A stretch of DNA of 64,000 nucleotides from Pseudomonas sp. S35 (GTDB taxonomy: Bacteria > Pseudomonadota > Gammaproteobacteria > Pseudomonadales > Pseudomonadaceae). Where the stretch lies: assembly GCF_009866765.1 (NCBI RefSeq), contig NZ_CP019431.1, positions 6,158,001 to 6,222,000 of the forward strand, given 5' to 3'. Shown piece by piece: positions 1 through 64,000 of the stretch. The notes below the pieces were generated by a model. The model saw only the letters and a list, made by a program, of their open reading frames with translations. It had not been told where the DNA came from and ran no database searches. Both the position numbers and the translations under genes were made by a program. Position 1 is the first letter of the stretch. Each line of letters begins with the position of its first letter.

Positions 1-312
1 GGTGCCGTTCTGCACCAGCGGGATTCGGGTCTGGGACGTCACCAGGTTGTATTTCACCTTGAGGTCCGCCAACCCGGTTTTCTGCCGGATGCGCTCGACG
101 ATCTTGCTCGCCAGGTCCACCGAATAGCCCATGGGTTTGCCGCTGTGATCCCCCACATAGGAAAACGGCACCGACGCATCGCGATAGCCCAAAGTGATGG
201 ACTTGGCGTTGGCGATCTTGCTCAACGTGCCGTCCAACGCCGGTTCATTTGCCTGAGCCTGAGCCCCAAACAACAGCCCCAGCGTACAACCGGTCAACAG
301 GATTTTTTTCAT
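1..312 (-). CDS. Amino-acid ABC transporter periplasmic binding protein (GltI-like), partial
   Basis: The gene runs off the left edge; only about 104 N-terminal residues are present. They begin with a Sec signal peptide (MKKILLTGCTLGLLFGAQAQA) followed by the start of a family 3 solute-binding domain. The stretches ITLGYRDASVPFSYVGD and GYSVDLASKIVERI are typical of glutamate/aspartate-type (GltI) binding proteins. The product should capture an acidic or polar amino acid in the periplasm and deliver it to an ABC permease outside the window. It lies just downstream of ridA and the amino-acid oxidoreductase on the same strand, which suggests one uptake and breakdown unit. Substrate identity is inferred only from family resemblance. 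Confidence 0.85.
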   Translation of the reverse strand, partial: MKKILLTGCTLGLLFGAQAQANEPALDGTLSKIANAKSITLGYRDASVPFSYVGDHSGKPMGYSVDLASKIVERIRQKTGLADLKVKYNLVTSQTRIPLVQNGT

Positions 313-328
313 TGTTAGGTTCCGTTGG

Positions 329-679
329 TTATTTACGTACAGCGATAACGCTGATTTCTACCAGCACACTCGGTCGCGCCAACTCCGCCTGCAGGGTGGT
401 GCGCGTGGGCGCCATCCCCGGCGACAGCCACGCCGACCACACCTCGTTCATCGGCGCAAAGCCTGTGCCGATGTCTTTCAGGTAGATGGTCGCATTGAGC
501 AGGTGGTCCTTGTCGCTGCCTGCCTGGGCCAGCAGCCCGTGGATCTTGGCCAGCACTTCGCGGGTTTGTGTTGCCACGTCCTGGCCGTCACCCGGCACCT
601 GGCCGGACAAGAACACCAAGTCCTTGAAGGTCACGGCCCCCGAAAGACGCTCATTGCTGCTGATTCGATCAATGGTCAT
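329..679 (-). CDS. RidA family (YjgF/YER057c) protein
   Basis: A 116-residue single-domain protein of normal RidA length. RidA enzymes hydrolyse reactive enamine/imine intermediates released by PLP- or flavin-dependent amino-acid enzymes. The family core is visible in VFLSGQVPGDGQDVATQTREVLAKI and in NATIYLKDIGTGFAPMNEVW. APTRTTLQAELARPSVLVEI holds the Arg that binds the carboxylate in active members. Only 10 bp separate it from the upstream oxidoreductase gene, so the two are probably cotranscribed. Disposal of the imine made by that oxidase is the natural role, although this is inferred from position. Confidence 0.88.
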   Translation of the reverse strand: MTIDRISSNERLSGAVTFKDLVFLSGQVPGDGQDVATQTREVLAKIHGLLAQAGSDKDHLLNATIYLKDIGTGFAPMNEVWSAWLSPGMAPTRTTLQAELARPSVLVEISVIAVRK

Positions 680-689
680 GGTTACATCC

Positions 690-1928
690 TCAAGCGGCGC
701 GGGGCGTCAGGCCCTGCATATCAATGGACGGTGTGTGCTGGCCAATCAGCTCGGCCAACAGCTGGCCACTGCCGCACGCCAGGGTAAAGCCCAGCGCGCC
801 ATGACCCAGGTTCAACCACACGTTGCGATAGACGCTGGCACCGATCAGCGGCACACCGGTAGGCGTGGCGGGGCGCATACCGGCCCATTCCACCCCATTG
901 GCGTAATCACCCGCCGTAGGAAATGTCTCGATAGACTGACGCTTCATCAGCGCCAGTCGCTTGGGCTCAAGCCCAGCGTCGAAACCGACGATATCCACCA
1001 TCGCCGCGACCCGCAGTTGCTCACCGATACGCGCGTAGACAATCTTTCGATCGTAATCGGTGATGCTCACATTCGGTGCATGGTGCCGCGGGCCAATCGG
1101 CACGCTCAGGCTGTAGCCCTTGAGCGGATACAGCGGCAGCGACAGGCCCGGCAACCCCAATTCGGCGCTGCGATGCCCGGCCGCCAACACCAGTTGCGTG
1201 ACCGGCTTCACCTCATCGCCCAACTCGACGGCCGTGACCACGCCGTCGGCGTGACGCAGCCCGGTCACTTTGCGCCCCAGCACAAAGGTGCAGCGCCCCG
1301 ATGCTTCAAGCCGCTGCGCCAGCCGTTGGCAGAAGGCATGGCAGTCGGCCACTTCCTCATTCGGCGTGTAGATACCGCCGACAAAACCCTGCGCCGCATG
1401 GGCCAGTGCGGGTTCCAGGCGGGCGCAATCGAGGGTAGACAGCACCTGTTGCTGCAGAACGTCGACGACCTTACTGCGCGCTCGCGCAAACGTGTCGGCA
1501 TTGCGAAACGTCACCAGCTTGCCGTTACGCCGCCAGTCGAAGCCGTCCAGGCGGTCGTCGACACGCCATTGTTGCAAGGTGTTTTGGCTCAGGGAGGCCA
1601 GGCGCAGCAAGTGGGCGGCGTTACGCGCGTTCACCGAGCCACGGCAGGCGCCGATGAACGCGGCCATCCAGCGCCACTGTTGCGGGTCCAGGCGCGGGCG
1701 CAGCTTCAACGGCGAATCACCGCGCAACAGCCAGCCAATCGCTTGCAGCGGCACACCGGCGTCGGCCAATGGCGCCACATAGCGGTAGGACAACTGCCCG
1801 CCGTTGGCGAAACTGGTCTCGCTGCCCAGGCTGTCGCGGGCATCGATCACTGTCACCTCATAGCCTGCGCGTACCAACGCGTAGGCGCTGGCCAAACCGA
1901 TCACTCCACCACCAATGATGCTAACCAT
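690..1928 (-). CDS. FAD-dependent D-amino-acid dehydrogenase-like oxidoreductase (DadA family)
   Basis: A 412-residue DAO-superfamily flavoprotein. The Rossmann FAD motif GGGVIGLASAYALVRAGYEV is at the N-terminus. The C-terminus has the family signature GMRPATPTGVPLIG followed by NVWLNLGHGALGFTLACGSGQLLAELI. The frame is open further upstream, but the Rossmann strand should begin almost at the N-terminus, so ATG at 1928 is preferred. Expected reaction: oxidative deamination of a D- or imino-type amino acid with electrons passed to the respiratory chain. There is no alanine racemase gene beside it, so this is probably not the classical dadAX alanine system. It lies with ridA, a binding protein and a divergent LysR regulator. 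Confidence 0.85.
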   Translation of the reverse strand: MVSIIGGGVIGLASAYALVRAGYEVTVIDARDSLGSETSFANGGQLSYRYVAPLADAGVPLQAIGWLLRGDSPLKLRPRLDPQQWRWMAAFIGACRGSVNARNAAHLLRLASLSQNTLQQWRVDDRLDGFDWRRNGKLVTFRNADTFARARSKVVDVLQQQVLSTLDCARLEPALAHAAQGFVGGIYTPNEEVADCHAFCQRLAQRLEASGRCTFVLGRKVTGLRHADGVVTAVELGDEVKPVTQLVLAAGHRSAELGLPGLSLPLYPLKGYSLSVPIGPRHHAPNVSITDYDRKIVYARIGEQLRVAAMVDIVGFDAGLEPKRLALMKRQSIETFPTAGDYANGVEWAGMRPATPTGVPLIGASVYRNVWLNLGHGALGFTLACGSGQLLAELIGQHTPSIDMQGLTPRAA

Positions 1929-2034
1929 CGCTGCCACCCGCACGAATCAAGAGGGTTGAAGCGTAGGCCCAGGTGACAGGCCATCGCCAATGAATAAAGA
2001 TAGGTCGCCTATAAACAAAGGTTATGGACTTGCC

Positions 2035-2937
2035 ATGCGCCTGCGTCATATCGAAATTTTCCAAGCCATTCGCCAGACCGGCTCGGTCAGCGCCGCCGCG
2101 CAATTGCTGCACGTGTCGCAACCGGCGGTGACCAAGGTGTTGCAGCACGCCGAACTGCAACTGGGCTTCCCACTGTTCTTGCGGGTGCGCGGCAAGTTGC
2201 AGCCCACGCCGGAAGCCCTGGCGCTGGAAAGCGAAGTCGAGAAAGTCACCGCAAGCCTGCAAGGCGTAAGGCGCCTGGCCAAGAGTTTGCGCCGCGCACC
2301 GGGGCACAGCGTGCGCATCGGCGCGATACCGACGTTGGCGCTGTCGCTGCTGCCGCCGGCGATCCTGGAGTGGACCCGCGACTACCCGGACATGGCCTGT
2401 GAGCTGTCCAGCGACCATAGCCGCGAGCTGGTGCAAAAACTGCTGATGCGCGAGATTGACCTGGCGTTGACCCTCAACTTCTCCGGCCATCCGGGGTTGA
2501 CCACCCAAGTGCTGGCCAACGGTGTGCTGGTGGCCTTGGCGTCCACAGGTTATTGGCCGGACGCTGAACTGCATCTGCCGCTGCCATTGGCCGACCTGGC
2601 CGGCGCGCCGTTGATAGGCCTGTCCAGTGCGGACCCACTGGCGGCAAAACTCGACAGTTACCTGGAAAACGTCGACCCGGCGCCGAGGGTGACGATCTCG
2701 GTACAAACCTATTCACTGGCCCGTGCGATGGTGGAGTCCGGCGCCGGCTTGACGGTAATCGACCCCTTTACGGCGCTGGGCGCCTCAACGGCCACTACCT
2801 GCATCCGCCCTCTCACCCCGCCGCTGCCGATCACCCTGTACGCCCTGACCCGCGCCAATGAGCCGCCGCCGCATATGTTGGCCAAGCTGCTGGAGATCTT
2901 CGGCAACCGCGCCTGTGAGTTGCTGGAACGCCTATAG
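2035..2937 (+). CDS. LysR-family transcriptional regulator of the adjacent amino-acid module
   Basis: A 300-residue LysR protein. The winged HTH is at residues 1-60 (MRLRHIEIFQAIRQTGSVS, then AAAQLLHVSQPAVTKVL). The remainder is a LysR substrate-binding domain with VRIGAIPTLALSLLPPAI at its start. ATG 2035 is chosen because LysR proteins begin at the HTH; the open frame extends upstream without similarity. It is divergent from the oxidoreductase with 106 bp between the starts, the classical arrangement for a LysR regulator acting on its neighbour. The effector is unknown, probably the amino acid imported and oxidised by the neighbouring genes. Its 3' end overlaps the convergent trhA gene by 6 bp. 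Confidence 0.85.
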   Translation: MRLRHIEIFQAIRQTGSVSAAAQLLHVSQPAVTKVLQHAELQLGFPLFLRVRGKLQPTPEALALESEVEKVTASLQGVRRLAKSLRRAPGHSVRIGAIPTLALSLLPPAILEWTRDYPDMACELSSDHSRELVQKLLMREIDLALTLNFSGHPGLTTQVLANGVLVALASTGYWPDAELHLPLPLADLAGAPLIGLSSADPLAAKLDSYLENVDPAPRVTISVQTYSLARAMVESGAGLTVIDPFTALGASTATTCIRPLTPPLPITLYALTRANEPPPHMLAKLLEIFGNRACELLERL

Positions 2938-3549
2938 CACGTAGCCCATGATCGCGACGAAATGCAGCAAGCTGCCGCCAATCACAAACAGATGCCAAAT
3001 CCCATGGGAATGCCGCAGGCGGTCCTCCAGGGCAAAAAAGATGATGCCAACGGTGTACAACACCCCGCCCGCTGCCAGCCAGGTAAACCCGGCAATGCCC
3101 AGCGCGGCGATCAGCGGCTTGACGGCCACCAGCACGATCCAGCCCATCACCGCATAAATCACGATCGACAAGATGCGCGCCTCGGAGCGCGGCTTGATCT
3201 CCTGCAAAATGCCGATCACCGCCAACCCCCACACGATGCCGAACAGCGTCCACCCCCACGGCCCTCTTAAGGTCACCAGGCAAAACGGTGTGTAGCTGCC
3301 GGCGATCAACAGGTAGATCGAAAAGTGGTCGACCTTCTGCATGATCGTTTTTCGGCGCCCACGCACGCTGTGGTACACGGTGGAGGCGCTGTACAGCACC
3401 ATCAGCGTAAAGCCATAGATCGCCACGCTGACGATCTTCCAGGGGCTGCCATCGAGGCTCGCCACCACCAACATCCACACGACGCCCATACACGCCGCGA
3501 CAGCACCGAGCAAATGGCTCCAGGCGTTGAATCGTTCCCCGTGGTACAT
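2932..3549 (-). CDS. trhA: TrhA/hemolysin III family membrane protein (PAQR superfamily)
   Basis: A 205-residue protein made almost entirely of hydrophobic helices, about seven, the usual size for bacterial hemolysin III/TrhA proteins. The conserved His/Asp/Ser residues proposed to bind zinc in PAQR proteins are present in VYHSVRGRR, DHFSIYLLIAGSYTPF and HSHGIWHLFVIGGSLLHF. Members sit in the inner membrane and are linked to membrane-fluidity homeostasis. The hemolysin name is historical and does not imply virulence. It is a single gene convergent with the upstream LysR gene. A truncated MdcR-like regulator follows beyond its start, on the other strand. Confidence 0.88.
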   Translation of the reverse strand: MYHGERFNAWSHLLGAVAACMGVVWMLVVASLDGSPWKIVSVAIYGFTLMVLYSASTVYHSVRGRRKTIMQKVDHFSIYLLIAGSYTPFCLVTLRGPWGWTLFGIVWGLAVIGILQEIKPRSEARILSIVIYAVMGWIVLVAVKPLIAALGIAGFTWLAAGGVLYTVGIIFFALEDRLRHSHGIWHLFVIGGSLLHFVAIMGYVL

Positions 3550-3693
3550 GTGTCACCGACCTCCTTTAACCGTTAACGGCTGGCGGCAAGCCTCCCGCCT
3601 TGGGCATCAGAGTGCAAGCGCCGCATGACGTTCCGGCGATGCCACGCGGTTTTGCGGGCACAATCGAGGGCATTCGAACAAGCGCCCACGGCC

Positions 3694-4101
3694 ATGCTGA
3701 TCGACGAAGAATTCACCCTCAAAAAGCGCGAAATCTTCCTGGCGTTCATGCGCACCGGCAACCTGGCGCGCGCCGCCGCCGAGTTGCAAACCAGCAACGT
3801 CAGTGTGCACCGCGCCATCCACTCCCTGGAAAACGCCCTGCGCTGCCCGCTGTTCAAGGTGGCGATGCAGGTCAATGACATCTTCACGCTGTTGAGCATG
3901 GTCAGTTCAGGGGTGGGTTACGCGTTGCTGCCAGGGCGGATTGCGGCGGTGTATGAAAACCGCGTGAAGCTGATACCGCTGCAACCCAGGTACCGGTTGC
4001 AGCAGCAGATTGGCGTGGTGTTTCTGAAGGCCAAGGAGCGTGACCCGAATCTGCTGGCGTTGCTGGCCGAGTGTCGGATGTATGCCAATCGCCAGGCCTG
4101 A
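3694..4101 (+). pseudogene. MdcR-like LysR regulator with in-frame internal deletion
   Basis: This frame encodes about 135 residues, while MdcR-type malonate regulators are about 300. Residues 1-57 are an intact LysR HTH (EEFTLKKREIFLAFMRTGNL, RAAAELQTSNVSVHRAIHSL). The sequence then jumps directly to the C-terminal end of an effector domain (MQVNDIFTLLSMVSSGVGYA, LLPGRIAAVYENRVKLIPLQ). Most of the effector-binding domain is missing and the join is in frame. No malonate decarboxylase genes flank it here, so it looks like the scar of a lost mdc regulator or locus. A DNA-binding fragment could still be made, but with no normal effector pocket. The assignment to MdcR is from memory of the family. 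Confidence 0.7.
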
Positions 4102-4110
4102 GACGGCCAT

Positions 4111-4134
4111 CGGGGGCAAGCCCCCTCCCACATT
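4111..4134. repeat. REP half-element
   Basis: CGGGGGCAAGCCCCC followed by TCCCACATT, the common P. fluorescens-group REP core, just after the stop of the regulator remnant. Confidence 0.8.
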
Positions 4135-4293
4135 TTGCGCAGCGGTGCCTGTGAGATTTCGGTCCCAAAAAGGGAATGATCAGTTCCTTTGGTTCTAGGC
4201 GTTTTGTGCGCCTAAACAGGTTTCTCGGACTTGCACGTCCGTGTCACCGTCTTTTGCGATGACGGGACGAAGACTAGGCGCGCTGTCCTGTCA

Positions 4294-4345
4294 CCACAAG
4301 TTCATGCACGGCTCAAAATCTTGCAGGAGTAGTCCGAGGGCTGCC
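4294..4345 (-). pseudogene. Duplicated scrap of the type 44 toxin gene
   Basis: This segment aligns with 5094-5145 inside the toxin gene (shared core TTCATGC, CAAAATCTTGCAGGA, TCCGA) with scattered substitutions. Read on the minus strand in the frame of the toxin N-terminus it gives PARF-stop-AVHELVV against PARFWAEHELVV. Two of the differences (CTG to CTT, GTC to GTG) are synonymous in that frame, so it was once coding. Similarity ends abruptly on both sides. It lies just beyond the candidate immunity gene, as expected for the decayed start of a second toxin copy in a toxin-immunity array. The rest of the gap 4102-4348 shows nothing recognisable except the REP. Confidence 0.6.
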
Positions 4346-4348
4346 CCA

Positions 4349-4768
4349 TCACAACACCATCATCACCTTGACCTTCCCCAGGCCTTCCAGTGCGTAACTG
4401 TGGTACTCATACACTTCTCCCTGAATAACCAGCTGCAGGGCACCCCCTTCATTATTGACATGGACATCCGGCTCTTTTGTTTTGAGAAAAGGAGGTGCAG
4501 ACACTAATGCGCTGAGGATTTCCTGATCACTTCCCAAATCCTTATGCACGTAATACCTGTAGGAAAACCCCACCGTAGCGCCACCTTGGCCATCTCGCGC
4601 ACCATAGATCGACATACCGTTGCCCAGGGAATGCTTCAACACCACCTCATCCAGGTCCGGTGTACCGGGCGACAGGATCCAACTGCCGCCGATATAGATC
4701 AGGCAGATCACAAGCAAGCAATTACGCAGAACAGGCATGAGCCGCTCAGTGGCCTTGCGAGATGGCAT
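4349..4768 (-). CDS. Hypothetical membrane-anchored protein, candidate immunity partner of the toxin
   Basis: A 139-residue protein with one N-terminal membrane segment (about residues 12-32, PVLRNCLLVICLIYIGGSWI) and a soluble remainder rich in beta-strand patterns (GATVGFSYRYYVHKDLGSDQ). I recognise no named family. It starts inside the last 23 bp of the toxin frame and is transcribed with it. This tight overlap and small size are typical of polymorphic toxin-immunity pairs. A single N-terminal anchor would place the domain in the periplasm, suggesting protection there. ATG 4768 is used; the open frame begins at a TTG two codons earlier. The immunity role is inferred from context only. Confidence 0.6.
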   Translation of the reverse strand: MPSRKATERLMPVLRNCLLVICLIYIGGSWILSPGTPDLDEVVLKHSLGNGMSIYGARDGQGGATVGFSYRYYVHKDLGSDQEILSALVSAPPFLKTKEPDVHVNNEGGALQLVIQGEVYEYHSYALEGLGKVKVMMVL

Positions 4769-5262
4769 ATTCAATACCTTTTCTTATCCAATATTGGTCC
4801 CGTGGGTCATCACCAAAAGGCTCACCGCCCCACCATGATCCAAAATCCGGGCGGGTAGTTTTGGCGACGGTTTGAGCCACACCGGCGGCTCGCAGCAACA
4901 CATTTTCGGGAATGCCCAGCACCGTGCCCGTAGCACCGTAATTGAATTTACCAAAAGCTTCGTACTGACGCCCCCGCTTCTTGTAGTTCCAAGGGCCGGC
5001 CGCACGGACCTGAGAGTAAAACCAGGAATAGGCGAAAGCCGAGCCGGGCTTGAGATGAATGCCCTCTTCCGCTTGCACGCGAATTGCTGCACACGACCAG
5101 TTCATGCTCGGCCCAAAATCTTGCAGGAAAAATCCGAAGGCCCTGCCTACCTTCATCGTTCCGATAGACAGCAAGGAACGCTCCGACAGGTTTTTCAGGT
5201 TGTTGCTCGGAACCCGTCTCTCTAGCCTTTTCCATCCGAATCGTGCCACTGGCAGACATCAT
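4746..5262 (-). pseudogene. Polymorphic toxin type 44 domain protein, apparently frameshifted
   Basis: The downstream frame (readable from about 5249 or 5156 to 4746) encodes a domain I recognise as bacterial toxin 44. Its markers are SAFAYSWFYSQVRAAGPWNY, RQYEAFGKFNYGATGTVLGI, PENVLLRAAGVAQT and the tail PFGDDPRDQYWIRKGIEYA. The natural N-terminus seems to lie in another frame starting at ATG 5262/5259 (MEKARETGSEQQPEKPVGAF, then RIFPARFWAEHELVVC). That frame must lose one base near 5085-5095 to join the toxin domain. The duplicated scrap at 4294-4345 keeps the first frame through synonymous changes, supporting this reading. No PAAR, RHS or VgrG delivery module is attached, so this is a small or orphan effector. 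Sequencing error or genuine decay are both possible. Confidence 0.6.
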
Positions 5263-5300
5263 GAGTCCGACCGTTAAACCCGATGCAAGGCCATTGCAGA

Positions 5301-5327
5301 GCGTGATGTATCACATCACAATCACGC
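5301..5327. promoter_or_regulatory. Nested inverted repeat upstream of higB, likely HigA operator
   Basis: The outer arms GCGTGAT (5301-5307) and ATCACGC (5321-5327) enclose inner arms GTGATG and CATCAC, ending one base before the higB start codon. HigA antitoxins repress their own operon by binding such palindromes, so this is the natural operator. The position would also hide the translation start of higB. Confidence 0.55.
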
Positions 5328-5328
5328 C

Positions 5329-5607
5329 ATGATCGTCAGTTGGAAACATAAGGGACTTAGGACCTTCTATGAGACCGGTTCAACCAGAGGCATCAACGCA
5401 AATCATGCAAAGCGTTTGCGCCGTGTTCTGCTCATTTTGGACAAAGCCGAGCACCCAGATGCACTGGACCTGCCCGGCTGGCGCTTCCATTATTTGAAGG
5501 GCGACCTGATCGACTACTGGTCCGTCAGCATCAGTGGTAACTGGCGCATCATTTTTCGGATGTTCGACGACCAGGTCGAACTGGTCGATTCTCTTGACTA
5601 CCACTGA
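5329..5607 (+). CDS. higB: Type II toxin HigB (RelE/ParE fold)
   Basis: A 92-residue protein of the HigB/plasmid-killer family. Family features are the N-terminal [10 protein letters not shown], the central [11 protein letters not shown] and the strand-forming end [18 protein letters not shown]. HigB toxins are ribosome-dependent mRNA interferases that cleave mRNA during translation. The toxin precedes its antitoxin, as is usual for higBA and opposite to most type II pairs. The inverted repeat directly upstream is the likely autoregulatory site. The sequence looks intact with the expected length. Confidence 0.9.
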
Positions 5608-5621
5608 GTAGAGGTATCGAT

Positions 5622-5909
5622 ATGGGGATGCACAACCCACCTCACCCCGGTGAAATATTGCTTGAAGATGTGATCCCTGCCCTGGGCATCACCATTACCG
5701 AAATGGCGCGACGCCTTGGCTTCGCTCGCGAGACTCTTTCAAGGATCTTGCATGGCCACGCCCCGGTCAGCCCGGACCTTGCCGTCCGGTTGGAACGAGC
5801 CGGTGTGAGTACCGCCCAGTTATGGTTGTCGATGCAAAGTGCCTACGACTTATGGCAGGCCGAGCATCGGGAGCAGCCAGTGATTGAGCGGTTTGCGCGG
5901 ATTGATTGA
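5622..5909 (+). CDS. higA: Antitoxin HigA
   Basis: A 95-residue protein with the HigA N-terminal signature [20 protein letters not shown] and an XRE-type helix-turn-helix ([20 protein letters not shown], about residues 24-45). The C-terminus ([20 protein letters not shown]) is also typical. HigA neutralises HigB and represses the operon. It follows higB by 14 bp and has a weak GAGGT ribosome site upstream of ATG 5622; a second ATG two codons on is possible. The pair lies immediately beside the decayed polymorphic-toxin locus, so two unrelated toxin systems share this 1.6 kb. Confidence 0.92.
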
Positions 5910-5981
5910 GGGCTTGAGCAAGTCTGCCTGCTACGCAATATCACACGCCCCTTCCACAGGGGATCCTCACGTGGCTTAGAG

Positions 5982-6437
5982 TCAGGCCAGTCCGGACTCA
6001 ACCAATAAGGCTTCAAGCCCCATCAAGTCCGGCACCTTCGCCACGTGCTCGCCCACCTGCACCGCCGCCAGTTCCAAGGGGCACAGCGGCACGTCCACGT
6101 AGCTCAACTCGCTGTCCAGCTTGTACGACCGGGGAATGCCCTGGATCACCAGCGCAATAAACTTCAACGTCGGCCGCCCGCCCAAAGCGTTCAAGACGAC
6201 GATCCGCGAGCGTTCGCCAGTCACGCTGGCCTCGCCGCACACCGCTTCAAAGCTGATCAACGGTATTTGCCGATCCCGCCACGTCACTTGCCGCAGGTAC
6301 CACGGCGGTGCATCGCTGGCCGGTTCGCCGCGTTGGAAGTCGATCAATTCCGCCACGGCAACGTTGGGCAGCACCAGGTGACGGTCGGCCAGGGGCAGCA
6401 ACAGGCCGGTGAGTTGGCTGGTGCGGTGGTCAAGCAT
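5982..6437 (-). CDS. chpC: CheW-like protein ChpC of the type IV pilus chemosensory system
   Basis: A 151-residue CheW-domain protein (LTGLLLPLADRHLVLPNVAV at the start, then RDRQIPLISFEAVCG, typical of CheW adaptor folds). It is the last gene of the chp operon and overlaps the 3' end of chpA by 8 bp. In P. aeruginosa the CheB-type gene chpB separates chpA and chpC; it is absent here. ChpC is thought to link additional receptors to the ChpA kinase. ATG 6437 is preferred because the CheW domain begins there; the longer open frame lies inside chpA in another phase. Confidence 0.85.
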   Translation of the reverse strand: MLDHRTSQLTGLLLPLADRHLVLPNVAVAELIDFQRGEPASDAPPWYLRQVTWRDRQIPLISFEAVCGEASVTGERSRIVVLNALGGRPTLKFIALVIQGIPRSYKLDSELSYVDVPLCPLELAAVQVGEHVAKVPDLMGLEALLVESGLA

Positions 6438-9400
6438 GGGACTTGCTCCAATAGGCGATGCTTTCCAGCAGCACCGACTCTTGATACGGCTTGCCGAGGT
6501 AGTCGTTGACGCCGATGGCCATTGCACGGTCGCGGTGTTTCTGGCCGGTGCGGGAGGTGATCATGATGATCGGAAGGCGCATCAGGCGCGGGTCGTTGCG
6601 CACTTGCGTGGCCACTTCGAAGCCGTCCATGCGCGGCATTTCGATGTCGAGCAGCATCAGGTCCGGGGTGTGTTCTTCAAGCAACGCGAGGGCGTCGATG
6701 CCGTCCTTGGCGGTCAGTACGTTCATGCCGTTGCGCTCCAGCAGGCGGCTGGTGACTTTGCGCACGGTGACCGAGTCGTCCACCACCAGCACCAGCAGCG
6801 GGCGTTTTTTCAGCGGGTCGTTGAGGATCAGCGGCGCATCCACCGTCTGCGCCGGCAAGGCCGGCTGCTGTGCGCGAATATGCGCCAGCAAGTCGATGAT
6901 CAGCACCACGCGGCCGTCGCCCAGAATGGTCGCGCCGGACAAACCCTGCACCCCGGCGAACTGCGGGCCCAGGCCCTTGACCACGATCTCGCGCGTGCCG
7001 GCCATAGCATCCACATGCACCGCAACACGGCGTTCATTACACTGCACCAGCAGCACCGGTACCGGCTGGTACTGGCCCAATAATTTAGGCCGACCGACGG
7101 TGTGCAGCAGATCGCCCAGGTAGAACAATTCGTAACGCTGCCCGGCATATTCATAATGCGGCGGTTCTTGCTGGTAGTGCCCGGCCAACTCATGGGGCAG
7201 CACCCGCACCAGCCCTTCGATGGTGTTGAGCGGGATCGCGTATTGGTCGTCCGCGCACTGCACCATCAGCGCGCGGTTGACCGACACGGTGAACGGCAGG
7301 CGAATGCGAAAATGCACGCCCTCACCCGGCGTGGACTCAATGAACATCGAGCCGCCGAGCTGACGCACTTCTTCGTGCACCACGTCCATGCCCACGCCAC
7401 GCCCGGAAATCTGGGTGATTTTTTCCGCCGTGGAGAACCCCGGCTGCAGGATGAACTGCAACACGTCGCGGTCGCTGATCTCTTGATGGGGGCCGAGCAG
7501 ACCACGCTTGATCGCCTTGCGTCGCACCGCGTCCAGCGGCACGCCAGCGCCGTCGTCGCGCATGTCGAACACGATGTCGCCGCCTTCGTGGGTCAGGTCC
7601 AGGGTGATACGACCCGTTTGCGGCTTGCCGGCCAGCAGACGCGCCTCACGGGACTCCAGGCCATGGTCGACGGCGTTGCGCAGCATGTGTTCCAGCGGCG
7701 CCGCCATGCGTTCCAGCACGTTGCGGTCCATCTCGCCCTCGGCATTGCCGACGATGAATTCCACGTCCTTGCCCAACTCGCCCGCCACCTGGCGCACGAT
7801 GCGCTTGAGGCGCGGCAGCATGCGTTCGAACGGCACCATGCGCGTGCGCATCAGGCCTTCCTGCAATTCGGTGTTGATGCGTGCCTGTTGCTGCAACAAG
7901 TCGTGCGCGTCCTCGTTGCGCCGGTCAAGGGTGTCCTTCAGGTCGAGCAAATCGGAGGCGGACTCGGACAACGCACGGGACAGTTGCTGCAACTGCGAAT
8001 GGCGGTCCATTTCCAGCGGGTCGAAGTCTTCGTAGCCCAGGCGCTCGGCCTCGGCCTGCTGGCGGCTGAGGATGCGGCCCTGGGTTTCGGTGTCGAGGCG
8101 GCGCAGTTGATCGCGCATGCGCTCGATGGTGGTTTCCACCTCGGTCAGGGCGATGCGTGCGTCGTTGACTTGTTGTTCAATGCGGCCACGCAAGATCGAG
8201 GTTTCCCCAGCCAGGTTGACCAGGTCATCCAGCAGCTCGGCAGAGATTTTCACCATGTCGGCGCCAGGATCAGCGACCGCATCGGCCTTGCCAGCAGGCA
8301 ACGCGACCGGCGCCAGCGGTTCCGCGCTTGGGTGCACCAGGCTTTTGATGCGTTCGATGAGCTTGTCCACCGAGCCCACCGGCACCCCCTCCGCCACGGC
8401 GTCGATCATCTGCGCCAGGCGGTCATGGCAGCCTTGCAGCAGCGCGAACAGTTCGGCCGATGGCACGAGCACACCGGCCGACAGCCCTTCGTAGAGAAAC
8501 TCCAGTTCATGGGCCAGATCGCCAATCGGCCCGATCTCGACCATGCGTGCGCCACCCTTGAGGGTGTGCAGGTCGCGCAGCAGGGTTTCGATTTCCTGGC
8601 GATTGTTCGGCTCAGCCTGCCAGCGCAACAGCGCACTGCCGGAGCTGTCGAGGATATCGCCAGCTTCTTCAAGGAATATGTCCAGTAACTCGGGGTCAGC
8701 GCCCGACGTTTCCGGGGCCGGGGCCGGGGCCGCAGGCGTGCTGCTCTGGCGCAGCTCGCGCAGCTTGGCAACCAGCTCGGCGCTGTCGCTCAGGGCTTGC
8801 TGCTGTTGCAGTTCGTCCAGTTGCAAGGCCAGCCGCTCATGGCTGGCCATCAATACTTGAGACAGCTCGGTGGAGTAGCTGTAGCGCCGGTCCACCAGGC
8901 CTTCGTAGAGGCATTCCAACTCATGGGCCAGGTCGCCCACCGGGCCGATTTCAGCCATGCGCGCGCCGCCCTTGAGGGTGTGCAGGTCGCGCTGCAACGA
9001 GGACAGCGGAGCGGCGTTTTCGGGCTCCAGCAGCCAGCGCTTGAGGGACTGCCCGGCGCTGTCGAGGATGTCCACGGCTTCTTCGAGGAAAATTTCGACG
9101 ATCTCATCGTCCATCGCCGTTTCATGCGCCAACTGTGCCGTGGCGGCGCCCAGTTCAGCGATGCTCAGGGTGCGGCTGCCGTCGCTTTTGATCAGGCCGG
9201 TGGCTGAAGGGTCCAGCGCGTCGTCCAGCAGTTCGCGCAGGGCCTGTACCCGTGCCGGCGTCGGACTGATTTCCTGGCCCGCCGCCAGTTGGTCGAGCAT
9301 GTTGATCAGTGCTTCATGGGCCTGTTCGGCCTCCTGGAAAAACCGCTCGCTGACCGCCAGGCTGCTCTCCTCCACGGCGCCATAGAGGTCGAGCAAGGCT

Positions 9401-12249
9401 TCGCACAGCTCGTCGATGGGGTGCAGGTCGGCGATGTGCGCGCCCTCTCCCAGCGTGGTCAGTTCATCCAGCAACGCCGTGAGTTCCTGGCGCTCGCCGG
9501 GGTGCTGTTGCCAGCGACGCAGCAGGCTTTCGGCGTCGAGCAGGATGTCCATGCCCTGGGCCAGGAAGTTGGCGATCAGTTGCGGGTCGCGCTTGATCCG
9601 CAGGCCGGTGTTGGGCGCGTCGAGCAATGCTGTGAGCTGGTGGTCCAGCAAGGCTTGAGTGCGGTTGATCAAGTCGTCCGCGCCCTTGATCGGTACCAGA
9701 GGGTCACGGTCCAGTTGGCGTAACCCACGTTGGAACAGGCCTTCGGCTTCGAGCAGCAGTTCCACTTCGTCCAAGTCCAGCGGCAGGCGATGGGCCTTGT
9801 ATTCGCGGGTCAGGTGATCCAGCGGACGCACCAGCTCGGCGATGGGCAATACGCCGGCCATGTAAGCGCTGCCCTTGAGGGTATGCAGGGCGCGTTGCAG
9901 CTCATCGCTGACTTGCAGCGGCACATGTTCGGCGGCCTGTTGCAGGAAGTGGTTGAGGCTGTCCAGATGGCTCTGAGCTTCGTTGCGGAAGATTTCCAGC
10001 AGCATCGGGTCGTGGGGCTCGCCAGCGGATACGGTGGTGCCACTGGCCAAGGCGTGGGCGCGAGCGGCCAGGACATCGACCTCATCGCGTTGGCGTTGGT
10101 CGTCGGTCGCAAAGTCAGCGATCAATTCCGGCAGCAGGGCCACGGCATCGTCCAGGACTTGCTGGATCTGGGGGCCGAGCGCCACGCTGCGCTCCAGCAC
10201 GCGGTTGAGCAGGTTTTCCACCGCCCAGGCCAGCTCGGCCAGCACCAGGGCGCGCACCATGCGGCCGCTGCCTTTCAAGGTGTGGAAGGCCCGGCGCATC
10301 TCGCCCTGGGCGGTTTTGTCGGCGCTGTTGGGCAGGTGACGGTGCAGCACCTCCAGGACTTCGTCGGTTTCTTCGAGGAAGACTTCACGCAGCTCATCGT
10401 CGATGGGTTCTTCATCGGCCGGCGGCGGCAGCAGGCTGCCGGGGCGTTGCAGGGCCGGCGGGTTGAGGCGCGAAGTGGGGTTGGCCAAGGCATCGACCTG
10501 GGATTGGCTCGGCGTCTCATCCGTAGACAGTGCGCCGTCGGGGGCCAACAACGCCTGGCGCCAGGGTTTTTCCGCGGGCAGGTAGCCCAAGGCAGCCAGG
10601 CTTTGGGTGGCCAGTTCCAATACCCGTTCGCCAGCGGCATCGGGGTCTTGGAGCATGCGTTCGAGGTAGTACTCCAGGCTGCTGATCACGTCTGCAAACT
10701 GCCCCAGTTGCGCCTCGGACGGCGGGGCGTCGTTGACCATCAACTGTTCATCGACGTAATCGGTGCAGCCGCGCATCAGGCTCGCGGCGCGGGGCAGCGG
10801 GATCATCGCCAGCGCGCCACGCACCTGGCTCAGCAGTTCTGGCAGGGATTCCAGGCGCTGACGGTCCCAACCGGCTTCGATGCAGTCGATCACCAACTCT
10901 TTGGCCTGTTTCAGGCATTGGCAGGATTCGCGGACCACCAACTGGTGAATCTGGGTCAGGTCGGTGGTGGGCAGGCGGCTTTCTTCGCGGCTTTCCGGCT
11001 CGACAGTGCCGGCCATGCCGGCCAATGTGGCTTCGACGTAGAGCAAGGCGCCGGCGACGTCCATCAGCACCGCGTCGTTGGGTTCGCGTTGGCCTTGGGC
11101 CAGGCTCAACACCACCGCAAGCTGGTCGATGATGACCTTGCGCGGCTGGCCAAACCCCAGCACCGCCAGGGTATCGGCGATCTGCCGCAACGGCGCCAGC
11201 AGCGCATTGAGGTCGCCGGTGTGCAGGCGGTCGCTGCGTACGAACAGGTCGAGGCGTTCCTTGACTCGTACCAACTCCTCGCACAACGCGCCGAGCACCG
11301 AGCCCATGGCGTTGCGGTCCGGCCCGGCCAGGCGTGCGCGCTCGGCATCGACCACGGCACTGTCGGGCAAGGCTTCATCAAGACCATAGCGTTCTTTCAG
11401 ACTTTGCATGCGCGGCGTCGGCCGGGTGACTTTGGCCACGTAGAACAGCAGGCTTTTGAGCAGTTCATCCGGCGCCGACTGGTTGATACCGCCGATGCCC
11501 TGGGCCAGCAGGCGCTTGAGTTGCTTGTCGCTGGCCTTGAGCAAGCTGCGCAGCGCCGGGCTGTTGGCGACCACGCCGGTGAGCATGCCTTCCACCAGCG
11601 CCGACGCGACTTGCCACAACGGCAACAACGGCGCGCCCTGGCACAAGGCTTCAAGCCGGGCGAAGACCCGCGCCATGTCTTCAAGGTTGCTCGGGCCGTG
11701 GTCTTCGCGCAGCAGACCGGCGAGCGCCTGTTGCAGCAGTTGGTGCCATTGGCGCAGGTGTTCGTGAAGGTCCGGCACCGCTCGCTGGGCCAGGGCCTCG
11801 TCGGGCAACGGCGCAATCGACAGCAGTTGTGGGCTGAACAGGCTGGTTTCCGAGAGCAGGCTTTCACCGCGCGCACTGCGCAAGTCGTTGAGCAGCGGCA
11901 GCACCACCAACGGCAGATCGCGGCGGGCACTGTGTACGCGGTCGAGGTACAGCGGCAGTTGGCCGAGGGCCTGTTGCAACAGGCGGATGCCTTCGTCGCG
12001 TTGGCCGACCTGCCCGGCCTGGAGCGCCAGGGCCAGTTCTTCGATCTCTTCGGCCAGCAGCGCCGCACCGTAGAACTCGACCATTTGCAGCGCGCCATGC
12101 ACCTGGTGGATACCGGCCAGGCATTGGCCGATCACGTCATCGTCATGGGTTTCGACAAACGCATCCAGCGCCGAACGGGCCTGTTTCAGGGTCTCGGCAA
12201 TGTCGCCCTTGACCCATTCGAGGGCCACGTAGTCGTGCCGATCAACCAT
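6430..12249 (-). CDS. chpA: Chemotaxis-type hybrid histidine kinase ChpA
   Basis: A 1,939-residue CheA-like kinase controlling type IV pilus activity and surface responses. The N-terminal third is helical with degenerate Hpt-like segments. Four clear Hpt domains have phosphoacceptor histidines near residues 656 (FHTLKGSGRM), 789 (LHTLKGSAYM), 1090 and 1228 (both LHTLKGGARM). A degenerate one lies near 930 (TTLGEGA). The dimerisation region starts about 1330 (LLDDLVNLAGETSILRGRIE). The HATPase domain has its N box at 1521 (HMLRNAVDHG) and later G boxes (DDGAGV, GRGVGMDV). A CheW-like domain follows, then a receiver domain from about 1818 with acidic pair Asp1824-Asp1825 and phospho-Asp about 1868 (LLDIEMPRMDG). 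It begins 106 bp after pilJ and overlaps chpC. Confidence 0.95.
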   Translation of the reverse strand: MVDRHDYVALEWVKGDIAETLKQARSALDAFVETHDDDVIGQCLAGIHQVHGALQMVEFYGAALLAEEIEELALALQAGQVGQRDEGIRLLQQALGQLPLYLDRVHSARRDLPLVVLPLLNDLRSARGESLLSETSLFSPQLLSIAPLPDEALAQRAVPDLHEHLRQWHQLLQQALAGLLREDHGPSNLEDMARVFARLEALCQGAPLLPLWQVASALVEGMLTGVVANSPALRSLLKASDKQLKRLLAQGIGGINQSAPDELLKSLLFYVAKVTRPTPRMQSLKERYGLDEALPDSAVVDAERARLAGPDRNAMGSVLGALCEELVRVKERLDLFVRSDRLHTGDLNALLAPLRQIADTLAVLGFGQPRKVIIDQLAVVLSLAQGQREPNDAVLMDVAGALLYVEATLAGMAGTVEPESREESRLPTTDLTQIHQLVVRESCQCLKQAKELVIDCIEAGWDRQRLESLPELLSQVRGALAMIPLPRAASLMRGCTDYVDEQLMVNDAPPSEAQLGQFADVISSLEYYLERMLQDPDAAGERVLELATQSLAALGYLPAEKPWRQALLAPDGALSTDETPSQSQVDALANPTSRLNPPALQRPGSLLPPPADEEPIDDELREVFLEETDEVLEVLHRHLPNSADKTAQGEMRRAFHTLKGSGRMVRALVLAELAWAVENLLNRVLERSVALGPQIQQVLDDAVALLPELIADFATDDQRQRDEVDVLAARAHALASGTTVSAGEPHDPMLLEIFRNEAQSHLDSLNHFLQQAAEHVPLQVSDELQRALHTLKGSAYMAGVLPIAELVRPLDHLTREYKAHRLPLDLDEVELLLEAEGLFQRGLRQLDRDPLVPIKGADDLINRTQALLDHQLTALLDAPNTGLRIKRDPQLIANFLAQGMDILLDAESLLRRWQQHPGERQELTALLDELTTLGEGAHIADLHPIDELCEALLDLYGAVEESSLAVSERFFQEAEQAHEALINMLDQLAAGQEISPTPARVQALRELLDDALDPSATGLIKSDGSRTLSIAELGAATAQLAHETAMDDEIVEIFLEEAVDILDSAGQSLKRWLLEPENAAPLSSLQRDLHTLKGGARMAEIGPVGDLAHELECLYEGLVDRRYSYSTELSQVLMASHERLALQLDELQQQQALSDSAELVAKLRELRQSSTPAAPAPAPETSGADPELLDIFLEEAGDILDSSGSALLRWQAEPNNRQEIETLLRDLHTLKGGARMVEIGPIGDLAHELEFLYEGLSAGVLVPSAELFALLQGCHDRLAQMIDAVAEGVPVGSVDKLIERIKSLVHPSAEPLAPVALPAGKADAVADPGADMVKISAELLDDLVNLAGETSILRGRIEQQVNDARIALTEVETTIERMRDQLRRLDTETQGRILSRQQAEAERLGYEDFDPLEMDRHSQLQQLSRALSESASDLLDLKDTLDRRNEDAHDLLQQQARINTELQEGLMRTRMVPFERMLPRLKRIVRQVAGELGKDVEFIVGNAEGEMDRNVLERMAAPLEHMLRNAVDHGLESREARLLAGKPQTGRITLDLTHEGGDIVFDMRDDGAGVPLDAVRRKAIKRGLLGPHQEISDRDVLQFILQPGFSTAEKITQISGRGVGMDVVHEEVRQLGGSMFIESTPGEGVHFRIRLPFTVSVNRALMVQCADDQYAIPLNTIEGLVRVLPHELAGHYQQEPPHYEYAGQRYELFYLGDLLHTVGRPKLLGQYQPVPVLLVQCNERRVAVHVDAMAGTREIVVKGLGPQFAGVQGLSGATILGDGRVVLIIDLLAHIRAQQPALPAQTVDAPLILNDPLKKRPLLVLVVDDSVTVRKVTSRLLERNGMNVLTAKDGIDALALLEEHTPDLMLLDIEMPRMDGFEVATQVRNDPRLMRLPIIMITSRTGQKHRDRAMAIGVNDYLGKPYQESVLLESIAYWSKSHA

Positions 12250-12305
12250 AACTGCTCCGCTTAGAATTCGTGGGTTGCTGGTATCTCACAAACACTGGAG
12301 ATCCA

Positions 12306-12334
12306 ATATGGGAGCAAGCCCGCTGCCACATTTT
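12306..12334. repeat. REP-like element between pilJ and chpA
   Basis: ATATGGGAGCAAGCCCGCTGC followed by CACATTTT is a degenerate REP palindrome filling the short gap where P. aeruginosa carries pilK. I see no trace of pilK coding sequence here. Confidence 0.6.
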
Positions 12335-12355
12335 GACTGCATTTCAATCGTCCAT

Positions 12356-14395
12356 CTACTTGGGCGGCGGCAAGGTGAAACCTGAGACCGACCTGCGCAA
12401 CTGGCTCGCCATCTTCGCCAAGTTACCGATGCTTTCCGCCGTGGCGGTCGACCCCGACGACGTCTGGCTGGTGATCTGCTGGATCACATTCATGGTCAGG
12501 GAGATCTGGCCCGCCGACGAGGTCTGTTGCTGCGCCGCATTGGAGATACTCTGGATCAGCGCGGCCAACGTCTTCGACACGCCTTCGATCTCTTCCAGCG
12601 CCACACCCGCATCCTGGGCCAGCCGTGCACCGCGCACCACTTCGGTGGTGGTCTGCTCCATGGAGATGACCGCCTCGTTGGTGTCGGCCTGGATCGCCCG
12701 CACCAGGGTTTCGATCTGCCGCGTGGCCGCCGATGAACGCTCGGCCAGCCGTTGCACTTCATCGGCCACCACCGCAAAGCCACGTCCGGCATCCCCGGCC
12801 ATGCTCGCCTGGATGGCGGCGTTAAGGGCAAGGATGTTGGTCTGGTCGGCAATGTCGTCGATCAGGCTGACGATGTCGCCAATCTCCTGGGACGATTCAC
12901 CCAGGCGCTTGATGCGCTTGGCGGTGTCCTGGATCTGCTCGCGAATGTTGTCCATACCGTGGATGGTGTTGTGCACCACCTCGTTGCCCTTGTTGGCGAT
13001 TTCTACCGAACGCTCCGCCACCGCCGAGGATTCGGCGGCGTTGGCCGACACCTGGTCGATGGACTGGGCCATCTGGTTGATCGCCGTGGACGCTTCGGCG
13101 ATCTGCTGGGCCTGATGCTCCGAGGCCTGGGCCAAGTGCATGGCGGTGGCCTGGGTGTCTTGCACCGCACCGGCAACCTGGCCGGCGGTGAGGTTGATCG
13201 TCGCGACCAGATCGCGCAGTTGGTCCACGGAGTAGTTGATGGAGTCGGCAATGGTGCCGGTGAAGTCTTCAGTCACCGAAGCCGTCACGGTGAGGTCGCC
13301 ATCGGCCAGGTCTTCGATTTCATCGAGCAAACGCATGATCGCGTTCTGGTTGCGCTCGTTCTTCTCGGCAGTCTCGCGCAGTTGGCGGTTGGTCTCACGC
13401 ACCATCACCAGGCCGATCAGGATGATCGAGGCCAGTGCCAGCAGGCCCAGTACATAGCCGCCAATGGTGTCGAAACTGCGCCCGCTGGCCAGGTTTTCAA
13501 AGCCGGTGGCCAGGTGCGAGGCTTCATCGAGCAGGGTTTGCGACAGGTTGAAGATATTGCTCGCCGAGGCGCGCACTTGGAACAACTGTGGCGAGGTTTC
13601 GAGGATTTCGTCCACGGAGCCGGAGACGAACTCGAACAGCTCAGCAATTTCCGTCAGCCGCGCACGGGCGTCACGGTCTTCGACTTGAGTGATGCGCAGG
13701 CCTGGGTTGCCGTTGAGCATGCCATTGAGCACCTGGCCAAACCGGGCGGCGTCACGGCCAAAGGTATCGGCGGCCTGCACGGCGGTTTCGTCGCCGGCCA
13801 GCACGGTGTTGACCGCGCCCAGGATGCGCTCGGCCAGCAGCGACTGGCGCTGGGCCAAGGCCACCTGGCTGGCCGGGGCGCCGCGCTGCAGCAGGATGTC
13901 GACGACTTTTTCCGATTCCATCTGCAATTGCGGCACGGTTTCGGCGAGAGTGGCGGCCACTTGGTGCAAGGACAGTACGGTCTGCTCGCTGGCGAGGATC
14001 GCGTCTGTGTTTTTCAGCAGCGCTTCCCAGTCGGTCTGCACCGCACGCATCTCGGCGCGCACGGCACTCGGCGCTGCGGGCAGGCCGGTGTCCGGGTCGC
14101 CTTTTTTCAGGTAGCCCCAGCGCTGGGCAAAATCGTTGCGTGCATCCCCAAGCAATTTGAACGCGGCGGCCTTGCCGGCGGCAGCTTCGGTGGCGTTCTT
14201 GGCGATGCGCTGGGACAACACGCGCAGCTCGCCCGCGTGGCCGATGTACTGCTTGTCGTAGGTGGACTGGGTGTTGAGGTACGCGAAGTTGGCGAACAGC
14301 AGCATGATGAATACGATCAGTGCAATAAACAGCACGATGATCTGCGAGCGGCTGCGCGAGCCGGCCTGGGGTTTGGGTGTGGTAGCGGTGGTCAT
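12356..14395 (-). CDS. pilJ: Methyl-accepting chemotaxis protein PilJ
   Basis: A 679-residue receptor of the pilus chemosensory system. It has an N-terminal membrane helix ([20 protein letters not shown], about residues 18-38) and two PilJ-type periplasmic helical-bundle segments ([20 protein letters not shown] and [20 protein letters not shown]). A second membrane helix ([19 protein letters not shown]) lies near residue 320. The signalling domain has the hairpin-tip sequence [20 protein letters not shown]. The ATG at 14395 overlaps the pilI stop (ATGA), so the longer upstream open frame is rejected. PilJ senses surface contact through pili and feeds ChpA. Methylation enzymes for it are not encoded nearby. 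Confidence 0.95.
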
Positions 14396-14916
14396 GCGGC
14401 GACATCCATGAAACCTGGAGCCTGCGCCAGGGCGAAGGGGCTGAAGACCTGCCACAGCGGTTGGCCGTCGAACTGGCCTTGTATAAACGGCGCACTGGGG
14501 CTGGCATTGGCCAGCAAGGCGTCCTGTGCAAAATGCTGCATCCCCACCACCTCGTCCACCAGCAGCCCGACAAACAGATCGTTGTATTCCACTACCAGCA
14601 CCCGCCGTTGCTTGCGCGCCTTGGACAACGCCAGGCCGAGGAAACCGCCCAGGTCCATCACCGGCAACAGGCGCCCGCGCAGGTTAGCAACACCCTTGAC
14701 CCAGGCCTTGACCCCGGGCATCAAAGTGCAGCGCGGCTCATGCAGGACTTCGGCGACCTCGCCCATGGGCGCCACATACCAATGCTGCCCCAGGCGAAAG
14801 CCGATCCCGCTCCAGCGGTGCAGGCGGGGTTCCTGGGACGGCAGGTCGGCGGCCAACAGGCGGCAGCGCCGGTCGATGTCCAGCAACAGCTCGAAGGCGG
14901 TTTGCGACTCGGTCAT
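14392..14916 (-). CDS. pilI: CheW-like adaptor PilI
   Basis: A 174-residue CheW-domain protein that couples PilJ to ChpA. Recognisable stretches are [40 protein letters not shown] and [14 protein letters not shown], all in canonical CheW order. It follows pilH by 12 bp and its stop codon overlaps the pilJ start, so translation is probably coupled. Length and order match P. aeruginosa PilI. Confidence 0.93.
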
Positions 14917-14928
14917 GATGGCGTGCCG

Positions 14929-15294
14929 TCAGCCGGCCAGCACCTTGTTCAGGGTGGCGATCAGGGTGTCTTCGTCCACCGGCTTGGTCAGGTAGTCCTT
15001 GGCGCCCTGGCGCGCGCCCCAGATCTTGTCGGTCTCCTGGTCCTTCGTGGTGATGATGATGATCGGGATGCCATTGGTTTCCGGCTCCTTGGACAACTGG
15101 CGCGTGGCCTGGAAGCCATTGAGGCCCGGCATCACGATGTCCATCAGCACTGCGTCGGGCTTTTCCTGGCGGGCCAGGGCCACGCCGTCCGCACCGTTTT
15201 CGGCCTTGAGGACCTGGTGGCCGTGCTTTTCCAGCATGCCGGTGAGTTTGTACATTTCAGTCGGCGAATCGTCGACGATCAGAACACGTGCCAT
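14929..15294 (-). CDS. pilH: CheY-like response regulator PilH
   Basis: A 121-residue stand-alone receiver domain (ARVLIVDDSPTEMYKLTGML). The acidic pair is in VDDS, the phospho-Asp in VLMDIVMPGLNGF, and the conserved Lys in DYLTKPVDEDTL. ATG 15294 begins at the first strand; the longer frame adds only four residues. PilH acts with PilG downstream of ChpA, with PilH linked to pilus retraction or to draining phosphate from PilG. No output domain is present. Confidence 0.93.
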   Translation of the reverse strand: MARVLIVDDSPTEMYKLTGMLEKHGHQVLKAENGADGVALARQEKPDAVLMDIVMPGLNGFQATRQLSKEPETNGIPIIIITTKDQETDKIWGARQGAKDYLTKPVDEDTLIATLNKVLAG

Positions 15295-15340
15295 GGTTTT
15301 CCCCATTACATTGGTCGGCGCCGGCCCTTGTGAGGCGGCG

Positions 15341-15748
15341 TCAGTGTGCTTGTTCTACTGCGGCGAACCCCGGCACATAGGCCTTGATTGCACCCAGCAG
15401 TTCTTCCTTGCTGAAAGGCTTGGTCAAAAACTGATCGACACCCACGATGCGCCCCTTGGCCTTGTCGAACAGACCGTCCTTGGAGGACAGCATGATCACC
15501 GGAATCGACTTGAACGCCGGGTTGTTCTTCACCAGCGCGCAAGTCTGATAGCCATCCAGGCGCGGCATCATGATGTCGACGAAGATAATGTGCGGGTGGT
15601 GATCAACAATCCGGGCCAGGGCATCGAAACCGTCGATGGCCGTGATGACTTCGCACCCGACGTTCTTCAACAGGGTCTCGGCGGTGCGGCGGATCGTTTT
15701 CGAGTCGTCGATCACCATCACTCTCAAGGCGTTGGAATGCTGTTCCAT
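15341..15748 (-). CDS. pilG: CheY-like response regulator PilG
   Basis: A 135-residue receiver protein (LRVMVIDDSKTIRRTAETLL), with phospho-Asp in IIFVDIMMPRLDGYQTC and Lys in FLTKPFSKEELL. It is the first gene of the pilGHIJ-chpAC operon. ATG 15748 (MEQHSNALRV) matches the known PilG start, so the 25-residue upstream extension is dropped. PilG signals to the pilus extension machinery and to cAMP production in P. aeruginosa. The divergent gap of 239 bp to gshB (15749-15987) must hold promoters for both directions, but I see no convincing specific site in it. Confidence 0.94.
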   Translation of the reverse strand: MEQHSNALRVMVIDDSKTIRRTAETLLKNVGCEVITAIDGFDALARIVDHHPHIIFVDIMMPRLDGYQTCALVKNNPAFKSIPVIMLSSKDGLFDKAKGRIVGVDQFLTKPFSKEELLGAIKAYVPGFAAVEQAH

Positions 15749-15987
15749 ATCTGCTCTACCATCGCCACAGCGAATCGGTTTTCGGTGTGTACTGCCTGAT
15801 GTTGCACAGGATGAGCGCCGCAAGCCTTGGAATTCAAGGGCTGCTGCGCCGTGGCAGTCTTTTTAGCACAGTCTCGGGGAGCAATCTATCGAGGCACCCG
15901 CCCGGTGGTTTTTCCTTGACCCACAACAGCCGCAGCGCCACTCTGACGCCACTTTTATGCGCCCTAATTTGCTAGAGGAAATCCCCC

Positions 15988-16941
15988 ATGAGCGTTCGCG
16001 TCGGCATTGTCATGGACCCTATCGCCAGCATTTCCTATAAAAAGGACAGTTCGCTGGCCATGCTCCTGGCCGCCCAGGCCCGCGGCTGGACCTTGTTCTA
16101 TATGGAACAGCGCGACCTTTATCAGGGCGACGGCGAAGCCCGCGCACGCATGCGCCCGCTGCAGGTGTTCGCCAACCCGCAAAAATGGTTCGAACTGCAG
16201 GACGAAATCGACAGCCCCCTGAGCGACCTGGACGTGATCCTGATGCGCAAGGACCCGCCGTTCGACATGGAGTTCGTCTACTCCACCTACCTGCTGGAGC
16301 AGGCCGAACGTGCCGGCGTGCTGATCGTCAACAAGCCGCAGAGCCTGCGCGACTGCAATGAAAAGCTGTTCGCCACGCTGTTCCCGCAGTGCACGCCGCC
16401 GACCGTGGTCAGCCGCCGCGCCGACGTGCTGCGTGAATTTGCCGCCAAACACGGTGATGTGATCCTCAAGCCGCTGGACGGCATGGGCGGCACCTCGATC
16501 TTCCGTCACCGCGCGGGCGACCCGAACCTGTCGGTGATCCTGGAAACCCTGACCGCGCTGGGCACCCAGCAGATCATGGGCCAGGCGTACCTGCCGGCGA
16601 TCAAGGACGGCGACAAGCGCATCCTGATGATCGATGGCGAGCCAGTGGATTATTGCCTCGCACGTATCCCGGCGGCCGGCGAAACCCGTGGCAACTTGGC
16701 GGCCGGCGGACGCGGTGAGGCAAGGCCGTTGTCAGACAAAGACCGCTGGATCGCCAGCCAGGTTGGCCCGACCCTGCGAGAAAAGGGTTTACTGTTCGTA
16801 GGCCTTGACGTAATTGGTGAAAGCCTCACCGAAATCAACGTCACGAGTCCGACCTGTATTCGCGAGATCGACAATGCATTTGGCACGAACATCGGCGAAA
16901 TGCTGATGGTCGCCATCGAGCGCAAGCTGAAAGCCAAGTGA
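15988..16941 (+). CDS. gshB: Glutathione synthetase
   Basis: A 317-residue ATP-grasp enzyme joining gamma-glutamylcysteine and glycine to make glutathione in the cytoplasm. The N-terminal domain begins VRVGIVMDPIASISYKKDSS. The ATP-grasp core includes ILKPLDGMGGTSIFR, and the active-site loop ends INVTSPTCIREID. Length equals E. coli GshB. A GAGGAAA ribosome site precedes ATG 15988. It is divergent from pilG and followed by the TonB-like gene, the same neighbourhood as in P. aeruginosa. Confidence 0.97.
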   Translation: MSVRVGIVMDPIASISYKKDSSLAMLLAAQARGWTLFYMEQRDLYQGDGEARARMRPLQVFANPQKWFELQDEIDSPLSDLDVILMRKDPPFDMEFVYSTYLLEQAERAGVLIVNKPQSLRDCNEKLFATLFPQCTPPTVVSRRADVLREFAAKHGDVILKPLDGMGGTSIFRHRAGDPNLSVILETLTALGTQQIMGQAYLPAIKDGDKRILMIDGEPVDYCLARIPAAGETRGNLAAGGRGEARPLSDKDRWIASQVGPTLREKGLLFVGLDVIGESLTEINVTSPTCIREIDNAFGTNIGEMLMVAIERKLKAK

Positions 16942-17018
16942 TATAGAACAGCCGGATACCCACCAACATTGCGTTATCATGCGCCACCTGTGAAACGCGC
17001 GATGTTGGTTTTCTTGTC

Positions 17019-17924
17019 ATGACACTCTGGTCCGATCTGCCCCCCGAACTCTCCCACAGCGGCGTGCGCCCGGCTGATCGGCTTGGATTTACCCTGTTCC
17101 TGGCGGCATTGATTCATCTGGCGTTGATCCTCGGCGTGGGTTTTACCCTGGTCGAACCCAAACAGATCACCCAGACCCTGGAAATCACCCTCGCCACCTT
17201 CAAAAGCGAAAAGAAGCCCGAGAAGGCGGACTTTATCGCCCAGGACAACCAGCAAGGCAGCGGCACCCTCGATAAGAAAGCCATCCCCAAGACCACTGAA
17301 GTGGCGCCCTTTCAGGACAACAAAGTCAACAAAGTCACGCCACCGCCGGTGCCCAAGCCCGAGGTCAAGCAGGCCGCACCCAAGGCCACCGTGACCACCA
17401 TCGCGCCCAAACCGCAAAAAGCCCCAGTCCAGCGCGAAAAAACCAAGACTGAGCCGCAGCCACAACCGGTGAAACCAGCGCCCACGTTTGACAGTTCGCA
17501 GCTCTCCGATCAGATCTCCAGCCTGGAAGCCGAGCTGGCCAACGAACAGCAGTTGTACGCCAAGCGCCCGCGCATCTACCGCCTGAACGCGGCCTCGACC
17601 ATGCGTGACAAGGGCGCCTGGTATAAGGACGAGTGGCGCAAAAAAGTTGAGCGCGTCGGCAACCTCAACTACCCGGAAGAGGCACGGCGCCAGCAGATCT
17701 ACGGGAATTTGCGTCTATTGGTGTCAATCAACCGCGACGGCTCGTTATATGAAGTGCAGGTGCTGGAGTCCTCCGGCCAGCCACTGCTGGACCAGGCCGC
17801 CCAGCGCATCGTGCGCCTGGCCGCGCCCTTCGCGCCGTTTACCGGCGACCTGAACGATGTGGATCGACTCGAAATCATCCGCACCTGGAAATTCGCCAAG
17901 GGTGATCGACTCTCCAGCAACTGA
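17019..17924 (+). CDS. TonB-family energy transducer (TonB3-like)
   Basis: A 301-residue protein with one N-terminal membrane helix (about residues 23-47, LGFTLFLAALIHLALILGVG). A long Lys/Pro/Gln-rich periplasmic linker (about 65-160) and a C-terminal TonB domain (LNYPEEARRQQIYGNLRLLV and EVQVLESSGQPLLDQAAQRI) follow. The position between gshB and algH is that of P. aeruginosa tonB3, which has been linked to type IV pilus assembly and twitching rather than iron uptake; the pil operon next door fits. It carries no exbBD. Its function here is transferred by synteny and is not shown by sequence alone. Confidence 0.85.
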   Translation: MTLWSDLPPELSHSGVRPADRLGFTLFLAALIHLALILGVGFTLVEPKQITQTLEITLATFKSEKKPEKADFIAQDNQQGSGTLDKKAIPKTTEVAPFQDNKVNKVTPPPVPKPEVKQAAPKATVTTIAPKPQKAPVQREKTKTEPQPQPVKPAPTFDSSQLSDQISSLEAELANEQQLYAKRPRIYRLNAASTMRDKGAWYKDEWRKKVERVGNLNYPEEARRQQIYGNLRLLVSINRDGSLYEVQVLESSGQPLLDQAAQRIVRLAAPFAPFTGDLNDVDRLEIIRTWKFAKGDRLSSN

Positions 17925-17937
17925 TCACACCCACCCT

Positions 17938-17957
17938 TGTAGGAGCGAGCTCCTACA
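17938..17957. terminator. Palindromic hairpin after the TonB gene
   Basis: TGTAGGAGCGAGCTCCTACA is a perfect inverted repeat with 9-bp arms and a GA loop, 13 bp after the stop codon. It belongs to the TAGGAGC-GCTCCTA group of Pseudomonas extragenic palindromes and probably ends or stabilises the transcript. No U-tract follows. Confidence 0.5.
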
Positions 17958-18030
17958 GAAAAGCCGACAGCGCTGTATTCGGGTCACGTCCAGCTTGTCA
18001 GTTCGCCCCTCCAACGCCACACTAGTGGAC

Positions 18031-18600
18031 ATGAAAAATGTCAGCCCGACCTACCTCAAGCACCAATTCCTGATCGCCATGCCCCATATGGCCGACCCGA
18101 ACTTTGCGCAGACCTTGACCTACATCGTCGAGCACACCGCCAATGGTGCGATGGGGTTGGTGGTGAACCGCCCGCAAACGCTGAACCTGGCCGATATCCT
18201 CGAACAACTGCGCCCCGAGATCGACCCGCCGGCCCGTTGCCAGAGCGTGCCGATCTATATCGGCGGGCCGGTACAGACTGATCGCGGCTTCGTGCTGCAC
18301 CCGACCGGGCCTAAGTTCCAGGCCACGGTGGACCTGGACGGTGTGTCGCTGTCCACTTCCCAGGATGTGTTGTTTGCCATCGCCGACGGCGTAGGCCCTG
18401 AACACAGCGTCATCACCCTGGGATACGCCGGCTGGGAAGCCGGGCAGTTGGAAGCCGAACTGGCCAGCAATGCCTGGCTGACCTGCCCCTTCGACGCCGA
18501 CATCCTGTTCAACACCGCCAGCGAACTGCGCCTGGAAGCGGCCGCAGCCAAACTGCGGGTCAACCTCAGCCTGTTGACCAGCCAGGCGGGGCACGCCTGA
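18031..18600 (+). CDS. algH: YqgE/AlgH family protein
   Basis: A 189-residue cytoplasmic protein of the UPF0301 family. Family landmarks are LKHQFLIAMPHMADPNFAQT, NGAMGLVVNRP, IYIGGPVQTDRGFVLHP and ITLGYAGWEAGQLEAELASN. ATG 18031 matches the conserved N-terminus; the open frame runs back into the TonB gene. Biochemical activity is not established; the name comes from an alginate-regulation phenotype in P. aeruginosa. Its stop overlaps the ruvX start (TGATG), as in most gammaproteobacteria, so the two are translated together. Confidence 0.92.
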   Translation: MKNVSPTYLKHQFLIAMPHMADPNFAQTLTYIVEHTANGAMGLVVNRPQTLNLADILEQLRPEIDPPARCQSVPIYIGGPVQTDRGFVLHPTGPKFQATVDLDGVSLSTSQDVLFAIADGVGPEHSVITLGYAGWEAGQLEAELASNAWLTCPFDADILFNTASELRLEAAAAKLRVNLSLLTSQAGHA

Positions 18601-19037
18601 TGGCCTTGCGTCTGATCCTCGGTTTTGACTACGGCACCAAACAGATCGGCGTAGCGGTCGGCCAGGTCATCACCGGCCAGGCTCGCGAGCTGTGCACCCT
18701 GAAAGCCCAGAACGGCATACCGGACTGGAACCAGGTCGAAGCCCTGATCAAGGAGTGGAAGCCCGACGCGGTGGTGGTCGGCCTGCCCCTGAACATGGAC
18801 GGCACCCCGAGCGATATGTGCCTGCGCGCCGAAAAGTTCGCCCGCCGCCTCAATGGCCGCTACAACATCCCCTTCTATACCCACGACGAGCGCCTGACCA
18901 CCTTTGAAGCCAAGGGTGAGCGCCGTGACCGTGGCGGGCAGAAGGGCAGCTATCGCGACAACCCGGTGGACGCCATCGCCGCCGCCTTGCTGTTGCAGGG
19001 CTGGCTGGATGAAAACACCGCTTTATTTGAATCCTGA
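18600..19037 (+). CDS. ruvX: Putative pre-16S rRNA nuclease / Holliday junction resolvase YqgF (RuvX)
   Basis: A 145-residue RNase H-fold protein. The catalytic acidic residues are in [15 protein letters not shown], in the conserved [10 protein letters not shown] and in the final [18 protein letters not shown]. The family takes part in 16S rRNA 5' maturation and was earlier proposed as a Holliday junction resolvase. Translation is coupled to algH. It lies upstream of pyrR, separated by a long REP-type inverted repeat. Confidence 0.93.
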
Positions 19038-19062
19038 CTGGCGCAGCTTGCCTGTCGCTTTT

Positions 19063-19177
19063 TGTAGGAGTGAGAGGGACGCCTAGTTCTTGCTCGCGAA
19101 AAACGTCAACGATAACGCATGAAACCTGGATGACCGCGGTGCCTGTGAGTTCTTCGCGAGCAAGCTTGCTCCTACAC
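19063..19177. repeat. Long imperfect inverted repeat (BIME-like) between ruvX and pyrR
   Basis: The ends TGTAGGAG and GCTCCTACA, with inner CTTGCTCGCGAA facing TTCGCGAGCAAGCTTG, form a cruciform-capable element of about 115 bp. It is of the TGTAGGAGC class, distinct from the GGGGGCTTGCCCCC class elsewhere in the window. Confidence 0.7.
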
Positions 19178-19204
19178 ACTATCGCCTACCTTGAAGGAGC
19201 CACC

Positions 19205-19711
19205 ATGAGCCTGCCCAATCCCGCCGAACTGATCAGCCAGATGGCGACACGCCTCAACGCGCACCTGGAACACCGTGCCATCAGCGAACCGCGCTTTATT
19301 GGCATTCGCACCGGCGGTGTGTGGGTGGCCCAGGCGCTGCTGGAAGAACTGGGCAGCGATTCTCCCCTGGGCACGCTGGACGTGTCGTTCTACCGCGACG
19401 ACTTCAGCCAGAACGGTCTGCACCCGCAAGTGCAACCGTCGGCCCTGCCGTTCGAGGTCGAAGGCCAGCATCTGGTGCTGATCGACGACGTGCTGATGAG
19501 CGGCCGCACCATCCGCGCAGCCATGAACGAACTGTTCGACTACGGCCGCCCGGCCAGTATCACGCTGGTCTGCCTGCTGGACCTGGACGCCGGCGAGCTG
19601 CCGATCAGCCCGGATGTGGTCGGCGCCACACTGTCGCTGCAAGCCCAGCAACGGGTAAAATTGTCCGGTCCCACGCCGCTCGAACTCGAACTGCAAGACC
19701 TTGCCCTTTAA
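19205..19711 (+). CDS. pyrR: Bifunctional pyr operon regulator / uracil phosphoribosyltransferase
   Basis: A 168-residue type I phosphoribosyltransferase. The PRPP-binding loop is [20 protein letters not shown], and [20 protein letters not shown] is the PyrR N-terminal motif. It makes UMP from uracil and PRPP. In Gram-positive bacteria PyrR also binds mRNA attenuators, while in Pseudomonas it has been described as influencing pyrimidine gene expression. ATG 19205 follows a GAAGGAG ribosome site. It precedes pyrB by 24 bp in a pyrR-pyrB-pyrC' operon. Confidence 0.93.
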
Positions 19712-19735
19712 ACCGCCTTGTAAAGAGTCCCCGCG

Positions 19736-20740
19736 ATGACGCCTCTAGATGCCAAGCGCCCGCTGCAGCTCAATGCTCAGGGCCAGTTGCAACATTTCTT
19801 GTCCCTCGACGGTTTGCCCCGCGAACTGCTCACCGAAATCCTCGACACTGCCGACTCGTTCCTCGAAGTCGGTGGCCGGGCGGTGAAGAAGGTCCCGCTG
19901 CTGCGCGGCAAAACCATCTGCAACGTGTTCTTCGAGAACTCGACCCGCACCCGCACCACCTTTGAACTGGCGGCCCAGCGGTTGTCGGCCGACGTGATTA
20001 CACTGAACGTGTCCACTTCGTCGGCGAGCAAGGGCGAAACCCTGCTTGACACCCTGCGTAACCTGGAAGCTATGGCCGCCGATATGTTCGTGGTGCGCCA
20101 CGGCGACTCCGGCGCCGCGCATTTCATCGCCGAGCATGTGTGCCCGCAGGTGGCGATCATCAACGGCGGCGACGGCCGTCACGCGCACCCGACCCAGGGC
20201 ATGCTCGACATGCTCACCATCCGCCGACACAAGGGCGGCTTTGAAAACCTCTCGGTGGCCATCGTCGGCGACATCCTGCACTCACGTGTGGCGCGCTCGA
20301 ACATGCTGGCCCTGAAAGCCCTGGGTTGCCCGGATATCCGCGTGATCGCGCCCAAAACCCTGCTGCCCATCGGGATCGAGCAATACGGCGTGAAGGTCTA
20401 CACCGACATGACCCAAGGCCTCAAGGATGTGGACGTGGTGATCATGCTGCGCCTGCAACGCGAGCGCATGGCCGGCGGCCTGCTGCCGAGCGAGGGTGAG
20501 TTCTACCGCCTGTTCGGCCTGACCACTGCACGACTGGCCGGTGCCAAGCCGGATGCCATCGTGATGCACCCAGGCCCGATCAACCGAGGGGTGGAGATTG
20601 AGTCGGCGGTGGCCGACGGCAACCAATCGGTGATTCTCAACCAGGTGACCTACGGCATCGCCGTACGCATGGCGGTGATGTCCATGGCCATGAGCGGGCA
20701 AACCGCGCAACGTCAATTCGAGCAGGAGAACGCCCAGTGA
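19736..20740 (+). CDS. pyrB: Aspartate carbamoyltransferase catalytic subunit
   Basis: A 334-residue enzyme catalysing carbamoyl phosphate plus aspartate to carbamoyl aspartate, the committed step of UMP synthesis. The carbamoyl-phosphate loop is [25 protein letters not shown] holds a further substrate motif, and the aspartate-binding end is [12 protein letters not shown]. Like other Pseudomonas ATCases it is slightly longer than the E. coli chain at its N-terminus. It overlaps the pyrC' start by 4 bp, consistent with assembly of the two proteins into one complex. Confidence 0.97.
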
Positions 20741-22011
20741 AGCTCAGCATTCTTGGCGCTCGCGTTATCGACCCGGCCAGTGGCCTGGATCAAGTCACCG
20801 ATCTTCATCTGGAAGCCGGCAAGATCATTGCCATCGGCGCCGCCCCCAGCGGTTTCAGCCCCAACGAAACGATCGACGCCAAAGGCCTGGTAGCCGCGCC
20901 TGGGCTGGTGGACCTGAACGTCGCCCTGCGCGAGCCGGGCTACAGCCGCAAAGGCACCATTGCCAGCGAGACCCGCGCCGCAGCCGCCGGTGGCGTGACC
21001 AGCCTGTGCTGCCCACCGCACACCAAGCCGATCCTCGACACGTCAGCCGTGACCGAGCTGATCCTCGACCGCGCCCGCGAAGCCGGCAATTGCAAAGTGT
21101 TCCCCATCGGCGCCCTGAGCAAAGGCCTGGAAGGCGAACAACTGGCCGAGCTGATCGCCCTGCGCGACGCCGGTTGCGTCGCCTTCGGCAACGGCCTGGA
21201 GAGTTTCCGCAGCACCCGCACCCTGTGTCGCGCCCTGGAATACGCGGCCACCTTCGATCTGACGGTGATCTTCCACTCCCAGGATCGCGACCTGGCCGAA
21301 GGCGGCCTGGCCCATGAAGGCGCCGTTGCCAGTTTCCTCGGCTTGCCGGGCATCCCGGAAACCGCCGAAACCGTGGCCCTGGCCCGCGACCTGTTGCTGG
21401 TGGAGCAAAGCGGCGTACGCGCACACTTCAGCCAGTTGACCAGCGCACGGGGCGTGGCATTGATCGCGCAGGCCCAGGCCCGCGGCTTGCCGGTGACGGC
21501 GGATGTGGCGCTGTATCAGTTGATTCTGACGGATGAAGCGCTGATCGACTTCTCCAGCCTGTACCACGTGCAACCGCCGCTGCGCACCCTGGCCGACCGT
21601 GACGGTTTGCGCGCGGCAGTCAAATCCGGTGTGGTCTCGGCGATTTCCAGCCACCACCAACCCCATGAGCGCGATGCCAAGCTGGCACCGTTTGGCGCGA
21701 CCGAGCCGGGCATCAGCAGCGTCGAGCTGTTGCTGCCATTGGCGATGACCTTGGTGGAAGACGGGTTGCTGGACTTGCCGACGCTGCTGGCACGCTTGAG
21801 CGCCGGCCCGGCCGAAGCCTTGCGCCTGCCGGCCGGTAAGTTGGCAGTGGGTGCGGCGGCGGACTTGGTGTTGTTTGACCCGGCCAGCTCCACGGTTGCC
21901 GGGGAGCACTGGCTGTCGAAGGGTGAAAACTGCCCGTTCATCGGCCATAGCCTGCCGGCCACGGTGCGTTATACCTTGGTGGATGGGCGGATCAGCTACC
22001 AAGCGCTCTAA
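20737..22011 (+). CDS. pyrC': Dihydroorotase-like non-catalytic subunit of ATCase (PyrC')
   Basis: A 424-residue amidohydrolase-fold protein. Active dihydroorotases carry a metal-binding HxH in the first barrel strand; here the motif reads [11 protein letters not shown], so both His are replaced. This matches the inactive PyrC' (PyrX) of Pseudomonas, which is required structurally for the large PyrB-PyrC' aspartate transcarbamoylase. A separate active dihydroorotase is expected elsewhere. The start is GTG at 20737, overlapping the pyrB stop. Note [20 protein letters not shown] and the C-terminal amidohydrolase end [11 protein letters not shown]. Confidence 0.93.
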
Positions 22012-22024
22012 AGCGGAGACAGTA

Positions 22025-22056
22025 AATGTGGGAGGGGGCTTGCCCCCTCCCACATT
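22025..22056. repeat. Perfect REP palindrome after pyrC'
   Basis: AATGTGGGAGGGGGC, TT, then its exact reverse complement: 15-bp arms. It lies between the convergent pyrC' and TM2 genes and may act as a bidirectional terminator. Confidence 0.85.
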
Positions 22057-22081
22057 GGTTCTCTATTTAACGTTTGAGAGC

Positions 22082-22510
22082 TCAGCGACCCGAATTGCGC
22101 TCGGCATTGCGGATCGAAATCTGCGTATTCAACGTCCAGAAGTCATACAGCACCCCCACCGAGAACAACCCAAGCGTCAGCAGGTAGATCAGGCCACTGA
22201 TCCATTTGCCCTGGTACATGCGGTGCACGCCGAACACCCCCAGAAACGTCAACAGAATCCACGCCACATTGTATTCGATAGGGCCCGCGGTAAAACGCAG
22301 GTCCGCCTCACGGTCCATGGCCGGGATCAGGAAAAAGTCGATCAGCCAGCCAATGCCCAACAGCCCAAGGGTGCAAAACCAGATCGTGCCGGTCACCGGC
22401 TTGCCGTAATAGAAGCGATGCGCGCCAGTAAACCCGAAAATCCAGAGCAGGTAACCGACCACCTTGCTGTGGGTGTCTTGTTGCGGACCCGCCTGTTGAT
22501 AGGTGTTCAT
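22082..22510 (-). CDS. TM2 domain-containing membrane protein
   Basis: A 142-residue protein with two TM2-type repeats. Each has a G-x-x-G-x-H-R-x-Y motif before a membrane hairpin: GFTGAHRFYYGKPVTGTIWF near residue 26 and GVFGVHRMYQGKWISGLIYL near residue 92. Four membrane helices are predicted. The N-terminus (MNTYQQAGPQQDTHSK) is short and polar. TM2 proteins are widespread in bacteria with no defined biochemical role. It is monocistronic and convergent with pyrC'. The 250-bp gap to the divergent NlpC gene holds AT-rich promoter-like sequence but no site I can name. Confidence 0.82.
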   Translation of the reverse strand: MNTYQQAGPQQDTHSKVVGYLLWIFGFTGAHRFYYGKPVTGTIWFCTLGLLGIGWLIDFFLIPAMDREADLRFTAGPIEYNVAWILLTFLGVFGVHRMYQGKWISGLIYLLTLGLFSVGVLYDFWTLNTQISIRNAERNSGR

Positions 22511-22760
22511 CGCGTACCTCTTTTGCGTCGATAGATAAATTTTTTCATTTTCTTTGTGACTTTTTTACGGGCGCCCGACGTACGGCAAATGGTATCTTCC
22601 CTGCCCTGAAAGCCTTATGCCACCTGACTTGTGTAGGACAATTGCGGCGATTCGTCGCGTATTTCCTGATTTTGACGTCAAGGTTCAGTCGACAAACGGC
22701 CTGAGAACGACACAAAAAGCTGTTATAAAGTTGCGCGCAAACCCATAAGAGCCACGCCTA

Positions 22761-23396
22761 ATGCGACCATTTTTAAAGACATGGCTAACCATTTGCCTAT
22801 TAATGCCACTGGCCGCCCACGCCACCAATCGTGAGCAAAGACTTCCAAACGTTAATGGTTTCACCCCTAAAGTCCACAGCACGCCGAGCACTGCCAAATC
22901 GGTAAAGCCCACCGTCAGCCGCCCGACTCAACTGAGCAAGGCCCACGGCAAGACAGTGCCTGGCCTCGTGGCCGTCAACACCAAGCAGAGCAGCACCGTC
23001 CTCAGCCGCGCCGTCAACGTGCTCGGTACACCTTATCGTTGGGGCGGCAGCAGCCCAAGTAAAGGGTTCGACTGCAGCGGCCTGGTGAAATATGCGTTCA
23101 ACGACGTCGCCGCCGTGGATCTGCCGCGCACTTCCAACGCCATGGCCGCCGGCCACGGGCAGAAGGTTGACCGCAAGGACCTGAAACCGGGTGACCTGCT
23201 GTTCTTCAAACTCAAGAGCCGCCAGGTGAACCACGTTGCTATTTACCTGGGCAACGACCGCTTTATCCACGCACCGCGTCGTGGCAAGTCGGTCAGTATC
23301 GACACGCTGAAAAAGCCGTTCTGGGACAAGAACTACGTGATTGCCAAGCGGGTGCTGCCGAAAGAGCAGAACACCTTGCGAGTCGTCCAGCGCTGA
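22761..23396 (+). CDS. NlpC/P60 (C40) family cell-wall peptidase
   Basis: A 211-residue exported protein. Residues 1-21 form a signal peptide (TWLTICLLMPLAAHA). After a basic, low-complexity linker, the NlpC/P60 domain starts near residue 78. The catalytic Cys105 is in GFDCSGLVKYAF and the His158 in NHVAIYLGNDRFIHAPR. Such enzymes cut peptide cross-links or stem peptides in peptidoglycan. The C-terminal tail is basic. It lies beside pilT, where P. aeruginosa carries pilU; here pilU is missing. Its precise substrate bond cannot be told from sequence. Confidence 0.88.
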   Translation: MRPFLKTWLTICLLMPLAAHATNREQRLPNVNGFTPKVHSTPSTAKSVKPTVSRPTQLSKAHGKTVPGLVAVNTKQSSTVLSRAVNVLGTPYRWGGSSPSKGFDCSGLVKYAFNDVAAVDLPRTSNAMAAGHGQKVDRKDLKPGDLLFFKLKSRQVNHVAIYLGNDRFIHAPRRGKSVSIDTLKKPFWDKNYVIAKRVLPKEQNTLRVVQR

Positions 23397-23420
23397 TCTG
23401 AAGCTGGAATGCAGTAGTCA

Positions 23421-23514
23421 ATGTGAGAGGGGGCTTGCTCCCGATCGCGGTGAATCAGTCAGCTTATCTGTACCTGACCCACTGCAATCGGGGGCAAGCC
23501 CCCTCCCACATTTG
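23421..23514. repeat. BIME: two inverted REP copies
   Basis: A degenerate REP (ATGTGAGAGGGGGCTTGCTC) and an inverted full copy (TCGGGGGCAAGCCCCCTCCC) about 45 bp apart, between the convergent NlpC and pilT genes. Confidence 0.8.
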
Positions 23515-23534
23515 ATTTTCATGCCCGCAAGACC

Positions 23535-24569
23535 TCATATGTCTGCCGGCACCCTCGCCTTCTCCCTTGCCTCTTCCCGGCTGATCACGCCCTCCGTGAC
23601 CAACGCCTTCAAACTCATATCCAACGTCTTCATCCCCAACGCCCCGCCGGTCTGGATCGCCGAGACCATCTGCGCCACCTTGTCCTCACGAATCAAATTA
23701 CGAATGGCCGGCGTGCCCAACATGATTTCATGGGCCGCCACGCGCCCGCCGCCGAGTCGCTTCACCAGCACCTGTGACACCACCGCCTGCAACGACTCCG
23801 ACAGCATCGAGCGCACCCTGGCTTTTTCACCGACCGGGAACACGTCCACCAGCCTGTCCACGGTCTTTGCCGCCGAGCCGGTGTGCAGGGTGCCAAATAC
23901 CAAATGCCCGGTTTCAGCCGCCGTCAGCGCCAGGCGGATGGTTTCCAGGTCACGCAGTTCGCCCACCAAGATCACGTCGGGGTCTTCACGCAGCGCCGAG
24001 CGCAAGGCCGCCGAAAAACTGTGAGTGTCGCGGTGCACCTGCCGTTGGTTGATCAGCGAGCTTTTCGGCCTGTGGATAAATTCGATGGGGTCTTCCAGCG
24101 TGAGGATGTGCTGACGCCGATGCTGGTTGAGGTGATCGATCATCGCCGCCAGGGTGGTGGACTTGCCTGAGCCAGTGGGCCCGGTCACCAGCACCAGGCC
24201 GCGCGGCAACTGCGCAATACGCTGGAACACCTCTCCCAGGCCCAGGCTTTCCAGGCTTTTGACCTCGGCTGCAATGGTGCGGAACACCGCGCCCATGCCA
24301 CGAGCCTGCTGGAACACATTCGCCCGGAACCGCGCCACACCGGGCAGCTCGAAGGCAAAATCGGTTTCAAGAGAGGTTTCGAAATCCTTTCGTTGGTATT
24401 GGCTGAGCAGTGGGCTGAGCAAATCCGCCACTTGCGCAGCTGACAGTGGCGGCCAATCCAGCGGCCACACTTCGCCATCCACCCGCAGCATCGGCGCCAG
24501 GCCGGCCGACAAATGCAGGTCGGAGGCGCCTCGGCGCACGCCGGCCACCAGCAATTCAGTGATATCCAT
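23535..24569 (-). CDS. pilT: Type IV pilus retraction ATPase PilT
   Basis: A 344-residue hexameric ATPase that depolymerises pilin and powers twitching. The N-terminal PAS-like region begins MDITELLVAGVRRGASDLHL. Walker A GPTGSGKST is at residues 130-138. The Asp box is LTLEDPIEFIH, Walker B is LREDPDVILVGELRDLETI, and the His box is TGHLVFGTLHT. The PilT-specific AIRNLIRED retraction motif is present. ATG 24569 is the conserved start. In P. aeruginosa pilU follows pilT in an operon, but here the next gene is convergent. It is divergent from yggS with 57 bp between them. Confidence 0.95.
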   Translation of the reverse strand: MDITELLVAGVRRGASDLHLSAGLAPMLRVDGEVWPLDWPPLSAAQVADLLSPLLSQYQRKDFETSLETDFAFELPGVARFRANVFQQARGMGAVFRTIAAEVKSLESLGLGEVFQRIAQLPRGLVLVTGPTGSGKSTTLAAMIDHLNQHRRQHILTLEDPIEFIHRPKSSLINQRQVHRDTHSFSAALRSALREDPDVILVGELRDLETIRLALTAAETGHLVFGTLHTGSAAKTVDRLVDVFPVGEKARVRSMLSESLQAVVSQVLVKRLGGGRVAAHEIMLGTPAIRNLIREDKVAQMVSAIQTGGALGMKTLDMSLKALVTEGVISREEAREKARVPADI

Positions 24570-24626
24570 AGGGCTTTCCATTTCCAGTAGAATGCCGCGG
24601 ACTCCATATCCACGGGCGCATCTTGA

Positions 24627-25322
24627 ATGTCGACGATAGCAGACAACATCGGCCTGGTTAGCCAGCGCATCCGCGCCGCAGCCGACGCCGTGCAGCGTGA
24701 CGCAAGCAGCATCCACCTGCTGGCCGTGAGCAAGACCAAACCCGCGCAAGCCGTGCGCGAAGCCTATGCCGCCGGGATGTGCGACTTTGGCGAAAACTAT
24801 CTACAGGAAGCCTTGGGCAAACAGGCCGAATTGACCGACCTGCCCTTGAGTTGGCACTTCATCGGCCCCATTCAATCGAACAAGACGCGCGCTATCGCCG
24901 AGAACTTCGCCTGGGTGCATTCCGTGGACCGCCTCAAAATTGCACAACGCCTGTCTGAACAACGCCCGGCCGACCTGCCACCGCTCAATATTTGCATCCA
25001 GGTCAACGTCAGTGGCGAAGCCAGCAAGTCCGGCTGTACGCCCGCCGACCTGCCGGCCCTGGCCAACGCGATCAGCGCCCTGCCGCACCTGAAACTGCGG
25101 GGCTTGATGGCGATTCCCGAGCCGACCGACGATCGGGCCGAACAAGACGCCGCGTTCGCCAGCGTTCGCGACCTGCAAGCCAGTTTGAACCTGCCGCTGG
25201 ACACACTTTCCATGGGCATGAGCCACGACCTTGAGTCGGCCATCGCCCAAGGCGCCACCTGGGTGCGGATCGGTACCGCCCTGTTTGGCGCCCGCGACTA
25301 CGGCCAGCCATCCAATGGCTGA
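24627..25322 (+). CDS. yggS: Pyridoxal-phosphate homeostasis protein YggS
   Basis: A 231-residue single-domain TIM-barrel protein related to the N-terminal domain of alanine racemase. The PLP-binding lysine is in LLAVSKTKPAQAVREAYAAG. FGENYLQEALGKQ and LSWHFIGPIQSNKTRAIAEN are family signatures, and MSMGMSHDLESAIAQGATWV-like residues bind the phosphate near the C-terminus. It has no known catalysis and buffers PLP pools. It heads yggS-proC-yggT, a gene order conserved widely in proteobacteria. Confidence 0.94.
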   Translation: MSTIADNIGLVSQRIRAAADAVQRDASSIHLLAVSKTKPAQAVREAYAAGMCDFGENYLQEALGKQAELTDLPLSWHFIGPIQSNKTRAIAENFAWVHSVDRLKIAQRLSEQRPADLPPLNICIQVNVSGEASKSGCTPADLPALANAISALPHLKLRGLMAIPEPTDDRAEQDAAFASVRDLQASLNLPLDTLSMGMSHDLESAIAQGATWVRIGTALFGARDYGQPSNG

Positions 25323-25346
25323 CTTCCATTTAGCTAAGGACCAGTC

Positions 25347-26165
25347 ATGAAAGACACGCGTATTGCCTTTATCGGCGCCGGTAACATGGCGGCCAGCCTG
25401 ATCGGTGGCCTGCGGGCCAAGGGCCTCGACGCTGCACAGATTCACGCCAGCGACCCGGGCGCCGAAACACGCGCCCGAATCACAGCAGAACATGGCATCG
25501 ACACCTTCGCCGACAACGCCGAGGCCATCCAGGGCGTCGACGTGATCGTACTGGCGGTCAAGCCGCAGGCCATGAAGGCCGTGTGCGAGAGCCTGCGCCC
25601 GAACCTGCAACCACACCAATTGGTGGTCTCCATTGCCGCTGGCATCACCTGCGCCAGCATGAACAACTGGCTCGGCGCCCAACCGATCGTACGTTGCATG
25701 CCCAACACCCCGGCACTGCTGCGCCAGGGCGTGAGCGGCCTGTACGCGACCGCCGAAGTCAGCGCCGAACAGCGCGACCAGGCCCAGGCGCTGCTGTCCG
25801 CCGTGGGCATCGCCCTGTGGCTGGAACAGGAGCAGCAACTGGACGCGGTTACCGCCGTGTCCGGCAGCGGCCCGGCGTACTTCTTCCTGCTGATCGAAGC
25901 CATGACCGCAGCCGGTGTGAAACTGGGCCTGCCGCAGGACATCGCCGAGCAACTGGCCGAGCAAACCGCCCTGGGCGCCGCGACAATGGCCGTCGCCAGC
26001 GACGTGGATGCCGCCGAGTTGCGCCGTCGGGTCACCTCCCCTGGCGGCACCACGCAGGCGGCCATCGAATCATTCCAGGCCGGAGGCTTTGAAGCCTTGG
26101 TGGAAAAAGCACTGGGTGCCGCGGCACATCGTTCGGCCGAAATGGCCGAGCAGCTGGGTAAATAG
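25347..26165 (+). CDS. proC: Pyrroline-5-carboxylate reductase
   Basis: A 272-residue NAD(P)H-dependent enzyme making L-proline from pyrroline-5-carboxylate, the last step of proline synthesis. The Rossmann start is RIAFIGAGNMAASLIGGLRA. The substrate-binding C-terminal domain contains VSGSGPAYFFLLIEAMTAAG and RRRVTSPGGTTQAAIESF, both diagnostic. It follows yggS by 24 bp and precedes yggT by 22 bp. Confidence 0.97.
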   Translation: MKDTRIAFIGAGNMAASLIGGLRAKGLDAAQIHASDPGAETRARITAEHGIDTFADNAEAIQGVDVIVLAVKPQAMKAVCESLRPNLQPHQLVVSIAAGITCASMNNWLGAQPIVRCMPNTPALLRQGVSGLYATAEVSAEQRDQAQALLSAVGIALWLEQEQQLDAVTAVSGSGPAYFFLLIEAMTAAGVKLGLPQDIAEQLAEQTALGAATMAVASDVDAAELRRRVTSPGGTTQAAIESFQAGGFEALVEKALGAAAHRSAEMAEQLGK

Positions 26166-26187
26166 TCGTCTCCCTACGAAGGAATAC

Positions 26188-26778
26188 ATGATGCTTGGAC
26201 TCAATGACGCCCTCATCTTCATCATCCAGACGTTGGGCAGCCTGTACCTGCTGATCGTGCTGATGCGTTTTATCCTGCAACTGGTGCGGGCGAATTTCTA
26301 CAACCCACTGTGCCAATTCGTGGTGAAGGCCACCCAGCCGCTGCTCAAGCCACTGCGCCGGGTGATCCCGAGCATGTTCGGCCTGGACATGTCGTCACTG
26401 GTACTGGCACTGCTGCTGCAGATCCTGCTGTTCGCGGTGGTATTGATGCTCAGGGGCTACCTGCCCTACACCGTGCTGCTGTTGCCGTGGGCATTGATCG
26501 GGATTTTCTCGCTGTTTTTGAAGATCATCTTCTGGTCGATGATCATCAGCGTGATCCTGTCCTGGGTCGCGCCGGGCAGCCGCAGCCCAGGCGCCGAGTT
26601 GGTCTACCAGATCACCGAGCCGGTGCTGGCACCGTTCCGTCGCCTGATCCCCAACCTGGGGGGCCTGGATATCTCGCCAATCTTCGCGTTTATTGCGATC
26701 CAACTGATCCAAGGCTGGGGGATCCCGTACCTGGCTGACTTCGCGAACATGCCCAAGGAACTGTTCGGGCTGATCTGA
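26188..26778 (+). CDS. YggT family inner-membrane protein
   Basis: A 196-residue protein with two tandem YggT repeats, each a membrane helix pair (LGSLYLLIVLMRFILQLVRA near residue 18 and IFWSMIISVILSWVAPGSRS near residue 115). Each is followed by a P-x-x-x-x-F-R or similar amphipathic segment. A GAAGGA ribosome site precedes ATG 26188, with a second ATG directly after. Function is unknown; YggT proteins have been tied to osmotic resistance and to membrane partitioning. It is the last gene of the yggS-proC-yggT group. Confidence 0.88.
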   Translation: MMLGLNDALIFIIQTLGSLYLLIVLMRFILQLVRANFYNPLCQFVVKATQPLLKPLRRVIPSMFGLDMSSLVLALLLQILLFAVVLMLRGYLPYTVLLLPWALIGIFSLFLKIIFWSMIISVILSWVAPGSRSPGAELVYQITEPVLAPFRRLIPNLGGLDISPIFAFIAIQLIQGWGIPYLADFANMPKELFGLI

Positions 26779-26796
26779 TTCAAGCCTGGCTTTCAG

Positions 26797-26825
26797 GCAA
26801 AGGCCGGATAACCTCCGGCCTTTGC
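26797..26825 (+). terminator. Hairpin terminator after yggT
   Basis: GCAAAGGCCGG, loop ATAACCT, CCGGCCTTTGC: a perfect 11-bp stem 19 bp after the yggT stop. The right arm ends in TTTGC rather than a long T-run. Confidence 0.7.
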
Positions 26826-26883
26826 TTGCCGCTAGGTGCAGCGGTCTTTAGACTTACGCCTCATTTAAACGAGAGCAGGGTCG

Positions 26884-28023
26884 ATGCCAGCTGCCTTCCC
26901 CCCCGATTCTGTTGGACTGGTCGTGCCCCAAGTGGCGCACTTCAGCGAGCCGCTGGCCCTGGCCTGTGGCCGTTCGCTGCCAGCCTATGACCTGATTTAT
27001 GAAACCTACGGCCAATTGAACGCCACGGCGAGCAACGCCGTGCTGATCTGCCACGCCTTGTCCGGTCATCACCACGCCGCCGGTTTCCACAGTGCCGACG
27101 AGCGCAAGCCCGGCTGGTGGGACAGTTGCATCGGCCCTGGCAAGCCCATCGACACCAACCGGTTCTTTGTGGTCAGCCTCAACAACCTCGGCGGTTGCAA
27201 CGGCTCCACCGGCCCCAGCAGCCTCAACCCGGAAACCGGCAAGCCGTTCGGCGCCGACTTCCCGGTACTCACCGTGGAAGACTGGGTGCACAGCCAGGCG
27301 CGTCTCGCCGACCTGCTGGGCATCGGCCAATGGGCGGCCGTGATCGGCGGCAGCCTGGGCGGTATGCAGGCGCTGCAGTGGACCATCACGTACCCTGACC
27401 GCGTGCGCCATTGCCTGGCCATCGCCTCGGCCCCCAAGTTATCGGCGCAGAACATCGCCTTCAACGAAGTGGCGCGCCAGGCGATCCTCACCGACCCCGA
27501 GTTCCACGGCGGTTCGTTCCAGGAAGCGGGCGTAATCCCCAAGCGCGGCTTGATGCTGGCGCGGATGGTCGGGCATATCACCTACCTGTCCGACGACTCC
27601 ATGGGCGAGAAATTCGGTCGTGGCCTCAAGAGCGAAAAGCTCAACTACGACTTCCACAGCGTCGAGTTCCAGGTGGAAAGCTACCTGCGGTATCAGGGCG
27701 AGGAGTTCTCCGGGCGTTTCGACGCCAACACCTACCTGCTGATGACCAAGGCCCTGGACTACTTCGACCCGGCGGCCAACCACAACGACGACCTGGCCAA
27801 AACCTTCGAAGGGGCCACGGCCAAATTCTGCGTGATGTCGTTCACCACCGACTGGCGCTTTTCGCCGGCCCGCTCCCGCGAACTGGTGGATGCGCTGATG
27901 GCTGCGCGCAAAGACGTCTGCTACCTGGAGATCGATGCTCCGCAAGGCCACGACGCCTTCCTGATTCCGATCCCGCGCTACTTGCAGGCTTTCAGCAACT
28001 ACATGAACCGCATAATTTTGTGA
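26884..28023 (+). CDS. metX: Homoserine O-acyltransferase MetX
   Basis: A 379-residue alpha/beta-hydrolase fold enzyme that acylates homoserine at the entry to methionine synthesis. The oxyanion region is [17 protein letters not shown]. The nucleophile Ser157 is in [14 protein letters not shown]. The late Asp and His lie in [17 protein letters not shown] and [10 protein letters not shown]. Pseudomonas MetX proteins have been reported to use succinyl-CoA (MetXS) although they resemble acetyltransferases, so the acyl donor is left open. It is followed 7 bp later by metW, the standard pair in pseudomonads. Confidence 0.94.
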
Positions 28024-28030
28024 GAACGCC

Positions 28031-28651
28031 ATGAGAGCCGACCTGGACATCATCCAAGACTGGATCCCCGCCGGCAGCCGCGTGCTCGACCTGGGCTGCG
28101 GCGATGGCGAACTGCTGAGTTGGTTGCGCGACAACAAGCAAGTCACCGGCTATGGCCTGGAGAACGACCCGGACAACATCGCCCAGTGCGTGGCCAAGGG
28201 CATCAACGTGATCGAGCAGGACCTGGACAAGGGCCTGGGCAACTTTGCCAGCAACAGCTTCGACATCGTGGTGATGACCCAGGCCCTGCAAGCGGTGCAC
28301 TACCCGGACCGCATCCTCGACGAAATGCTGCGCGTGGGCCGCCAGTGCATCATCACCTTCCCCAATTTCGGACACTGGCGCTGCCGCTGGTACCTGGCTA
28401 CCAAGGGCCGGATGCCGGTCTCGGACTTCCTGCCGTACACCTGGTACAACACGCCGAATATCCACTTCTGCACCTTCGAAGACTTCGAAGCGCTGTGTGG
28501 CGAGCGTGAAGCCAAGGTGATCAACCGCCTTGCCGTCGATCAACAGCACCGCCACGGCTGGGCGAGTAAACTATGGCCCAACCTGTTGGGCGAAATCGGT
28601 ATTTACCGGGTCAGCAGTCCTGGCCTGACCGACCACAAAATTGCCGTCTAA
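28031..28651 (+). CDS. metW: Methionine biosynthesis protein MetW
   Basis: A 206-residue methyltransferase-fold protein. The SAM motif is SRVLDLGCGDGELLSWLRDN, and FDIVVMTQALQAVHYPDRIL follows. MetW is always next to metX in pseudomonads. It is thought to be needed for MetX activity, probably as a partner subunit rather than as a free methyltransferase. The genes are 7 bp apart, supporting coupled translation. Confidence 0.92.
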   Translation: MRADLDIIQDWIPAGSRVLDLGCGDGELLSWLRDNKQVTGYGLENDPDNIAQCVAKGINVIEQDLDKGLGNFASNSFDIVVMTQALQAVHYPDRILDEMLRVGRQCIITFPNFGHWRCRWYLATKGRMPVSDFLPYTWYNTPNIHFCTFEDFEALCGEREAKVINRLAVDQQHRHGWASKLWPNLLGEIGIYRVSSPGLTDHKIAV

Positions 28652-28672
28652 TCATTTTCAAGAGGGACGCTC

Positions 28673-29107
28673 ATGAGTCGCTTGGCTATTTTTCTACTGA
28701 CTGCGTGCCTGGGTGCCAACGCCTTGGCTGCGGACGCTATCGACAGTAAACGCCAGAAAGAATTTGGCGATATCACCGTGCACTACAACACCTTCACCTC
28801 CAGCTTCCTGCAGCCCGAAACGGCCCAGGCCGTTGGCGTGGTGCGCAGCAAGAACAAGGGTTTGATCAATGTGTCCGTGGTCAAGGGCGTGACCCCTGTG
28901 GCGGCCCAAGTGACCGGCACCATCAAGGACCTGAGCGGCAAGAGCGAGATCCTGACGTTCAAGCAGATCACCGAAAAAGGTGCGATCTATTACCTCGCGC
29001 CGTACAACGTGCCGCAGCAGGAAGTGCGCGTGTTCACTATCAACGTTGAAACCGGCGGCAAGGCCCATGGCTTCCAATTCAACCAGGAACTGTTTCCGGC
29101 GGAATGA
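28673..29107 (+). CDS. DUF4426 domain-containing exported protein
   Basis: A 144-residue protein with a clean signal peptide ([18 protein letters not shown]) and a single periplasmic domain that I recognise as DUF4426. The stretches [20 protein letters not shown] and [19 protein letters not shown] are typical. Function is unknown. It is 21 bp after metW and overlaps rdgB by 4 bp, so it belongs to the metXW-rdgB-hemW transcription unit, an order kept in P. aeruginosa. Confidence 0.85.
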
Positions 29108-29700
29108 TGAACCTTACTCAACTCGTACTGGCCAGCCATAACGCCGGCAAACTCAAAGAACTCCAGGCCATGCTCGGCGAATCCGTGCAACTGCGCTCGA
29201 TCGGCGAGTTCAGCCAGGTGGAGCCGGAAGAGACCGGCCTGTCATTCGTCGAGAACGCCATCCTCAAGGCCCGCAATGCCTCACGCATTTGCGGCCTGCC
29301 GGCGCTGGCGGATGATTCGGGCCTCGCGGTGGATATCCTCGGCGGCGCCCCCGGTATTTATTCGGCGCGTTATGCCGACGGCAAAGGCGACGCAGCCAAC
29401 AACGCCAAGCTGCTGGACGCGCTCAAGGACGTGCCGGACGCGATGCGCGGCGCGCAGTTCGTCTGCGTGCTGGCCCTGGTGCGGCACGCCGACGACCCGT
29501 TGCCGATCCTTTGCGAAGGCCTGTGGCACGGGCGCATCCTGCATGCGGCCAGCGGTGAGCAGGGTTTTGGCTATGACCCTCTGTTCTGGGTGCCGGAGCG
29601 TAATGTCTCCAGCGCCGAGCTGAGCCCGGCCGACAAGAACCAGATCAGCCACCGCGCCCGCGCAATGGATTTGCTACGCCAACGCCTGAGCCTGAAATGA
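29104..29700 (+). CDS. rdgB: dITP/XTP pyrophosphatase RdgB
   Basis: A 198-residue Ham1-type nucleotidase that removes non-canonical purine nucleotides (ITP, dITP, XTP) and so protects DNA. Motifs: [18 protein letters not shown] at the start, then [14 protein letters not shown] and [20 protein letters not shown]. The end has [13 protein letters not shown] and [10 protein letters not shown]. Two adjacent ATG codons (29104, 29107) are possible starts; both overlap the previous stop. Its 3' end overlaps the hemW start by 4 bp. Confidence 0.95.
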
Positions 29701-30899
29701 CCCACGACACCCCGGCGCTGCCGCTGATCCACGGCGGCGCGCAAACAACTCGGGGGGCCTTGCCGGTACTGCCGCCCCTGGCGCTGTATATCCACATCCC
29801 GTGGTGCGTGCGCAAATGCCCTTACTGCGACTTCAACTCCCACGCCGCAAGCAAAGTGCTGCCGGAAGAAGAGTACGTGGACGCACTGTTGGCCGACCTC
29901 GATCAGGACCTGCACGCCGTTTACGGCCGGGAACTGAGTTCGATCTTCTTCGGTGGCGGTACGCCGAGCCTGTTCAGTGCAGCCGCGCTAGGGCGCCTGC
30001 TCAAAGGCGTGCAGGCGCGCATCCCGTTTGCCGGCGATATCGAGATCACCCTGGAAGCCAACCCCGGCACGTTCGAACAAGAGAAGTTCGTGGCGTATCG
30101 CAAGCTGGGGATCAACCGCCTGTCCATCGGCATACAGAGCTTCCAGCAGGAAAAACTCCAGGCCCTGGGCCGTATCCACAATGGCGACGAAGCGGTACGC
30201 GCTGCCGGCATGGCGCGCCAGGCCGGGTTCGATAACTTCAACCTGGACCTGATGCACGGCTTGCCCGATCAGTCCCTGGACGACGCCCTCGGCGACCTGC
30301 GCCAGGCCATCGCGCTCAAACCCACGCATTTATCCTGGTACCAACTGACCCTGGAACCCAACACGGTGTTCTGGAACCAGCCGCCCGCGCTGCCGGAAGA
30401 CGACACCCTGTGGGACATCCAGGAAGCCGGTCAGGCGCTGCTGGCCGAGCACGGTTACGCACAATATGAAGTGTCGGCCTACGCCCAACCGGGCCGCCCG
30501 GCGCGACATAACCTGAATTACTGGAGCTTCGGCGACTTTATTGGCATCGGCGCCGGCGCCCACGGCAAGCTCAGCCACCCGGACGGCCGTATCGTGCGCA
30601 CCTGGAAAACCCGTGCACCGAAGGACTACCTCAACCCCGCCAAGAGCTTCCAGGCCGGGGCGAAGGAACTGACCAACGACGAGTTGCCCTTCGAATTCCT
30701 GATGAACGCCCTGCGCCTTACCGATGGCGTCGATGCCAAGCTTTACGCCGAACGTACCGGCCTGGACCTGGCGAGCCTCGATGAGGCGCGGCGCGAGGCA
30801 GAACAAAGTGGCTTAATGCAGGTCGAACCGTCACGCCTGGCGGCGACCGACCGCGGGCAACTCTTTCTCAATGACCTGTTGCAGAAGTTTTTGAGCTGA
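29697..30899 (+). CDS. hemW: Radical SAM protein HemW (heme chaperone)
   Basis: A 400-residue radical SAM protein with the [4Fe-4S] cysteines 37, 41 and 44 ([15 protein letters not shown]). The SAM-binding GGGTPSLF follows, then [20 protein letters not shown] and the HemW C-terminal domain. Often annotated as oxygen-independent coproporphyrinogen oxidase, but it lacks the extra N-terminal region of true HemN. HemW proteins bind heme and deliver it to membrane proteins. A short N-terminal extension of about 25 residues precedes the core. It overlaps rdgB. Confidence 0.92.
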
Positions 30900-30916
30900 C
30901 GCTCTAAGGAAGTCAC

Positions 30917-31240
30917 ATGGATTTGGTACTCGACCTGCTCGCCACCGTATCCCGCTGGAGCCGCAGCAACCTGTCGGAAATCTCCCTGGCCCTCGTGGGC
31001 TGTTTGCTGGTGCTGTTCGGCGCCGACATCAAGGGCTGGGTCGAAGCGCGCCTGGGCAGCGTCGCTGGCGCGTTGCGCGTACCACTGATGGCATTGGTGT
31101 GCATGTTCGGCAGCGGCGCCGCGCTGATCTACGCCACGCCGTGGATTGTGCGGGGGTTGAGCCAGTTCAATAACTACAGCCTGGCGCCGGTGTTGGTGGT
31201 GGTGCTGGTGTTGATTGGCGTCGTCGCGGACCGCCGCTGA
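30917..31240 (+). CDS. DUF3392 family membrane protein
   Basis: A 107-residue protein with three hydrophobic helices (ISLALVGCLLVLFGADIKGW, VPLMALVCMFGSGAALIYAT and APVLVVVLVLIGVVAD) that I recognise as DUF3392. Function is unknown. It follows hemW by 17 bp with an AAGGAA ribosome site and is the last gene of this rightward unit. Confidence 0.82.
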   Translation: MDLVLDLLATVSRWSRSNLSEISLALVGCLLVLFGADIKGWVEARLGSVAGALRVPLMALVCMFGSGAALIYATPWIVRGLSQFNNYSLAPVLVVVLVLIGVVADRR

Positions 31241-31263
31241 CCTCAAATCCAACACAAAACAAC

Positions 31264-31296
31264 TGTGGGAGGGGGCAAGCCCCCTCCCACATTTTT
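31264..31296. terminator. REP palindrome with U-tract acting as terminator
   Basis: TGTGGGAGGGGGC, AA, then its exact reverse complement, followed by TTTTT. It lies between the convergent DUF3392 and trmB genes. The stem and T-run make it a plausible rho-independent terminator. Confidence 0.75.
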
Positions 31297-31321
31297 GACC
31301 GCATTCCAGGTTACTGGGGTG

Positions 31322-32050
31322 TCAGTCGACTTTCTCGAACTTCAAATCCCACACCCCATGCCCCAACCGCTCACCGCGACGTTCGAACTTGGTGATCGGC
31401 CGCTCAGCCGGGCGTGGCACGCATTTGCCGTCTTGCGCCAGGTTGCGGTAGCCAGGGGCAACATCCATCACTTCCAGCATGTACTCGGCATACGGTTCCC
31501 AATCGGTAGCCATGTGCAGGATGCCGCCGACTTTCAGCTTGCTGCGTACCAGTTCTGCAAAGGAAGCCTGGACGATGCGGCGCTTGTGATGACGGGATTT
31601 GTGCCACGGGTCCGGGAAGAACAGCATCAGGCGGTCGAGGCTGTTGTCGGCGATGCAGCGGTTGAGCACTTCAATCGCGTCGCAGTCGTAGACCCGCAAG
31701 TTGCTCAGGCCTTGGGTCAGCACGCCGTTAAGCAGTGCGCCGACACCTGGGCGGTGCACTTCCACACCGATGAAGTCCTGGTCCGGCGCGGCGGCGGCCA
31801 TTTCCAGCAGGGAGTGGCCCATGCCGAAACCGATCTCCAGGGAGCGCGGAGCCGAACGGCCGAACACTTGGTCGTAATCCACCGGCGCGTCGGCCAGGGG
31901 CAATACGAACAGCGGCGTGCCTTGCTCCAGGCCCTTTTGCTGGCCTTCGGTCATGCGGCCGGCGCGCATCACAAAACTCTTGATGCGGCGGTGCTTGGAC
32001 TCGTCGCCTGCTTCTTCCACGGTGTTCGGCGTTTCGTTTGATTCAGTCAT
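31322..32050 (-). CDS. trmB: tRNA (guanine-N7)-methyltransferase TrmB
   Basis: A 242-residue enzyme forming m7G46 in the tRNA variable loop. The SAM motif is [20 protein letters not shown]. The family signature [20 protein letters not shown] is complete, and the C-terminus has the T-x-x-E-like [20 protein letters not shown] 32050 is used; the frame is open one codon further to a TTG. It is 9 bp after thiG in a thiS-thiG-trmB unit. Confidence 0.95.
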
Positions 32051-32059
32051 CAATGGCTC

Positions 32060-32854
32060 TTACTTGATCAGACCATCCAGCGGCGAAGAGGCGCTGGCGT
32101 AGAGTTTTTTCGGCATGCGCCCGGCGAGGTAAGCCAGGCGGCCTGCGACAATGGCGTGTTGCATGGCTTCGGCCATCATGATTGGCTGCTGGGCATGGGC
32201 GATGGCCGAGTTCATCAGCACCGCGTCGCAGCCCAGTTCCATGGCGATGGTGGCGTCGGAGGCGGTGCCTACGCCGGCATCCACCAGCACCGGGATCTTG
32301 GCTTCTTCAAGGATGATCTGCAGGTTATACGGATTGCAGATACCCAGGCCGGAACCGATCAGGCCGGCCAGCGGCATCACTGCGATGCAGCCGATCTCCG
32401 CCAATTGACGGGCGATGATCGGGTCATCACTGGTGTAGACCATCACGTCGAAGCCTTCCTTGACCAGCGTTTCGGCGGCCTTGAGGGTTTCGATTACATT
32501 GGGAAACAGGGTTTTCTGGTCGGCCAGCACTTCCAGCTTCACCAGGTTGTGGCCGTCGAGCAGCTCACGGGCCAGGCGGCATGTGCGCACGGCTTCGATG
32601 GCGTCGTAGCAACCGGCGGTGTTCGGCAAAAAGGTGTAGCGATCCGGCGACAGCACTTCGAGCAGGTTCGGCTCGCCCTCGATCTGGCCGAGGTTGGTGC
32701 GGCGCACGGCGAAGGTCACGATCTCGGCACCCGAGGCTTCGATGGCCAGGCGGGTTTCTTCCATGTCGCGGTATTTGCCGGTGCCGACCAGCAGGCGGGA
32801 CTGGTAGGTACGACCGGCCAGGACGAAGGGCTTGTCGCTACGAACGATGCTCAT
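32060..32854 (-). CDS. thiG: Thiazole synthase ThiG
   Basis: A 264-residue TIM-barrel enzyme that builds the thiazole phosphate of thiamine from deoxyxylulose phosphate, dehydroglycine and ThiS-thiocarboxylate. Markers: [20 protein letters not shown], the substrate-imine Lys in [14 protein letters not shown], and the phosphate site [20 protein letters not shown]. It lies 48 bp after thiS. Length is normal. Confidence 0.96.
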
Positions 32855-32902
32855 GGGAAATCCTCGAAATGGGGTGAGGTTCTGCAGAATTCGGGCAGGC
32901 GA

Positions 32903-33103
32903 CTAGCCGCCGCCGATGGCGTGGACCACTTCGACCTGATCACCTTCGGTCAGCGCAGTCTCGGTGTGCAGGCTACGCGGGACGATATCCAGGTTGAGCT
33001 CCACTGCGACGCGACGCCCGGTCAAGTCCAGGCGGGTCAGCAGGGCCGCAACGGTTTCACCGTCGGGCAGTTCAAAGGATTCGCCGTTCAACAGAATGCG
33101 CAT
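32903..33103 (-). CDS. thiS: Sulfur carrier protein ThiS
   Basis: A 66-residue ubiquitin-fold protein ending in the essential Gly-Gly (VEVVHAIGGG), which is adenylated and thiocarboxylated to donate sulfur to ThiG. The start MRILLNGESFELPDGETVAA at ATG 33103 is the conserved one; the open frame extends five codons upstream. Confidence 0.93.
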   Translation of the reverse strand: MRILLNGESFELPDGETVAALLTRLDLTGRRVAVELNLDIVPRSLHTETALTEGDQVEVVHAIGGG

Positions 33104-33174
33104 GCCGCGGGCCGCCATTGTTTTTAGGGGCCAGCATTCTAGCTTGATTGGTGTTGCCGGCCCAAGTCCCTTGG

Positions 33175-33552
33175 TCAGACGACCTGCAGGCGCCAGGCAA
33201 ACAGGCCGAGGAAGAACCAGCCGAGCAGGAACGCCAAGCCGCCGAACGGTGTGATGATGCCAAGTTTGCTGATACCGGTCATGGTCAGCACATACAGGCT
33301 GCCGGAGAACAACAGGATACCGACGACAAACGAGATGCCGGCCCAGGTCACCAGGCGGCCGGGAAGATGGGCCGCCAGCAAGGCCACGCCGAACAGCGCC
33401 AGGGTGTGCACCAATTGGTAGGTCACGCCGGTGTGGAAAATTGCCAGGTATTCGGCGCTCAGGCGGTTTTTCAGGCCATGGGCGGCGAAGGCGCCGAGGG
33501 CGACACCGGTGAAGCCGAAAAACGCGGCCAGCATCAGAAAGCTACGCAGCAT
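33175..33552 (-). CDS. DUF423 family membrane protein
   Basis: A 125-residue protein with four membrane helices. The conserved DUF423 N-terminus AFFGFTGVALGAFAAHGLK and the middle FHTGVTYQLVHTLALFGVAL are clear. Function unknown. It is upstream of thiS on the same strand (71 bp) and divergent from mtgA, with 74 bp between the starts. Confidence 0.88.
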   Translation of the reverse strand: MLRSFLMLAAFFGFTGVALGAFAAHGLKNRLSAEYLAIFHTGVTYQLVHTLALFGVALLAAHLPGRLVTWAGISFVVGILLFSGSLYVLTMTGISKLGIITPFGGLAFLLGWFFLGLFAWRLQVV

Positions 33553-33626
33553 GGGGAACTCCAGTCAGACTCATCGGGCAGGGTCTGTATAATGGCCCGC
33601 TCAACGGGTTCGGCCAAGCCATCTCT

Positions 33627-34349
33627 ATGCTGCGTCTCCTCTTCAGTCGTGTTCTCAAAATCGTCAAATGGTTTGCCATCGGCAGTGTGCTGCTGGTGCT
33701 GCTGTTGCGTGTCGTCCCGCCGCCGTTCACTGCGCTGATGGTGGAGCGCAAGATCGAATCCTGGTTCGACGGCGAACCCATTGACCTGCAACGCACCTGG
33801 GTGCCGTGGGACGAGATCTCCAACGACCTCAAAGTGGCGGTGATGGCCGGTGAAGACCAGCGCTTCCCGCAGCATTGGGGCTTTGATTTTGGCGCGATCC
33901 AGGCGGCGATCCTGCACAACGAACGCGGTGGTTCGATTCGCGGTGCCAGTACGTTGAGCCAACAAGTGTCGAAAAACCTGTTCCTGTGGGCCGGCCGCAG
34001 CTACCTGCGCAAGGGCCTGGAGGCGTGGTTTACCGGTTTGATCGAGATACTCTGGCCCAAGCAGCGAATTCTTGAGGTGTACCTCAACAGCGTGGAATGG
34101 GATGAAGGCGTGTTTGGCGCGGAGGCTGCGGCGCGGCATCACTTTGGGGTGAGTGCCAAGGGGCTTTCGCGGCAACAGGCCAGTTATCTGGCGGCGGTGT
34201 TGCCCAACCCACGAGTGTGGAGTGCGAGCCATCCGACCGCGTATGTGGCAAGGCGCGCGGCGTGGATTCGGCAGCAGATGAATCAGTTGGGTGGGGATGG
34301 TTATCTTGTGGAACTGAATAACTCCCGCAAAGCGCCCTGGTCTGACTGA
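33627..34349 (+). CDS. mtgA: Monofunctional peptidoglycan glycosyltransferase MtgA
   Basis: A 240-residue GT51 enzyme that polymerises lipid II without a transpeptidase domain. It has one N-terminal membrane anchor (VLKIVKWFAIGSVLLVLLLR). The catalytic motif is VMAGEDQRFPQHWGFDFGAI (Glu), followed by GASTLSQQVSKNLFLWAGRS and RILEVYLNSVEWDEGVFGAE. Length matches the family. Convergent with rpoH across a REP palindrome. Confidence 0.95.
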   Translation: MLRLLFSRVLKIVKWFAIGSVLLVLLLRVVPPPFTALMVERKIESWFDGEPIDLQRTWVPWDEISNDLKVAVMAGEDQRFPQHWGFDFGAIQAAILHNERGGSIRGASTLSQQVSKNLFLWAGRSYLRKGLEAWFTGLIEILWPKQRILEVYLNSVEWDEGVFGAEAAARHHFGVSAKGLSRQQASYLAAVLPNPRVWSASHPTAYVARRAAWIRQQMNQLGGDGYLVELNNSRKAPWSD

Positions 34350-34362
34350 CACTACACAAAAC

Positions 34363-34396
34363 AAATGTGGGAGGGGGCTTGCCCCCTCCCACATTT
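34363..34396. terminator. REP palindrome between mtgA and rpoH
   Basis: AAATGTGGGAGGGGGC, TT and the exact reverse complement (16-bp arms). It separates two convergent genes and, with TTT on the right and AAA on the left, can terminate both. Confidence 0.7.
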
Positions 34397-34419
34397 TTGA
34401 CCCGGTGTTGCCAGCCGGA

Positions 34420-35274
34420 TCAGGCCGCGATCGACAACTTCAGCTTGTTCATCGCGCTTTTCTCAAGCTGACGAATCCGCTCGGCCGACACGTTGTACTT
34501 CTGTGCCAGGTCATGCAGCGTGGCTTTTTCTTCCGCCAGCCAGCGCTGGTAGAGGATGTCACGGCTGCGGTCGTCCAGCACTTCCAGCGCTTCGTGCAGG
34601 TTGTGGTTGGAGTTGTCACTCCAGTCGGCGTCTTCCAGTTGACGCGCCGGGTCGTACCGGTGGTCTTCCAGGTAGTTGGCCGGCGATTGGAAGGCGCTGT
34701 CGTCATCTGCCTCAGCAGCCGGGTCGAAGGCCATGTCATGGCCAGTCAGGCGGCTTTCCATCTCGCGCACTTCGCGGGGCTCCACGCCGAGGCTTTCGGC
34801 CACGCGGTGGACTTCCTCGTTGTTCAGCCACGCCAGGCGTTTCTTCTGGCTGCGCAGGTTGAAGAACAGTTTGCGCTGGGCCTTGGTGGTCGCGACTTTC
34901 ACGATGCGCCAGTTGCGCAGGATGAACTCGTGAATCTCCGCCTTGATCCAGTGCACGGCAAACGACACCAGGCGCACGCCCATTTCAGGGTTGAAGCGCT
35001 TTACAGCCTTCATCAGGCCAACGTTGCCTTCCTGGATCAGATCAGCCTGGGCCAGGCCGTAGCCACTGTAGCTACGGGCGATATGTACGACAAAACGCAG
35101 GTGGGCGAGCACCATCTGCCGAGCCGCCCCCAAATCCTGCTCATAGTAGAGACTCTCGGCCAGTTCACGCTCCTGCTCGGGCGTCAGCAATGGAATGCTG
35201 TTGACCGTGTGCACATAGGCTTCCAGGTTCGCACCCGGGACCAGAGCATAAGCAGGTTGCAAAGAAGTGGTCAT
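34420..35274 (-). CDS. rpoH: Heat-shock sigma factor RpoH (sigma-32)
   Basis: A 284-residue sigma-70 family protein. Region 2 includes [20 protein letters not shown] and [20 protein letters not shown]. The sigma-32-specific RpoH box is [15 protein letters not shown]. Region 4 has the [26 protein letters not shown] 35274 gives the conserved N-terminus [14 protein letters not shown]. It directs transcription of chaperone and protease genes. RpoH mRNAs are often regulated by 5' secondary structure; I did not find a clear thermosensor by eye. Downstream of ftsYEX in the classical order. Confidence 0.97.
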
Positions 35275-35403
35275 ACGAAAAAACCTCCGACTCACATAAC
35301 TCGTGCAGTTCAGCACTGCGAAAATTGACCGGGAACCACAGGACAAGTTCCCTAAACCACTGATACGGTCAATACAAACGAAACCACATTAATCTGACAT
35401 TAA

Positions 35404-36426
35404 CTACTTTGGTGCCAGCTCACGTAAATGCCGTGCGACCGCAATCCAGGCACCGATATACCCCAACAAGACCGCGCCAAGCAAGAGACTCAGACCATCG
35501 GCGACCGGCACGCCAGCCAGGGAGAAATCGCTGCCATACAACCCGGCAAGCCCGATGACCGCGTCGTTCAGCCAATCCAGGCCAAACGCCAGCACGCCCC
35601 AGGACAAAATCCCCGCACCCAAGCCATAAAGCGCGCCCATGTACAGAAAAGGCCGACGCACATAGCTGTCCGTGCCGCCGACCAGTTTAATCACTTCTAT
35701 CTCGGTGCGACGGTTTTCAATATGAAGACGAATGGTATTACCTATCACCAAAAGTAATGCAGACACCAACAGCACCGTCAGGCCGAACACAAAGCGGTCG
35801 CCCAGCTTGAGGATGGCGGCCAAGCGCTCAACCCAGACTAGATCAAGTTGCGCCTGCTGCACCTTGGGCATCTCTGCGAGTTTTTGTCGCAGGGCCTCAA
35901 GCGCGGCCTTGTCGACTTCGTTCGGCGTCACCAGCACCACGCCTGGCAACGGGTTCTGCGGCAGCTCCTTGAGCGCCTCGCCCAGGCCGGACTGTTGCTG
36001 GAACTCCTCAAGCGCCTGATCGCGGCTGACGTACTCCGCATCCGCCACGCCAGGGATGTTCTTGATGTCGTCACGCAGCGCTTCGCCTTCTTGGGTGCTG
36101 GCATCCAGGTTCAGGTACAGCGAGATCTGCGCCGCGCGCTGCCAGGAACCGCCAAGGCGTTCCACATTATTAAGCAGCAGCGACAAACCCATCGGCAGGC
36201 TCAAGGCCACGGCCATCACCAGGCAGGTGAAAAAGCTGCCGATTGGCTGTTTGCCCAAGCGGCGCAGGCTGTCCAGCAGGCTGGCGCGATGACTTTCGAT
36301 CCAGGCGCGCAGCAAGGTGCTGAAGTCGGGGCCGTCGTCATCGTCGTGTTTTTTCTTTTTCGGTTGCGGGTCGGCCGGTTTCGGCGCCACGCGTTCAGAA
36401 ACTTTAGGGCTGCGTGTGGCACTCAT
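35404..36426 (-). CDS. ftsX: Cell division protein FtsX
   Basis: A 340-residue inner-membrane permease-like protein with an N-terminal cytoplasmic tail rich in Lys/Asp (PKKKKHDDDDG). It has four membrane helices (first at VMAVALSLPMGLSLLL) and a periplasmic loop between the first two that in relatives activates the amidase-regulator EnvC. With FtsE it couples division to septal peptidoglycan hydrolysis. It overlaps the ftsE stop by 4 bp (ATGA). Confidence 0.94.
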   Translation of the reverse strand: MSATRSPKVSERVAPKPADPQPKKKKHDDDDGPDFSTLLRAWIESHRASLLDSLRRLGKQPIGSFFTCLVMAVALSLPMGLSLLLNNVERLGGSWQRAAQISLYLNLDASTQEGEALRDDIKNIPGVADAEYVSRDQALEEFQQQSGLGEALKELPQNPLPGVVLVTPNEVDKAALEALRQKLAEMPKVQQAQLDLVWVERLAAILKLGDRFVFGLTVLLVSALLLVIGNTIRLHIENRRTEIEVIKLVGGTDSYVRRPFLYMGALYGLGAGILSWGVLAFGLDWLNDAVIGLAGLYGSDFSLAGVPVADGLSLLLGAVLLGYIGAWIAVARHLRELAPK

Positions 36427-37094
36427 ACGCCAGCCTCCCCATCACCGATCAAGCGACCGCGCTGCAGGGTCAGCATGCGGTGGCGCATCCGGGCAATCAG
36501 CGCCAGGTCGTGACTGGCGATCAATACGCTGGTGCCCAGGCGATTGATGTCTTCGAACACCCCCATGATCTCGGCTGCCAGACGCGGGTCGAGGTTACCG
36601 GTAGGTTCGTCCGCCAGCAGCAAGGCCGGGCGATGGACGATGGCACGGGCGATGCCGACGCGCTGTTGCTGGCCGGTGGAAAGATCGCCGGGGTAAAGGT
36701 CGGTCTTGTCCGACAGCGCCACGCGCTCCAGGGCCGAATCCACGCGCTTGACGATCTCGGCCTTGGACAGCCCGAGAATCTGCAACGGCAGGGCGATGTT
36801 GTTGAACACGGTGCGATCGAACAGCAACTGGTGGTTCTGGAACACCACGCCGATCTGGCGGCGCAGGTAGGGAATCTGCGCATTGCTGATGGTGGCCAGG
36901 TCCTGGCCAGCCAGCAGCAGTTTGCCCGTGGTCGGGCGTTCCATGGCCAGCAGCAGGCGCAACAAGGTACTTTTACCGGCGCCAGAATGCCCGGTTACGA
37001 ACAAAAATTCGCCACGACGCACTCGAAAGCTCAGCTCATGCAAGCCCACATGCCCGTTGGCATAGCGTTTACCGACCTGTTCGAATCGAATCAT
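36423..37094 (-). CDS. ftsE: Cell division ATP-binding protein FtsE
   Basis: A 223-residue ABC ATPase. Walker A is GHSGAGKSTLLRLLLAMERP, the signature LSTGQQQRVGIARAIVH, and Walker B PALLLADEPTGNLDPRLA. It partners FtsX at the septum. It overlaps ftsY by 4 bp upstream and ftsX by 4 bp downstream, giving a fully coupled ftsY-ftsE-ftsX unit. Confidence 0.96.
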   Translation of the reverse strand: MIRFEQVGKRYANGHVGLHELSFRVRRGEFLFVTGHSGAGKSTLLRLLLAMERPTTGKLLLAGQDLATISNAQIPYLRRQIGVVFQNHQLLFDRTVFNNIALPLQILGLSKAEIVKRVDSALERVALSDKTDLYPGDLSTGQQQRVGIARAIVHRPALLLADEPTGNLDPRLAAEIMGVFEDINRLGTSVLIASHDLALIARMRHRMLTLQRGRLIGDGEAGV

Positions 37095-38497
37095 GAACGC
37101 TCCCGCTCGGCAAACAATGCCTCTACAAAGGGTTCGGCTTCAAAGGTGCGCAGGTCGTCGATGCCTTCACCGACGCCGATATAACGAATCGGCAACCCGA
37201 ACTGTTTGGCCAACGCAAAGATCACGCCGCCTTTGGCCGTGCCGTCGAGCTTAGTCAATGCTAGGCCGGTCAGTTGCACCGTCTGGTTGAATTGCTTGGC
37301 CTGGCTGATGGCGTTCTGGCCGGTGCCGGCGTCCAACACCAGCAGCACTTCGTGGGGCGCGTCTGCATCCAGCTTGCCGATGACGCGGCGCACTTTCTTC
37401 AGCTCTTCCATCAAATTGTCTTTGGTGTGCAGGCGACCGGCGGTATCGGCGATCAGCACATCAATGTTGCGGGCCTTGGCGGCTTGCACCGCGTCGAAGA
37501 TCACCGAAGCGGAGTCGGCACCGGTGTGCTGGGCGATCACCGGGATCTTGTTGCGCTCACCCCAAACCTGCAATTGCTCAACGGCGGCGGCGCGGAAGGT
37601 GTCACCGGCGGCCAGCATGACTTTCTTGCCTTCCAGTTGCAGCTTCTTGGCCAGTTTGCCGATGGTGGTGGTCTTGCCGGCGCCGTTGACGCCCACCACC
37701 AGGATCACAAACGGCTTGTTCGGGGTGATCACCAGCGGGGCTTCCACGGGTTTGAGCATGGCAGCCAGTTCGGCCTGCAAGGATTTGTAGAGCGCATCGG
37801 CATCGGTCAGTTGCTTGCGCGCGACCTTCTGGGTCAGGCTCTGGATGATCACGGCGGTGGCTTCGACGCCCACGTCTGCGGTGAGCAGGCGGGTCTCGAT
37901 GTCTTCCAGCAGTTCGTCATCAATGACTTTCTTGCCCAGGAACAGGCTGGCCATGCCTTCGCCGATGCTGGCGCTGGTCTTGCTCAGGCCTTGCTTGAGA
38001 CGGGCGAAGAAGCCGGTTTTGCTGGCTTCTGGGGATGGGGCGAGCGGTTCTGGCTCGACAACCTCAACGGGTGCAGCAACCACAACAGGCACAGGCGCAG
38101 GGACTTCCACGACGAGCGGCGCTTCGACCACCACCTCAACCGGCTCAACCACCGCAGGAATCGGCGGCGCCACGTGTTCAGCCTGCACGTCTTCGACCAA
38201 TGCCACAGGCTCTTCGGCCACCGGCAACTCAGGCCACGGCTTGTGCTCAGGTTCCGGCTCCGGCTCCGGCACAGCCTCAACCACTGGCTGCAACACCGGT
38301 TCAGCCATCGGCAACACCACCGGCGCCGGCGCTTCGGCAACCGGTTCGGCTTCTATTACGGGTTCGGGGATCGGCTCAACTTGAACCTGTGGCTGTTCGA
38401 CAACGGTTTCCTGCGGCTTTTTGCGCAGCCATCCGAACAGGCCTTTTTTCTCGCCAGCCGCAGCTGGGGTCTTCTTGTCGTCGTTGGAACCAAACAT
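37091..38497 (-). CDS. ftsY: Signal recognition particle receptor FtsY
   Basis: A 468-residue SRP-type GTPase. Residues 1 to about 160 form a Pro/Glu/Val-rich acidic A-domain with repeated short P-V-x-E units, longer than the functional core needs and clearly low-complexity. The NG domain follows. The GTP-binding motifs are VGVNGAGKTTTIGKLAKKL, VLIADTAGRLHT and LTKLDGTAKGGVIFALAK. It receives ribosome-SRP complexes at the inner membrane for co-translational insertion. The 233-bp gap to the divergent M16 gene (38498-38730) contains no gene I can support. Confidence 0.96.
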   Translation of the reverse strand: MFGSNDDKKTPAAAGEKKGLFGWLRKKPQETVVEQPQVQVEPIPEPVIEAEPVAEAPAPVVLPMAEPVLQPVVEAVPEPEPEPEHKPWPELPVAEEPVALVEDVQAEHVAPPIPAVVEPVEVVVEAPLVVEVPAPVPVVVAAPVEVVEPEPLAPSPEASKTGFFARLKQGLSKTSASIGEGMASLFLGKKVIDDELLEDIETRLLTADVGVEATAVIIQSLTQKVARKQLTDADALYKSLQAELAAMLKPVEAPLVITPNKPFVILVVGVNGAGKTTTIGKLAKKLQLEGKKVMLAAGDTFRAAAVEQLQVWGERNKIPVIAQHTGADSASVIFDAVQAAKARNIDVLIADTAGRLHTKDNLMEELKKVRRVIGKLDADAPHEVLLVLDAGTGQNAISQAKQFNQTVQLTGLALTKLDGTAKGGVIFALAKQFGLPIRYIGVGEGIDDLRTFEAEPFVEALFAERERS

Positions 38498-38730
38498 GGA
38501 GACGGCTATCTCAAGGTAGCGACGCGCCAGAGGGGCGCGCCGGTAAATAAAATTCGATGCGTAACAGACTGTTTTTTAGCCAGCTCGTTCATGCGCAACA
38601 TTTTGTAAGGCCAAAATAGGGCCTCAACAAGACTGCCGCAGTGGCCGTCCGTATATTCGACCAGTATCCTAGCACCTCCTCGCCCGCCGACGCTAAGACC
38701 AAGCGGGCAGCCCAACAGGTTTAAAAACGA

Positions 38731-40086
38731 ATGAATGCTCTAGCCCGCCGCGCCGCAGGCCTGCTGTTCAGCACAGTTTGTCTGCCTCTTTCAGCTTTCG
38801 CTGCCGACCCACAACCCACCCATGAATTCACCCTGGACAACGGCCTCAAGGTCGTCGTGCGCGAAGATCATCGCGCCCCGGTGGTGGTTTCCCAGGTTTG
38901 GTACAAGGTGGGTTCGAGCTACGAAACCCCGGGCCAGACCGGTTTGTCCCACGCCCTGGAGCACATGATGTTCAAGGGCAGCGCCAAAGTCGGACCCGGC
39001 GAAGCCTCGCTGATCCTGCGCGACCTGGGCGCGGAAGAAAACGCGTTCACCAGCGACGACTACACCGCGTACTACCAAGTGCTGGCCCGCGACCGCCTGG
39101 GCGTGGCCTTCGAACTGGAAGCCGACCGCATGGCCAGCCTGCGCCTGCCGGCCGACGAGTTCAGCCGCGAAATCGAGGTAATCAAAGAAGAACGCCGCCT
39201 GCGCACCGACGATAACCCAATGTCCAAGGCCTTCGAGCGCTTCAAGGCGATGGCTTTCCCGGCCAGCGGCTACCACACGCCGACCATCGGCTGGATGGCT
39301 GACCTGGACCGCATGAAAGTCGAAGAACTGCGCCACTGGTACCAATCCTGGTACGTGCCGAACAACGCCACCCTGGTGGTGGTCGGCGACGTCACCCCGG
39401 ACGAGGTGAAGAACCTGGCCCAGCGCTACTTTGGCCCGATCCCCAAGCGTGACGTGCCACCGGCCAAGATCCCGATGGAACTGGCCGAGCCTGGCGAGCG
39501 CCTGTTGACCATGCACGTGCAGACCCAATTGCCGAGCGTCATGCTCGGTTTCAACGTACCCAGCCTGGCGACCGCCGACGACAAACGCTCGGTGCAAGCC
39601 TTGCGCCTGATCTCGGCCCTGCTGGACGGCGGCTACAGTGCACGTATCTCGGAGCAGTTGGAGCGTGGCGAAGAGCTGGTTTCCGCCGCCTCCACCAATT
39701 ACGACGCCTATACCCGTGGCGATACGCTGTTCATGCTGTCGGCCACTCCCAACCAGCAGAAGAAAAAGACCATCGCCCAAGCCGAAGCTGGCCTGTGGCG
39801 CCTGCTGGACGAGCTCAAAGCCAAGCCGCCGACCGCCGAGGAACTGGAGCGTATCCGCGCCCAAGTGATTGCCGGCCTGGTCTACCAGCGTGACTCGATC
39901 ACCAGCCAGGCCACGGCCATCGGCTCCCTGGAAACCGTTGGCCTGTCCTGGAAACTGATGGATTCCGAGCTGGCCGACCTGCAAAGCGTGACCCCGGAAG
40001 ATATCCAAAAGGCCGCGCGCACCTATTTCACCCGCGAACGTCTGAGTGTCGCCCATGTTCTGCCTGAGGAGACCGCTCATGAGTGA
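38731..40086 (+). CDS. M16 family zinc peptidase (catalytic member of a pair)
   Basis: A 451-residue exported M16 peptidase. A signal peptide covers residues 1-24 (GLLFSTVCLPLSAFAA). The inverted zinc motif HxxEH is intact: His74, Glu77, His78 in LSHALEHMMFKG. The downstream Glu cluster lies in EENAFTSDDYTAYYQ and FELEADRMASL. Such proteins act in the periplasm on small proteins or peptides. It overlaps the next M16 gene by 8 bp, and the two probably form a heterodimer. Confidence 0.92.
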   Translation: MNALARRAAGLLFSTVCLPLSAFAADPQPTHEFTLDNGLKVVVREDHRAPVVVSQVWYKVGSSYETPGQTGLSHALEHMMFKGSAKVGPGEASLILRDLGAEENAFTSDDYTAYYQVLARDRLGVAFELEADRMASLRLPADEFSREIEVIKEERRLRTDDNPMSKAFERFKAMAFPASGYHTPTIGWMADLDRMKVEELRHWYQSWYVPNNATLVVVGDVTPDEVKNLAQRYFGPIPKRDVPPAKIPMELAEPGERLLTMHVQTQLPSVMLGFNVPSLATADDKRSVQALRLISALLDGGYSARISEQLERGEELVSAASTNYDAYTRGDTLFMLSATPNQQKKKTIAQAEAGLWRLLDELKAKPPTAEELERIRAQVIAGLVYQRDSITSQATAIGSLETVGLSWKLMDSELADLQSVTPEDIQKAARTYFTRERLSVAHVLPEETAHE

Positions 40087-41569
40087 TCGCAAAAGCAGCC
40101 GCCTGATCTTCCCCGGCCTGATCGTCGTCACCCTGATCGCCGCCAGCGCCGTGTACTTCCTGCGTCCGAGCGACTCCGTCGCCAGCCCGGCATTGGAAAA
40201 AGCCCAATCGAGCAACAAGCTGCAATCCCTGGCAGAGCTGGACGGCAAGGCGCCGACCAACCGCAAGCTCGACGTGCAAACCTGGACCACCGCCGAAGGC
40301 GCCAAGGTGCTGTTCGTTGAAGCCCATGAACTGCCGATGTTCGACGTGCGCATCCTGTTCGCCGCCGGCAGCAGCCAGGACGGCAACGTGCCGGGCCTGG
40401 CCTTGATGACCAACGCCATGCTCAACGAAGGCGTGCCGGGCAAGGATGTCAGCCAGATCGCCAGTGGCTTTGAAGGCCTGGGCGCCGACTTCGGCAATGG
40501 CGCTTACCGCGACATGGCGCTGGTGTCCCTGCGCAGCCTGAGTGCCAGCGATAAACGCGACGCCGCCCTGGCGCTGTTTGACGACGTGATCGGCAAGCCG
40601 ACCTTCCCGGCCGACTCCCTGGCCCGCATCAAGAACCAGATCCTCGCCGGCTTTGAATACCAGAAGCAGAACCCCGGCAAACTGGCCAGCCTGGAGCTGT
40701 TCAAGCGCCTGTATGGCGACCACCCTTACGCGCACCCGAGCGAAGGCACCCCGCAAAGCGTGCCGAACATTAACCTGGCACAGTTGCAGGCGTTCCACGC
40801 CAAGGCGTACGCCGCCGGTAATGCGGTGATTGCAGTGGTGGGCGACCTGACCCGCGCCGAAGCCGAAGCCATGACCGCCAAGGTGTCCGCATCGCTACCT
40901 AAAGGCCCGGCGCTGGCGAAGATTGCCCAGCCAACCGAGCCAAAGGCCGGCCTGAGCCATATCGAGTTCCCGTCCAAGCAGACGCATTTGCTGTTTGCCC
41001 AACTGGGCATCGACCGCGCCGACCCTGACTACGCGGCCTTGTCCTTGGGTAACCAGATCCTCGGTGGCGGCGGCTTCGGCACCCGCTTGATGAGCGAAGT
41101 GCGTGAAAAGCGCGGGCTGACCTACGGCGTGTACTCCGGTTTCTCGCCGATGCAGGTGCGCGGCCCGTTCATGATCAACCTGCAGACCCGCGCCGAAATG
41201 AGCGGCGGCACCCTGCGCCTGGTCGAAGACGTAGTCGCCGATTACCTCAAGACCGGCCCGACGCAAAAAGAGCTGGATGACGCCAAGCGCGAGCTGGCCG
41301 GCAGCTTCCCGCTGTCTACCGCGAGCAACGCCGATATCGTCGGGCAGTTGGGCGCCATGGGTTTCTACAACCTGCCGCTGAGCTATCTGGAAGATTTCAT
41401 GAAACAATCCCAGGCCCTGACCGTAGAGCAGGTCAAGGCTGCAATGAATAAACACTTGAGCGCCGACAAGATGGTCATCGTGACCGCCGGCCCGACGATT
41501 GCGCAAAAGCCACTACCGCCCCCCACTGATAAACCCGCCGAGCAGCCGCTCGGGGTTCCGGAGCATTAA
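40079..41569 (+). CDS. M16 family protein, non-catalytic partner
   Basis: A 496-residue M16-fold protein with an N-terminal membrane anchor or uncleaved signal (LIFPGLIVVTLIAASAVYFL). The zinc site is missing: where the first protein has HALEH, this one reads ALMTNAML in NVPGLALMTNAMLNEGVPGK. The substrate-binding R/Y region is kept (EKRGLTYGVYSGFSP). This matches active/inactive M16 pairs seen in many bacteria. ATG 40079 overlaps the previous stop. The C-terminus is Pro-rich. Followed immediately by rsmD. Confidence 0.92.
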   Translation: MSDRKSSRLIFPGLIVVTLIAASAVYFLRPSDSVASPALEKAQSSNKLQSLAELDGKAPTNRKLDVQTWTTAEGAKVLFVEAHELPMFDVRILFAAGSSQDGNVPGLALMTNAMLNEGVPGKDVSQIASGFEGLGADFGNGAYRDMALVSLRSLSASDKRDAALALFDDVIGKPTFPADSLARIKNQILAGFEYQKQNPGKLASLELFKRLYGDHPYAHPSEGTPQSVPNINLAQLQAFHAKAYAAGNAVIAVVGDLTRAEAEAMTAKVSASLPKGPALAKIAQPTEPKAGLSHIEFPSKQTHLLFAQLGIDRADPDYAALSLGNQILGGGGFGTRLMSEVREKRGLTYGVYSGFSPMQVRGPFMINLQTRAEMSGGTLRLVEDVVADYLKTGPTQKELDDAKRELAGSFPLSTASNADIVGQLGAMGFYNLPLSYLEDFMKQSQALTVEQVKAAMNKHLSADKMVIVTAGPTIAQKPLPPPTDKPAEQPLGVPEH

Positions 41570-42186
41570 TGGCCAGTTCATCTCGCCCGAAAAAACCTGT
41601 CCACAACGTACACAACGGTGTGGGCCAACTGCGCATCATTGGCGGTGAATGGGGCAGCCGCAAGCTGAGCTTCCCCGACGTCGTGGGCCTGCGCCCAACG
41701 CCGGATCGCGTGCGGGAAACCCTGTTCAACTGGCTCGCGCCGTACATCGCGGGCGCCAAGGTGCTGGACCCGTTCGCCGGCAGTGGCGCGCTGTTCCTGG
41801 AGGCGCTGTCCCGTGGCGCGTCTCAGGCCCAGGCGCTCGACGCCAGTAACGTAGCGGTCTCCAGCCTCAAGGAACACTTGGGCACATTGCGCTGCACCAA
41901 TGGCCAGGTACAAACCGCCGACGCCCTGCGCTACCTGGAAACCCAGACGGCCAGCGCCTACGACGTGGTGTTCCTCGACCCGCCGTTCAACCAGAACCTG
42001 CTGCCGACCGTGTGCGCACTGCTTGAAGAACGCCAATGGCTGGCGCCGGATGCGTGGATCTACACTGAAAGCGAGACCGCACCGTCCACCCTGGGTTTAC
42101 CCGGCGCGTGGCGTCTGCACCGGGAGCAGAAATCCGGGCGGGTGTATTACGCGTTGTGGCACCGGGTGGTAGAAAACGCCGAGTAG
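41569..42186 (+). CDS. rsmD: 16S rRNA (guanine966-N2)-methyltransferase RsmD
   Basis: A 205-residue class I methyltransferase. Motifs: GGEWGSRKLSFPDVVGLRPT, the SAM site VLDPFAGSGALFLEALSRGA, and the catalytic DPPF in VVFLDPPFNQNLL. It overlaps the stop of the M16 gene by one base (TAATG). It methylates G966 of 16S rRNA in the small subunit. Size is standard. Confidence 0.95.
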   Translation: MASSSRPKKPVHNVHNGVGQLRIIGGEWGSRKLSFPDVVGLRPTPDRVRETLFNWLAPYIAGAKVLDPFAGSGALFLEALSRGASQAQALDASNVAVSSLKEHLGTLRCTNGQVQTADALRYLETQTASAYDVVFLDPPFNQNLLPTVCALLEERQWLAPDAWIYTESETAPSTLGLPGAWRLHREQKSGRVYYALWHRVVENAE

Positions 42187-42240
42187 TCTCAGTGCGGGCT
42201 TCTGTGGTGGGCCCGCTCACCACATGCCACAGAGATCTGC

Positions 42241-43269
42241 ATGACCCCTTCTTCTGAAAGATTCACCCCCGCCTTCGGCCTCGGCAACCCCCACCTGCAA
42301 ACACTGTGGGGGCCGTTGTGGCGTCCCACTACCCATATCGAACGCCAACGCGAACGCCTGTGGCTGGAAGACGGCGACTTTCTCGACCTCGACTGGCATG
42401 GCCCCCATGACGCGCAGGCCCCCTTGGTGCTGGTTCTGCACGGGCTGACCGGTTCATCCAACTCGCCTTACGTGGCCGGGCTGCAAAAAGTCCTCGCCGC
42501 ACAAGGCTGGGCCAGCGTGGCGCTGAACTGGCGCGGATGCTCCGGGGAACCAAATCTATTGGCCCGCAGCTATCACTCGGGCGCCAGCGAAGACCTGGCC
42601 GCTGCAATTGCGCACTTGCGCGCCAAGCGGCCATTGGCGCCGTTGTATGCCGTGGGTTATTCCCTTGGCGGCAATGTATTGCTCAAGCACCTGGGTGAAA
42701 CCGGCGAAGCGTCGGGCTTGCAAGGCGCGGCGGCGGTGTCGGTGCCGTTTCGCCTGGACCAGTGCGCAGACCGCATCGGGCTGGGCTTTTCGCGGGTCTA
42801 TCAGAAGCACTTCATGCGCGAGATGCTGGCGTATATCCGCGTCAAGCAGCGTCAGTTTTTGCAGGATGGTCGGGAGGATGGGCTAAAAACCCTCGAAGCA
42901 CTCGGCTCTCTGGAGAAGATGCGCACGTTCTGGGATTTCGATGGCCGGGTGACCGCGCCGCTGCACGGCTTTCTCAGTGCCGAGGACTATTATCGGAAGG
43001 CATCGAGTCGGTATTACCTGGGCGACATTCGCACACCGACCCTGATTATCCATGCCGCCGATGACCCGTTCGTCTTCGCCCACAGCCTGCCTGAGGCCAG
43101 TGAGCTGTCGGCGTGCACCGAGTTTGAGCTGACGACCAAAGGTGGGCATGTCGGGTTTGTCGATGGCTCACTGAAACGCCCCAGCTACTACCTTGAGCGG
43201 CGCATTCCCCAATGGCTTAGGGCACATGTGGGAGGGGGCTTACACGGCCGGGAACTCAGTCGCCCGTAG
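42241..43269 (+). CDS. YheT-type alpha/beta hydrolase
   Basis: A 342-residue hydrolase. The oxyanion segment is LVLVLHGLTGSSNSPYVAGL and the nucleophile Ser141 is in YAVGYSLGGNVLLKHLGE. The acid and His lie in LIIHAADDPFVFAHSLPEAS and TKGGHVGFVDG. YheT proteins are esterase-like with unknown substrate. The last ~17 residues (AHVGGGLHGRELSRP) are encoded by half of a REP element, and the gene ends 14 bp inside the convergent sulfurtransferase, so the original stop seems to have been displaced by the repeat. Confidence 0.9.
   Translation: MTPSSERFTPAFGLGNPHLQTLWGPLWRPTTHIERQRERLWLEDGDFLDLDWHGPHDAQAPLVLVLHGLTGSSNSPYVAGLQKVLAAQGWASVALNWRGCSGEPNLLARSYHSGASEDLAAAIAHLRAKRPLAPLYAVGYSLGGNVLLKHLGETGEASGLQGAAAVSVPFRLDQCADRIGLGFSRVYQKHFMREMLAYIRVKQRQFLQDGREDGLKTLEALGSLEKMRTFWDFDGRVTAPLHGFLSAEDYYRKASSRYYLGDIRTPTLIIHAADDPFVFAHSLPEASELSACTEFELTTKGGHVGFVDGSLKRPSYYLERRIPQWLRAHVGGGLHGRELSRP
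43226..43241. repeat. Half REP captured in the YheT reading frame
   Basis: ATGTGGGAGGGGGCTT matches the left half of the common REP; the right half is absent and coding sequence continues through it. Confidence 0.7.
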
Positions 43270-44110
43270 CAATTGCCCGCGCCGGATCAGTAATCCACTC
43301 ACTCCACGACCCCGCATACAGCTTGCCCAGCGGATAACCCGCCAAACTCAGCGCAAACAGGTTATGGCAGGCCGTCACCCCGGAACCGCAATACGCCACC
43401 AGTTCTTCCGGTGCGCGTCCCTTCAGCTGGGCGGCAAAGCGCTGCTTGAGCTGTTCGGCCGGCAGGAAGCGGCCATCACTGCCGAGGTTTTCGTTGAACG
43501 CCGCACACTGTGCCCCTGGGATGTGCCCGGCAATCGGGTCGATGGGCTCCACTTCGCCGCGAAAACGTGGCTGGGCTCGGGCATCGATCAGGGTCAGGCC
43601 TGGCTGGCCCAAGCGTTTTTGCAGGTGTTCGGCATCCAACAGCAGGTGACTGTCCGGCTGACCGGCAAAGGTTCCTGGCTCGATCGCTGGCGCATCCAGG
43701 CTCAACGGGAAACCGGCGCCATGCCAGGCCTTGAGGCCACCGTCCAGGATAAACACACCCTCGCGCTTGCCCAGCCAAGCCAAAAGCCACCACGCACGGG
43801 CGGCAAAAGCCCCGGGGCCATCGTCATAGAGCACCACGTCCGTGTCGGCGTTGATGCCCCAGGCACGCAACTGCTCGACGAACGTGCCCGCATTCGGCAA
43901 TGGATGACGACCAGTCACCCCCCTGCTCACCGGCCCGCTGAGGTGGCGCTCCAGATCGGCATACTGCGCGCCTTCGATATGCCCTTCGGCATAGCTGCAA
44001 AGCCCGTAATCCGGGTCTTCCAGGGCAAAACGGCAATCGAGGATCACCAGTCCGGCCGACGCCTGGCGCTCGGCCAATTGCTGGGGACTGATCAGTTGGG
44101 CAAGCGGCAT
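43256..44110 (-). CDS. Thiosulfate / 3-mercaptopyruvate sulfurtransferase (two rhodanese domains)
   Basis: A 284-residue tandem rhodanese protein. The N-terminal domain (ILDCRFALEDPDYGLCSYAE) lacks the catalytic Cys, having Asp97 in YDDGPGAFAARAWW. The C-terminal domain carries Cys241 in VAYCGSGVTACHNL. The CGSGVTA loop is of the mercaptopyruvate-sulfurtransferase type. It moves sulfane sulfur to cyanide, thiols or carriers. It is convergent with the YheT gene and co-directional with the TetR gene upstream (32 bp). Confidence 0.9.
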   Translation of the reverse strand: MPLAQLISPQQLAERQASAGLVILDCRFALEDPDYGLCSYAEGHIEGAQYADLERHLSGPVSRGVTGRHPLPNAGTFVEQLRAWGINADTDVVLYDDGPGAFAARAWWLLAWLGKREGVFILDGGLKAWHGAGFPLSLDAPAIEPGTFAGQPDSHLLLDAEHLQKRLGQPGLTLIDARAQPRFRGEVEPIDPIAGHIPGAQCAAFNENLGSDGRFLPAEQLKQRFAAQLKGRAPEELVAYCGSGVTACHNLFALSLAGYPLGKLYAGSWSEWITDPARAIATGD

Positions 44111-44142
44111 GACGAACTCCTACGAATGCATGTGGGAAAGGT

Positions 44143-44814
44143 CTACTTCACTTCTTCCAGTGCCTGGTTCAACGGCACGTAAAACTCTTTGAACAGCGCA
44201 TCCACCGCCTCTTTGGCCTGGGGCGTGACAAACCCCGCCTCCAGCACCAGCACCTGATACACACCGCGCTTGATGGCCTCGGCGCTCAAGTGGGCGGAGT
44301 TTTCATTGGTGGTGCATAAGAACCGCACCCACGAGGTGAGGATGATCCAGGCATTGAGGGTCAGGGCTTCGGTTTGCACCGGGTCCATGTTGAGGATGCC
44401 CGCGTCGACAAACCCCCGGTAGATCGCATTGCCTTGGGTCAGGCACCGCTGTGAAAAGCGCCGATAACCGGTGGCGAGCTCAGGATCGCTCTCCAGCAGA
44501 TGTTCAAGGTCGCGATGCAGGAAGCGATAGCGCCACATCCCGGCCAGCAAGGCCTGCAGGTAGAAACGCTTGTCCTGGACCGTCGCGGCGCGCCCCTGTG
44601 GCGGGCGCAGAAAGCTGTCTACCAGTGCTTCGTATTCACGAAACAGCACGGCGATGATCGCCTGCTTGTTGGGGAAGTGGTAGTACAGGTTACCCGGCGA
44701 AATTTCCATATGGGCGGCGATATGGTTGGTGCTGATACTGCGCTCGCCCTGCTGGTTAAAAAGCTCCAGGCTGGTTTGCACAATGCGTTCGCTGGTCTTT
44801 ACTCGTGGTGCCAT
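44143..44814 (-). CDS. TetR-family regulator of the aldehyde dehydrogenase operon
   Basis: A 223-residue TetR protein. The HTH is at residues 10-55 (RIVQTSLELFNQQGERSIST, HIAAHMEISPGNLYYHFPNK). The rest is a helical ligand domain with no diagnostic motif. It is divergent from the dehydrogenase operon, and the 146-bp gap holds a promoter with an inverted repeat in its spacer, so it is most likely the repressor of those genes. The ligand is unknown, plausibly a fatty or aromatic aldehyde or alcohol handled by them. Confidence 0.88.
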   Translation of the reverse strand: MAPRVKTSERIVQTSLELFNQQGERSISTNHIAAHMEISPGNLYYHFPNKQAIIAVLFREYEALVDSFLRPPQGRAATVQDKRFYLQALLAGMWRYRFLHRDLEHLLESDPELATGYRRFSQRCLTQGNAIYRGFVDAGILNMDPVQTEALTLNAWIILTSWVRFLCTTNENSAHLSAEAIKRGVYQVLVLEAGFVTPQAKEAVDALFKEFYVPLNQALEEVK

Positions 44815-44892
44815 AGGGGAATCAGCTTCTATACACGTGATAGGGCATCTTACGGCCTATCCTTGCCAGGTTAAATCTGCATGTTGCTGCAA

Positions 44893-44927
44893 TGTCATTT
44901 GACAATTTAGAGCAATGACTCTAAAAA
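44893..44927 (+). promoter_or_regulatory. Promoter with TetR-type operator for the dehydrogenase operon
   Basis: The -35 hexamer TTGACA (44899-44904) and a -10-like TAAAAA (44922-44927) are 17 bp apart. The spacer and -10 contain the inverted repeat TTTAGAG-CAATGA-CTCTAAA (44906-44925, perfect 7-bp arms). The -35 itself lies in a second palindrome, TGTCATTTGACA (44893-44904). A repressor bound here would block RNA polymerase directly; the divergent TetR is the obvious candidate. Confidence 0.65.
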
Positions 44928-44960
44928 TCCAGGCAGACCAATAACAATCGGTGCTGCGCC

Positions 44961-46388
44961 ATGTCTGCCAACGTTGCCTACCTGCAGGATTCCCAGGTGC
45001 TGGATCAACTCCAGGACCTGTTCGACACCCAACGCCGCGCCTACGCCGCCAACCCCATGCCGCCAGCCGCGCAACGCCAGCAATGGCTCAAGGCCCTGCG
45101 CGAGTTGCTCAGCGACGAACGCCAGGCGCTGATCAACGCGATCAGCCAGGACTTCAGCCACCGCAGCGCCGACGAAACCCTGTTCGCCGAATTGATGCCC
45201 AGCCTGCACGGTATTCACTACGCCAGCAAACACCTCAAGGGCTGGATGAAACCGTCCCGCCGTGCTGTAGGCATTGCTTTTCAACCCGCGTCAGCCAAAG
45301 TCATCTACCAACCGCTGGGCGTGGTCGGGGTGATCGTGCCCTGGAACTACCCGCTGTACCTGGCCATCGGGCCGTTGGTCGGTGCGTTGGCGGCGGGTAA
45401 CCGGGTGATGCTCAAGCTCAGCGAGTCCACCCCCGCCACCGGCGAACTGCTCAAAAGCCTGCTGGCGAAGATCTTTCCCGAGGACCTGGTGTGCGTGGTG
45501 CTGGGCGAGGCCGAAGTGGGCATGGCGTTTTCCAAGCTGCGCTTCGACCACCTGCTGTTCACCGGCGCTACCAGCATCGGCAAACACGTGATGCGTGCAG
45601 CGGCGGAACACCTGACGCCAGTCACCCTGGAGCTGGGCGGCAAGTCGCCAGCCATCGTGTCCGCCGATGTGCCGCTCAAGGACGCCGCCGAACGCATCGC
45701 CTTCGGCAAAGCCCTCAATGCCGGGCAAACCTGCGTGGCGCCGGACTACGTACTGGTGCCGGAAGACCGCGTCGAGGGTTTCGTCGAGGCTTACAGCAAG
45801 GCCGTTCGCGGGTTTTATCCGACCCTGACCGACAACCCGGACTACACCGCAATCATCAATGAACGGCAATTGGCTCGGCTCAATAGCTACGTCAAGGACG
45901 CCACCGACAAAGGCGCCACCCTGATCCCGCTGTACGAGCAAGGCCAGGCACGGCGCATGGCCCACAGCCTGTTGCTGAATGTCAGCGACGACATGACGGT
46001 GATGCAGGACGAAATATTCGGCCCGCTGCTGCCAATCGTGCCGTATCGCGGACTCGACCAGGCGTTTGCCTACATCAACCAACGCCCGCGCCCACTGGCC
46101 CTGTATTACTTCGGCTACAACAAGGCCGAGCAGAACCGTGTGCTGCACGAAACCCATTCCGGCGGCGTGTGCCTGAACGACACCTTGCTGCACGTGGCCC
46201 AGGACGACATGCCCTTTGGCGGCATCGGCCCCTCGGGCATGGGCCATTACCACGGCCACGAAGGCTTCCTGACCTTCAGTAAGGCCAAGGGCGTATTGGT
46301 GAAGCAGCGGCTCAACGCTGCCAAGTTGATCTACCCGCCCTACGGCAACGCTATCCAGAAGTTGATCCAGAAGCTGTTCATTCGCTGA
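44961..46388 (+). CDS. Coniferyl-aldehyde-dehydrogenase-type aldehyde dehydrogenase
   Basis: A 475-residue class 3-like NAD(P)-dependent aldehyde dehydrogenase, similar to Pseudomonas coniferyl aldehyde dehydrogenase (CalB). The cofactor region is GVVGVIVPWNYPLYLAIGPL. Catalytic Glu224 is in VTLELGGKSPAIV and Cys258 in ALNAGQTCVAPDY. Natural substrates could be aromatic or medium/long-chain aldehydes. It is first in an operon with a Tat-exported subunit and a GMC alcohol oxidoreductase, so it probably oxidises the aldehyde those enzymes produce. Confidence 0.87.
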   Translation: MSANVAYLQDSQVLDQLQDLFDTQRRAYAANPMPPAAQRQQWLKALRELLSDERQALINAISQDFSHRSADETLFAELMPSLHGIHYASKHLKGWMKPSRRAVGIAFQPASAKVIYQPLGVVGVIVPWNYPLYLAIGPLVGALAAGNRVMLKLSESTPATGELLKSLLAKIFPEDLVCVVLGEAEVGMAFSKLRFDHLLFTGATSIGKHVMRAAAEHLTPVTLELGGKSPAIVSADVPLKDAAERIAFGKALNAGQTCVAPDYVLVPEDRVEGFVEAYSKAVRGFYPTLTDNPDYTAIINERQLARLNSYVKDATDKGATLIPLYEQGQARRMAHSLLLNVSDDMTVMQDEIFGPLLPIVPYRGLDQAFAYINQRPRPLALYYFGYNKAEQNRVLHETHSGGVCLNDTLLHVAQDDMPFGGIGPSGMGHYHGHEGFLTFSKAKGVLVKQRLNAAKLIYPPYGNAIQKLIQKLFIR

Positions 46389-46416
46389 TACCGCTACCCA
46401 CGGGACAACAATAACA

Positions 46417-46962
46417 ATGAACCCTAGCCTGACTGAAACACCTGCGCTGTCGCGGCGCGGCGTCTTGAAAATCGGCCTGTGCGCCAGCGCCTTCCTGGCC
46501 ACTGCGGGGCTCGGTGCCAGCCTCAGCGGCTGCTCCAGCAGCACACCGGCCAGCGGCTTCGCGCTGTTGCGCAGCAGTGACCTGCCGTTTTTGCGCGCGG
46601 TCATTCCGGTGTTGCTCGAAGGGGTAGCCAGCGCCCAGGAAGTCGCGAACGGCGTCGAAGACACCCTGAAAAAGCTCGACTTCAGCCTGCAACACCTGTC
46701 GCCGCAGATGTTCAAGCTCACCCAGCAACTGTTCGACGTATTGGGCATGGGCATTACCCGTGGCCCATTGACCGGTATCTGGGGCAGTTGGGAGAACGCC
46801 AGCGCGGAGCAAATCCGCAATTTCCTGCACCGCTGGGAAAACAGCTACCTGAACCTGCTGCGCATGGGCCAGGGCTCGCTGCTCAAGTTGGTGATCATGG
46901 CCTGGTACTTCCAGCCGGCGTCCTGGGCCCATTGCGGCTACCCCGGTCCGCCGAAGATCTGA
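46417..46962 (+). CDS. Tat-signal small subunit partner of the GMC oxidoreductase
   Basis: A 181-residue protein beginning with a twin-arginine signal (SRRGVLKIGLCASAFLATAG). A Cys follows in LSGCSSS, which may be a lipoprotein site. The mature part has no domain I can name with certainty but resembles small subunits of membrane flavin dehydrogenases. It lies between the aldehyde dehydrogenase and the GMC gene. The GMC protein has no export signal of its own, so this subunit probably carries it across the membrane folded with FAD (hitchhiker export). That mechanism is inferred. Confidence 0.8.
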   Translation: MNPSLTETPALSRRGVLKIGLCASAFLATAGLGASLSGCSSSTPASGFALLRSSDLPFLRAVIPVLLEGVASAQEVANGVEDTLKKLDFSLQHLSPQMFKLTQQLFDVLGMGITRGPLTGIWGSWENASAEQIRNFLHRWENSYLNLLRMGQGSLLKLVIMAWYFQPASWAHCGYPGPPKI

Positions 46963-46999
46963 TCTGCATCCCCCACAATAAAAACAAGAGACGACCCTG

Positions 47000-48595
47000 A
47001 TGCCCGTACCCGATCTGTTCCGCGAAGGCCTGGCCCGTGGCTGGAAAACCCACAACGGCGCCGCCCTCGACAATGACCTGACCCTGGAAGCCGACGTCGC
47101 CATCATCGGCAGCGGCGCCGGTGGCGGCACCACGGCTGAGATCCTCAGCGCCGCCGGCTACAAGGTGCTGCTGATCGAAGAAGGCCCGCTCAAGACCAGC
47201 AGCGATTTCAAGTTGCTCGAAGACGAGGCCTACACCAGCCTGTACCAAGAAGGCATCGGCCGCATGAGCAAGGACGGCGCGATCACCATCCTGCAAGGCC
47301 GGGCGGTGGGCGGCACTACGTTGATCAACTGGACCTCCAGTTTCCGCACCCCGGACGCCACCCTCGCCCACTGGGCCAGCGAATATGCGGTCAAAGGCCA
47401 CAGCAGCGCCGAAATGGCGCCGTGGTTCGAGAAGATGGAGCAACGCCTGGGCATCGCGCCCTGGGCCATACCACCGAACGCCAACAATGACGTGATCCGC
47501 AAAGGCTGCGAAAAGCTCGGCTATAGCTGGCATGTGATCCCACGCAATGTGCGTGGCTGTTTCAACCTGGGCTATTGCGGCATGGGTTGCCCGGTGAACG
47601 CCAAGCAATCGATGCTGGTGACCACCATCCCGTCCACCCTGGAGAAGGGCGGCGAGTTGCTCTACCTGGCCCGCGCCGAGCAGCTCAAATACAGCGGCGA
47701 CACCATCAGCAGCCTGGAATGCGTGGCAATGGATGAGCGCTGCGTATCGCCGACCGGGCGCAAGATCACGGTGAAAGCCAAGCATTACGTGCTGTCGGGC
47801 GGCGGTATCAACAGCCCGGCACTGCTGATGCGCTCGGATGCACCCGACCCGCACTCGCGGCTGGGCAAGCGCACCTTTTTGCACTTGGTGAATTTCTCCG
47901 CCGCGCTGTTCGATGAAGTGATCAACCCGTTCTACGGCGCACCGCAGTCGATCTACTCCGATCACTTTCAATGGCAGGACGGCACCACCGGCAAAATGTC
48001 CTACAAGCTGGAGGCGCCACCCTTACATCCCGCGTTGGCCAGCACCTTGCTTGGGGGCTATGGCACGCAAAACGCTCTGGACATGAGCCAACTGCCCAAC
48101 ACCCACGCCATGCTCGCCCTGCTGCGCGACGGTTTTCACCCCGACAGCCCGGGCGGCAACGTGGAACTGCGCGCCGACGGCACACCGGTGCTCGACTATC
48201 AGGTGTCGCCATACGCTTGGGATGGCCTGCGCCGCGCCTTCCACAGCATGGCCGAGATCCAGTTTGCGGCGGGGGCCACGTCAGTCAAACCGCTGCACCA
48301 CGATGCACGCTACGTCAAAAACCTGGCCGAAGCTCGTACGCTGATCGACGGGTTGAACCTGGAACTGCACCGCACCTGCTTGGGCAGCGCCCATGTAATG
48401 GGCGGTTGCGCCATGGGTGAAGACCCGAAAAACGCCGTGGCCGACAGCCTTGGCCGGCATCACCAATTGCGCAACCTGTCGATCCACGATGGCTCGCTGT
48501 TCCCCACCAGCATTGGGGCCAACCCGCAATTATCGGTGTACGGATTGACCGCCCAATTGGCGACCGCATTGGCCGAACGTCTGAAAACAGCGTGA
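47000..48595 (+). CDS. GMC-family FAD oxidoreductase (alcohol dehydrogenase type)
   Basis: A 531-residue glucose-methanol-choline family flavoprotein. The FAD motif is near residue 30 (VAIIGSGAGGGTTAEILSAA), followed by the GMC signature QGRAVGGTTLINWTSSFRTP. A Cys-rich segment (GYCGMGCPVNAKQSM) is typical of the long-chain-alcohol-oxidase subgroup. The C-terminal GMC_oxred_C domain has LHRTCLGSAHVMGGCAMGED and LFPTSIGANPQLSVYGLTAQ. It should oxidise an alcohol to an aldehyde and hand electrons to the respiratory chain. Substrate is not defined by sequence. Confidence 0.88.
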   Translation: MPVPDLFREGLARGWKTHNGAALDNDLTLEADVAIIGSGAGGGTTAEILSAAGYKVLLIEEGPLKTSSDFKLLEDEAYTSLYQEGIGRMSKDGAITILQGRAVGGTTLINWTSSFRTPDATLAHWASEYAVKGHSSAEMAPWFEKMEQRLGIAPWAIPPNANNDVIRKGCEKLGYSWHVIPRNVRGCFNLGYCGMGCPVNAKQSMLVTTIPSTLEKGGELLYLARAEQLKYSGDTISSLECVAMDERCVSPTGRKITVKAKHYVLSGGGINSPALLMRSDAPDPHSRLGKRTFLHLVNFSAALFDEVINPFYGAPQSIYSDHFQWQDGTTGKMSYKLEAPPLHPALASTLLGGYGTQNALDMSQLPNTHAMLALLRDGFHPDSPGGNVELRADGTPVLDYQVSPYAWDGLRRAFHSMAEIQFAAGATSVKPLHHDARYVKNLAEARTLIDGLNLELHRTCLGSAHVMGGCAMGEDPKNAVADSLGRHHQLRNLSIHDGSLFPTSIGANPQLSVYGLTAQLATALAERLKTA

Positions 48596-48629
48596 AAAAA
48601 CGTTCGATACGCGGCCTCTATCTACATAA

Positions 48630-49532
<903 letters not shown>

Positions 49533-49558
49533 GCTTCTTTACTGCCTGTAAGGGCCTC

Positions 49559-49631
49559 ATCGGGGGCAAGCCCCCTCCCACATTTTGAGTCTATTCACAA
49601 ATCAAAGTGTGTGAGGGGGCTTGCCCCCGAT
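49559..49631. repeat. BIME: inverted pair of REP copies
   Basis: ATCGGGGGCAAGCCCCCTCC and, about 30 bp on, GTGAGGGGGCTTGCCCCCGA in the opposite orientation, between the convergent ferredoxin and mutM genes. Confidence 0.85.
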
Positions 49632-49656
49632 AGCGATATCAGCCACTACACAGCGA

Positions 49657-50469
49657 TCAGCCCTGACACCTCGGGCAAAACACACTCGCCCGCTGCCCCA
49701 GCACGACATTGCGCAGTTCAGTCCCGCAGACCTTGCACGCCTCGCCTCCCCGGCCATAGACGAATAGCTCCTGCTGGAAATACCCCGGCTGCCCGTCACC
49801 ACCGATAAAGTCCCGCAAGGTTGTACCGCCACGCTCGATGGCGGCCGCCAGCACGCGCTTGATCTCAATCGCCAGCCTCAGATACCGCGCCCGCGAAATG
49901 CCGCCGGCCTCGCGACGCGGATCAATCCCCGCCGCAAACAGCGCTTCGGTCGCGTAGATATTGCCCACGCCCACCACCACCGCGTTGTCCATGATGAACG
50001 GCTTCACCGCCATCGACCGTTTGCGGGACAGCTGGAACAAGCGCTCGCCGTCAAACAGATCGGTCAACGGTTCCGGCCCCAGGCGCAGCAACAACTCATG
50101 GTTATGCGGGTCCTGGCTCCAGAGCATCGCACCAAAGCGCCGTGGGTCGGTGTAACGCAGGGCCATGCCCGATTCCAGCTCGATATCCACATGCTCATGC
50201 TTGGCCGCCGGCATGCCGACTTCCACCAGACGCAGGTTGCCCGACATGCCCAAGTGGCTGATCAAGGTGCCCACTTCGGCATTGATCAACAGGTATTTGG
50301 CCCGCCGCTCCACCAGCACGATGCGCTGCCCGGACAGGCGCACATCCAGGTCTTCCGGGATCGGCCAGCGCAGACGCCGCTCACGCACCACTACGCGGCT
50401 GACGCGCTGGCCTTCCAAGTGCGGCGCAATCCCGCGGCGGGTGGTTTCGACTTCAGGTAACTCGGGCAT
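49657..50469 (-). CDS. mutM: Formamidopyrimidine-DNA glycosylase
   Basis: A 270-residue repair enzyme removing 8-oxoguanine and formamidopyrimidines. The mature N-terminus [17 protein letters not shown] supplies the catalytic Pro and Glu. The helix-two-turn-helix includes [20 protein letters not shown]. The C-terminal zinc finger is complete ([12 protein letters not shown], then [10 protein letters not shown]). It is upstream of the HDOD gene's 3' end on the same strand (21 bp). Confidence 0.96.
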
Positions 50470-50490
50470 GCGTACCTCTTGAAGGAAGGG

Positions 50491-51357
50491 TCAGTGTGCG
50501 CCCAGTTCGCGGATCGACAACTTCATGCTTTCGAAGTCGTACTCCGACAGGCCAACGTAATCCAGCACCAGAGGGCCGACGGCATTCCACTCGTGGTCCA
50601 CCGACTGGTTGCCCAGTACCCGATAGGACGAACAGATGTGCTCGGCCATCTTCAGGATCGCCAGCAGGTTTTTCACCTGCGGGGTGCGTGCCGACTCATC
50701 GCTGAAAATCGCCAGGGCGTTGTGGTGGTTGGCGATGGCGTCGGTCACGTGCTCCGGCAGGCGCCACGATTTGGCGGTGTAGTAACCGACCACGGCATGG
50801 TTGGTGTTGAACGCGTTGTTTTCGGTATCGACCACGCGGCAGTCGGTGCCGGCGTTGGCGTAGGCCTGCTCCAGCACCGTCATATAGTTGGGAAATCGCT
50901 TGAGCATCAACGGCACGCCGCAATCGTGGAACAGGCCCAAGGCGTAGGCCTCGTCGACTGCCTGGGAGCCCGTGCGCTTGGCCAGGGTGAGGCAGGTCAT
51001 GGCCACGTCCTGGGCCGTGTCCCAGAAGCGGTTGAGGGTGACGATGGTGTCGTCGCTCATCTCGCCCCGGATCGACTGCGCGTTGATCAGGTTGATGATC
51101 GACCGGCTGCCCAGCAGGTTCACCGCACGCTGGATCGAGGCGATCTTGTTGCTCAGGCCGTAATAGGGCGAGTTGACGATCTTGAGCAGTGCGCCGGACA
51201 AGCCGGGGTCCTGGGAGATCAACCGGGCGATCACTTCCAGGTCCGGGTCGGGCATGTACTGCTCCATCTGCAAATCCACCATGATTTGCGGTTGGGGCGG
51301 CACGCTGATGCCTTGCAGGGCCTGTTGGATCTGTTCGGCGGAAAGCTCTTGGGACAT
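50491..51357 (-). CDS. HDOD domain protein
   Basis: A 288-residue protein whose HDOD domain (LISQDPGLSGALLKIVNSPY, RAVNLLGSRSIINLINAQSI) is an HD-related fold lacking the usual metal-binding HD catalytic set. Such proteins act in signalling and in c-di-GMP or stress-linked regulation without proven catalysis. It precedes mutM on the same strand and is divergent from rlmI, with a long inverted repeat between. Confidence 0.85.
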   Translation of the reverse strand: MSQELSAEQIQQALQGISVPPQPQIMVDLQMEQYMPDPDLEVIARLISQDPGLSGALLKIVNSPYYGLSNKIASIQRAVNLLGSRSIINLINAQSIRGEMSDDTIVTLNRFWDTAQDVAMTCLTLAKRTGSQAVDEAYALGLFHDCGVPLMLKRFPNYMTVLEQAYANAGTDCRVVDTENNAFNTNHAVVGYYTAKSWRLPEHVTDAIANHHNALAIFSDESARTPQVKNLLAILKMAEHICSSYRVLGNQSVDHEWNAVGPLVLDYVGLSEYDFESMKLSIRELGAH

Positions 51358-51442
51358 AAGTACACACTCTTGGCTAGGCGGGGATTCTAACCCCTAAGCA
51401 AAGCTGACCGACACCTCAAAAACCGGATGGGCGCCGGACCAA

Positions 51443-51531
51443 ATGTGGGAGCTGGCTTGCCTGCGATTGGATCACCGCCGTACGTCAGATACAGCGCGCC
51501 GCCTGCATCGCAGGCAAGCCAGCTCCCACAT
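51443..51531. repeat. Long perfect inverted repeat upstream of rlmI
   Basis: Two arms of 25 bp (51443-51467 and 51507-51531) are exact reverse complements, beginning ATGTGGGAGCTGGCTTGCCT, and flank 39 bp. This is the GAGCTGGCTTGCCTGC subclass of Pseudomonas REP, here as a complete BIME. Confidence 0.88.
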
Positions 51532-51581
51532 GAACCGGTGCGCAACAGGTATACTCCCGCTCTTTTTTCCGGAGCGACGTC

Positions 51582-52778
51582 ATGTCCCTGCCAAGCCTGC
51601 GTCTCAAAGCCAACGCCGATCGTCGTTTGCGCAACGGCCACCTGTGGGTCTACAGCAACGAAATCGACGTGGCCGCCACCCCACTTCACGGCTTCCAGGC
51701 AGGCGACCAGGCAATCCTGGAAGCGGCCGGCGGCAAGACCCTGGGCATCGTGGCCATGAGCCCGAACAACCTGATCTGCGCCCGTCTGCTGTCGCGTGAC
51801 ATCAAGTTGCCGCTGGACAAGTCGCTGCTGGTGCACCGCATCAACGTTGCCCTGTCCCTGCGTGATCGCCTGTTCGACAAGCCGTTCTACCGCCTGGTCT
51901 ACGGCGATTCCGACCTGCTGCCGGGCCTGGTGGTCGACCGTTTCGGCGACATCCTGGTGGTGCAGATCGCTTCGGCGACCATGGAAGCCCATAAAGAAGA
52001 CGTGATCGCTGCGCTGACCCAAGTGCTCAAGCCAAGCGGCATCCTGTTCAAGAACGACTCCGCCGCACGCGACGCCGAAGGCCTCAACCGCTACGTCGAA
52101 ACCGTATTCGGCCTGGTGCCGGAGTGGGTTGCGCTGGAAGAGAACGGCGTGAAATTCGAAGCCCCGGTGATCCAGGGCCAGAAAACCGGCTGGTTCTACG
52201 ACCACCGCATGAACCGCGCGCGCCTGGCCCCATACGCCAAAGGCAAACGCGTACTCGACCTGTACAGCTACATCGGCGGCTGGGGCGTGCAGGCTGCAGC
52301 CTTCGGCGCCAGTGAAGTGTTCTGCGTCGATGCATCCGCCTTCGCCCTCGACGGCGTCGAGCGCAACGCTGCGCTGAACGGCGTTGCCGAGAAGATGACC
52401 TGCATCGAAGGCGACGTCTTCGAAGCCCTGAAGGAACTGAAAGCCAGCGAAGAGCGTTTCGACGTGATCGTCGCCGACCCACCGGCCTTCATCAAACGCA
52501 AAAAAGACATGAAAAACGGCGAAGGCGCCTACCGCCGCCTCAACGAGCAAGCCATGCGCCTGCTCAGCAAGGACGGCATCCTGGTCAGCGCTTCGTGCTC
52601 CATGCACCTGCCGGAAGACGACCTGCAAAACATCCTGCTCACCAGCGCCCGCCACCTGGACCGCAATATCCAGATGCTCGAACGCGGCGGCCAGGGCCCG
52701 GATCATCCGGTGCACCCGGCGATTGTCGAGACGCGGTACATCAAGAGCATTACGTGCCGGTTGTTGCCAAACAGCTGA
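51582..52778 (+). CDS. rlmI: 23S rRNA m5C1962 methyltransferase RlmI-like
   Basis: A 398-residue SAM enzyme with an N-terminal PUA domain (LRLKANADRRLRNGHLWVYS) and a central EEHEE-like region. The C-terminal Rossmann methyltransferase contains VLDLYSYIGGWGVQAAAFGA, VIVADPPAFIKRKKDM and LVSASCSMHLPEDDL. It modifies a cytosine of 23S rRNA. It is the last gene before the AT-rich operon, and GC content drops sharply just after its stop. Confidence 0.92.
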   Translation: MSLPSLRLKANADRRLRNGHLWVYSNEIDVAATPLHGFQAGDQAILEAAGGKTLGIVAMSPNNLICARLLSRDIKLPLDKSLLVHRINVALSLRDRLFDKPFYRLVYGDSDLLPGLVVDRFGDILVVQIASATMEAHKEDVIAALTQVLKPSGILFKNDSAARDAEGLNRYVETVFGLVPEWVALEENGVKFEAPVIQGQKTGWFYDHRMNRARLAPYAKGKRVLDLYSYIGGWGVQAAAFGASEVFCVDASAFALDGVERNAALNGVAEKMTCIEGDVFEALKELKASEERFDVIVADPPAFIKRKKDMKNGEGAYRRLNEQAMRLLSKDGILVSASCSMHLPEDDLQNILLTSARHLDRNIQMLERGGQGPDHPVHPAIVETRYIKSITCRLLPNS

Positions 52779-52947
52779 CCCCATCTGAAAGGGGACTCCA
52801 AATGGGGTCTCCCAAACTTTACTACTCTCAAATCATCACACTCGACAGCCTTTTAACAGCAGCCAATTAAACATAAAACGAAAAGCCTGCTGTATTCTGT
52901 AGTACAACTCCGACAAAAAAACTCGAAGATTCTTACGCAATTTTTTC
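52779..52947. other. AT-rich intergenic leader of the peptide operon, distal part
   Basis: The first 30 bp hold a possible hairpin (ACCCCAT ... ATGGGGT) that may end rlmI transcription. The rest is AT-rich. A short palindrome TGTAGTACA lies near 52903 and is the only symmetric site I see upstream of the promoter. No gene is supported here. Confidence 0.4.
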
Positions 52948-52975
52948 TTGAAAATTCATAATTAACTCCTATGAT
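52948..52975 (+). promoter_or_regulatory. Sigma-70 promoter of the peptide/SagB/diiron operon
   Basis: TTGAAA (52948-52953) and TATGAT (52970-52975) are separated by 16 bp in an AT-rich stretch. Both are within one mismatch of consensus. Transcription would begin near 52982, giving a leader of about 57 nt before the peptide gene. Confidence 0.65.
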
Positions 52976-52981
52976 TTCAAT

Positions 52982-53001
52982 TATCACCTTCGCCGGTGAT
53001 A
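52982..53001 (+). promoter_or_regulatory. 5' UTR hairpin of the peptide operon
   Basis: TATCACC, loop TTCGCC, GGTGATA: a 7-bp perfect stem located where the transcript should begin. Such 5' hairpins commonly protect an abundant mRNA from degradation. As DNA it could instead be an operator at the transcription start. Confidence 0.55.
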
Positions 53002-53038
53002 TTAAACTCAAATCGAGCTACATCAAGGAGATCCAAAA

Positions 53039-53110
53039 ATGAAAACAATCAACCTGGAAACTTCTCACATTGCCAACTTAGCTTTCGTAGTAGCGCCGAA
53101 AGCCCGCTAA
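53039..53110 (+). CDS. 23-residue peptide, candidate RiPP precursor (or leader peptide)
   Basis: An ATG at 53039, eight bases after the strong ribosome site AAGGAG, opens a 23-codon frame ending at TAA 53108-53110. The peptide begins MKTINLETSHIAN and ends LAFVVAPKAR. It has a polar first half, a hydrophobic LAFVVAP stretch and a basic tail. It has no Cys, Trp or Tyr, and one His, two Lys and one Arg. It is first in the operon and followed by a stable hairpin before the flavin dehydrogenase. These are properties of highly expressed precursor-peptide genes. It matches no precursor family I know. It has about the length of PqqA but lacks the Glu-x-x-x-Tyr pair. A regulatory leader peptide is the main alternative. 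Confidence 0.6.
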   Translation: MKTINLETSHIANLAFVVAPKAR

Positions 53111-53116
53111 GAAAAT

Positions 53117-53151
53117 GAAACGCTGGGGAGTGCCGGCCACCCAGCGCTTTC
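53117..53151 (+). terminator. Intra-operon hairpin after the peptide gene
   Basis: GAAACGCTGGG (53117-53127) pairs with CCCAGCG-C-TTTC (53140-53151), giving an 11-bp stem with one bulge and a 12-nt loop, starting 7 bp after the peptide stop. There is no long U-tract, so it is more likely a partial terminator or 3'-protecting element. It would raise peptide mRNA above that of the enzymes. Confidence 0.6.
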
Positions 53152-53173
53152 AGAATAAATGGAAGGCAAGTCA

Positions 53174-54250
53174 ATGCAAATAGCCCCTTATATATTCATT
53201 CTCCCCCGAACACCGGCCACGGTAGTGTGGGACTATAAAAACCATAAACAGTTCGAGTTAAACCTGGCCTACTCAATACGGCTCACCGAGCTGATAAACA
53301 ACCCAGACAACTTTGATAACTCAAGCCCAATAGACGCTCAGTTATTCGCAGCAGGAATATTGACAACCCTCGCATCCGAGCGCCTTATTTGGGGCTGGGA
53401 TGAACTATCAAAAATCTTTCATATTGGCACCAAGAACATTCCTTGCAGCCACGTACCCGAAAACACTGCTGAATGGGCGAGCATCTATCTTGAACACTGT
53501 AAGAAAACACTAGACATCCCTCCTCCTCTAGCCCGAACATCCATCAAGCACGTTGACGCCCCTTTAATTCACCTACCAACGCCACTTAAACTACCAGAGC
53601 ACTCACTTATACATGTTTTATTTATCCGAAAAACCTGCCGCACCTTCACGGGCGAACCTGTATCTTTACAGGCCATAAGTACGATCCTTTACCTATGCTT
53701 AGGTTATTTAAAAGAAAGAATAAACACTATTGATGAAAGCGTCGCGCAAGGCCTTGAGGCACGAAGAAGCAGCCCATCTGGGGGAGGATTAAACGCATGC
53801 GAAGGTTTTCTGTATGCTCAAAATATAGAGGGTTTGCAACCCGGAATCTACGCTTATAACGCAGCGGAGCACACGCTGAGCCTCGTTAACCAACAGATTA
53901 ATCAGTCATTAGGACATGTGCTATCAGGACAGCACTTCATCAACAATCTTCCAGCGGGTCTTTTCATCACTTGCCGATTCGACAAACTGTGGTGGAAATA
54001 TGAACACTCGCGAGCTTATCGGATGGCCTATGTCGAAGCAGGTCATATCTCACAAACCTTTCAATTAGTCGCGACCGCGCTGGGACTGAGCACTTGGTTG
54101 ACTGGCGCGCTGACAGACCATCAGGTCGAATCATTGTTAAATATTGAAGAAAACAACCCTGAACAAGCCTTATTTTTTCTTGGGTGCGGTAAAAGCGACG
54201 GACAAGTAATGTGCAAAGAACTGAAATCACTGTTGAACAACCGAGGGTAG
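53174..54250 (+). CDS. SagB/ThcOx-type FMN-dependent dehydrogenase
   Basis: A 358-residue protein. Residues 1-140 form an N-terminal region without clear similarity (possibly a peptide-recognition or helical cap). The nitroreductase-fold SagB domain follows: the flavin-phosphate region RKTCRTFTGEPVSL (152-165), SSPSGGGLNACEGFLYAQNI (199-218) and GLQPGIYAYNAAEHTL. AYRMAYVEAGHISQTFQLVA (281-300) and the end QALFFLGCGK complete it. In RiPP pathways such enzymes oxidise azolines to azoles, but no cyclodehydratase is present and the peptide lacks Cys, so another oxidation is likely. ATG 53174 is preferred over 53159 because GGAAGG sits 7 bp before it. The codons are AT-rich. The diiron gene follows after 5 bp. 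Confidence 0.85.
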   Translation: MQIAPYIFILPRTPATVVWDYKNHKQFELNLAYSIRLTELINNPDNFDNSSPIDAQLFAAGILTTLASERLIWGWDELSKIFHIGTKNIPCSHVPENTAEWASIYLEHCKKTLDIPPPLARTSIKHVDAPLIHLPTPLKLPEHSLIHVLFIRKTCRTFTGEPVSLQAISTILYLCLGYLKERINTIDESVAQGLEARRSSPSGGGLNACEGFLYAQNIEGLQPGIYAYNAAEHTLSLVNQQINQSLGHVLSGQHFINNLPAGLFITCRFDKLWWKYEHSRAYRMAYVEAGHISQTFQLVATALGLSTWLTGALTDHQVESLLNIEENNPEQALFFLGCGKSDGQVMCKELKSLLNNRG

Positions 54251-54255
54251 CGCGC

Positions 54256-55221
54256 ATGATCGAGCCGCTCATCGACCCTGGCATATGGAAGAACCGCTTC
54301 ACTCTTGGAGAGTGGAATACTCACGCATCGGTACGCACCAGTGATCACCACTATAAATTGCCTACGGACATAGAAAAACAACTGGAATCACAAGATTGGT
54401 TTCCCCCCGCTCTCCTTCCTTACCTCAGTCATCCGGAAATCAGCTCAGCCGATCCGGCCATCACTAAACGTCTTTGCGCTAATCACCTAGTAAACTTCCT
54501 TCACTACACAACACTACTTGAGCACCGGATTGTTAATCGCTCCGTCGAAGTAATCATTCATGACGAGCTCGAATTTACAATACCGCGGCGTATGAAAACA
54601 GCTGCGCTGCAACTCTATACTGATGAAGGTTACCATGCGCTATTTTCCAATCAGCTTGCCGAGCAAGTTATTGACTTCTACGGAATGACTGACCGACCGA
54701 CCACGCACAGACGAATAACGCGGCTCAATCATCTTATCGACAGAACCCCGGATAAGCAGAGAGCGCTCACATGGTTTCTAATTGGCTTCGTATCGGAAAC
54801 GATCATTGCTAAAGATCTGCGTGAGGTTTGTCAAAATACGCTGGTAAGCAGCGTTCAGGAGATGCTCAGTGACCATCTGGCTGACGAAGCAAGACACAGT
54901 CGTTATTTTAGCGAGGTATTTCATTATTTGTGGTTTCAAATGAGCGACGAAGTACGTCTCTCGTCCGCAAGACAGCTCCTAGAGATTCTTTTTATTTTCT
55001 TTGAATCTGATAAAAAATGGCTCGAGCGAAGTTTACGCAGCGTGCAATTGAGCAAGACCGCTGTTCAGCAAATACTGATCACGATGGCGGACCCACAGCA
55101 TCATATTTTTCGCACGCGCTCAGGTGCTAGTTCGACGCTTCAAGCATTGAAAAGAGCCGACTGCTTCAAACAACCTGAAATCCGACAGATGTTCTCTAAT
55201 AGGAGACTTTTAGATGAATGA
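54256..55221 (+). CDS. AurF-like diiron oxygenase (putative N-oxygenase)
   Basis: A 321-residue ferritin-like helical protein. Seven putative iron ligands fall in the AurF pattern: Glu89 (LLEHRIV), Glu124 and His127 (TDEGYHALF), Glu181 (VSETIIA), His207 (SDHLAD), Glu211 and His214 (DEARHSRYF). The spacings nearly equal those of AurF (Glu101, 136, 196, 227; His139, 223, 230). AurF and relatives oxidise amines to hydroxylamines, nitroso or nitro groups, so N-oxidation is the leading guess. ATG 54256, 5 bp after the dehydrogenase stop, is preferred over a GTG at 54211 inside that gene. Its end overlaps the transporter gene by 8 bp. The substrate is unknown; there is no NRPS such as accompanies PvfB/HamC-type enzymes. 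Confidence 0.85.
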   Translation: MIEPLIDPGIWKNRFTLGEWNTHASVRTSDHHYKLPTDIEKQLESQDWFPPALLPYLSHPEISSADPAITKRLCANHLVNFLHYTTLLEHRIVNRSVEVIIHDELEFTIPRRMKTAALQLYTDEGYHALFSNQLAEQVIDFYGMTDRPTTHRRITRLNHLIDRTPDKQRALTWFLIGFVSETIIAKDLREVCQNTLVSSVQEMLSDHLADEARHSRYFSEVFHYLWFQMSDEVRLSSARQLLEILFIFFESDKKWLERSLRSVQLSKTAVQQILITMADPQHHIFRTRSGASSTLQALKRADCFKQPEIRQMFSNRRLLDE

Positions 55222-56422
55222 TGCATCTACATCTATCGAAGGCAAAAGAAAGCGTAGATCTGCGGTCATTCTATTAATGACTATGGTGTTACTCGGTGTT
55301 TTCCCTCTGGATGTCCTACTCCCATCCTTTCCCGCACTGGCTGCGCACTTTCAGAGTAAGCCTGCAGACATTGCGTTCTCCATCAGCCTTTTTGCAATCG
55401 GCATCTCCCTATCACAACTTTTAATCGGTCCACTCTCAGATACCCTTGGGCGTAAGAGCTTGTTGATTGGAGGGATGATTGTATCAATCATCGGGGCAAC
55501 CGGTTGTGTGTTCTCGAACGAATACACATGGTTTCTGATATTCAGGATGATTCAAGCCATAGGCTGCGGCTGTTTCGTGCTATCACAGGCCTTGGTTCAA
55601 GATATGTTTGAAGGTAAAGAGAGGGATCGGTTACGCATCTTGATGATTACAGCCAGCGGAATTTTTATCTCCCTATCACCGCTACTCGGCAGCCTACTGC
55701 AACAGTTTCTTGATTGGCCTGGCAGTTTTTTTCTTTTTATTACATTGGCCGTTGGCGCTTTATTAAAAGCGTACTTTTTTCTGGATGGTCATCCTACAAC
55801 GCCACATCCGAACCAAAATATCGTCCGCGCTTATCAGCGGGTACTGAGCAGCGGAAGTTTCGTCGGTTATTGGCTAATTGCAGCCATTGCTTTCGCCTGT
55901 CATTTTTCATTCATTGTCATATCACCGCTTATATTCATGGATCATCTGAAGCTGTCCACCTATGAGTTCTCCCTAACCTTACTGCTTTACGGCGCGGCTT
56001 ACGTGACTGGCGGAATTGTGGCTCACATACTCTCTAATTGGCTGGCGCCCACGACTCAGATCATTTTCGGTTTGGCCCTGATTTTTTGCTCCGGACTGTT
56101 GATGTTTTTTCTGTCCCGCGTGTTTGAGCTTTCAACGGTGACGGTATTGGTGCCAATGATTATCTGCACGACTGGCACAACCATTTGTCGGCCCATCGCG
56201 ACCTCTAAAGCCATGGACGTGTTCCCGGACAGTGCCGGTACGGCGGCATCGGCTGGGAATACTTTAATTTTTATACTGGGTGGATTGATTAGCGCATTGA
56301 TCAACATAAGCACGATTAACTTGCAAATGACCCTGGCAGTGACTTTTTTGCTGCTGAGTACAACGGCTCTCGTGTTGAATTCATTGATTTCACGTCGCCA
56401 GCAACTATTGGACGTCGGTTGA
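55214..56422 (+). CDS. MFS drug/metabolite exporter (Bcr/CflA-like)
   Basis: A 402-residue membrane protein with twelve predicted helices. The first follows a basic cytoplasmic start (KGKRKRRS-like). The MFS motif A is GPLSDTLGRKSLLIGGMI between helices 2 and 3, and VLSQALVQDMFEGKERDRL marks the Bcr/CflA subgroup. An AGGAG ribosome site lies inside the end of the diiron gene, so translation is coupled. In this setting it most likely exports the operon's product and gives self-protection. GC content is below that of the flanking core genes. No clear terminator follows. Confidence 0.87.
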   Translation: MNDASTSIEGKRKRRSAVILLMTMVLLGVFPLDVLLPSFPALAAHFQSKPADIAFSISLFAIGISLSQLLIGPLSDTLGRKSLLIGGMIVSIIGATGCVFSNEYTWFLIFRMIQAIGCGCFVLSQALVQDMFEGKERDRLRILMITASGIFISLSPLLGSLLQQFLDWPGSFFLFITLAVGALLKAYFFLDGHPTTPHPNQNIVRAYQRVLSSGSFVGYWLIAAIAFACHFSFIVISPLIFMDHLKLSTYEFSLTLLLYGAAYVTGGIVAHILSNWLAPTTQIIFGLALIFCSGLLMFFLSRVFELSTVTVLVPMIICTTGTTICRPIATSKAMDVFPDSAGTAASAGNTLIFILGGLISALINISTINLQMTLAVTFLLLSTTALVLNSLISRRQQLLDVG

Positions 56423-56622
56423 CGCCGCCAATACACGCCCAACCATTCCCTCCAGCCGCCAGCGGTGTAGAATCGGCCCTATTCATCGCCAGTCATCCCC
56501 CGGCGGGTTTATGAGCTCAAGGCCAATGCGCACGGCGATCCCGTCACGTTTGCGGCAACTTCCGGACACCAGTGCCATTTTTCGGGTGTTCCAGACGTCA
56601 ACAGAAGCTCACTCCCCAGTAG

Positions 56623-56648
56623 TACCTGATTAGTAGTTACCTGATTAG
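56623..56648. repeat. Tandem 11-bp repeat just upstream of ilvD
   Basis: TACCTGATTAG occurs at 56623-56633 and 56638-56648 with a 15-bp period (TAGT between), 17 bp before the ilvD start. It may be a regulator site or a scar at the right-hand junction of the inserted operon. The rest of 56423-56664 shows nothing I can name. Confidence 0.5.
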
Positions 56649-56664
56649 CCGCCCGGAGTGCTCC

Positions 56665-58506
56665 ATGCCAGATTACCGCTCGAAAACATCCACCCACGGC
56701 CGCAACATGGCCGGCGCGCGCGCATTGTGGCGTGCCACGGGGATGAAAGATGACGACTTCAAGAAGCCGATCATCGCGATTGCCAACTCGTTCACCCAGT
56801 TCGTACCGGGCCACGTCCACCTCAAGGACCTGGGCCAACTGGTCGCCCGCGAGATCGAACGCGCGGGCGGCGTGGCCAAGGAATTCAACACCATCGCCGT
56901 GGACGACGGCATCGCCATGGGCCATGACGGCATGCTGTATTCGCTGCCGAGCCGCGAGATCATCGCCGACTCCGTGGAATACATGGTCAACGCCCACTGC
57001 GCCGACGCCATCGTGTGCATCTCCAACTGCGACAAGATCACCCCCGGCATGCTGATGGCCGCCCTGCGCCTGAACATCCCGGTGATCTTCGTCTCCGGCG
57101 GCCCGATGGAAGCCGGCAAGACCAAACTCGCCTCCCACGGCCTCGACCTGGTCGACGCGATGGTCATCGCCGCCGATTCCAGCGCTTCTGACGAGAAGGT
57201 CGCGGAATACGAGCGCAGCGCTTGCCCGACGTGCGGTTCGTGCTCCGGCATGTTCACCGCCAACTCGATGAACTGCCTGGTGGAAGCCCTGGGCCTGGCG
57301 TTGCCGGGCAACGGTTCCACCCTGGCCACCCACAGCGACCGCGAGCAGTTGTTCCTGCAGGCCGGCCGCACCATCGTCGAGCTGTGCAAGCGTTACTACA
57401 CCGAGAACGATGACTCGGTACTGCCGCGCAACATTGCCAACTTCAAGGCTTTCGAAAACGCCATGACCCTGGACATCGCCATGGGCGGTTCCACCAACAC
57501 CATCCTGCACTTGCTGGCCGCCGCCCAGGAAGCCGAGATCGATTTCGACCTGCGCGACATCGACCGCCTGTCACGCCATGTGCCGCAACTGTGCAAGGTC
57601 GCGCCGAACATCCAGAAGTACCACATGGAAGACGTGCACCGCGCCGGCGGGATCTTCTCGATCCTCGGTTCCCTGGCCCGTGGCGGCCTGCTGCACACCG
57701 ACCTGCCGACCGTGCACAGCAAGTCCCTGGCCGAAGGCATCGCCAAGTGGGACATCACCCAGACTGACGACGAAGCCGTGCACACCTTCTTCAAGGCCGG
57801 TCCGGCGGGCATCCCGACCCAGACTGCGTTCAGCCAGTCGACCCGGTGGGACACCCTCGACGACGACCGTGAAAACGGCTGCATCCGCAGTGTCGAGCAC
57901 GCCTACTCCCAGGAAGGCGGCCTGGCCGTGCTGTACGGCAACATCGCCCTCGACGGCTGCGTGGTCAAAACTGCCGGTGTGGACGAATCCATCCACGTCT
58001 TCGAAGGTCGCGCCAAGATCTACGAAAGCCAGGACAGCTCGGTACGCGGCATCCTCGCTGACGAAGTGAAAGAAGGCGACATCGTGATCATCCGCTACGA
58101 AGGCCCGAAAGGCGGCCCGGGTATGCAGGAGATGCTCTACCCGACGTCCTACCTCAAGTCCAAAGGCCTAGGCAAAGCCTGCGCCCTGCTGACCGACGGC
58201 CGTTTCTCCGGCGGCACCTCGGGCCTGTCCATCGGCCACGCCTCGCCGGAAGCCGCTGCCGGTGGCGCGATTGGCCTGGTGCAGGATGGCGACAAGGTAC
58301 TGATCGACATTCCGAACCGCTCGATCAACCTGTTGATCAGCGACGAAGAACTGGCGGCACGCCGGGTTGAGCAGGACAAGAAAGGCTGGAAGCCGGTTGA
58401 GAAGCGTCCACGTAAAGTGACGACCGCCTTGAAGGCTTATGCCCTGCTGGCCACCAGCGCCGACAAAGGTGCAGTGCGTAACAAGGCGATGCTTGACGGT
58501 CTGTAA
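56665..58506 (+). CDS. ilvD: Dihydroxy-acid dehydratase
   Basis: A 613-residue Fe-S enzyme catalysing the third common step of valine and isoleucine synthesis. The cluster cysteines are visible in [20 protein letters not shown] and [20 protein letters not shown]. The start [20 protein letters not shown] and [20 protein letters not shown] are diagnostic. Length equals E. coli IlvD. GC content and codon use return to core values here. Confidence 0.97.
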
Positions 58507-58517
58507 GCCTCGCGCAT

Positions 58518-58550
58518 AAAAATGCCCCGCCAGGTGCGGGGCATTTTTTT
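58518..58550. terminator. Strong rho-independent terminator after ilvD
   Basis: AAAAATGCCCCGC, loop CAGGT, GCGGGGCATTTTTTT: a 13-bp stem with a T-tract on the right and an A-tract on the left. It can terminate ilvD and, in reverse, the TonB-dependent receptor gene. Confidence 0.92.
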
Positions 58551-58583
58551 GCCTGGTGATCATGCCAGGAACACCAAAGATCA

Positions 58584-58613
58584 AATGTGGGAGGGGCAAG
58601 CCACTCCCGCATT
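58584..58613. repeat. Degenerate REP palindrome
   Basis: AATGTGGGAGGGGCAAGCCA followed by CTCCCGCATT, an imperfect copy of the common REP between the two convergent genes. Confidence 0.75.
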
Positions 58614-58628
58614 GTTTACCTACATGGC

Positions 58629-61088
58629 TTAGAACTGCGGCTTGTACGTGACGCTGAACATCATGTTGCGTGGGTCGCCAAAGTAGTTGTTGCCCACCAA
58701 CTGGCTGTAAGACGGGATGTAGTAGCGCTTGTCGAGGATGTTGTTCACGTTCACCGCCAGGGTCACTTCGTCACTGGCCTCATAGGCCACCCGTGAGTTG
58801 AAGATCGCAAAGCCGGCCTGCCCAAAGTTACGGTCGAAGCTGGTGGTCGCCGTTTGCGCGTTGACGCCTGCACCCAGGCTGATGCGGCTCAAATCCCCCG
58901 GCAGCTTGTAGTCACCCCAGATCCGCAGCATGTGCTTGGGCACCGCTGTGCTGAAGACCTTGCCCTTGAGTTCGGTGTCTTTCAAAAACACCGTGGTGTT
59001 GTAGGTGTAGCTGCTGCTGACCTGCAGGCCCGGCGCCAACTGGCCGCTGATCTCAGCCTCCACCCCCTGGCTGCGCACCTTGCCGGAAGCGGTAGAGCAG
59101 TACCAACCGCTGCAAGCATTGGGGCCATCAATGTCCGTACTGAAGTCAGTAACGGCGCGGTTTTCGTGAATATAGCGGAACAATGCGAGGGATGTATTGA
59201 GACGTCCATCCATCAACTCACCCTTGACGCCCACCTCGTAGTTGCGCCCCTCGATCGGTGGCAGGCCGGTCTTTTGCTGGGTCAACTGGGTCTGCGGGAT
59301 AAACACCTGCGCGTAGCTGCCGTATACCGACCACTGCTCATCCAACGCATAAACCAAGCCAGCAAACGGGGTGACCTTGCCGTTGCTCTTGACCGAGTTT
59401 TTCTCACCGCCCTCCTGATACTCACGGGCGTAGTAATTGTCCTGGTCAAAGGCAAAGTCGTACCAACTGGTGCGGGCACCGAGGATCAATGTCAGAGGGT
59501 CTGTGAGGTTGATCCGCCAGGTGCCGTAAAGGCCTTTCTGGGTGATGTCATAGGTGCTTAAAGCCAGGTTGGCGCGGTCGGCAATACCGTTGTAGGTGGG
59601 TTCCGGGCGGTGATGATCAATTGCACCGATATCCGCCCCGGGCGTAAACGCACGGGCATAGCCATCATCGGTGTTGTACTTGGAATAGTTGCCGCCCAGC
59701 ACCAGGCTTTGCTTGAACGACAGCGCCTCGAAATCACCGCTGACATACATATCCAAGCCACGGTTCTTGCCATAGAAATCCGTGGAATAGTCGGCGTAGT
59801 TACCACTTTTGGTACTCCCCACCGGAACCGCACCCACGATGAATTGATAAGTTGCTTCGTTGGACTCATTCATCGCCAACGCAGAGGCTTTGAACTTCCA
59901 GTGCTCATTGAAGCGATGCTCAAGATCCAGGTACACCGCCGTCTGATCATTGAACGAGCGGTTCCAACTCGCCCCTGTATAAGTCGAACGCGACACGTCC
60001 AGCGCGCCGCCATCGGTATGACGTGGCAAGGCGATCAAATACGGGCGCCCGTGGCTTTTCTTGTTACTGAAACCGACACCCAGCGTAGTGTCATCGTCCA
60101 GGTCAAAGTCCAATGCACCGTAGACCGTCTGCTCCCAGTTCCACACGTAGTCGGTGAACGAGTGGCCTTTTTCGTAGTTGACCACCGCCCGGCCACGGAT
60201 CGTCCCGGCTTCGTTCAACGGGCCACCCACATCGGCCTGGGAGGCGTAGCGGTCCCAACTGCCAGCCTTGGCGCTCAACGTTACGGTTGGCGCCGCCTGC
60301 GGACGTTTGCGCACCAGATTCACCGCGCCCCCCGGGCTGTTTGCACCTTGCAGCAGGCCGGCGGCGCCACGCAGGACTTCCATGCGGTCGTAGATCACCA
60401 TGTTCTCGGTGATGTAGCTGCCCAGCGCATAGACGTTGCGCGGCACCGGCACACCGTCGTATTGCAGCGATTCAATCTCGAAGCCACGCGCAAACATGAA
60501 CATCCCCGGCCCCGGTGACTTAACCGACGCCATGCCCGGCACCGCTTCAATCGCCTGGGTCAACGTGGTGATGTTCTGGTCGTCCATGGCCTTGCGCGTC
60601 AGCACGCTGACCGATTGCGGGATGTCCTTGAGCTTTTGCGTACTCTTGCCGATGGTCACCGCACCCGTGGTGTAAGAGCCGCTGCCTTCGGTTGTAGTCC
60701 CCAAGTGCTCAGCACTGATGGTGGTTACACCGACTTCCAGGGCGTCACCGGTATCCACGCGTTTTTCCAGAGTGACGGTGTCTGCATTGATGAACGCCGC
60801 ACTCAGCCCCGTGCCTCCCAGCAGCGACCCCAAGGCTTCACGTTGTCCCACGTTGCCTTTTACCCCCGGCGACATCACCCCTTGGGTCAACTCCCCGGAC
60901 ACCAGCACCTGCACCCGCGTCACCGCCGAAAACGCCGCCAATGCGCCATCCAGGCTTTGCCCTGGAATATCAAACCGGTACATCTGGGCCTGGGTGGTCT
61001 CGGCGGCCTGCAAATACAGCGGCGCGGTGCCGCTGGCCAATGAGATAGCCAGTGCCAGCAAGGGCCGTACGGCGAATCGGTGTGCCAT
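58629..61088 (-). CDS. TonB-dependent siderophore receptor with signalling domain (FpvA/FecA type)
   Basis: An 819-residue outer-membrane receptor. After a signal peptide ending about residue 30, an N-terminal STN signalling domain lies near 45-120 (FDIPGQSLDGALAAFSAVTR). The plug has KLKDIPQSVSVLTRKAMDD and LRGAAGLLQGANSPGGAVNL. The 22-strand barrel ends in an aromatic residue (VTYKPQF). It takes up a ferric siderophore and, when loaded, signals through FecR to the sigma factor upstream. ATG 61088 is used; the open frame begins at TTG seven codons earlier. The siderophore is unknown. It lies 131 bp after fecR. Confidence 0.93.
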   Translation of the reverse strand: MAHRFAVRPLLALAISLASGTAPLYLQAAETTQAQMYRFDIPGQSLDGALAAFSAVTRVQVLVSGELTQGVMSPGVKGNVGQREALGSLLGGTGLSAAFINADTVTLEKRVDTGDALEVGVTTISAEHLGTTTEGSGSYTTGAVTIGKSTQKLKDIPQSVSVLTRKAMDDQNITTLTQAIEAVPGMASVKSPGPGMFMFARGFEIESLQYDGVPVPRNVYALGSYITENMVIYDRMEVLRGAAGLLQGANSPGGAVNLVRKRPQAAPTVTLSAKAGSWDRYASQADVGGPLNEAGTIRGRAVVNYEKGHSFTDYVWNWEQTVYGALDFDLDDDTTLGVGFSNKKSHGRPYLIALPRHTDGGALDVSRSTYTGASWNRSFNDQTAVYLDLEHRFNEHWKFKASALAMNESNEATYQFIVGAVPVGSTKSGNYADYSTDFYGKNRGLDMYVSGDFEALSFKQSLVLGGNYSKYNTDDGYARAFTPGADIGAIDHHRPEPTYNGIADRANLALSTYDITQKGLYGTWRINLTDPLTLILGARTSWYDFAFDQDNYYAREYQEGGEKNSVKSNGKVTPFAGLVYALDEQWSVYGSYAQVFIPQTQLTQQKTGLPPIEGRNYEVGVKGELMDGRLNTSLALFRYIHENRAVTDFSTDIDGPNACSGWYCSTASGKVRSQGVEAEISGQLAPGLQVSSSYTYNTTVFLKDTELKGKVFSTAVPKHMLRIWGDYKLPGDLSRISLGAGVNAQTATTSFDRNFGQAGFAIFNSRVAYEASDEVTLAVNVNNILDKRYYIPSYSQLVGNNYFGDPRNMMFSVTYKPQF

Positions 61089-61219
61089 GGATGGTGCTCC
61101 CCGGTGCAAAAAGTCTGTGATCGGCGCCGCACTACTTGAGAGTGCTTACTATTTACGCCTCAGTGATCAAGGACGACCGCTTGGGGAGAAACCCTGAAAG
61201 TTTTTTCAAAAAGTTGCGT

Positions 61220-62167
61220 TCAAGACGCCTTGCCTTCGCGCAGCACCAGTAAATACGGGGTGTAGTGCTCGGCGTGCAGGTTGAGGGTGTACTCCAGCGC
61301 CTTGATCACGGCCTCGGGTTTGTCGATTTCAAACACACCGGACACCACACGATTGCGCAGTGCGTCACCGAGTACCAGGGTCTTGCCAGGCCAGTAACGG
61401 TTCAACTCGCTGACCACCTCGGACAACGGCTGCTGGCGGAACACCAGTTGCCGCTGGCGCCAGGCAAAGCCGCTGGCCGGCTCGAAACCATGCACCTGCG
61501 CCAGTTGCCGGCCCTGATACTCCACCGCCCGCCCAGGCTCCAGATACACCGGCGCGCCGCTGCCGGCGCTGACCTCGACCTTGCCCTGCGCCACCTGCAC
61601 CCGCGTCTGCGCATCACGGCGCGCCACGCTGAACTGGGTGCCGACCACCTTCACCCAGCCATCGCCGGACTGCACCACAAAGGGCCGCGCCGGGTCTTTG
61701 GTCACCTCGAAGAAGCCTTCGCCGCGCAATAAACGGATCTGCCGTTCACCGGCGCTCATGCGGACCTGCACCGCACTGTCGGTATTGAGTTGCAGGTGTG
61801 AGCCGTCGGCCAACTCAATGCTGCGTAACTCGCCGGTGCCGGTGGCGTAGTCGGCGCGCAGGCGGTCGAGCCAGGGGGTGTTTTGCACGGTCAGGCCCAG
61901 CGCCAGCAGCACGGCGGCGGCGACGGCCCAACGGCGCACCGGTCTGCGCCAGGCGGCTTGCTGCGCCCGGCGAACCACCCGCGCCGGTTCGCGCAGGCCG
62001 CCAAGCATCGCCTGCACTTCCTGCCAGGCTTGATCCTCGGCACTGCCCTGGCCCAGCCAGACGGCAAACGCGTCCAGCTCAGCGGGCGTGACGTCGTCGG
62101 CCTGCAAGCGGAAATACCAGCCGGATGCTTCGGCGAACAGTTCGTCGGCAGTGGGTGTGGCAGTCAT
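61220..62167 (-). CDS. FecR-family anti-sigma / sigma regulator
   Basis: A 315-residue inner-membrane protein. The N-terminal cytoplasmic part includes the DUF4880-like segment DELFAEASGWYFRLQADDVT. A single membrane helix (VAAAVLLALGLTVQNT) lies near residues 95-110. The periplasmic FecR domain (ELADGSHLQLNTDSAVQVRM and RLLRGEGFFEVTKDPARPFV) contacts the receptor's STN domain. It relays siderophore binding to the FecI-type sigma factor. ATG 62167 overlaps the sigma-gene stop by 4 bp. Confidence 0.92.
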   Translation of the reverse strand: MTATPTADELFAEASGWYFRLQADDVTPAELDAFAVWLGQGSAEDQAWQEVQAMLGGLREPARVVRRAQQAAWRRPVRRWAVAAAVLLALGLTVQNTPWLDRLRADYATGTGELRSIELADGSHLQLNTDSAVQVRMSAGERQIRLLRGEGFFEVTKDPARPFVVQSGDGWVKVVGTQFSVARRDAQTRVQVAQGKVEVSAGSGAPVYLEPGRAVEYQGRQLAQVHGFEPASGFAWRQRQLVFRQQPLSEVVSELNRYWPGKTLVLGDALRNRVVSGVFEIDKPEAVIKALEYTLNLHAEHYTPYLLVLREGKAS

Positions 62168-62697
62168 GACCGACGTCCTTGTGCATCGCAGGCAAGCCGC
62201 GTCTTGATGTAGGCGCGGCATTCAATCAAGGCGCGACGCAATTGGTATTCCACACTGCGCGGGGTGATCGACAGGCGTTCGCCAATCTCGCGGTAGGAAA
62301 GTTCGTCGACATGATAGAGCAGGAAGATCTGCCGAGTCGCTTCGGGCAACGCCAGGATGGCGTCCTGCATCAGTTGCTCTTGCTGGTAGGCGGCCAATTG
62401 TTCGTCGGCGCCGGGGTTGCTGCACGGCAGTTCTTCGCTGGGCTCGCCGGCATCCAGGCGCTCACGGCGAATAGCCTGGCGCTGATGATCGCGCACCAGG
62501 TTGCTGGCGATGGTGAAGAGGAAGGCTGGCAGGTTGTCGATTTTTTCGCCGGACTCCAGGCGCGCCAGGCGCAGGAACGACTCCTGAGTCAGGTCAGCGG
62601 CCACCTGGGCACTGCCGGTGCGTCGGGTGACGAAGGCTTCGAGGGCTTTCTTCTGCTCCGCGAACAGGCGCGCGATCTGCGAATTCCAGGAGAGCAC
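62164..62697 (-). CDS. ECF sigma factor, FecI type
   Basis: A 177-residue extracytoplasmic-function sigma factor. Region 2 contains AADLTQESFLRLARLESGEK and FLFTIASNLVRDHQRQAIRR. Region 4 contains AILALPEATRQIFLLYHVDE and LSYREIGERLSITPRSVEYQ. It starts with GTG at 62697. It drives transcription of the receptor gene when the siderophore is bound. Overlap with fecR means coupled translation. A candidate Fur site lies upstream. Confidence 0.93.
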   Translation of the reverse strand: MLSWNSQIARLFAEQKKALEAFVTRRTGSAQVAADLTQESFLRLARLESGEKIDNLPAFLFTIASNLVRDHQRQAIRRERLDAGEPSEELPCSNPGADEQLAAYQQEQLMQDAILALPEATRQIFLLYHVDELSYREIGERLSITPRSVEYQLRRALIECRAYIKTRLACDAQGRRS

Positions 62698-62763
62698 GGC
62701 ACGACCTTGAGGGGAACGGAGGGTTCAGGAGGTGCGCACGCTAGCAGAGGATGAGATTGGTTC

Positions 62764-62782
62764 GCAATTGATATCTATTTCT
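62764..62782 (-). promoter_or_regulatory. Candidate Fur box upstream of the sigma-factor gene
   Basis: GCAATTGATATCTATTTCT matches about 10 of 19 positions of the Fur consensus and is centred on the GATATC palindrome, about 75 bp before the GTG start. Iron repression is expected for such sigma genes; the match itself is only moderate. Confidence 0.35.
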
Positions 62783-62812
62783 TGCCTTGCCTTTGTGGTG
62801 TTCAGTTAGCCA

Positions 62813-62884
62813 ACGGGGGCAACCCACCTCCCACATTTCGGTTTGTGAACACTTTCAAATGTGGGAGCTGGCTTGCCTGCGAAA
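62813..62884. repeat. Mixed REP pair between the sigma-factor and phosphatase genes
   Basis: A degenerate copy of the GGGGGC class (AACGGGGGCAACCCACCTCC) is followed by a half copy of the GAGCTGGCTTGCCTGC class (AATGTGGGAGCTGGCTTGCC). Confidence 0.75.
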
Positions 62885-62898
62885 AGGGCGACTCGGTC

Positions 62899-63960
62899 CT
62901 ACTGAATGTCCTCCGGCTTGACGATCACCCAGTTCTTGTCCGCCGTCACCGGCAACCCTTCCTTGGCCTGCGCCGCCGCATGCTTGGCCATCATGCCGTT
63001 GAGTTGGGTCATGTATTTGTCCTTGCGGTTGATCCACAGGTGAACGCCACCCTTGGCCACGTCCACATCGTGGAACAGCATGTAGCCGTCGCTGGTCGGT
63101 GTGTCGCCGCCGACGATCACCGGTTTTTTCCATTCGTCGATGTAGGTGAGGATCGCCGCGTGCTTACCGGCCATCCAGGTTGCCGGGGTCCACAGGTACG
63201 GCGTGAGTTCCAGGCCAAGGTTGGCCTTCTCGTCATACTTGCCGGCGGTGATCTGTTTGCGTGCGGTGGTCAGTTCGCCGGTCTTGCGGTCCTTGAGCAG
63301 CGTGGTCACGCCAATCACGTTTTCGGGTTTGACGTTGTAGCCGTACTTGGGATCGGCAGCGACCATGCGCACCAACTCCTCGGAAGCGGCGGTCATCACG
63401 TACACCTCGATGCCGTTTTCCATCAGCTTGTTGTACAACTCGGTCTGGCCGGTGAAGACTTTCGGCGGCTGCACCTCGGACTTCTTCACCACGTCGCCTT
63501 CGAAATAGCTGACCGGCACTGGCTTGCCGGACGCCATCAGCTCATCCACCTGCACCTTGAGCTCCTTGAGGGTGAAGCCGGAAAATACCTGGGCGACCCA
63601 CGGGTAGCAGACCATGTCGTCCACTTCGCACAGGCGATAGTAGTAACTGAACAGGCTTTCCTTATGGTCGGCGGTGTCTTTGAACGGCATAAGCTTGAGC
63701 GACGGATCGAGGCTGTCGCGGGTGATCAGGCCCTTGTTTTCCATGTAGGGCAGCAGGGACTCTTCAAGGTCGTAGCGGTAACTGGTGTTGTCCATGTCGA
63801 ACACCGCGTAGTTACCCTTGTTGGCGTTGGCGGCGATCATGTCGTTCAGTTGCTTGGCCGCAGGCGCGGGCCAGTGTTTCAACTCGGTGGCGGCAAACGC
63901 CTGGCTGGCGAGTCCCAGGCAAAGTGCGGCGGATACCAGTAGTTTCGGCACGAGCTTCAT
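62899..63960 (-). CDS. pchP: Periplasmic phosphorylcholine phosphatase PchP-like (HAD family)
   Basis: A 353-residue exported HAD phosphatase. The signal peptide is residues 1-23 (VSAALCLGLASQAFA). Motif I is DMDNT at 55-59 in YAVFDMDNTSYRYDLEES. Motif II lies in VYVMTAASEELVRMVAADP, and motif III is VIVGGDTPTSDGYMLF. This matches P. aeruginosa PchP, which releases choline from phosphorylcholine produced by phospholipase C. The free choline can then serve as a carbon source or osmoprotectant precursor. The gene is monocistronic in this window. Confidence 0.88.
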   Translation of the reverse strand: MKLVPKLLVSAALCLGLASQAFAATELKHWPAPAAKQLNDMIAANANKGNYAVFDMDNTSYRYDLEESLLPYMENKGLITRDSLDPSLKLMPFKDTADHKESLFSYYYRLCEVDDMVCYPWVAQVFSGFTLKELKVQVDELMASGKPVPVSYFEGDVVKKSEVQPPKVFTGQTELYNKLMENGIEVYVMTAASEELVRMVAADPKYGYNVKPENVIGVTTLLKDRKTGELTTARKQITAGKYDEKANLGLELTPYLWTPATWMAGKHAAILTYIDEWKKPVIVGGDTPTSDGYMLFHDVDVAKGGVHLWINRKDKYMTQLNGMMAKHAAAQAKEGLPVTADKNWVIVKPEDIQ

Positions 63961-64000
63961 AGGCGTTGTCTCCCTGAGTGAAAGACATTGACGCTAACAA

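Follow-up and report, generated by a model that had tools for sequence, protein, structure and literature searches.

What is made by an operon that places a SagB-type flavin enzyme and an AurF-type diiron oxygenase, with no adjoining YcaO, behind a very short conserved gene? SagB enzymes make azoles after a YcaO step, the substrates of AurF and CmlI are arylamines, and the arrangement occurs in about a quarter of the sampled Pseudomonas species. The locus described here, from Pseudomonas sp. S35, occupies positions 52948–56422 of the window (the whole stretch of DNA that was analysed, 64,000 nucleotides; Table 1), where the sequence and its ORFs give a promoter-like pair followed by a four-gene operon of a 23-codon gene, SagB, AurF and MFS. 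At the level of sequence, a conserved short gene that leads into two oxidising enzymes and then an exporter suggests a pathway, not yet described, from a ribosomal peptide to a small exported compound. The operon is probably a minimal RiPP-like pathway, with the 23-residue peptide as substrate, SagB and AurF as modifying enzymes and a small product that is exported.

Both the gene order and the base composition given in the earlier note hold. ORF coordinates and Pfam/NCBIfam matches confirm a short gene, SagB, diiron oxygenase and exporter with close junctions, the SagB and AurF genes being separated by 5 bp and the AurF and MFS genes overlapping by 8 bp. The set is AT-rich between GC-rich neighbours: the operon has ~46% GC against 61% for the whole window, with 0.44–0.47 in each of the four genes and 0.62–0.63 in the two neighbours. 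This is a trait of the present lineage, because the corresponding islands of relatives average 0.567 (0.48–0.64), with flanks at 0.623 (56 relatives with both flanks in sequence).

Table 1. Features of the operon, in coordinates of the window.
Feature	Position	Strand	Basis
Promoter-like −35 TTGAAA / −10 TATGAT, 16-bp spacing	52948..52975	+	Pattern search
Inverted repeat ATCACC-6-GGTGAT, downstream of −10 and upstream of the ribosome site	52983..53000	+	Sequence reading
Ribosome site AAGGAG of the peptide gene	53025..53030	+	Sequence reading
23-codon gene, product MKTINLETSHIANLAFVVAPKAR, proposed precursor peptide	53039..53110	+	ORF, conservation, shuffles
Hairpin, no T-run, in the gap from the peptide stop to the SagB start	53121..53146	+	Folding; similar hairpins in relatives
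SagB-type FMN dehydrogenase, 358 aa; small N-terminal domain, possibly RRE-like in the model	53174..54250	+	Pfam/NCBIfam, alignment, model
AurF/CmlI-type diiron oxygenase, 321 aa	54256..55221	+	Pfam, alignment, model
MFS exporter, Bcr/CflA-like, 402 aa	55214..56422	+	Pfam/NCBIfam

The earlier note proposed asking whether a short peptide always precedes the SagB/diiron pair across Pseudomonas, and held that loci keeping the enzymes without a conserved short frame would speak against its proposal. In a sample of 398 Pseudomonas genomes the AurF gene is present in 103, at 105 places (class A). A matching peptide of 21–26 residues precedes the gene at 101 of these, including all 91 with intact enzymes, and the four loci without it are broken or cut. 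A second sample added 29 new loci, each with the peptide. The locus thus shows the general mark of a RiPP system, a short conserved gene adjoining modifying enzymes in homologous loci. The frame is not a product of chance, since an ORF with the peptide motif arose in none of 5050 dinucleotide shuffles and is found nowhere else in the window; within class A loci it occurs at the 101 peptide places only. A looser motif lacking A-N was met in 21 of the 5050 shuffles. Among class A loci covered by more than 5.5 kb, 14 of 74 have neither flank of the rlmI–ilvD slot, showing that the peptide travels with the enzymes outside this slot. An overlapping 23-codon frame at 52971–53042 was rejected; in a near relative (L032) the like start opens only 16 residues of different sequence.

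Constraint is unevenly spread along the peptide. The pN/pS is 0.41 for the whole peptide, 0.40/0.53 at residues 8–10 and 0.03/0.37 at residues 11–14 (IANL), the most constrained of all. Residue 13 is Asn in 28 of 28 second-sample peptides, retrieved with a pattern that did not require it. No position in residues 11–23 is mainly Cys, Ser or Thr in the 101 peptides, and the 74 distinct peptides divide equally into 37 with some such residue from position 11 on and 37 with none. In a variant of the pathway the peptide would be a carrier or scaffold that gives up a small molecule, made of a few of its residues or of an attached amino acid, as PqqA, a precursor of similar length, gives rise to PQQ; only this small piece would be exported. 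The 23 codons, the internal position of the strongest constraint and the drug-pump type of exporter agree with this, and at the sequence level it looks the same as the main pathway; however, residues 17, 21 and 23 are likewise well conserved, and the four genes include no radical SAM, peptidase or PqqB/C/F. It is regarded as possible, on the doubtful side. A second variant treats the modified peptide as a signal or intracellular cofactor rather than an antibiotic, with the MFS protein secreting or protecting; it draws on the slight divergence of the peptide over many species, which is easier to reconcile with a fixed molecule than with a toxin in an arms race. Its restriction to about a quarter of the sampled Pseudomonas, the existence of broken copies and the three empty slots among 16 genomes mark instead an accessory trait and make this variant rather unlikely.

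The region upstream of the peptide gene was said in the earlier note to carry a single promoter and a strong ribosome site. The bare TTGAAA-16-TATGAT pattern is not above chance in the region (4 found, 5.6 expected); its position is what speaks for a promoter. Of 21 relatives taken for alignment, 19 have a loose −35/−10 pair ahead of the peptide gene, compared with 248 of 4200 base-shuffled copies of the same upstream regions. The ribosome site in class A is AGGAG at 87 of 101 peptides, GGAG at 8, AGGA at 3 and others at 3 (unfiltered count). The leader inverted repeat, a putative operator or 5′ leader hairpin, has a counterpart of GTCAC/GTGAC type at the same position in most of the 21 aligned relatives.

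Behind the peptide stop a hairpin was found in the folds of all 94 loci examined, in a gap to SagB of 55–91 bp. The hairpin, the leader repeat, this gap and the small size of the frame might together indicate a regulatory leader peptide, acting as an attenuator or by ribosome stalling, with some metabolite as the SagB/AurF substrate. A T-run follows the hairpin in only 1 of 94 loci, so that it is not terminator-like, and an ordinary attenuator was rejected for this reason. Furthermore, constraint on residues exceeds that on codons, there is no single-codon run, the MKxIxLE start recurs in operons at several places, and the peptide residues vary with the enzyme set; a leader peptide is accordingly improbable. 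The earlier note had left open whether the peptide is oxidised twice and exported or is a regulator. The conserved frame, together with peptide residues that differ with the enzymes of the operon, favours the precursor; that it is oxidised twice, at which residues, and that a peptide product leaves the cell is our inference. For a precursor, the hairpin would probably hold its mRNA in excess over that of the enzymes.

The SagB protein matches PF00881 (E 1e-18) and TIGR03605 (123.2 bits, cut-off 78.4), falls below the cut-off of the TIGR04511 peptide maturation dehydrogenase family (145.5 bits against 240), and retains the W-K-Y stretch of CyaGox/ThcOx. Its model (mean pLDDT 77.7) has the order E-E-E-H-H at residues 7–59 and aligns with ThcOx and BmdC from residue 1, at an rmsd of 15–17 Å and with the alignment tool warning that residues outside 137–347 are barely tested. 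The N-terminal domains of ThcOx and BmdC are described as RRE-like in the accessible part of one report (PMC8795117), whose authors view that of BmdC as a relic. The model weakly suggests an RRE-like domain here too; the lack of a PqqD Pfam match in 19 of 19 proteins and of any hhalign similarity to eight Pseudomonas PqqD sequences weakens this reading, although an RRE may be present all the same. Through this small domain, which in the model resembles the ThcOx/BmdC peptide-binding domains, SagB may bind the N-terminal half of the peptide, where MKxIxLE, common to operons with and without AurF, would be the recognition part. SagB would then oxidise the peptide, probably by Cα–Cβ or similar dehydrogenation; azole formation was rejected because the operon has no YcaO and the peptide no conserved Cys/Ser/Thr core.

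The AurF-type protein matches PF11583 (E 2e-18; 66.7 bits, cut-off 29.6), and its model (pLDDT 90) matches CmlI and AurF. The seven metal-ligand positions, E89, E124, H127, E181, H207, E211 and H214, are invariant in 19 diverse relatives and align with those of the AurF structure. The score against NF045603, the NCBIfam 4-aminobenzoate N-oxygenase AurF, is far below its cut-off (39.2 bits against 620). The enzyme may oxygenate the peptide at or near Asn13, within the A-N-hydrophobic motif, after which cleavage would fall to general cell proteases, and the small product would leave through the Bcr/CflA-like MFS pump. The pump matches PF07690 (E 8e-42) and lies just below the TIGR00710 Bcr/CflA cut-off (193.3 bits against 200.9). 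The peptide carries no arylamine and the operon no protease gene, both of which count against the pathway. The three proteins have no PADLOC match, and anti-phage defence was rejected.

The operon was said to fit no known class, and the open-access literature search returned no description of it. As the earlier note had it, profile scans found no radical SAM or NRPS gene among the four genes and no YcaO among these and the two neighbours; the sole YcaO gene of the genome lies 2.7 Mb away, and may be a housekeeping gene or may act on the peptide in trans. The SagB/McbC/ThcOx azoline dehydrogenases of TOMM and cyanobactin pathways (TIGR03605; 5lq4, 6grh) share fold, motif and peptide-substrate family, but the present operon has no YcaO, its peptide has no conserved Cys/Ser/Thr core, and an AurF partner is present. 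BmdC of bacillamide synthesis (7ly4), an RRE-like and oxidase didomain, has a layout similar to that of the SagB model, but in the accessible part of its report acts on an NRPS (PMC8795117), where the present operon has a conserved peptide gene and no NRPS gene. AurF and CmlI (3chh, 2jcd, 5hyh) are the nearest solved structures at ~18% identity, but the operon has a peptide and SagB in place of an aromatic amine route. The PQQ pathway shares the precursor length, without PqqD profile similarity in SagB. The OS3 cluster of Pseudomonas sp. Os17, in the part of its description available (PMC7726476), likewise joins a ribosomal precursor to a SagB-type protein, with no sagA, sagC or sagD homologue found by its authors; it differs in that its precursor is helical and 85 aa long and its SagB protein has 650 aa, with an acetyltransferase and a HEXXH protein beside them and no AurF among the four genes.

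Seven AurF-less SagB–MFS operons (class B) occupy the same slot. They keep L-E at residues 6–7, and none has Asn13, the natural residues at 13 being A, G or H. They group as a single clade in 76% of bootstrap replicates (support 73/98) and, on this sequence evidence, may stem from a single loss, in which case the Asn13–AurF link would reflect one or two events, possibly one, rather than seven. Operons with and without AurF offer a natural comparison for the role of the diiron enzyme. Six further SagB loci have a different peptide family (SN[DN]AY); all three that were scanned carry a carbamoyltransferase and two also a TPR-methyltransferase (class C). According to the accessible part of an RRE-Finder survey (PMC12710340), RREs occur as fusions with carbamoyltransferases (PF02543), and SagB (PF00881) is among the identifiers of RiPPs; class C unites these two enzyme types. 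The peptide–SagB–AurF operon is not among what that part describes. It is conceivable, at somewhat less than even chances, that these operons form a new class of RiPP centred on a SagB with an RRE-like domain. Its members would have a short precursor (in the AurF form, of 21–26 residues), a single flavin oxidation with no cyclodehydratase encoded in the operon, and interchangeable second enzymes matched to peptide residues. Those second enzymes would be AurF, none, or a carbamoyltransferase with or without a methyltransferase; that the AurF form oxygenates a ribosomal peptide at asparagine is put forward equally tentatively, the open-access search having found no precedent for this in a relative of the arylamine oxygenases. 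Should the peptide prove to be the substrate, a peptide modification chemistry would have come to light by way of a gene that is probably overlooked in automatic annotation.

Outside Pseudomonas, a class-level AurF profile search found one other genome among 369 at E 1e-15; its AurF adjoins an NRPS adenylation-carrier gene, with no SagB within the 11 kb read and no fitting peptide. A phylum-level SagB search matched 18 of 398 genomes: this one, four other Pseudomonas and 13 others, the strongest of which (G799, E 1e-66) showed no fitting peptide. Plasmid SagB loci of Sinorhizobium, beside an NRPS, and Roseateles have no MFS neighbour, and a Maritalea plasmid carries SagB–MFS behind another short ORF and hairpin. 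The full operon is present in a non-Pseudomonas genus of the same family (G1196, L217), with the peptide MIKTIYESKQLANWTAISTPTKG, in which residue 13 is again Asn.

The interval between a methyltransferase gene that we take to be rlmI and a gene that is presumably ilvD is filled by four genes in the same direction, as seen in an open reading frame and domain scan of the window. The gene for the AurF-type diiron oxygenase starts 5 bp past that for the SagB-type flavin dehydrogenase, and is itself overlapped by 8 bp by the gene for the MFS exporter. The four genes have a GC content of 44–47%, against 62–63% for their neighbours. Sequence, reading frames and domains bear out the position and the AT-rich operon of peptide, SagB, AurF and exporter genes that the earlier note had described. 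The genome is a single contig of 6.6 Mb and the named relatives of the window's proteins are from Pseudomonas. A distant second AurF-type gene (22% identity) is found in the same genome far from the operon (G000:C1:132067-132582).

Features of the operon and its flanks (window coordinates)
Feature	Position	Remarks
rlmI-like methyltransferase gene	51582-52778	flank of operon
Inverted repeat ATCACC...GGTGAT	52983-53000	mostly GTCAC...GTGAC in relatives
23-codon frame	53039-53110	preceded by AAGGAG ribosome site
SagB gene	53174-54250	
AurF gene	54256-55221	
MFS gene	55214-56422	
ilvD	56665-58506	opposite flank of operon; PF00920

A protein search with AurF (threshold E 1e-20) gave matches in 103 of 398 Pseudomonas genomes, at 105 places, all of which were read. 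A frame fitting the pattern M-x(1-3)-[IVA]-x-[LMI]-E-x(2-4)-[ILVM]-[AE]-N, followed by 3–20 residues and a stop, lies upstream of AurF at 101 of them. The exceptions are L094 and L095, where SagB is broken, L101, a remnant, and L105, at a contig end; L095 has a longer frame with a like beginning. Fourteen places are not whole (SagB of at least 340 and AurF of at least 295 residues), and the frame is present at all 91 that are. The pattern was not matched in 5050 dinucleotide shuffles or elsewhere in the window, and in the loci with peptide, SagB and AurF (class A) it is confined to the 101 peptide places, where the ribosome site is AGGAG in 87, GGAG in 8 and AGGA in 3. As this pattern was derived from the loci read earliest and requires the Asn, the search was replicated with a SagB profile in a second set of 398 genomes drawn from the family. 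Of the 53 that matched, 28 were new, carrying 29 loci, all with an AurF match (both enzymes are broken in L218). With the Asn requirement removed, the peptide was found in 28 of the 29, each with A-N at residues 12–13; looser inspection found a peptide with A-N in the last, L217, from a different genus. In the loci read, a similar short peptide precedes the SagB/AurF pair wherever both are whole, which is the check that the earlier note had proposed.

The whole peptide has a pN of 0.168 and a pS of 0.412 across 81 distinct 23-codon frames; such values are descriptive, since the pairs compared are not independent. Residues 11–14 (I-A-N-L) give 0.031 and 0.367, residues 2–7 0.155 and 0.256, residues 8–10 0.399 and 0.533, and residues 15–23 0.154 and 0.480; N13 and E7 are demanded by the pattern. 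M1, E7 and N13 are invariant across 16 diverse peptides, and Leu occupies residue 14 in 95 and residue 17 in 97 of 101 peptides. Judged from these codon comparisons, it is the protein that is conserved, chiefly around Asn13.

When the genus was searched with a SagB profile, 113 of the 398 genomes matched, 12 of them absent from the AurF list, with a second locus in G235. Seven loci (class B; L138 and L149–L154), also placed between rlmI and ilvD, contain peptide, SagB and MFS genes and no AurF. Their peptides of 21–22 residues all keep L-E at 6–7, but none has Asn at residue 13, which is Ala in three, Gly in three and His in one; the peptide of L151, behind a poor ribosome site, was recognised by visual inspection. 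In a SagB tree of 107 rows (94 class A, 7 class B, 5 class C and one outgroup, broken copies excluded) class B is set apart from all other rows by a branch supported at 73/98 and recovered in 76% of bootstrap trees. The tree allows a single loss of AurF, and the match between N13 and AurF therefore represents one or two events; it is suggestive, short of proof.

On the sequence evidence, the alternative that the peptide regulates the pathway is less likely than a role as substrate, since its residues are constrained and vary with the enzyme set, and its gene accompanies the enzymes. A RiPP-like pathway is reasonably probable. SagB would be the common oxidase and the MKxIxLE half of the peptide the recognition part; AurF would act at or near Asn13, with trimming and then export to follow. 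Asn13 is a tentative candidate for the oxygenated residue itself. No paper on this operon was found in the open-access literature searched, which lacks most papers from subscription journals, so a published description may nevertheless exist.

In each of the 94 class A loci folded, the minimum-energy structure of the RNA that links the peptide and SagB genes contains a hairpin; the medians are −26.5 kcal/mol for the energy and −2.43 for z. The z value is below −3 in 31 and below −2 in 61, a third not being below −2, and a T-run follows in one. The stem is kept though its letters vary among lineages (25 loci read). Similar hairpins occur in 7/7 class B loci, in 5/6 loci of class C (L158 is not judgeable with the start chosen) and on a Maritalea plasmid. 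The hairpin may affect mRNA stability or act as a partial attenuator, and in this way lift the level of precursor above that of the enzymes. Further upstream, a loose −35/−10 pair is present in 19 of 21 loci, compared with 248 of 4200 base shuffles, and in most of the 21 aligned regions an inverted repeat directly follows the −10 box. In L085 both arms are altered jointly (GCCGC...GCGGC), so the repeat may form a hairpin in the 5′ leader, either in place of an operator or in addition to being one.

Among the 74 class A loci covered by more than 5.5 kb of sequence, 56 have both flanking genes within the stretch, 4 have one and 14 neither. In 16 genomes lacking SagB, rlmI and ilvD are 268–348 bp apart in 3 and 0.6–1.35 kb in 4, and 9 have no rlmI within 1.5 kb. 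The interval is a variable slot, and the island therefore looks mobile or frequently lost, with one slot favoured. Organism names on AurF homologues, among the matches listed (120 of 301, and 54 rows, many nameless), are Pseudomonas save one 'compost metagenome'.

Class C comprises six loci (L155–L160) with peptides of 33–58 residues containing SN[DN]AY. A domain scan of three found SagB followed by carbamoyltransferase and MFS genes in L155, and by TPR-methyltransferase and carbamoyltransferase genes in L157 and L159. A peptide identical to that of L156 (Pseudomonas G235) precedes a SagB gene in MT837218.1 (L188), labelled Bacteriophage sp. from human faeces, which is probably mislabelled bacterial DNA. 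Unannotated frames also lie upstream of SagB on two plasmids: in Maritalea one of 25 codons, MKKVTRTFPNKEKLASFVLDVNGVC (L185, 5693-5770), stands with its hairpin ahead of SagB-MFS, and in Roseateles one of 36 residues (L187, 5421-5531) has a type I secretion system nearby. The AurF-type gene of L136 (G426) adjoins an NRPS adenylation-carrier gene, with neither SagB nor a fitting peptide within the stretch read. Finally, G083:C12 (L135, L146) has a second SagB within a 655-residue open frame, similar in size to the Os17 OS3 protein.
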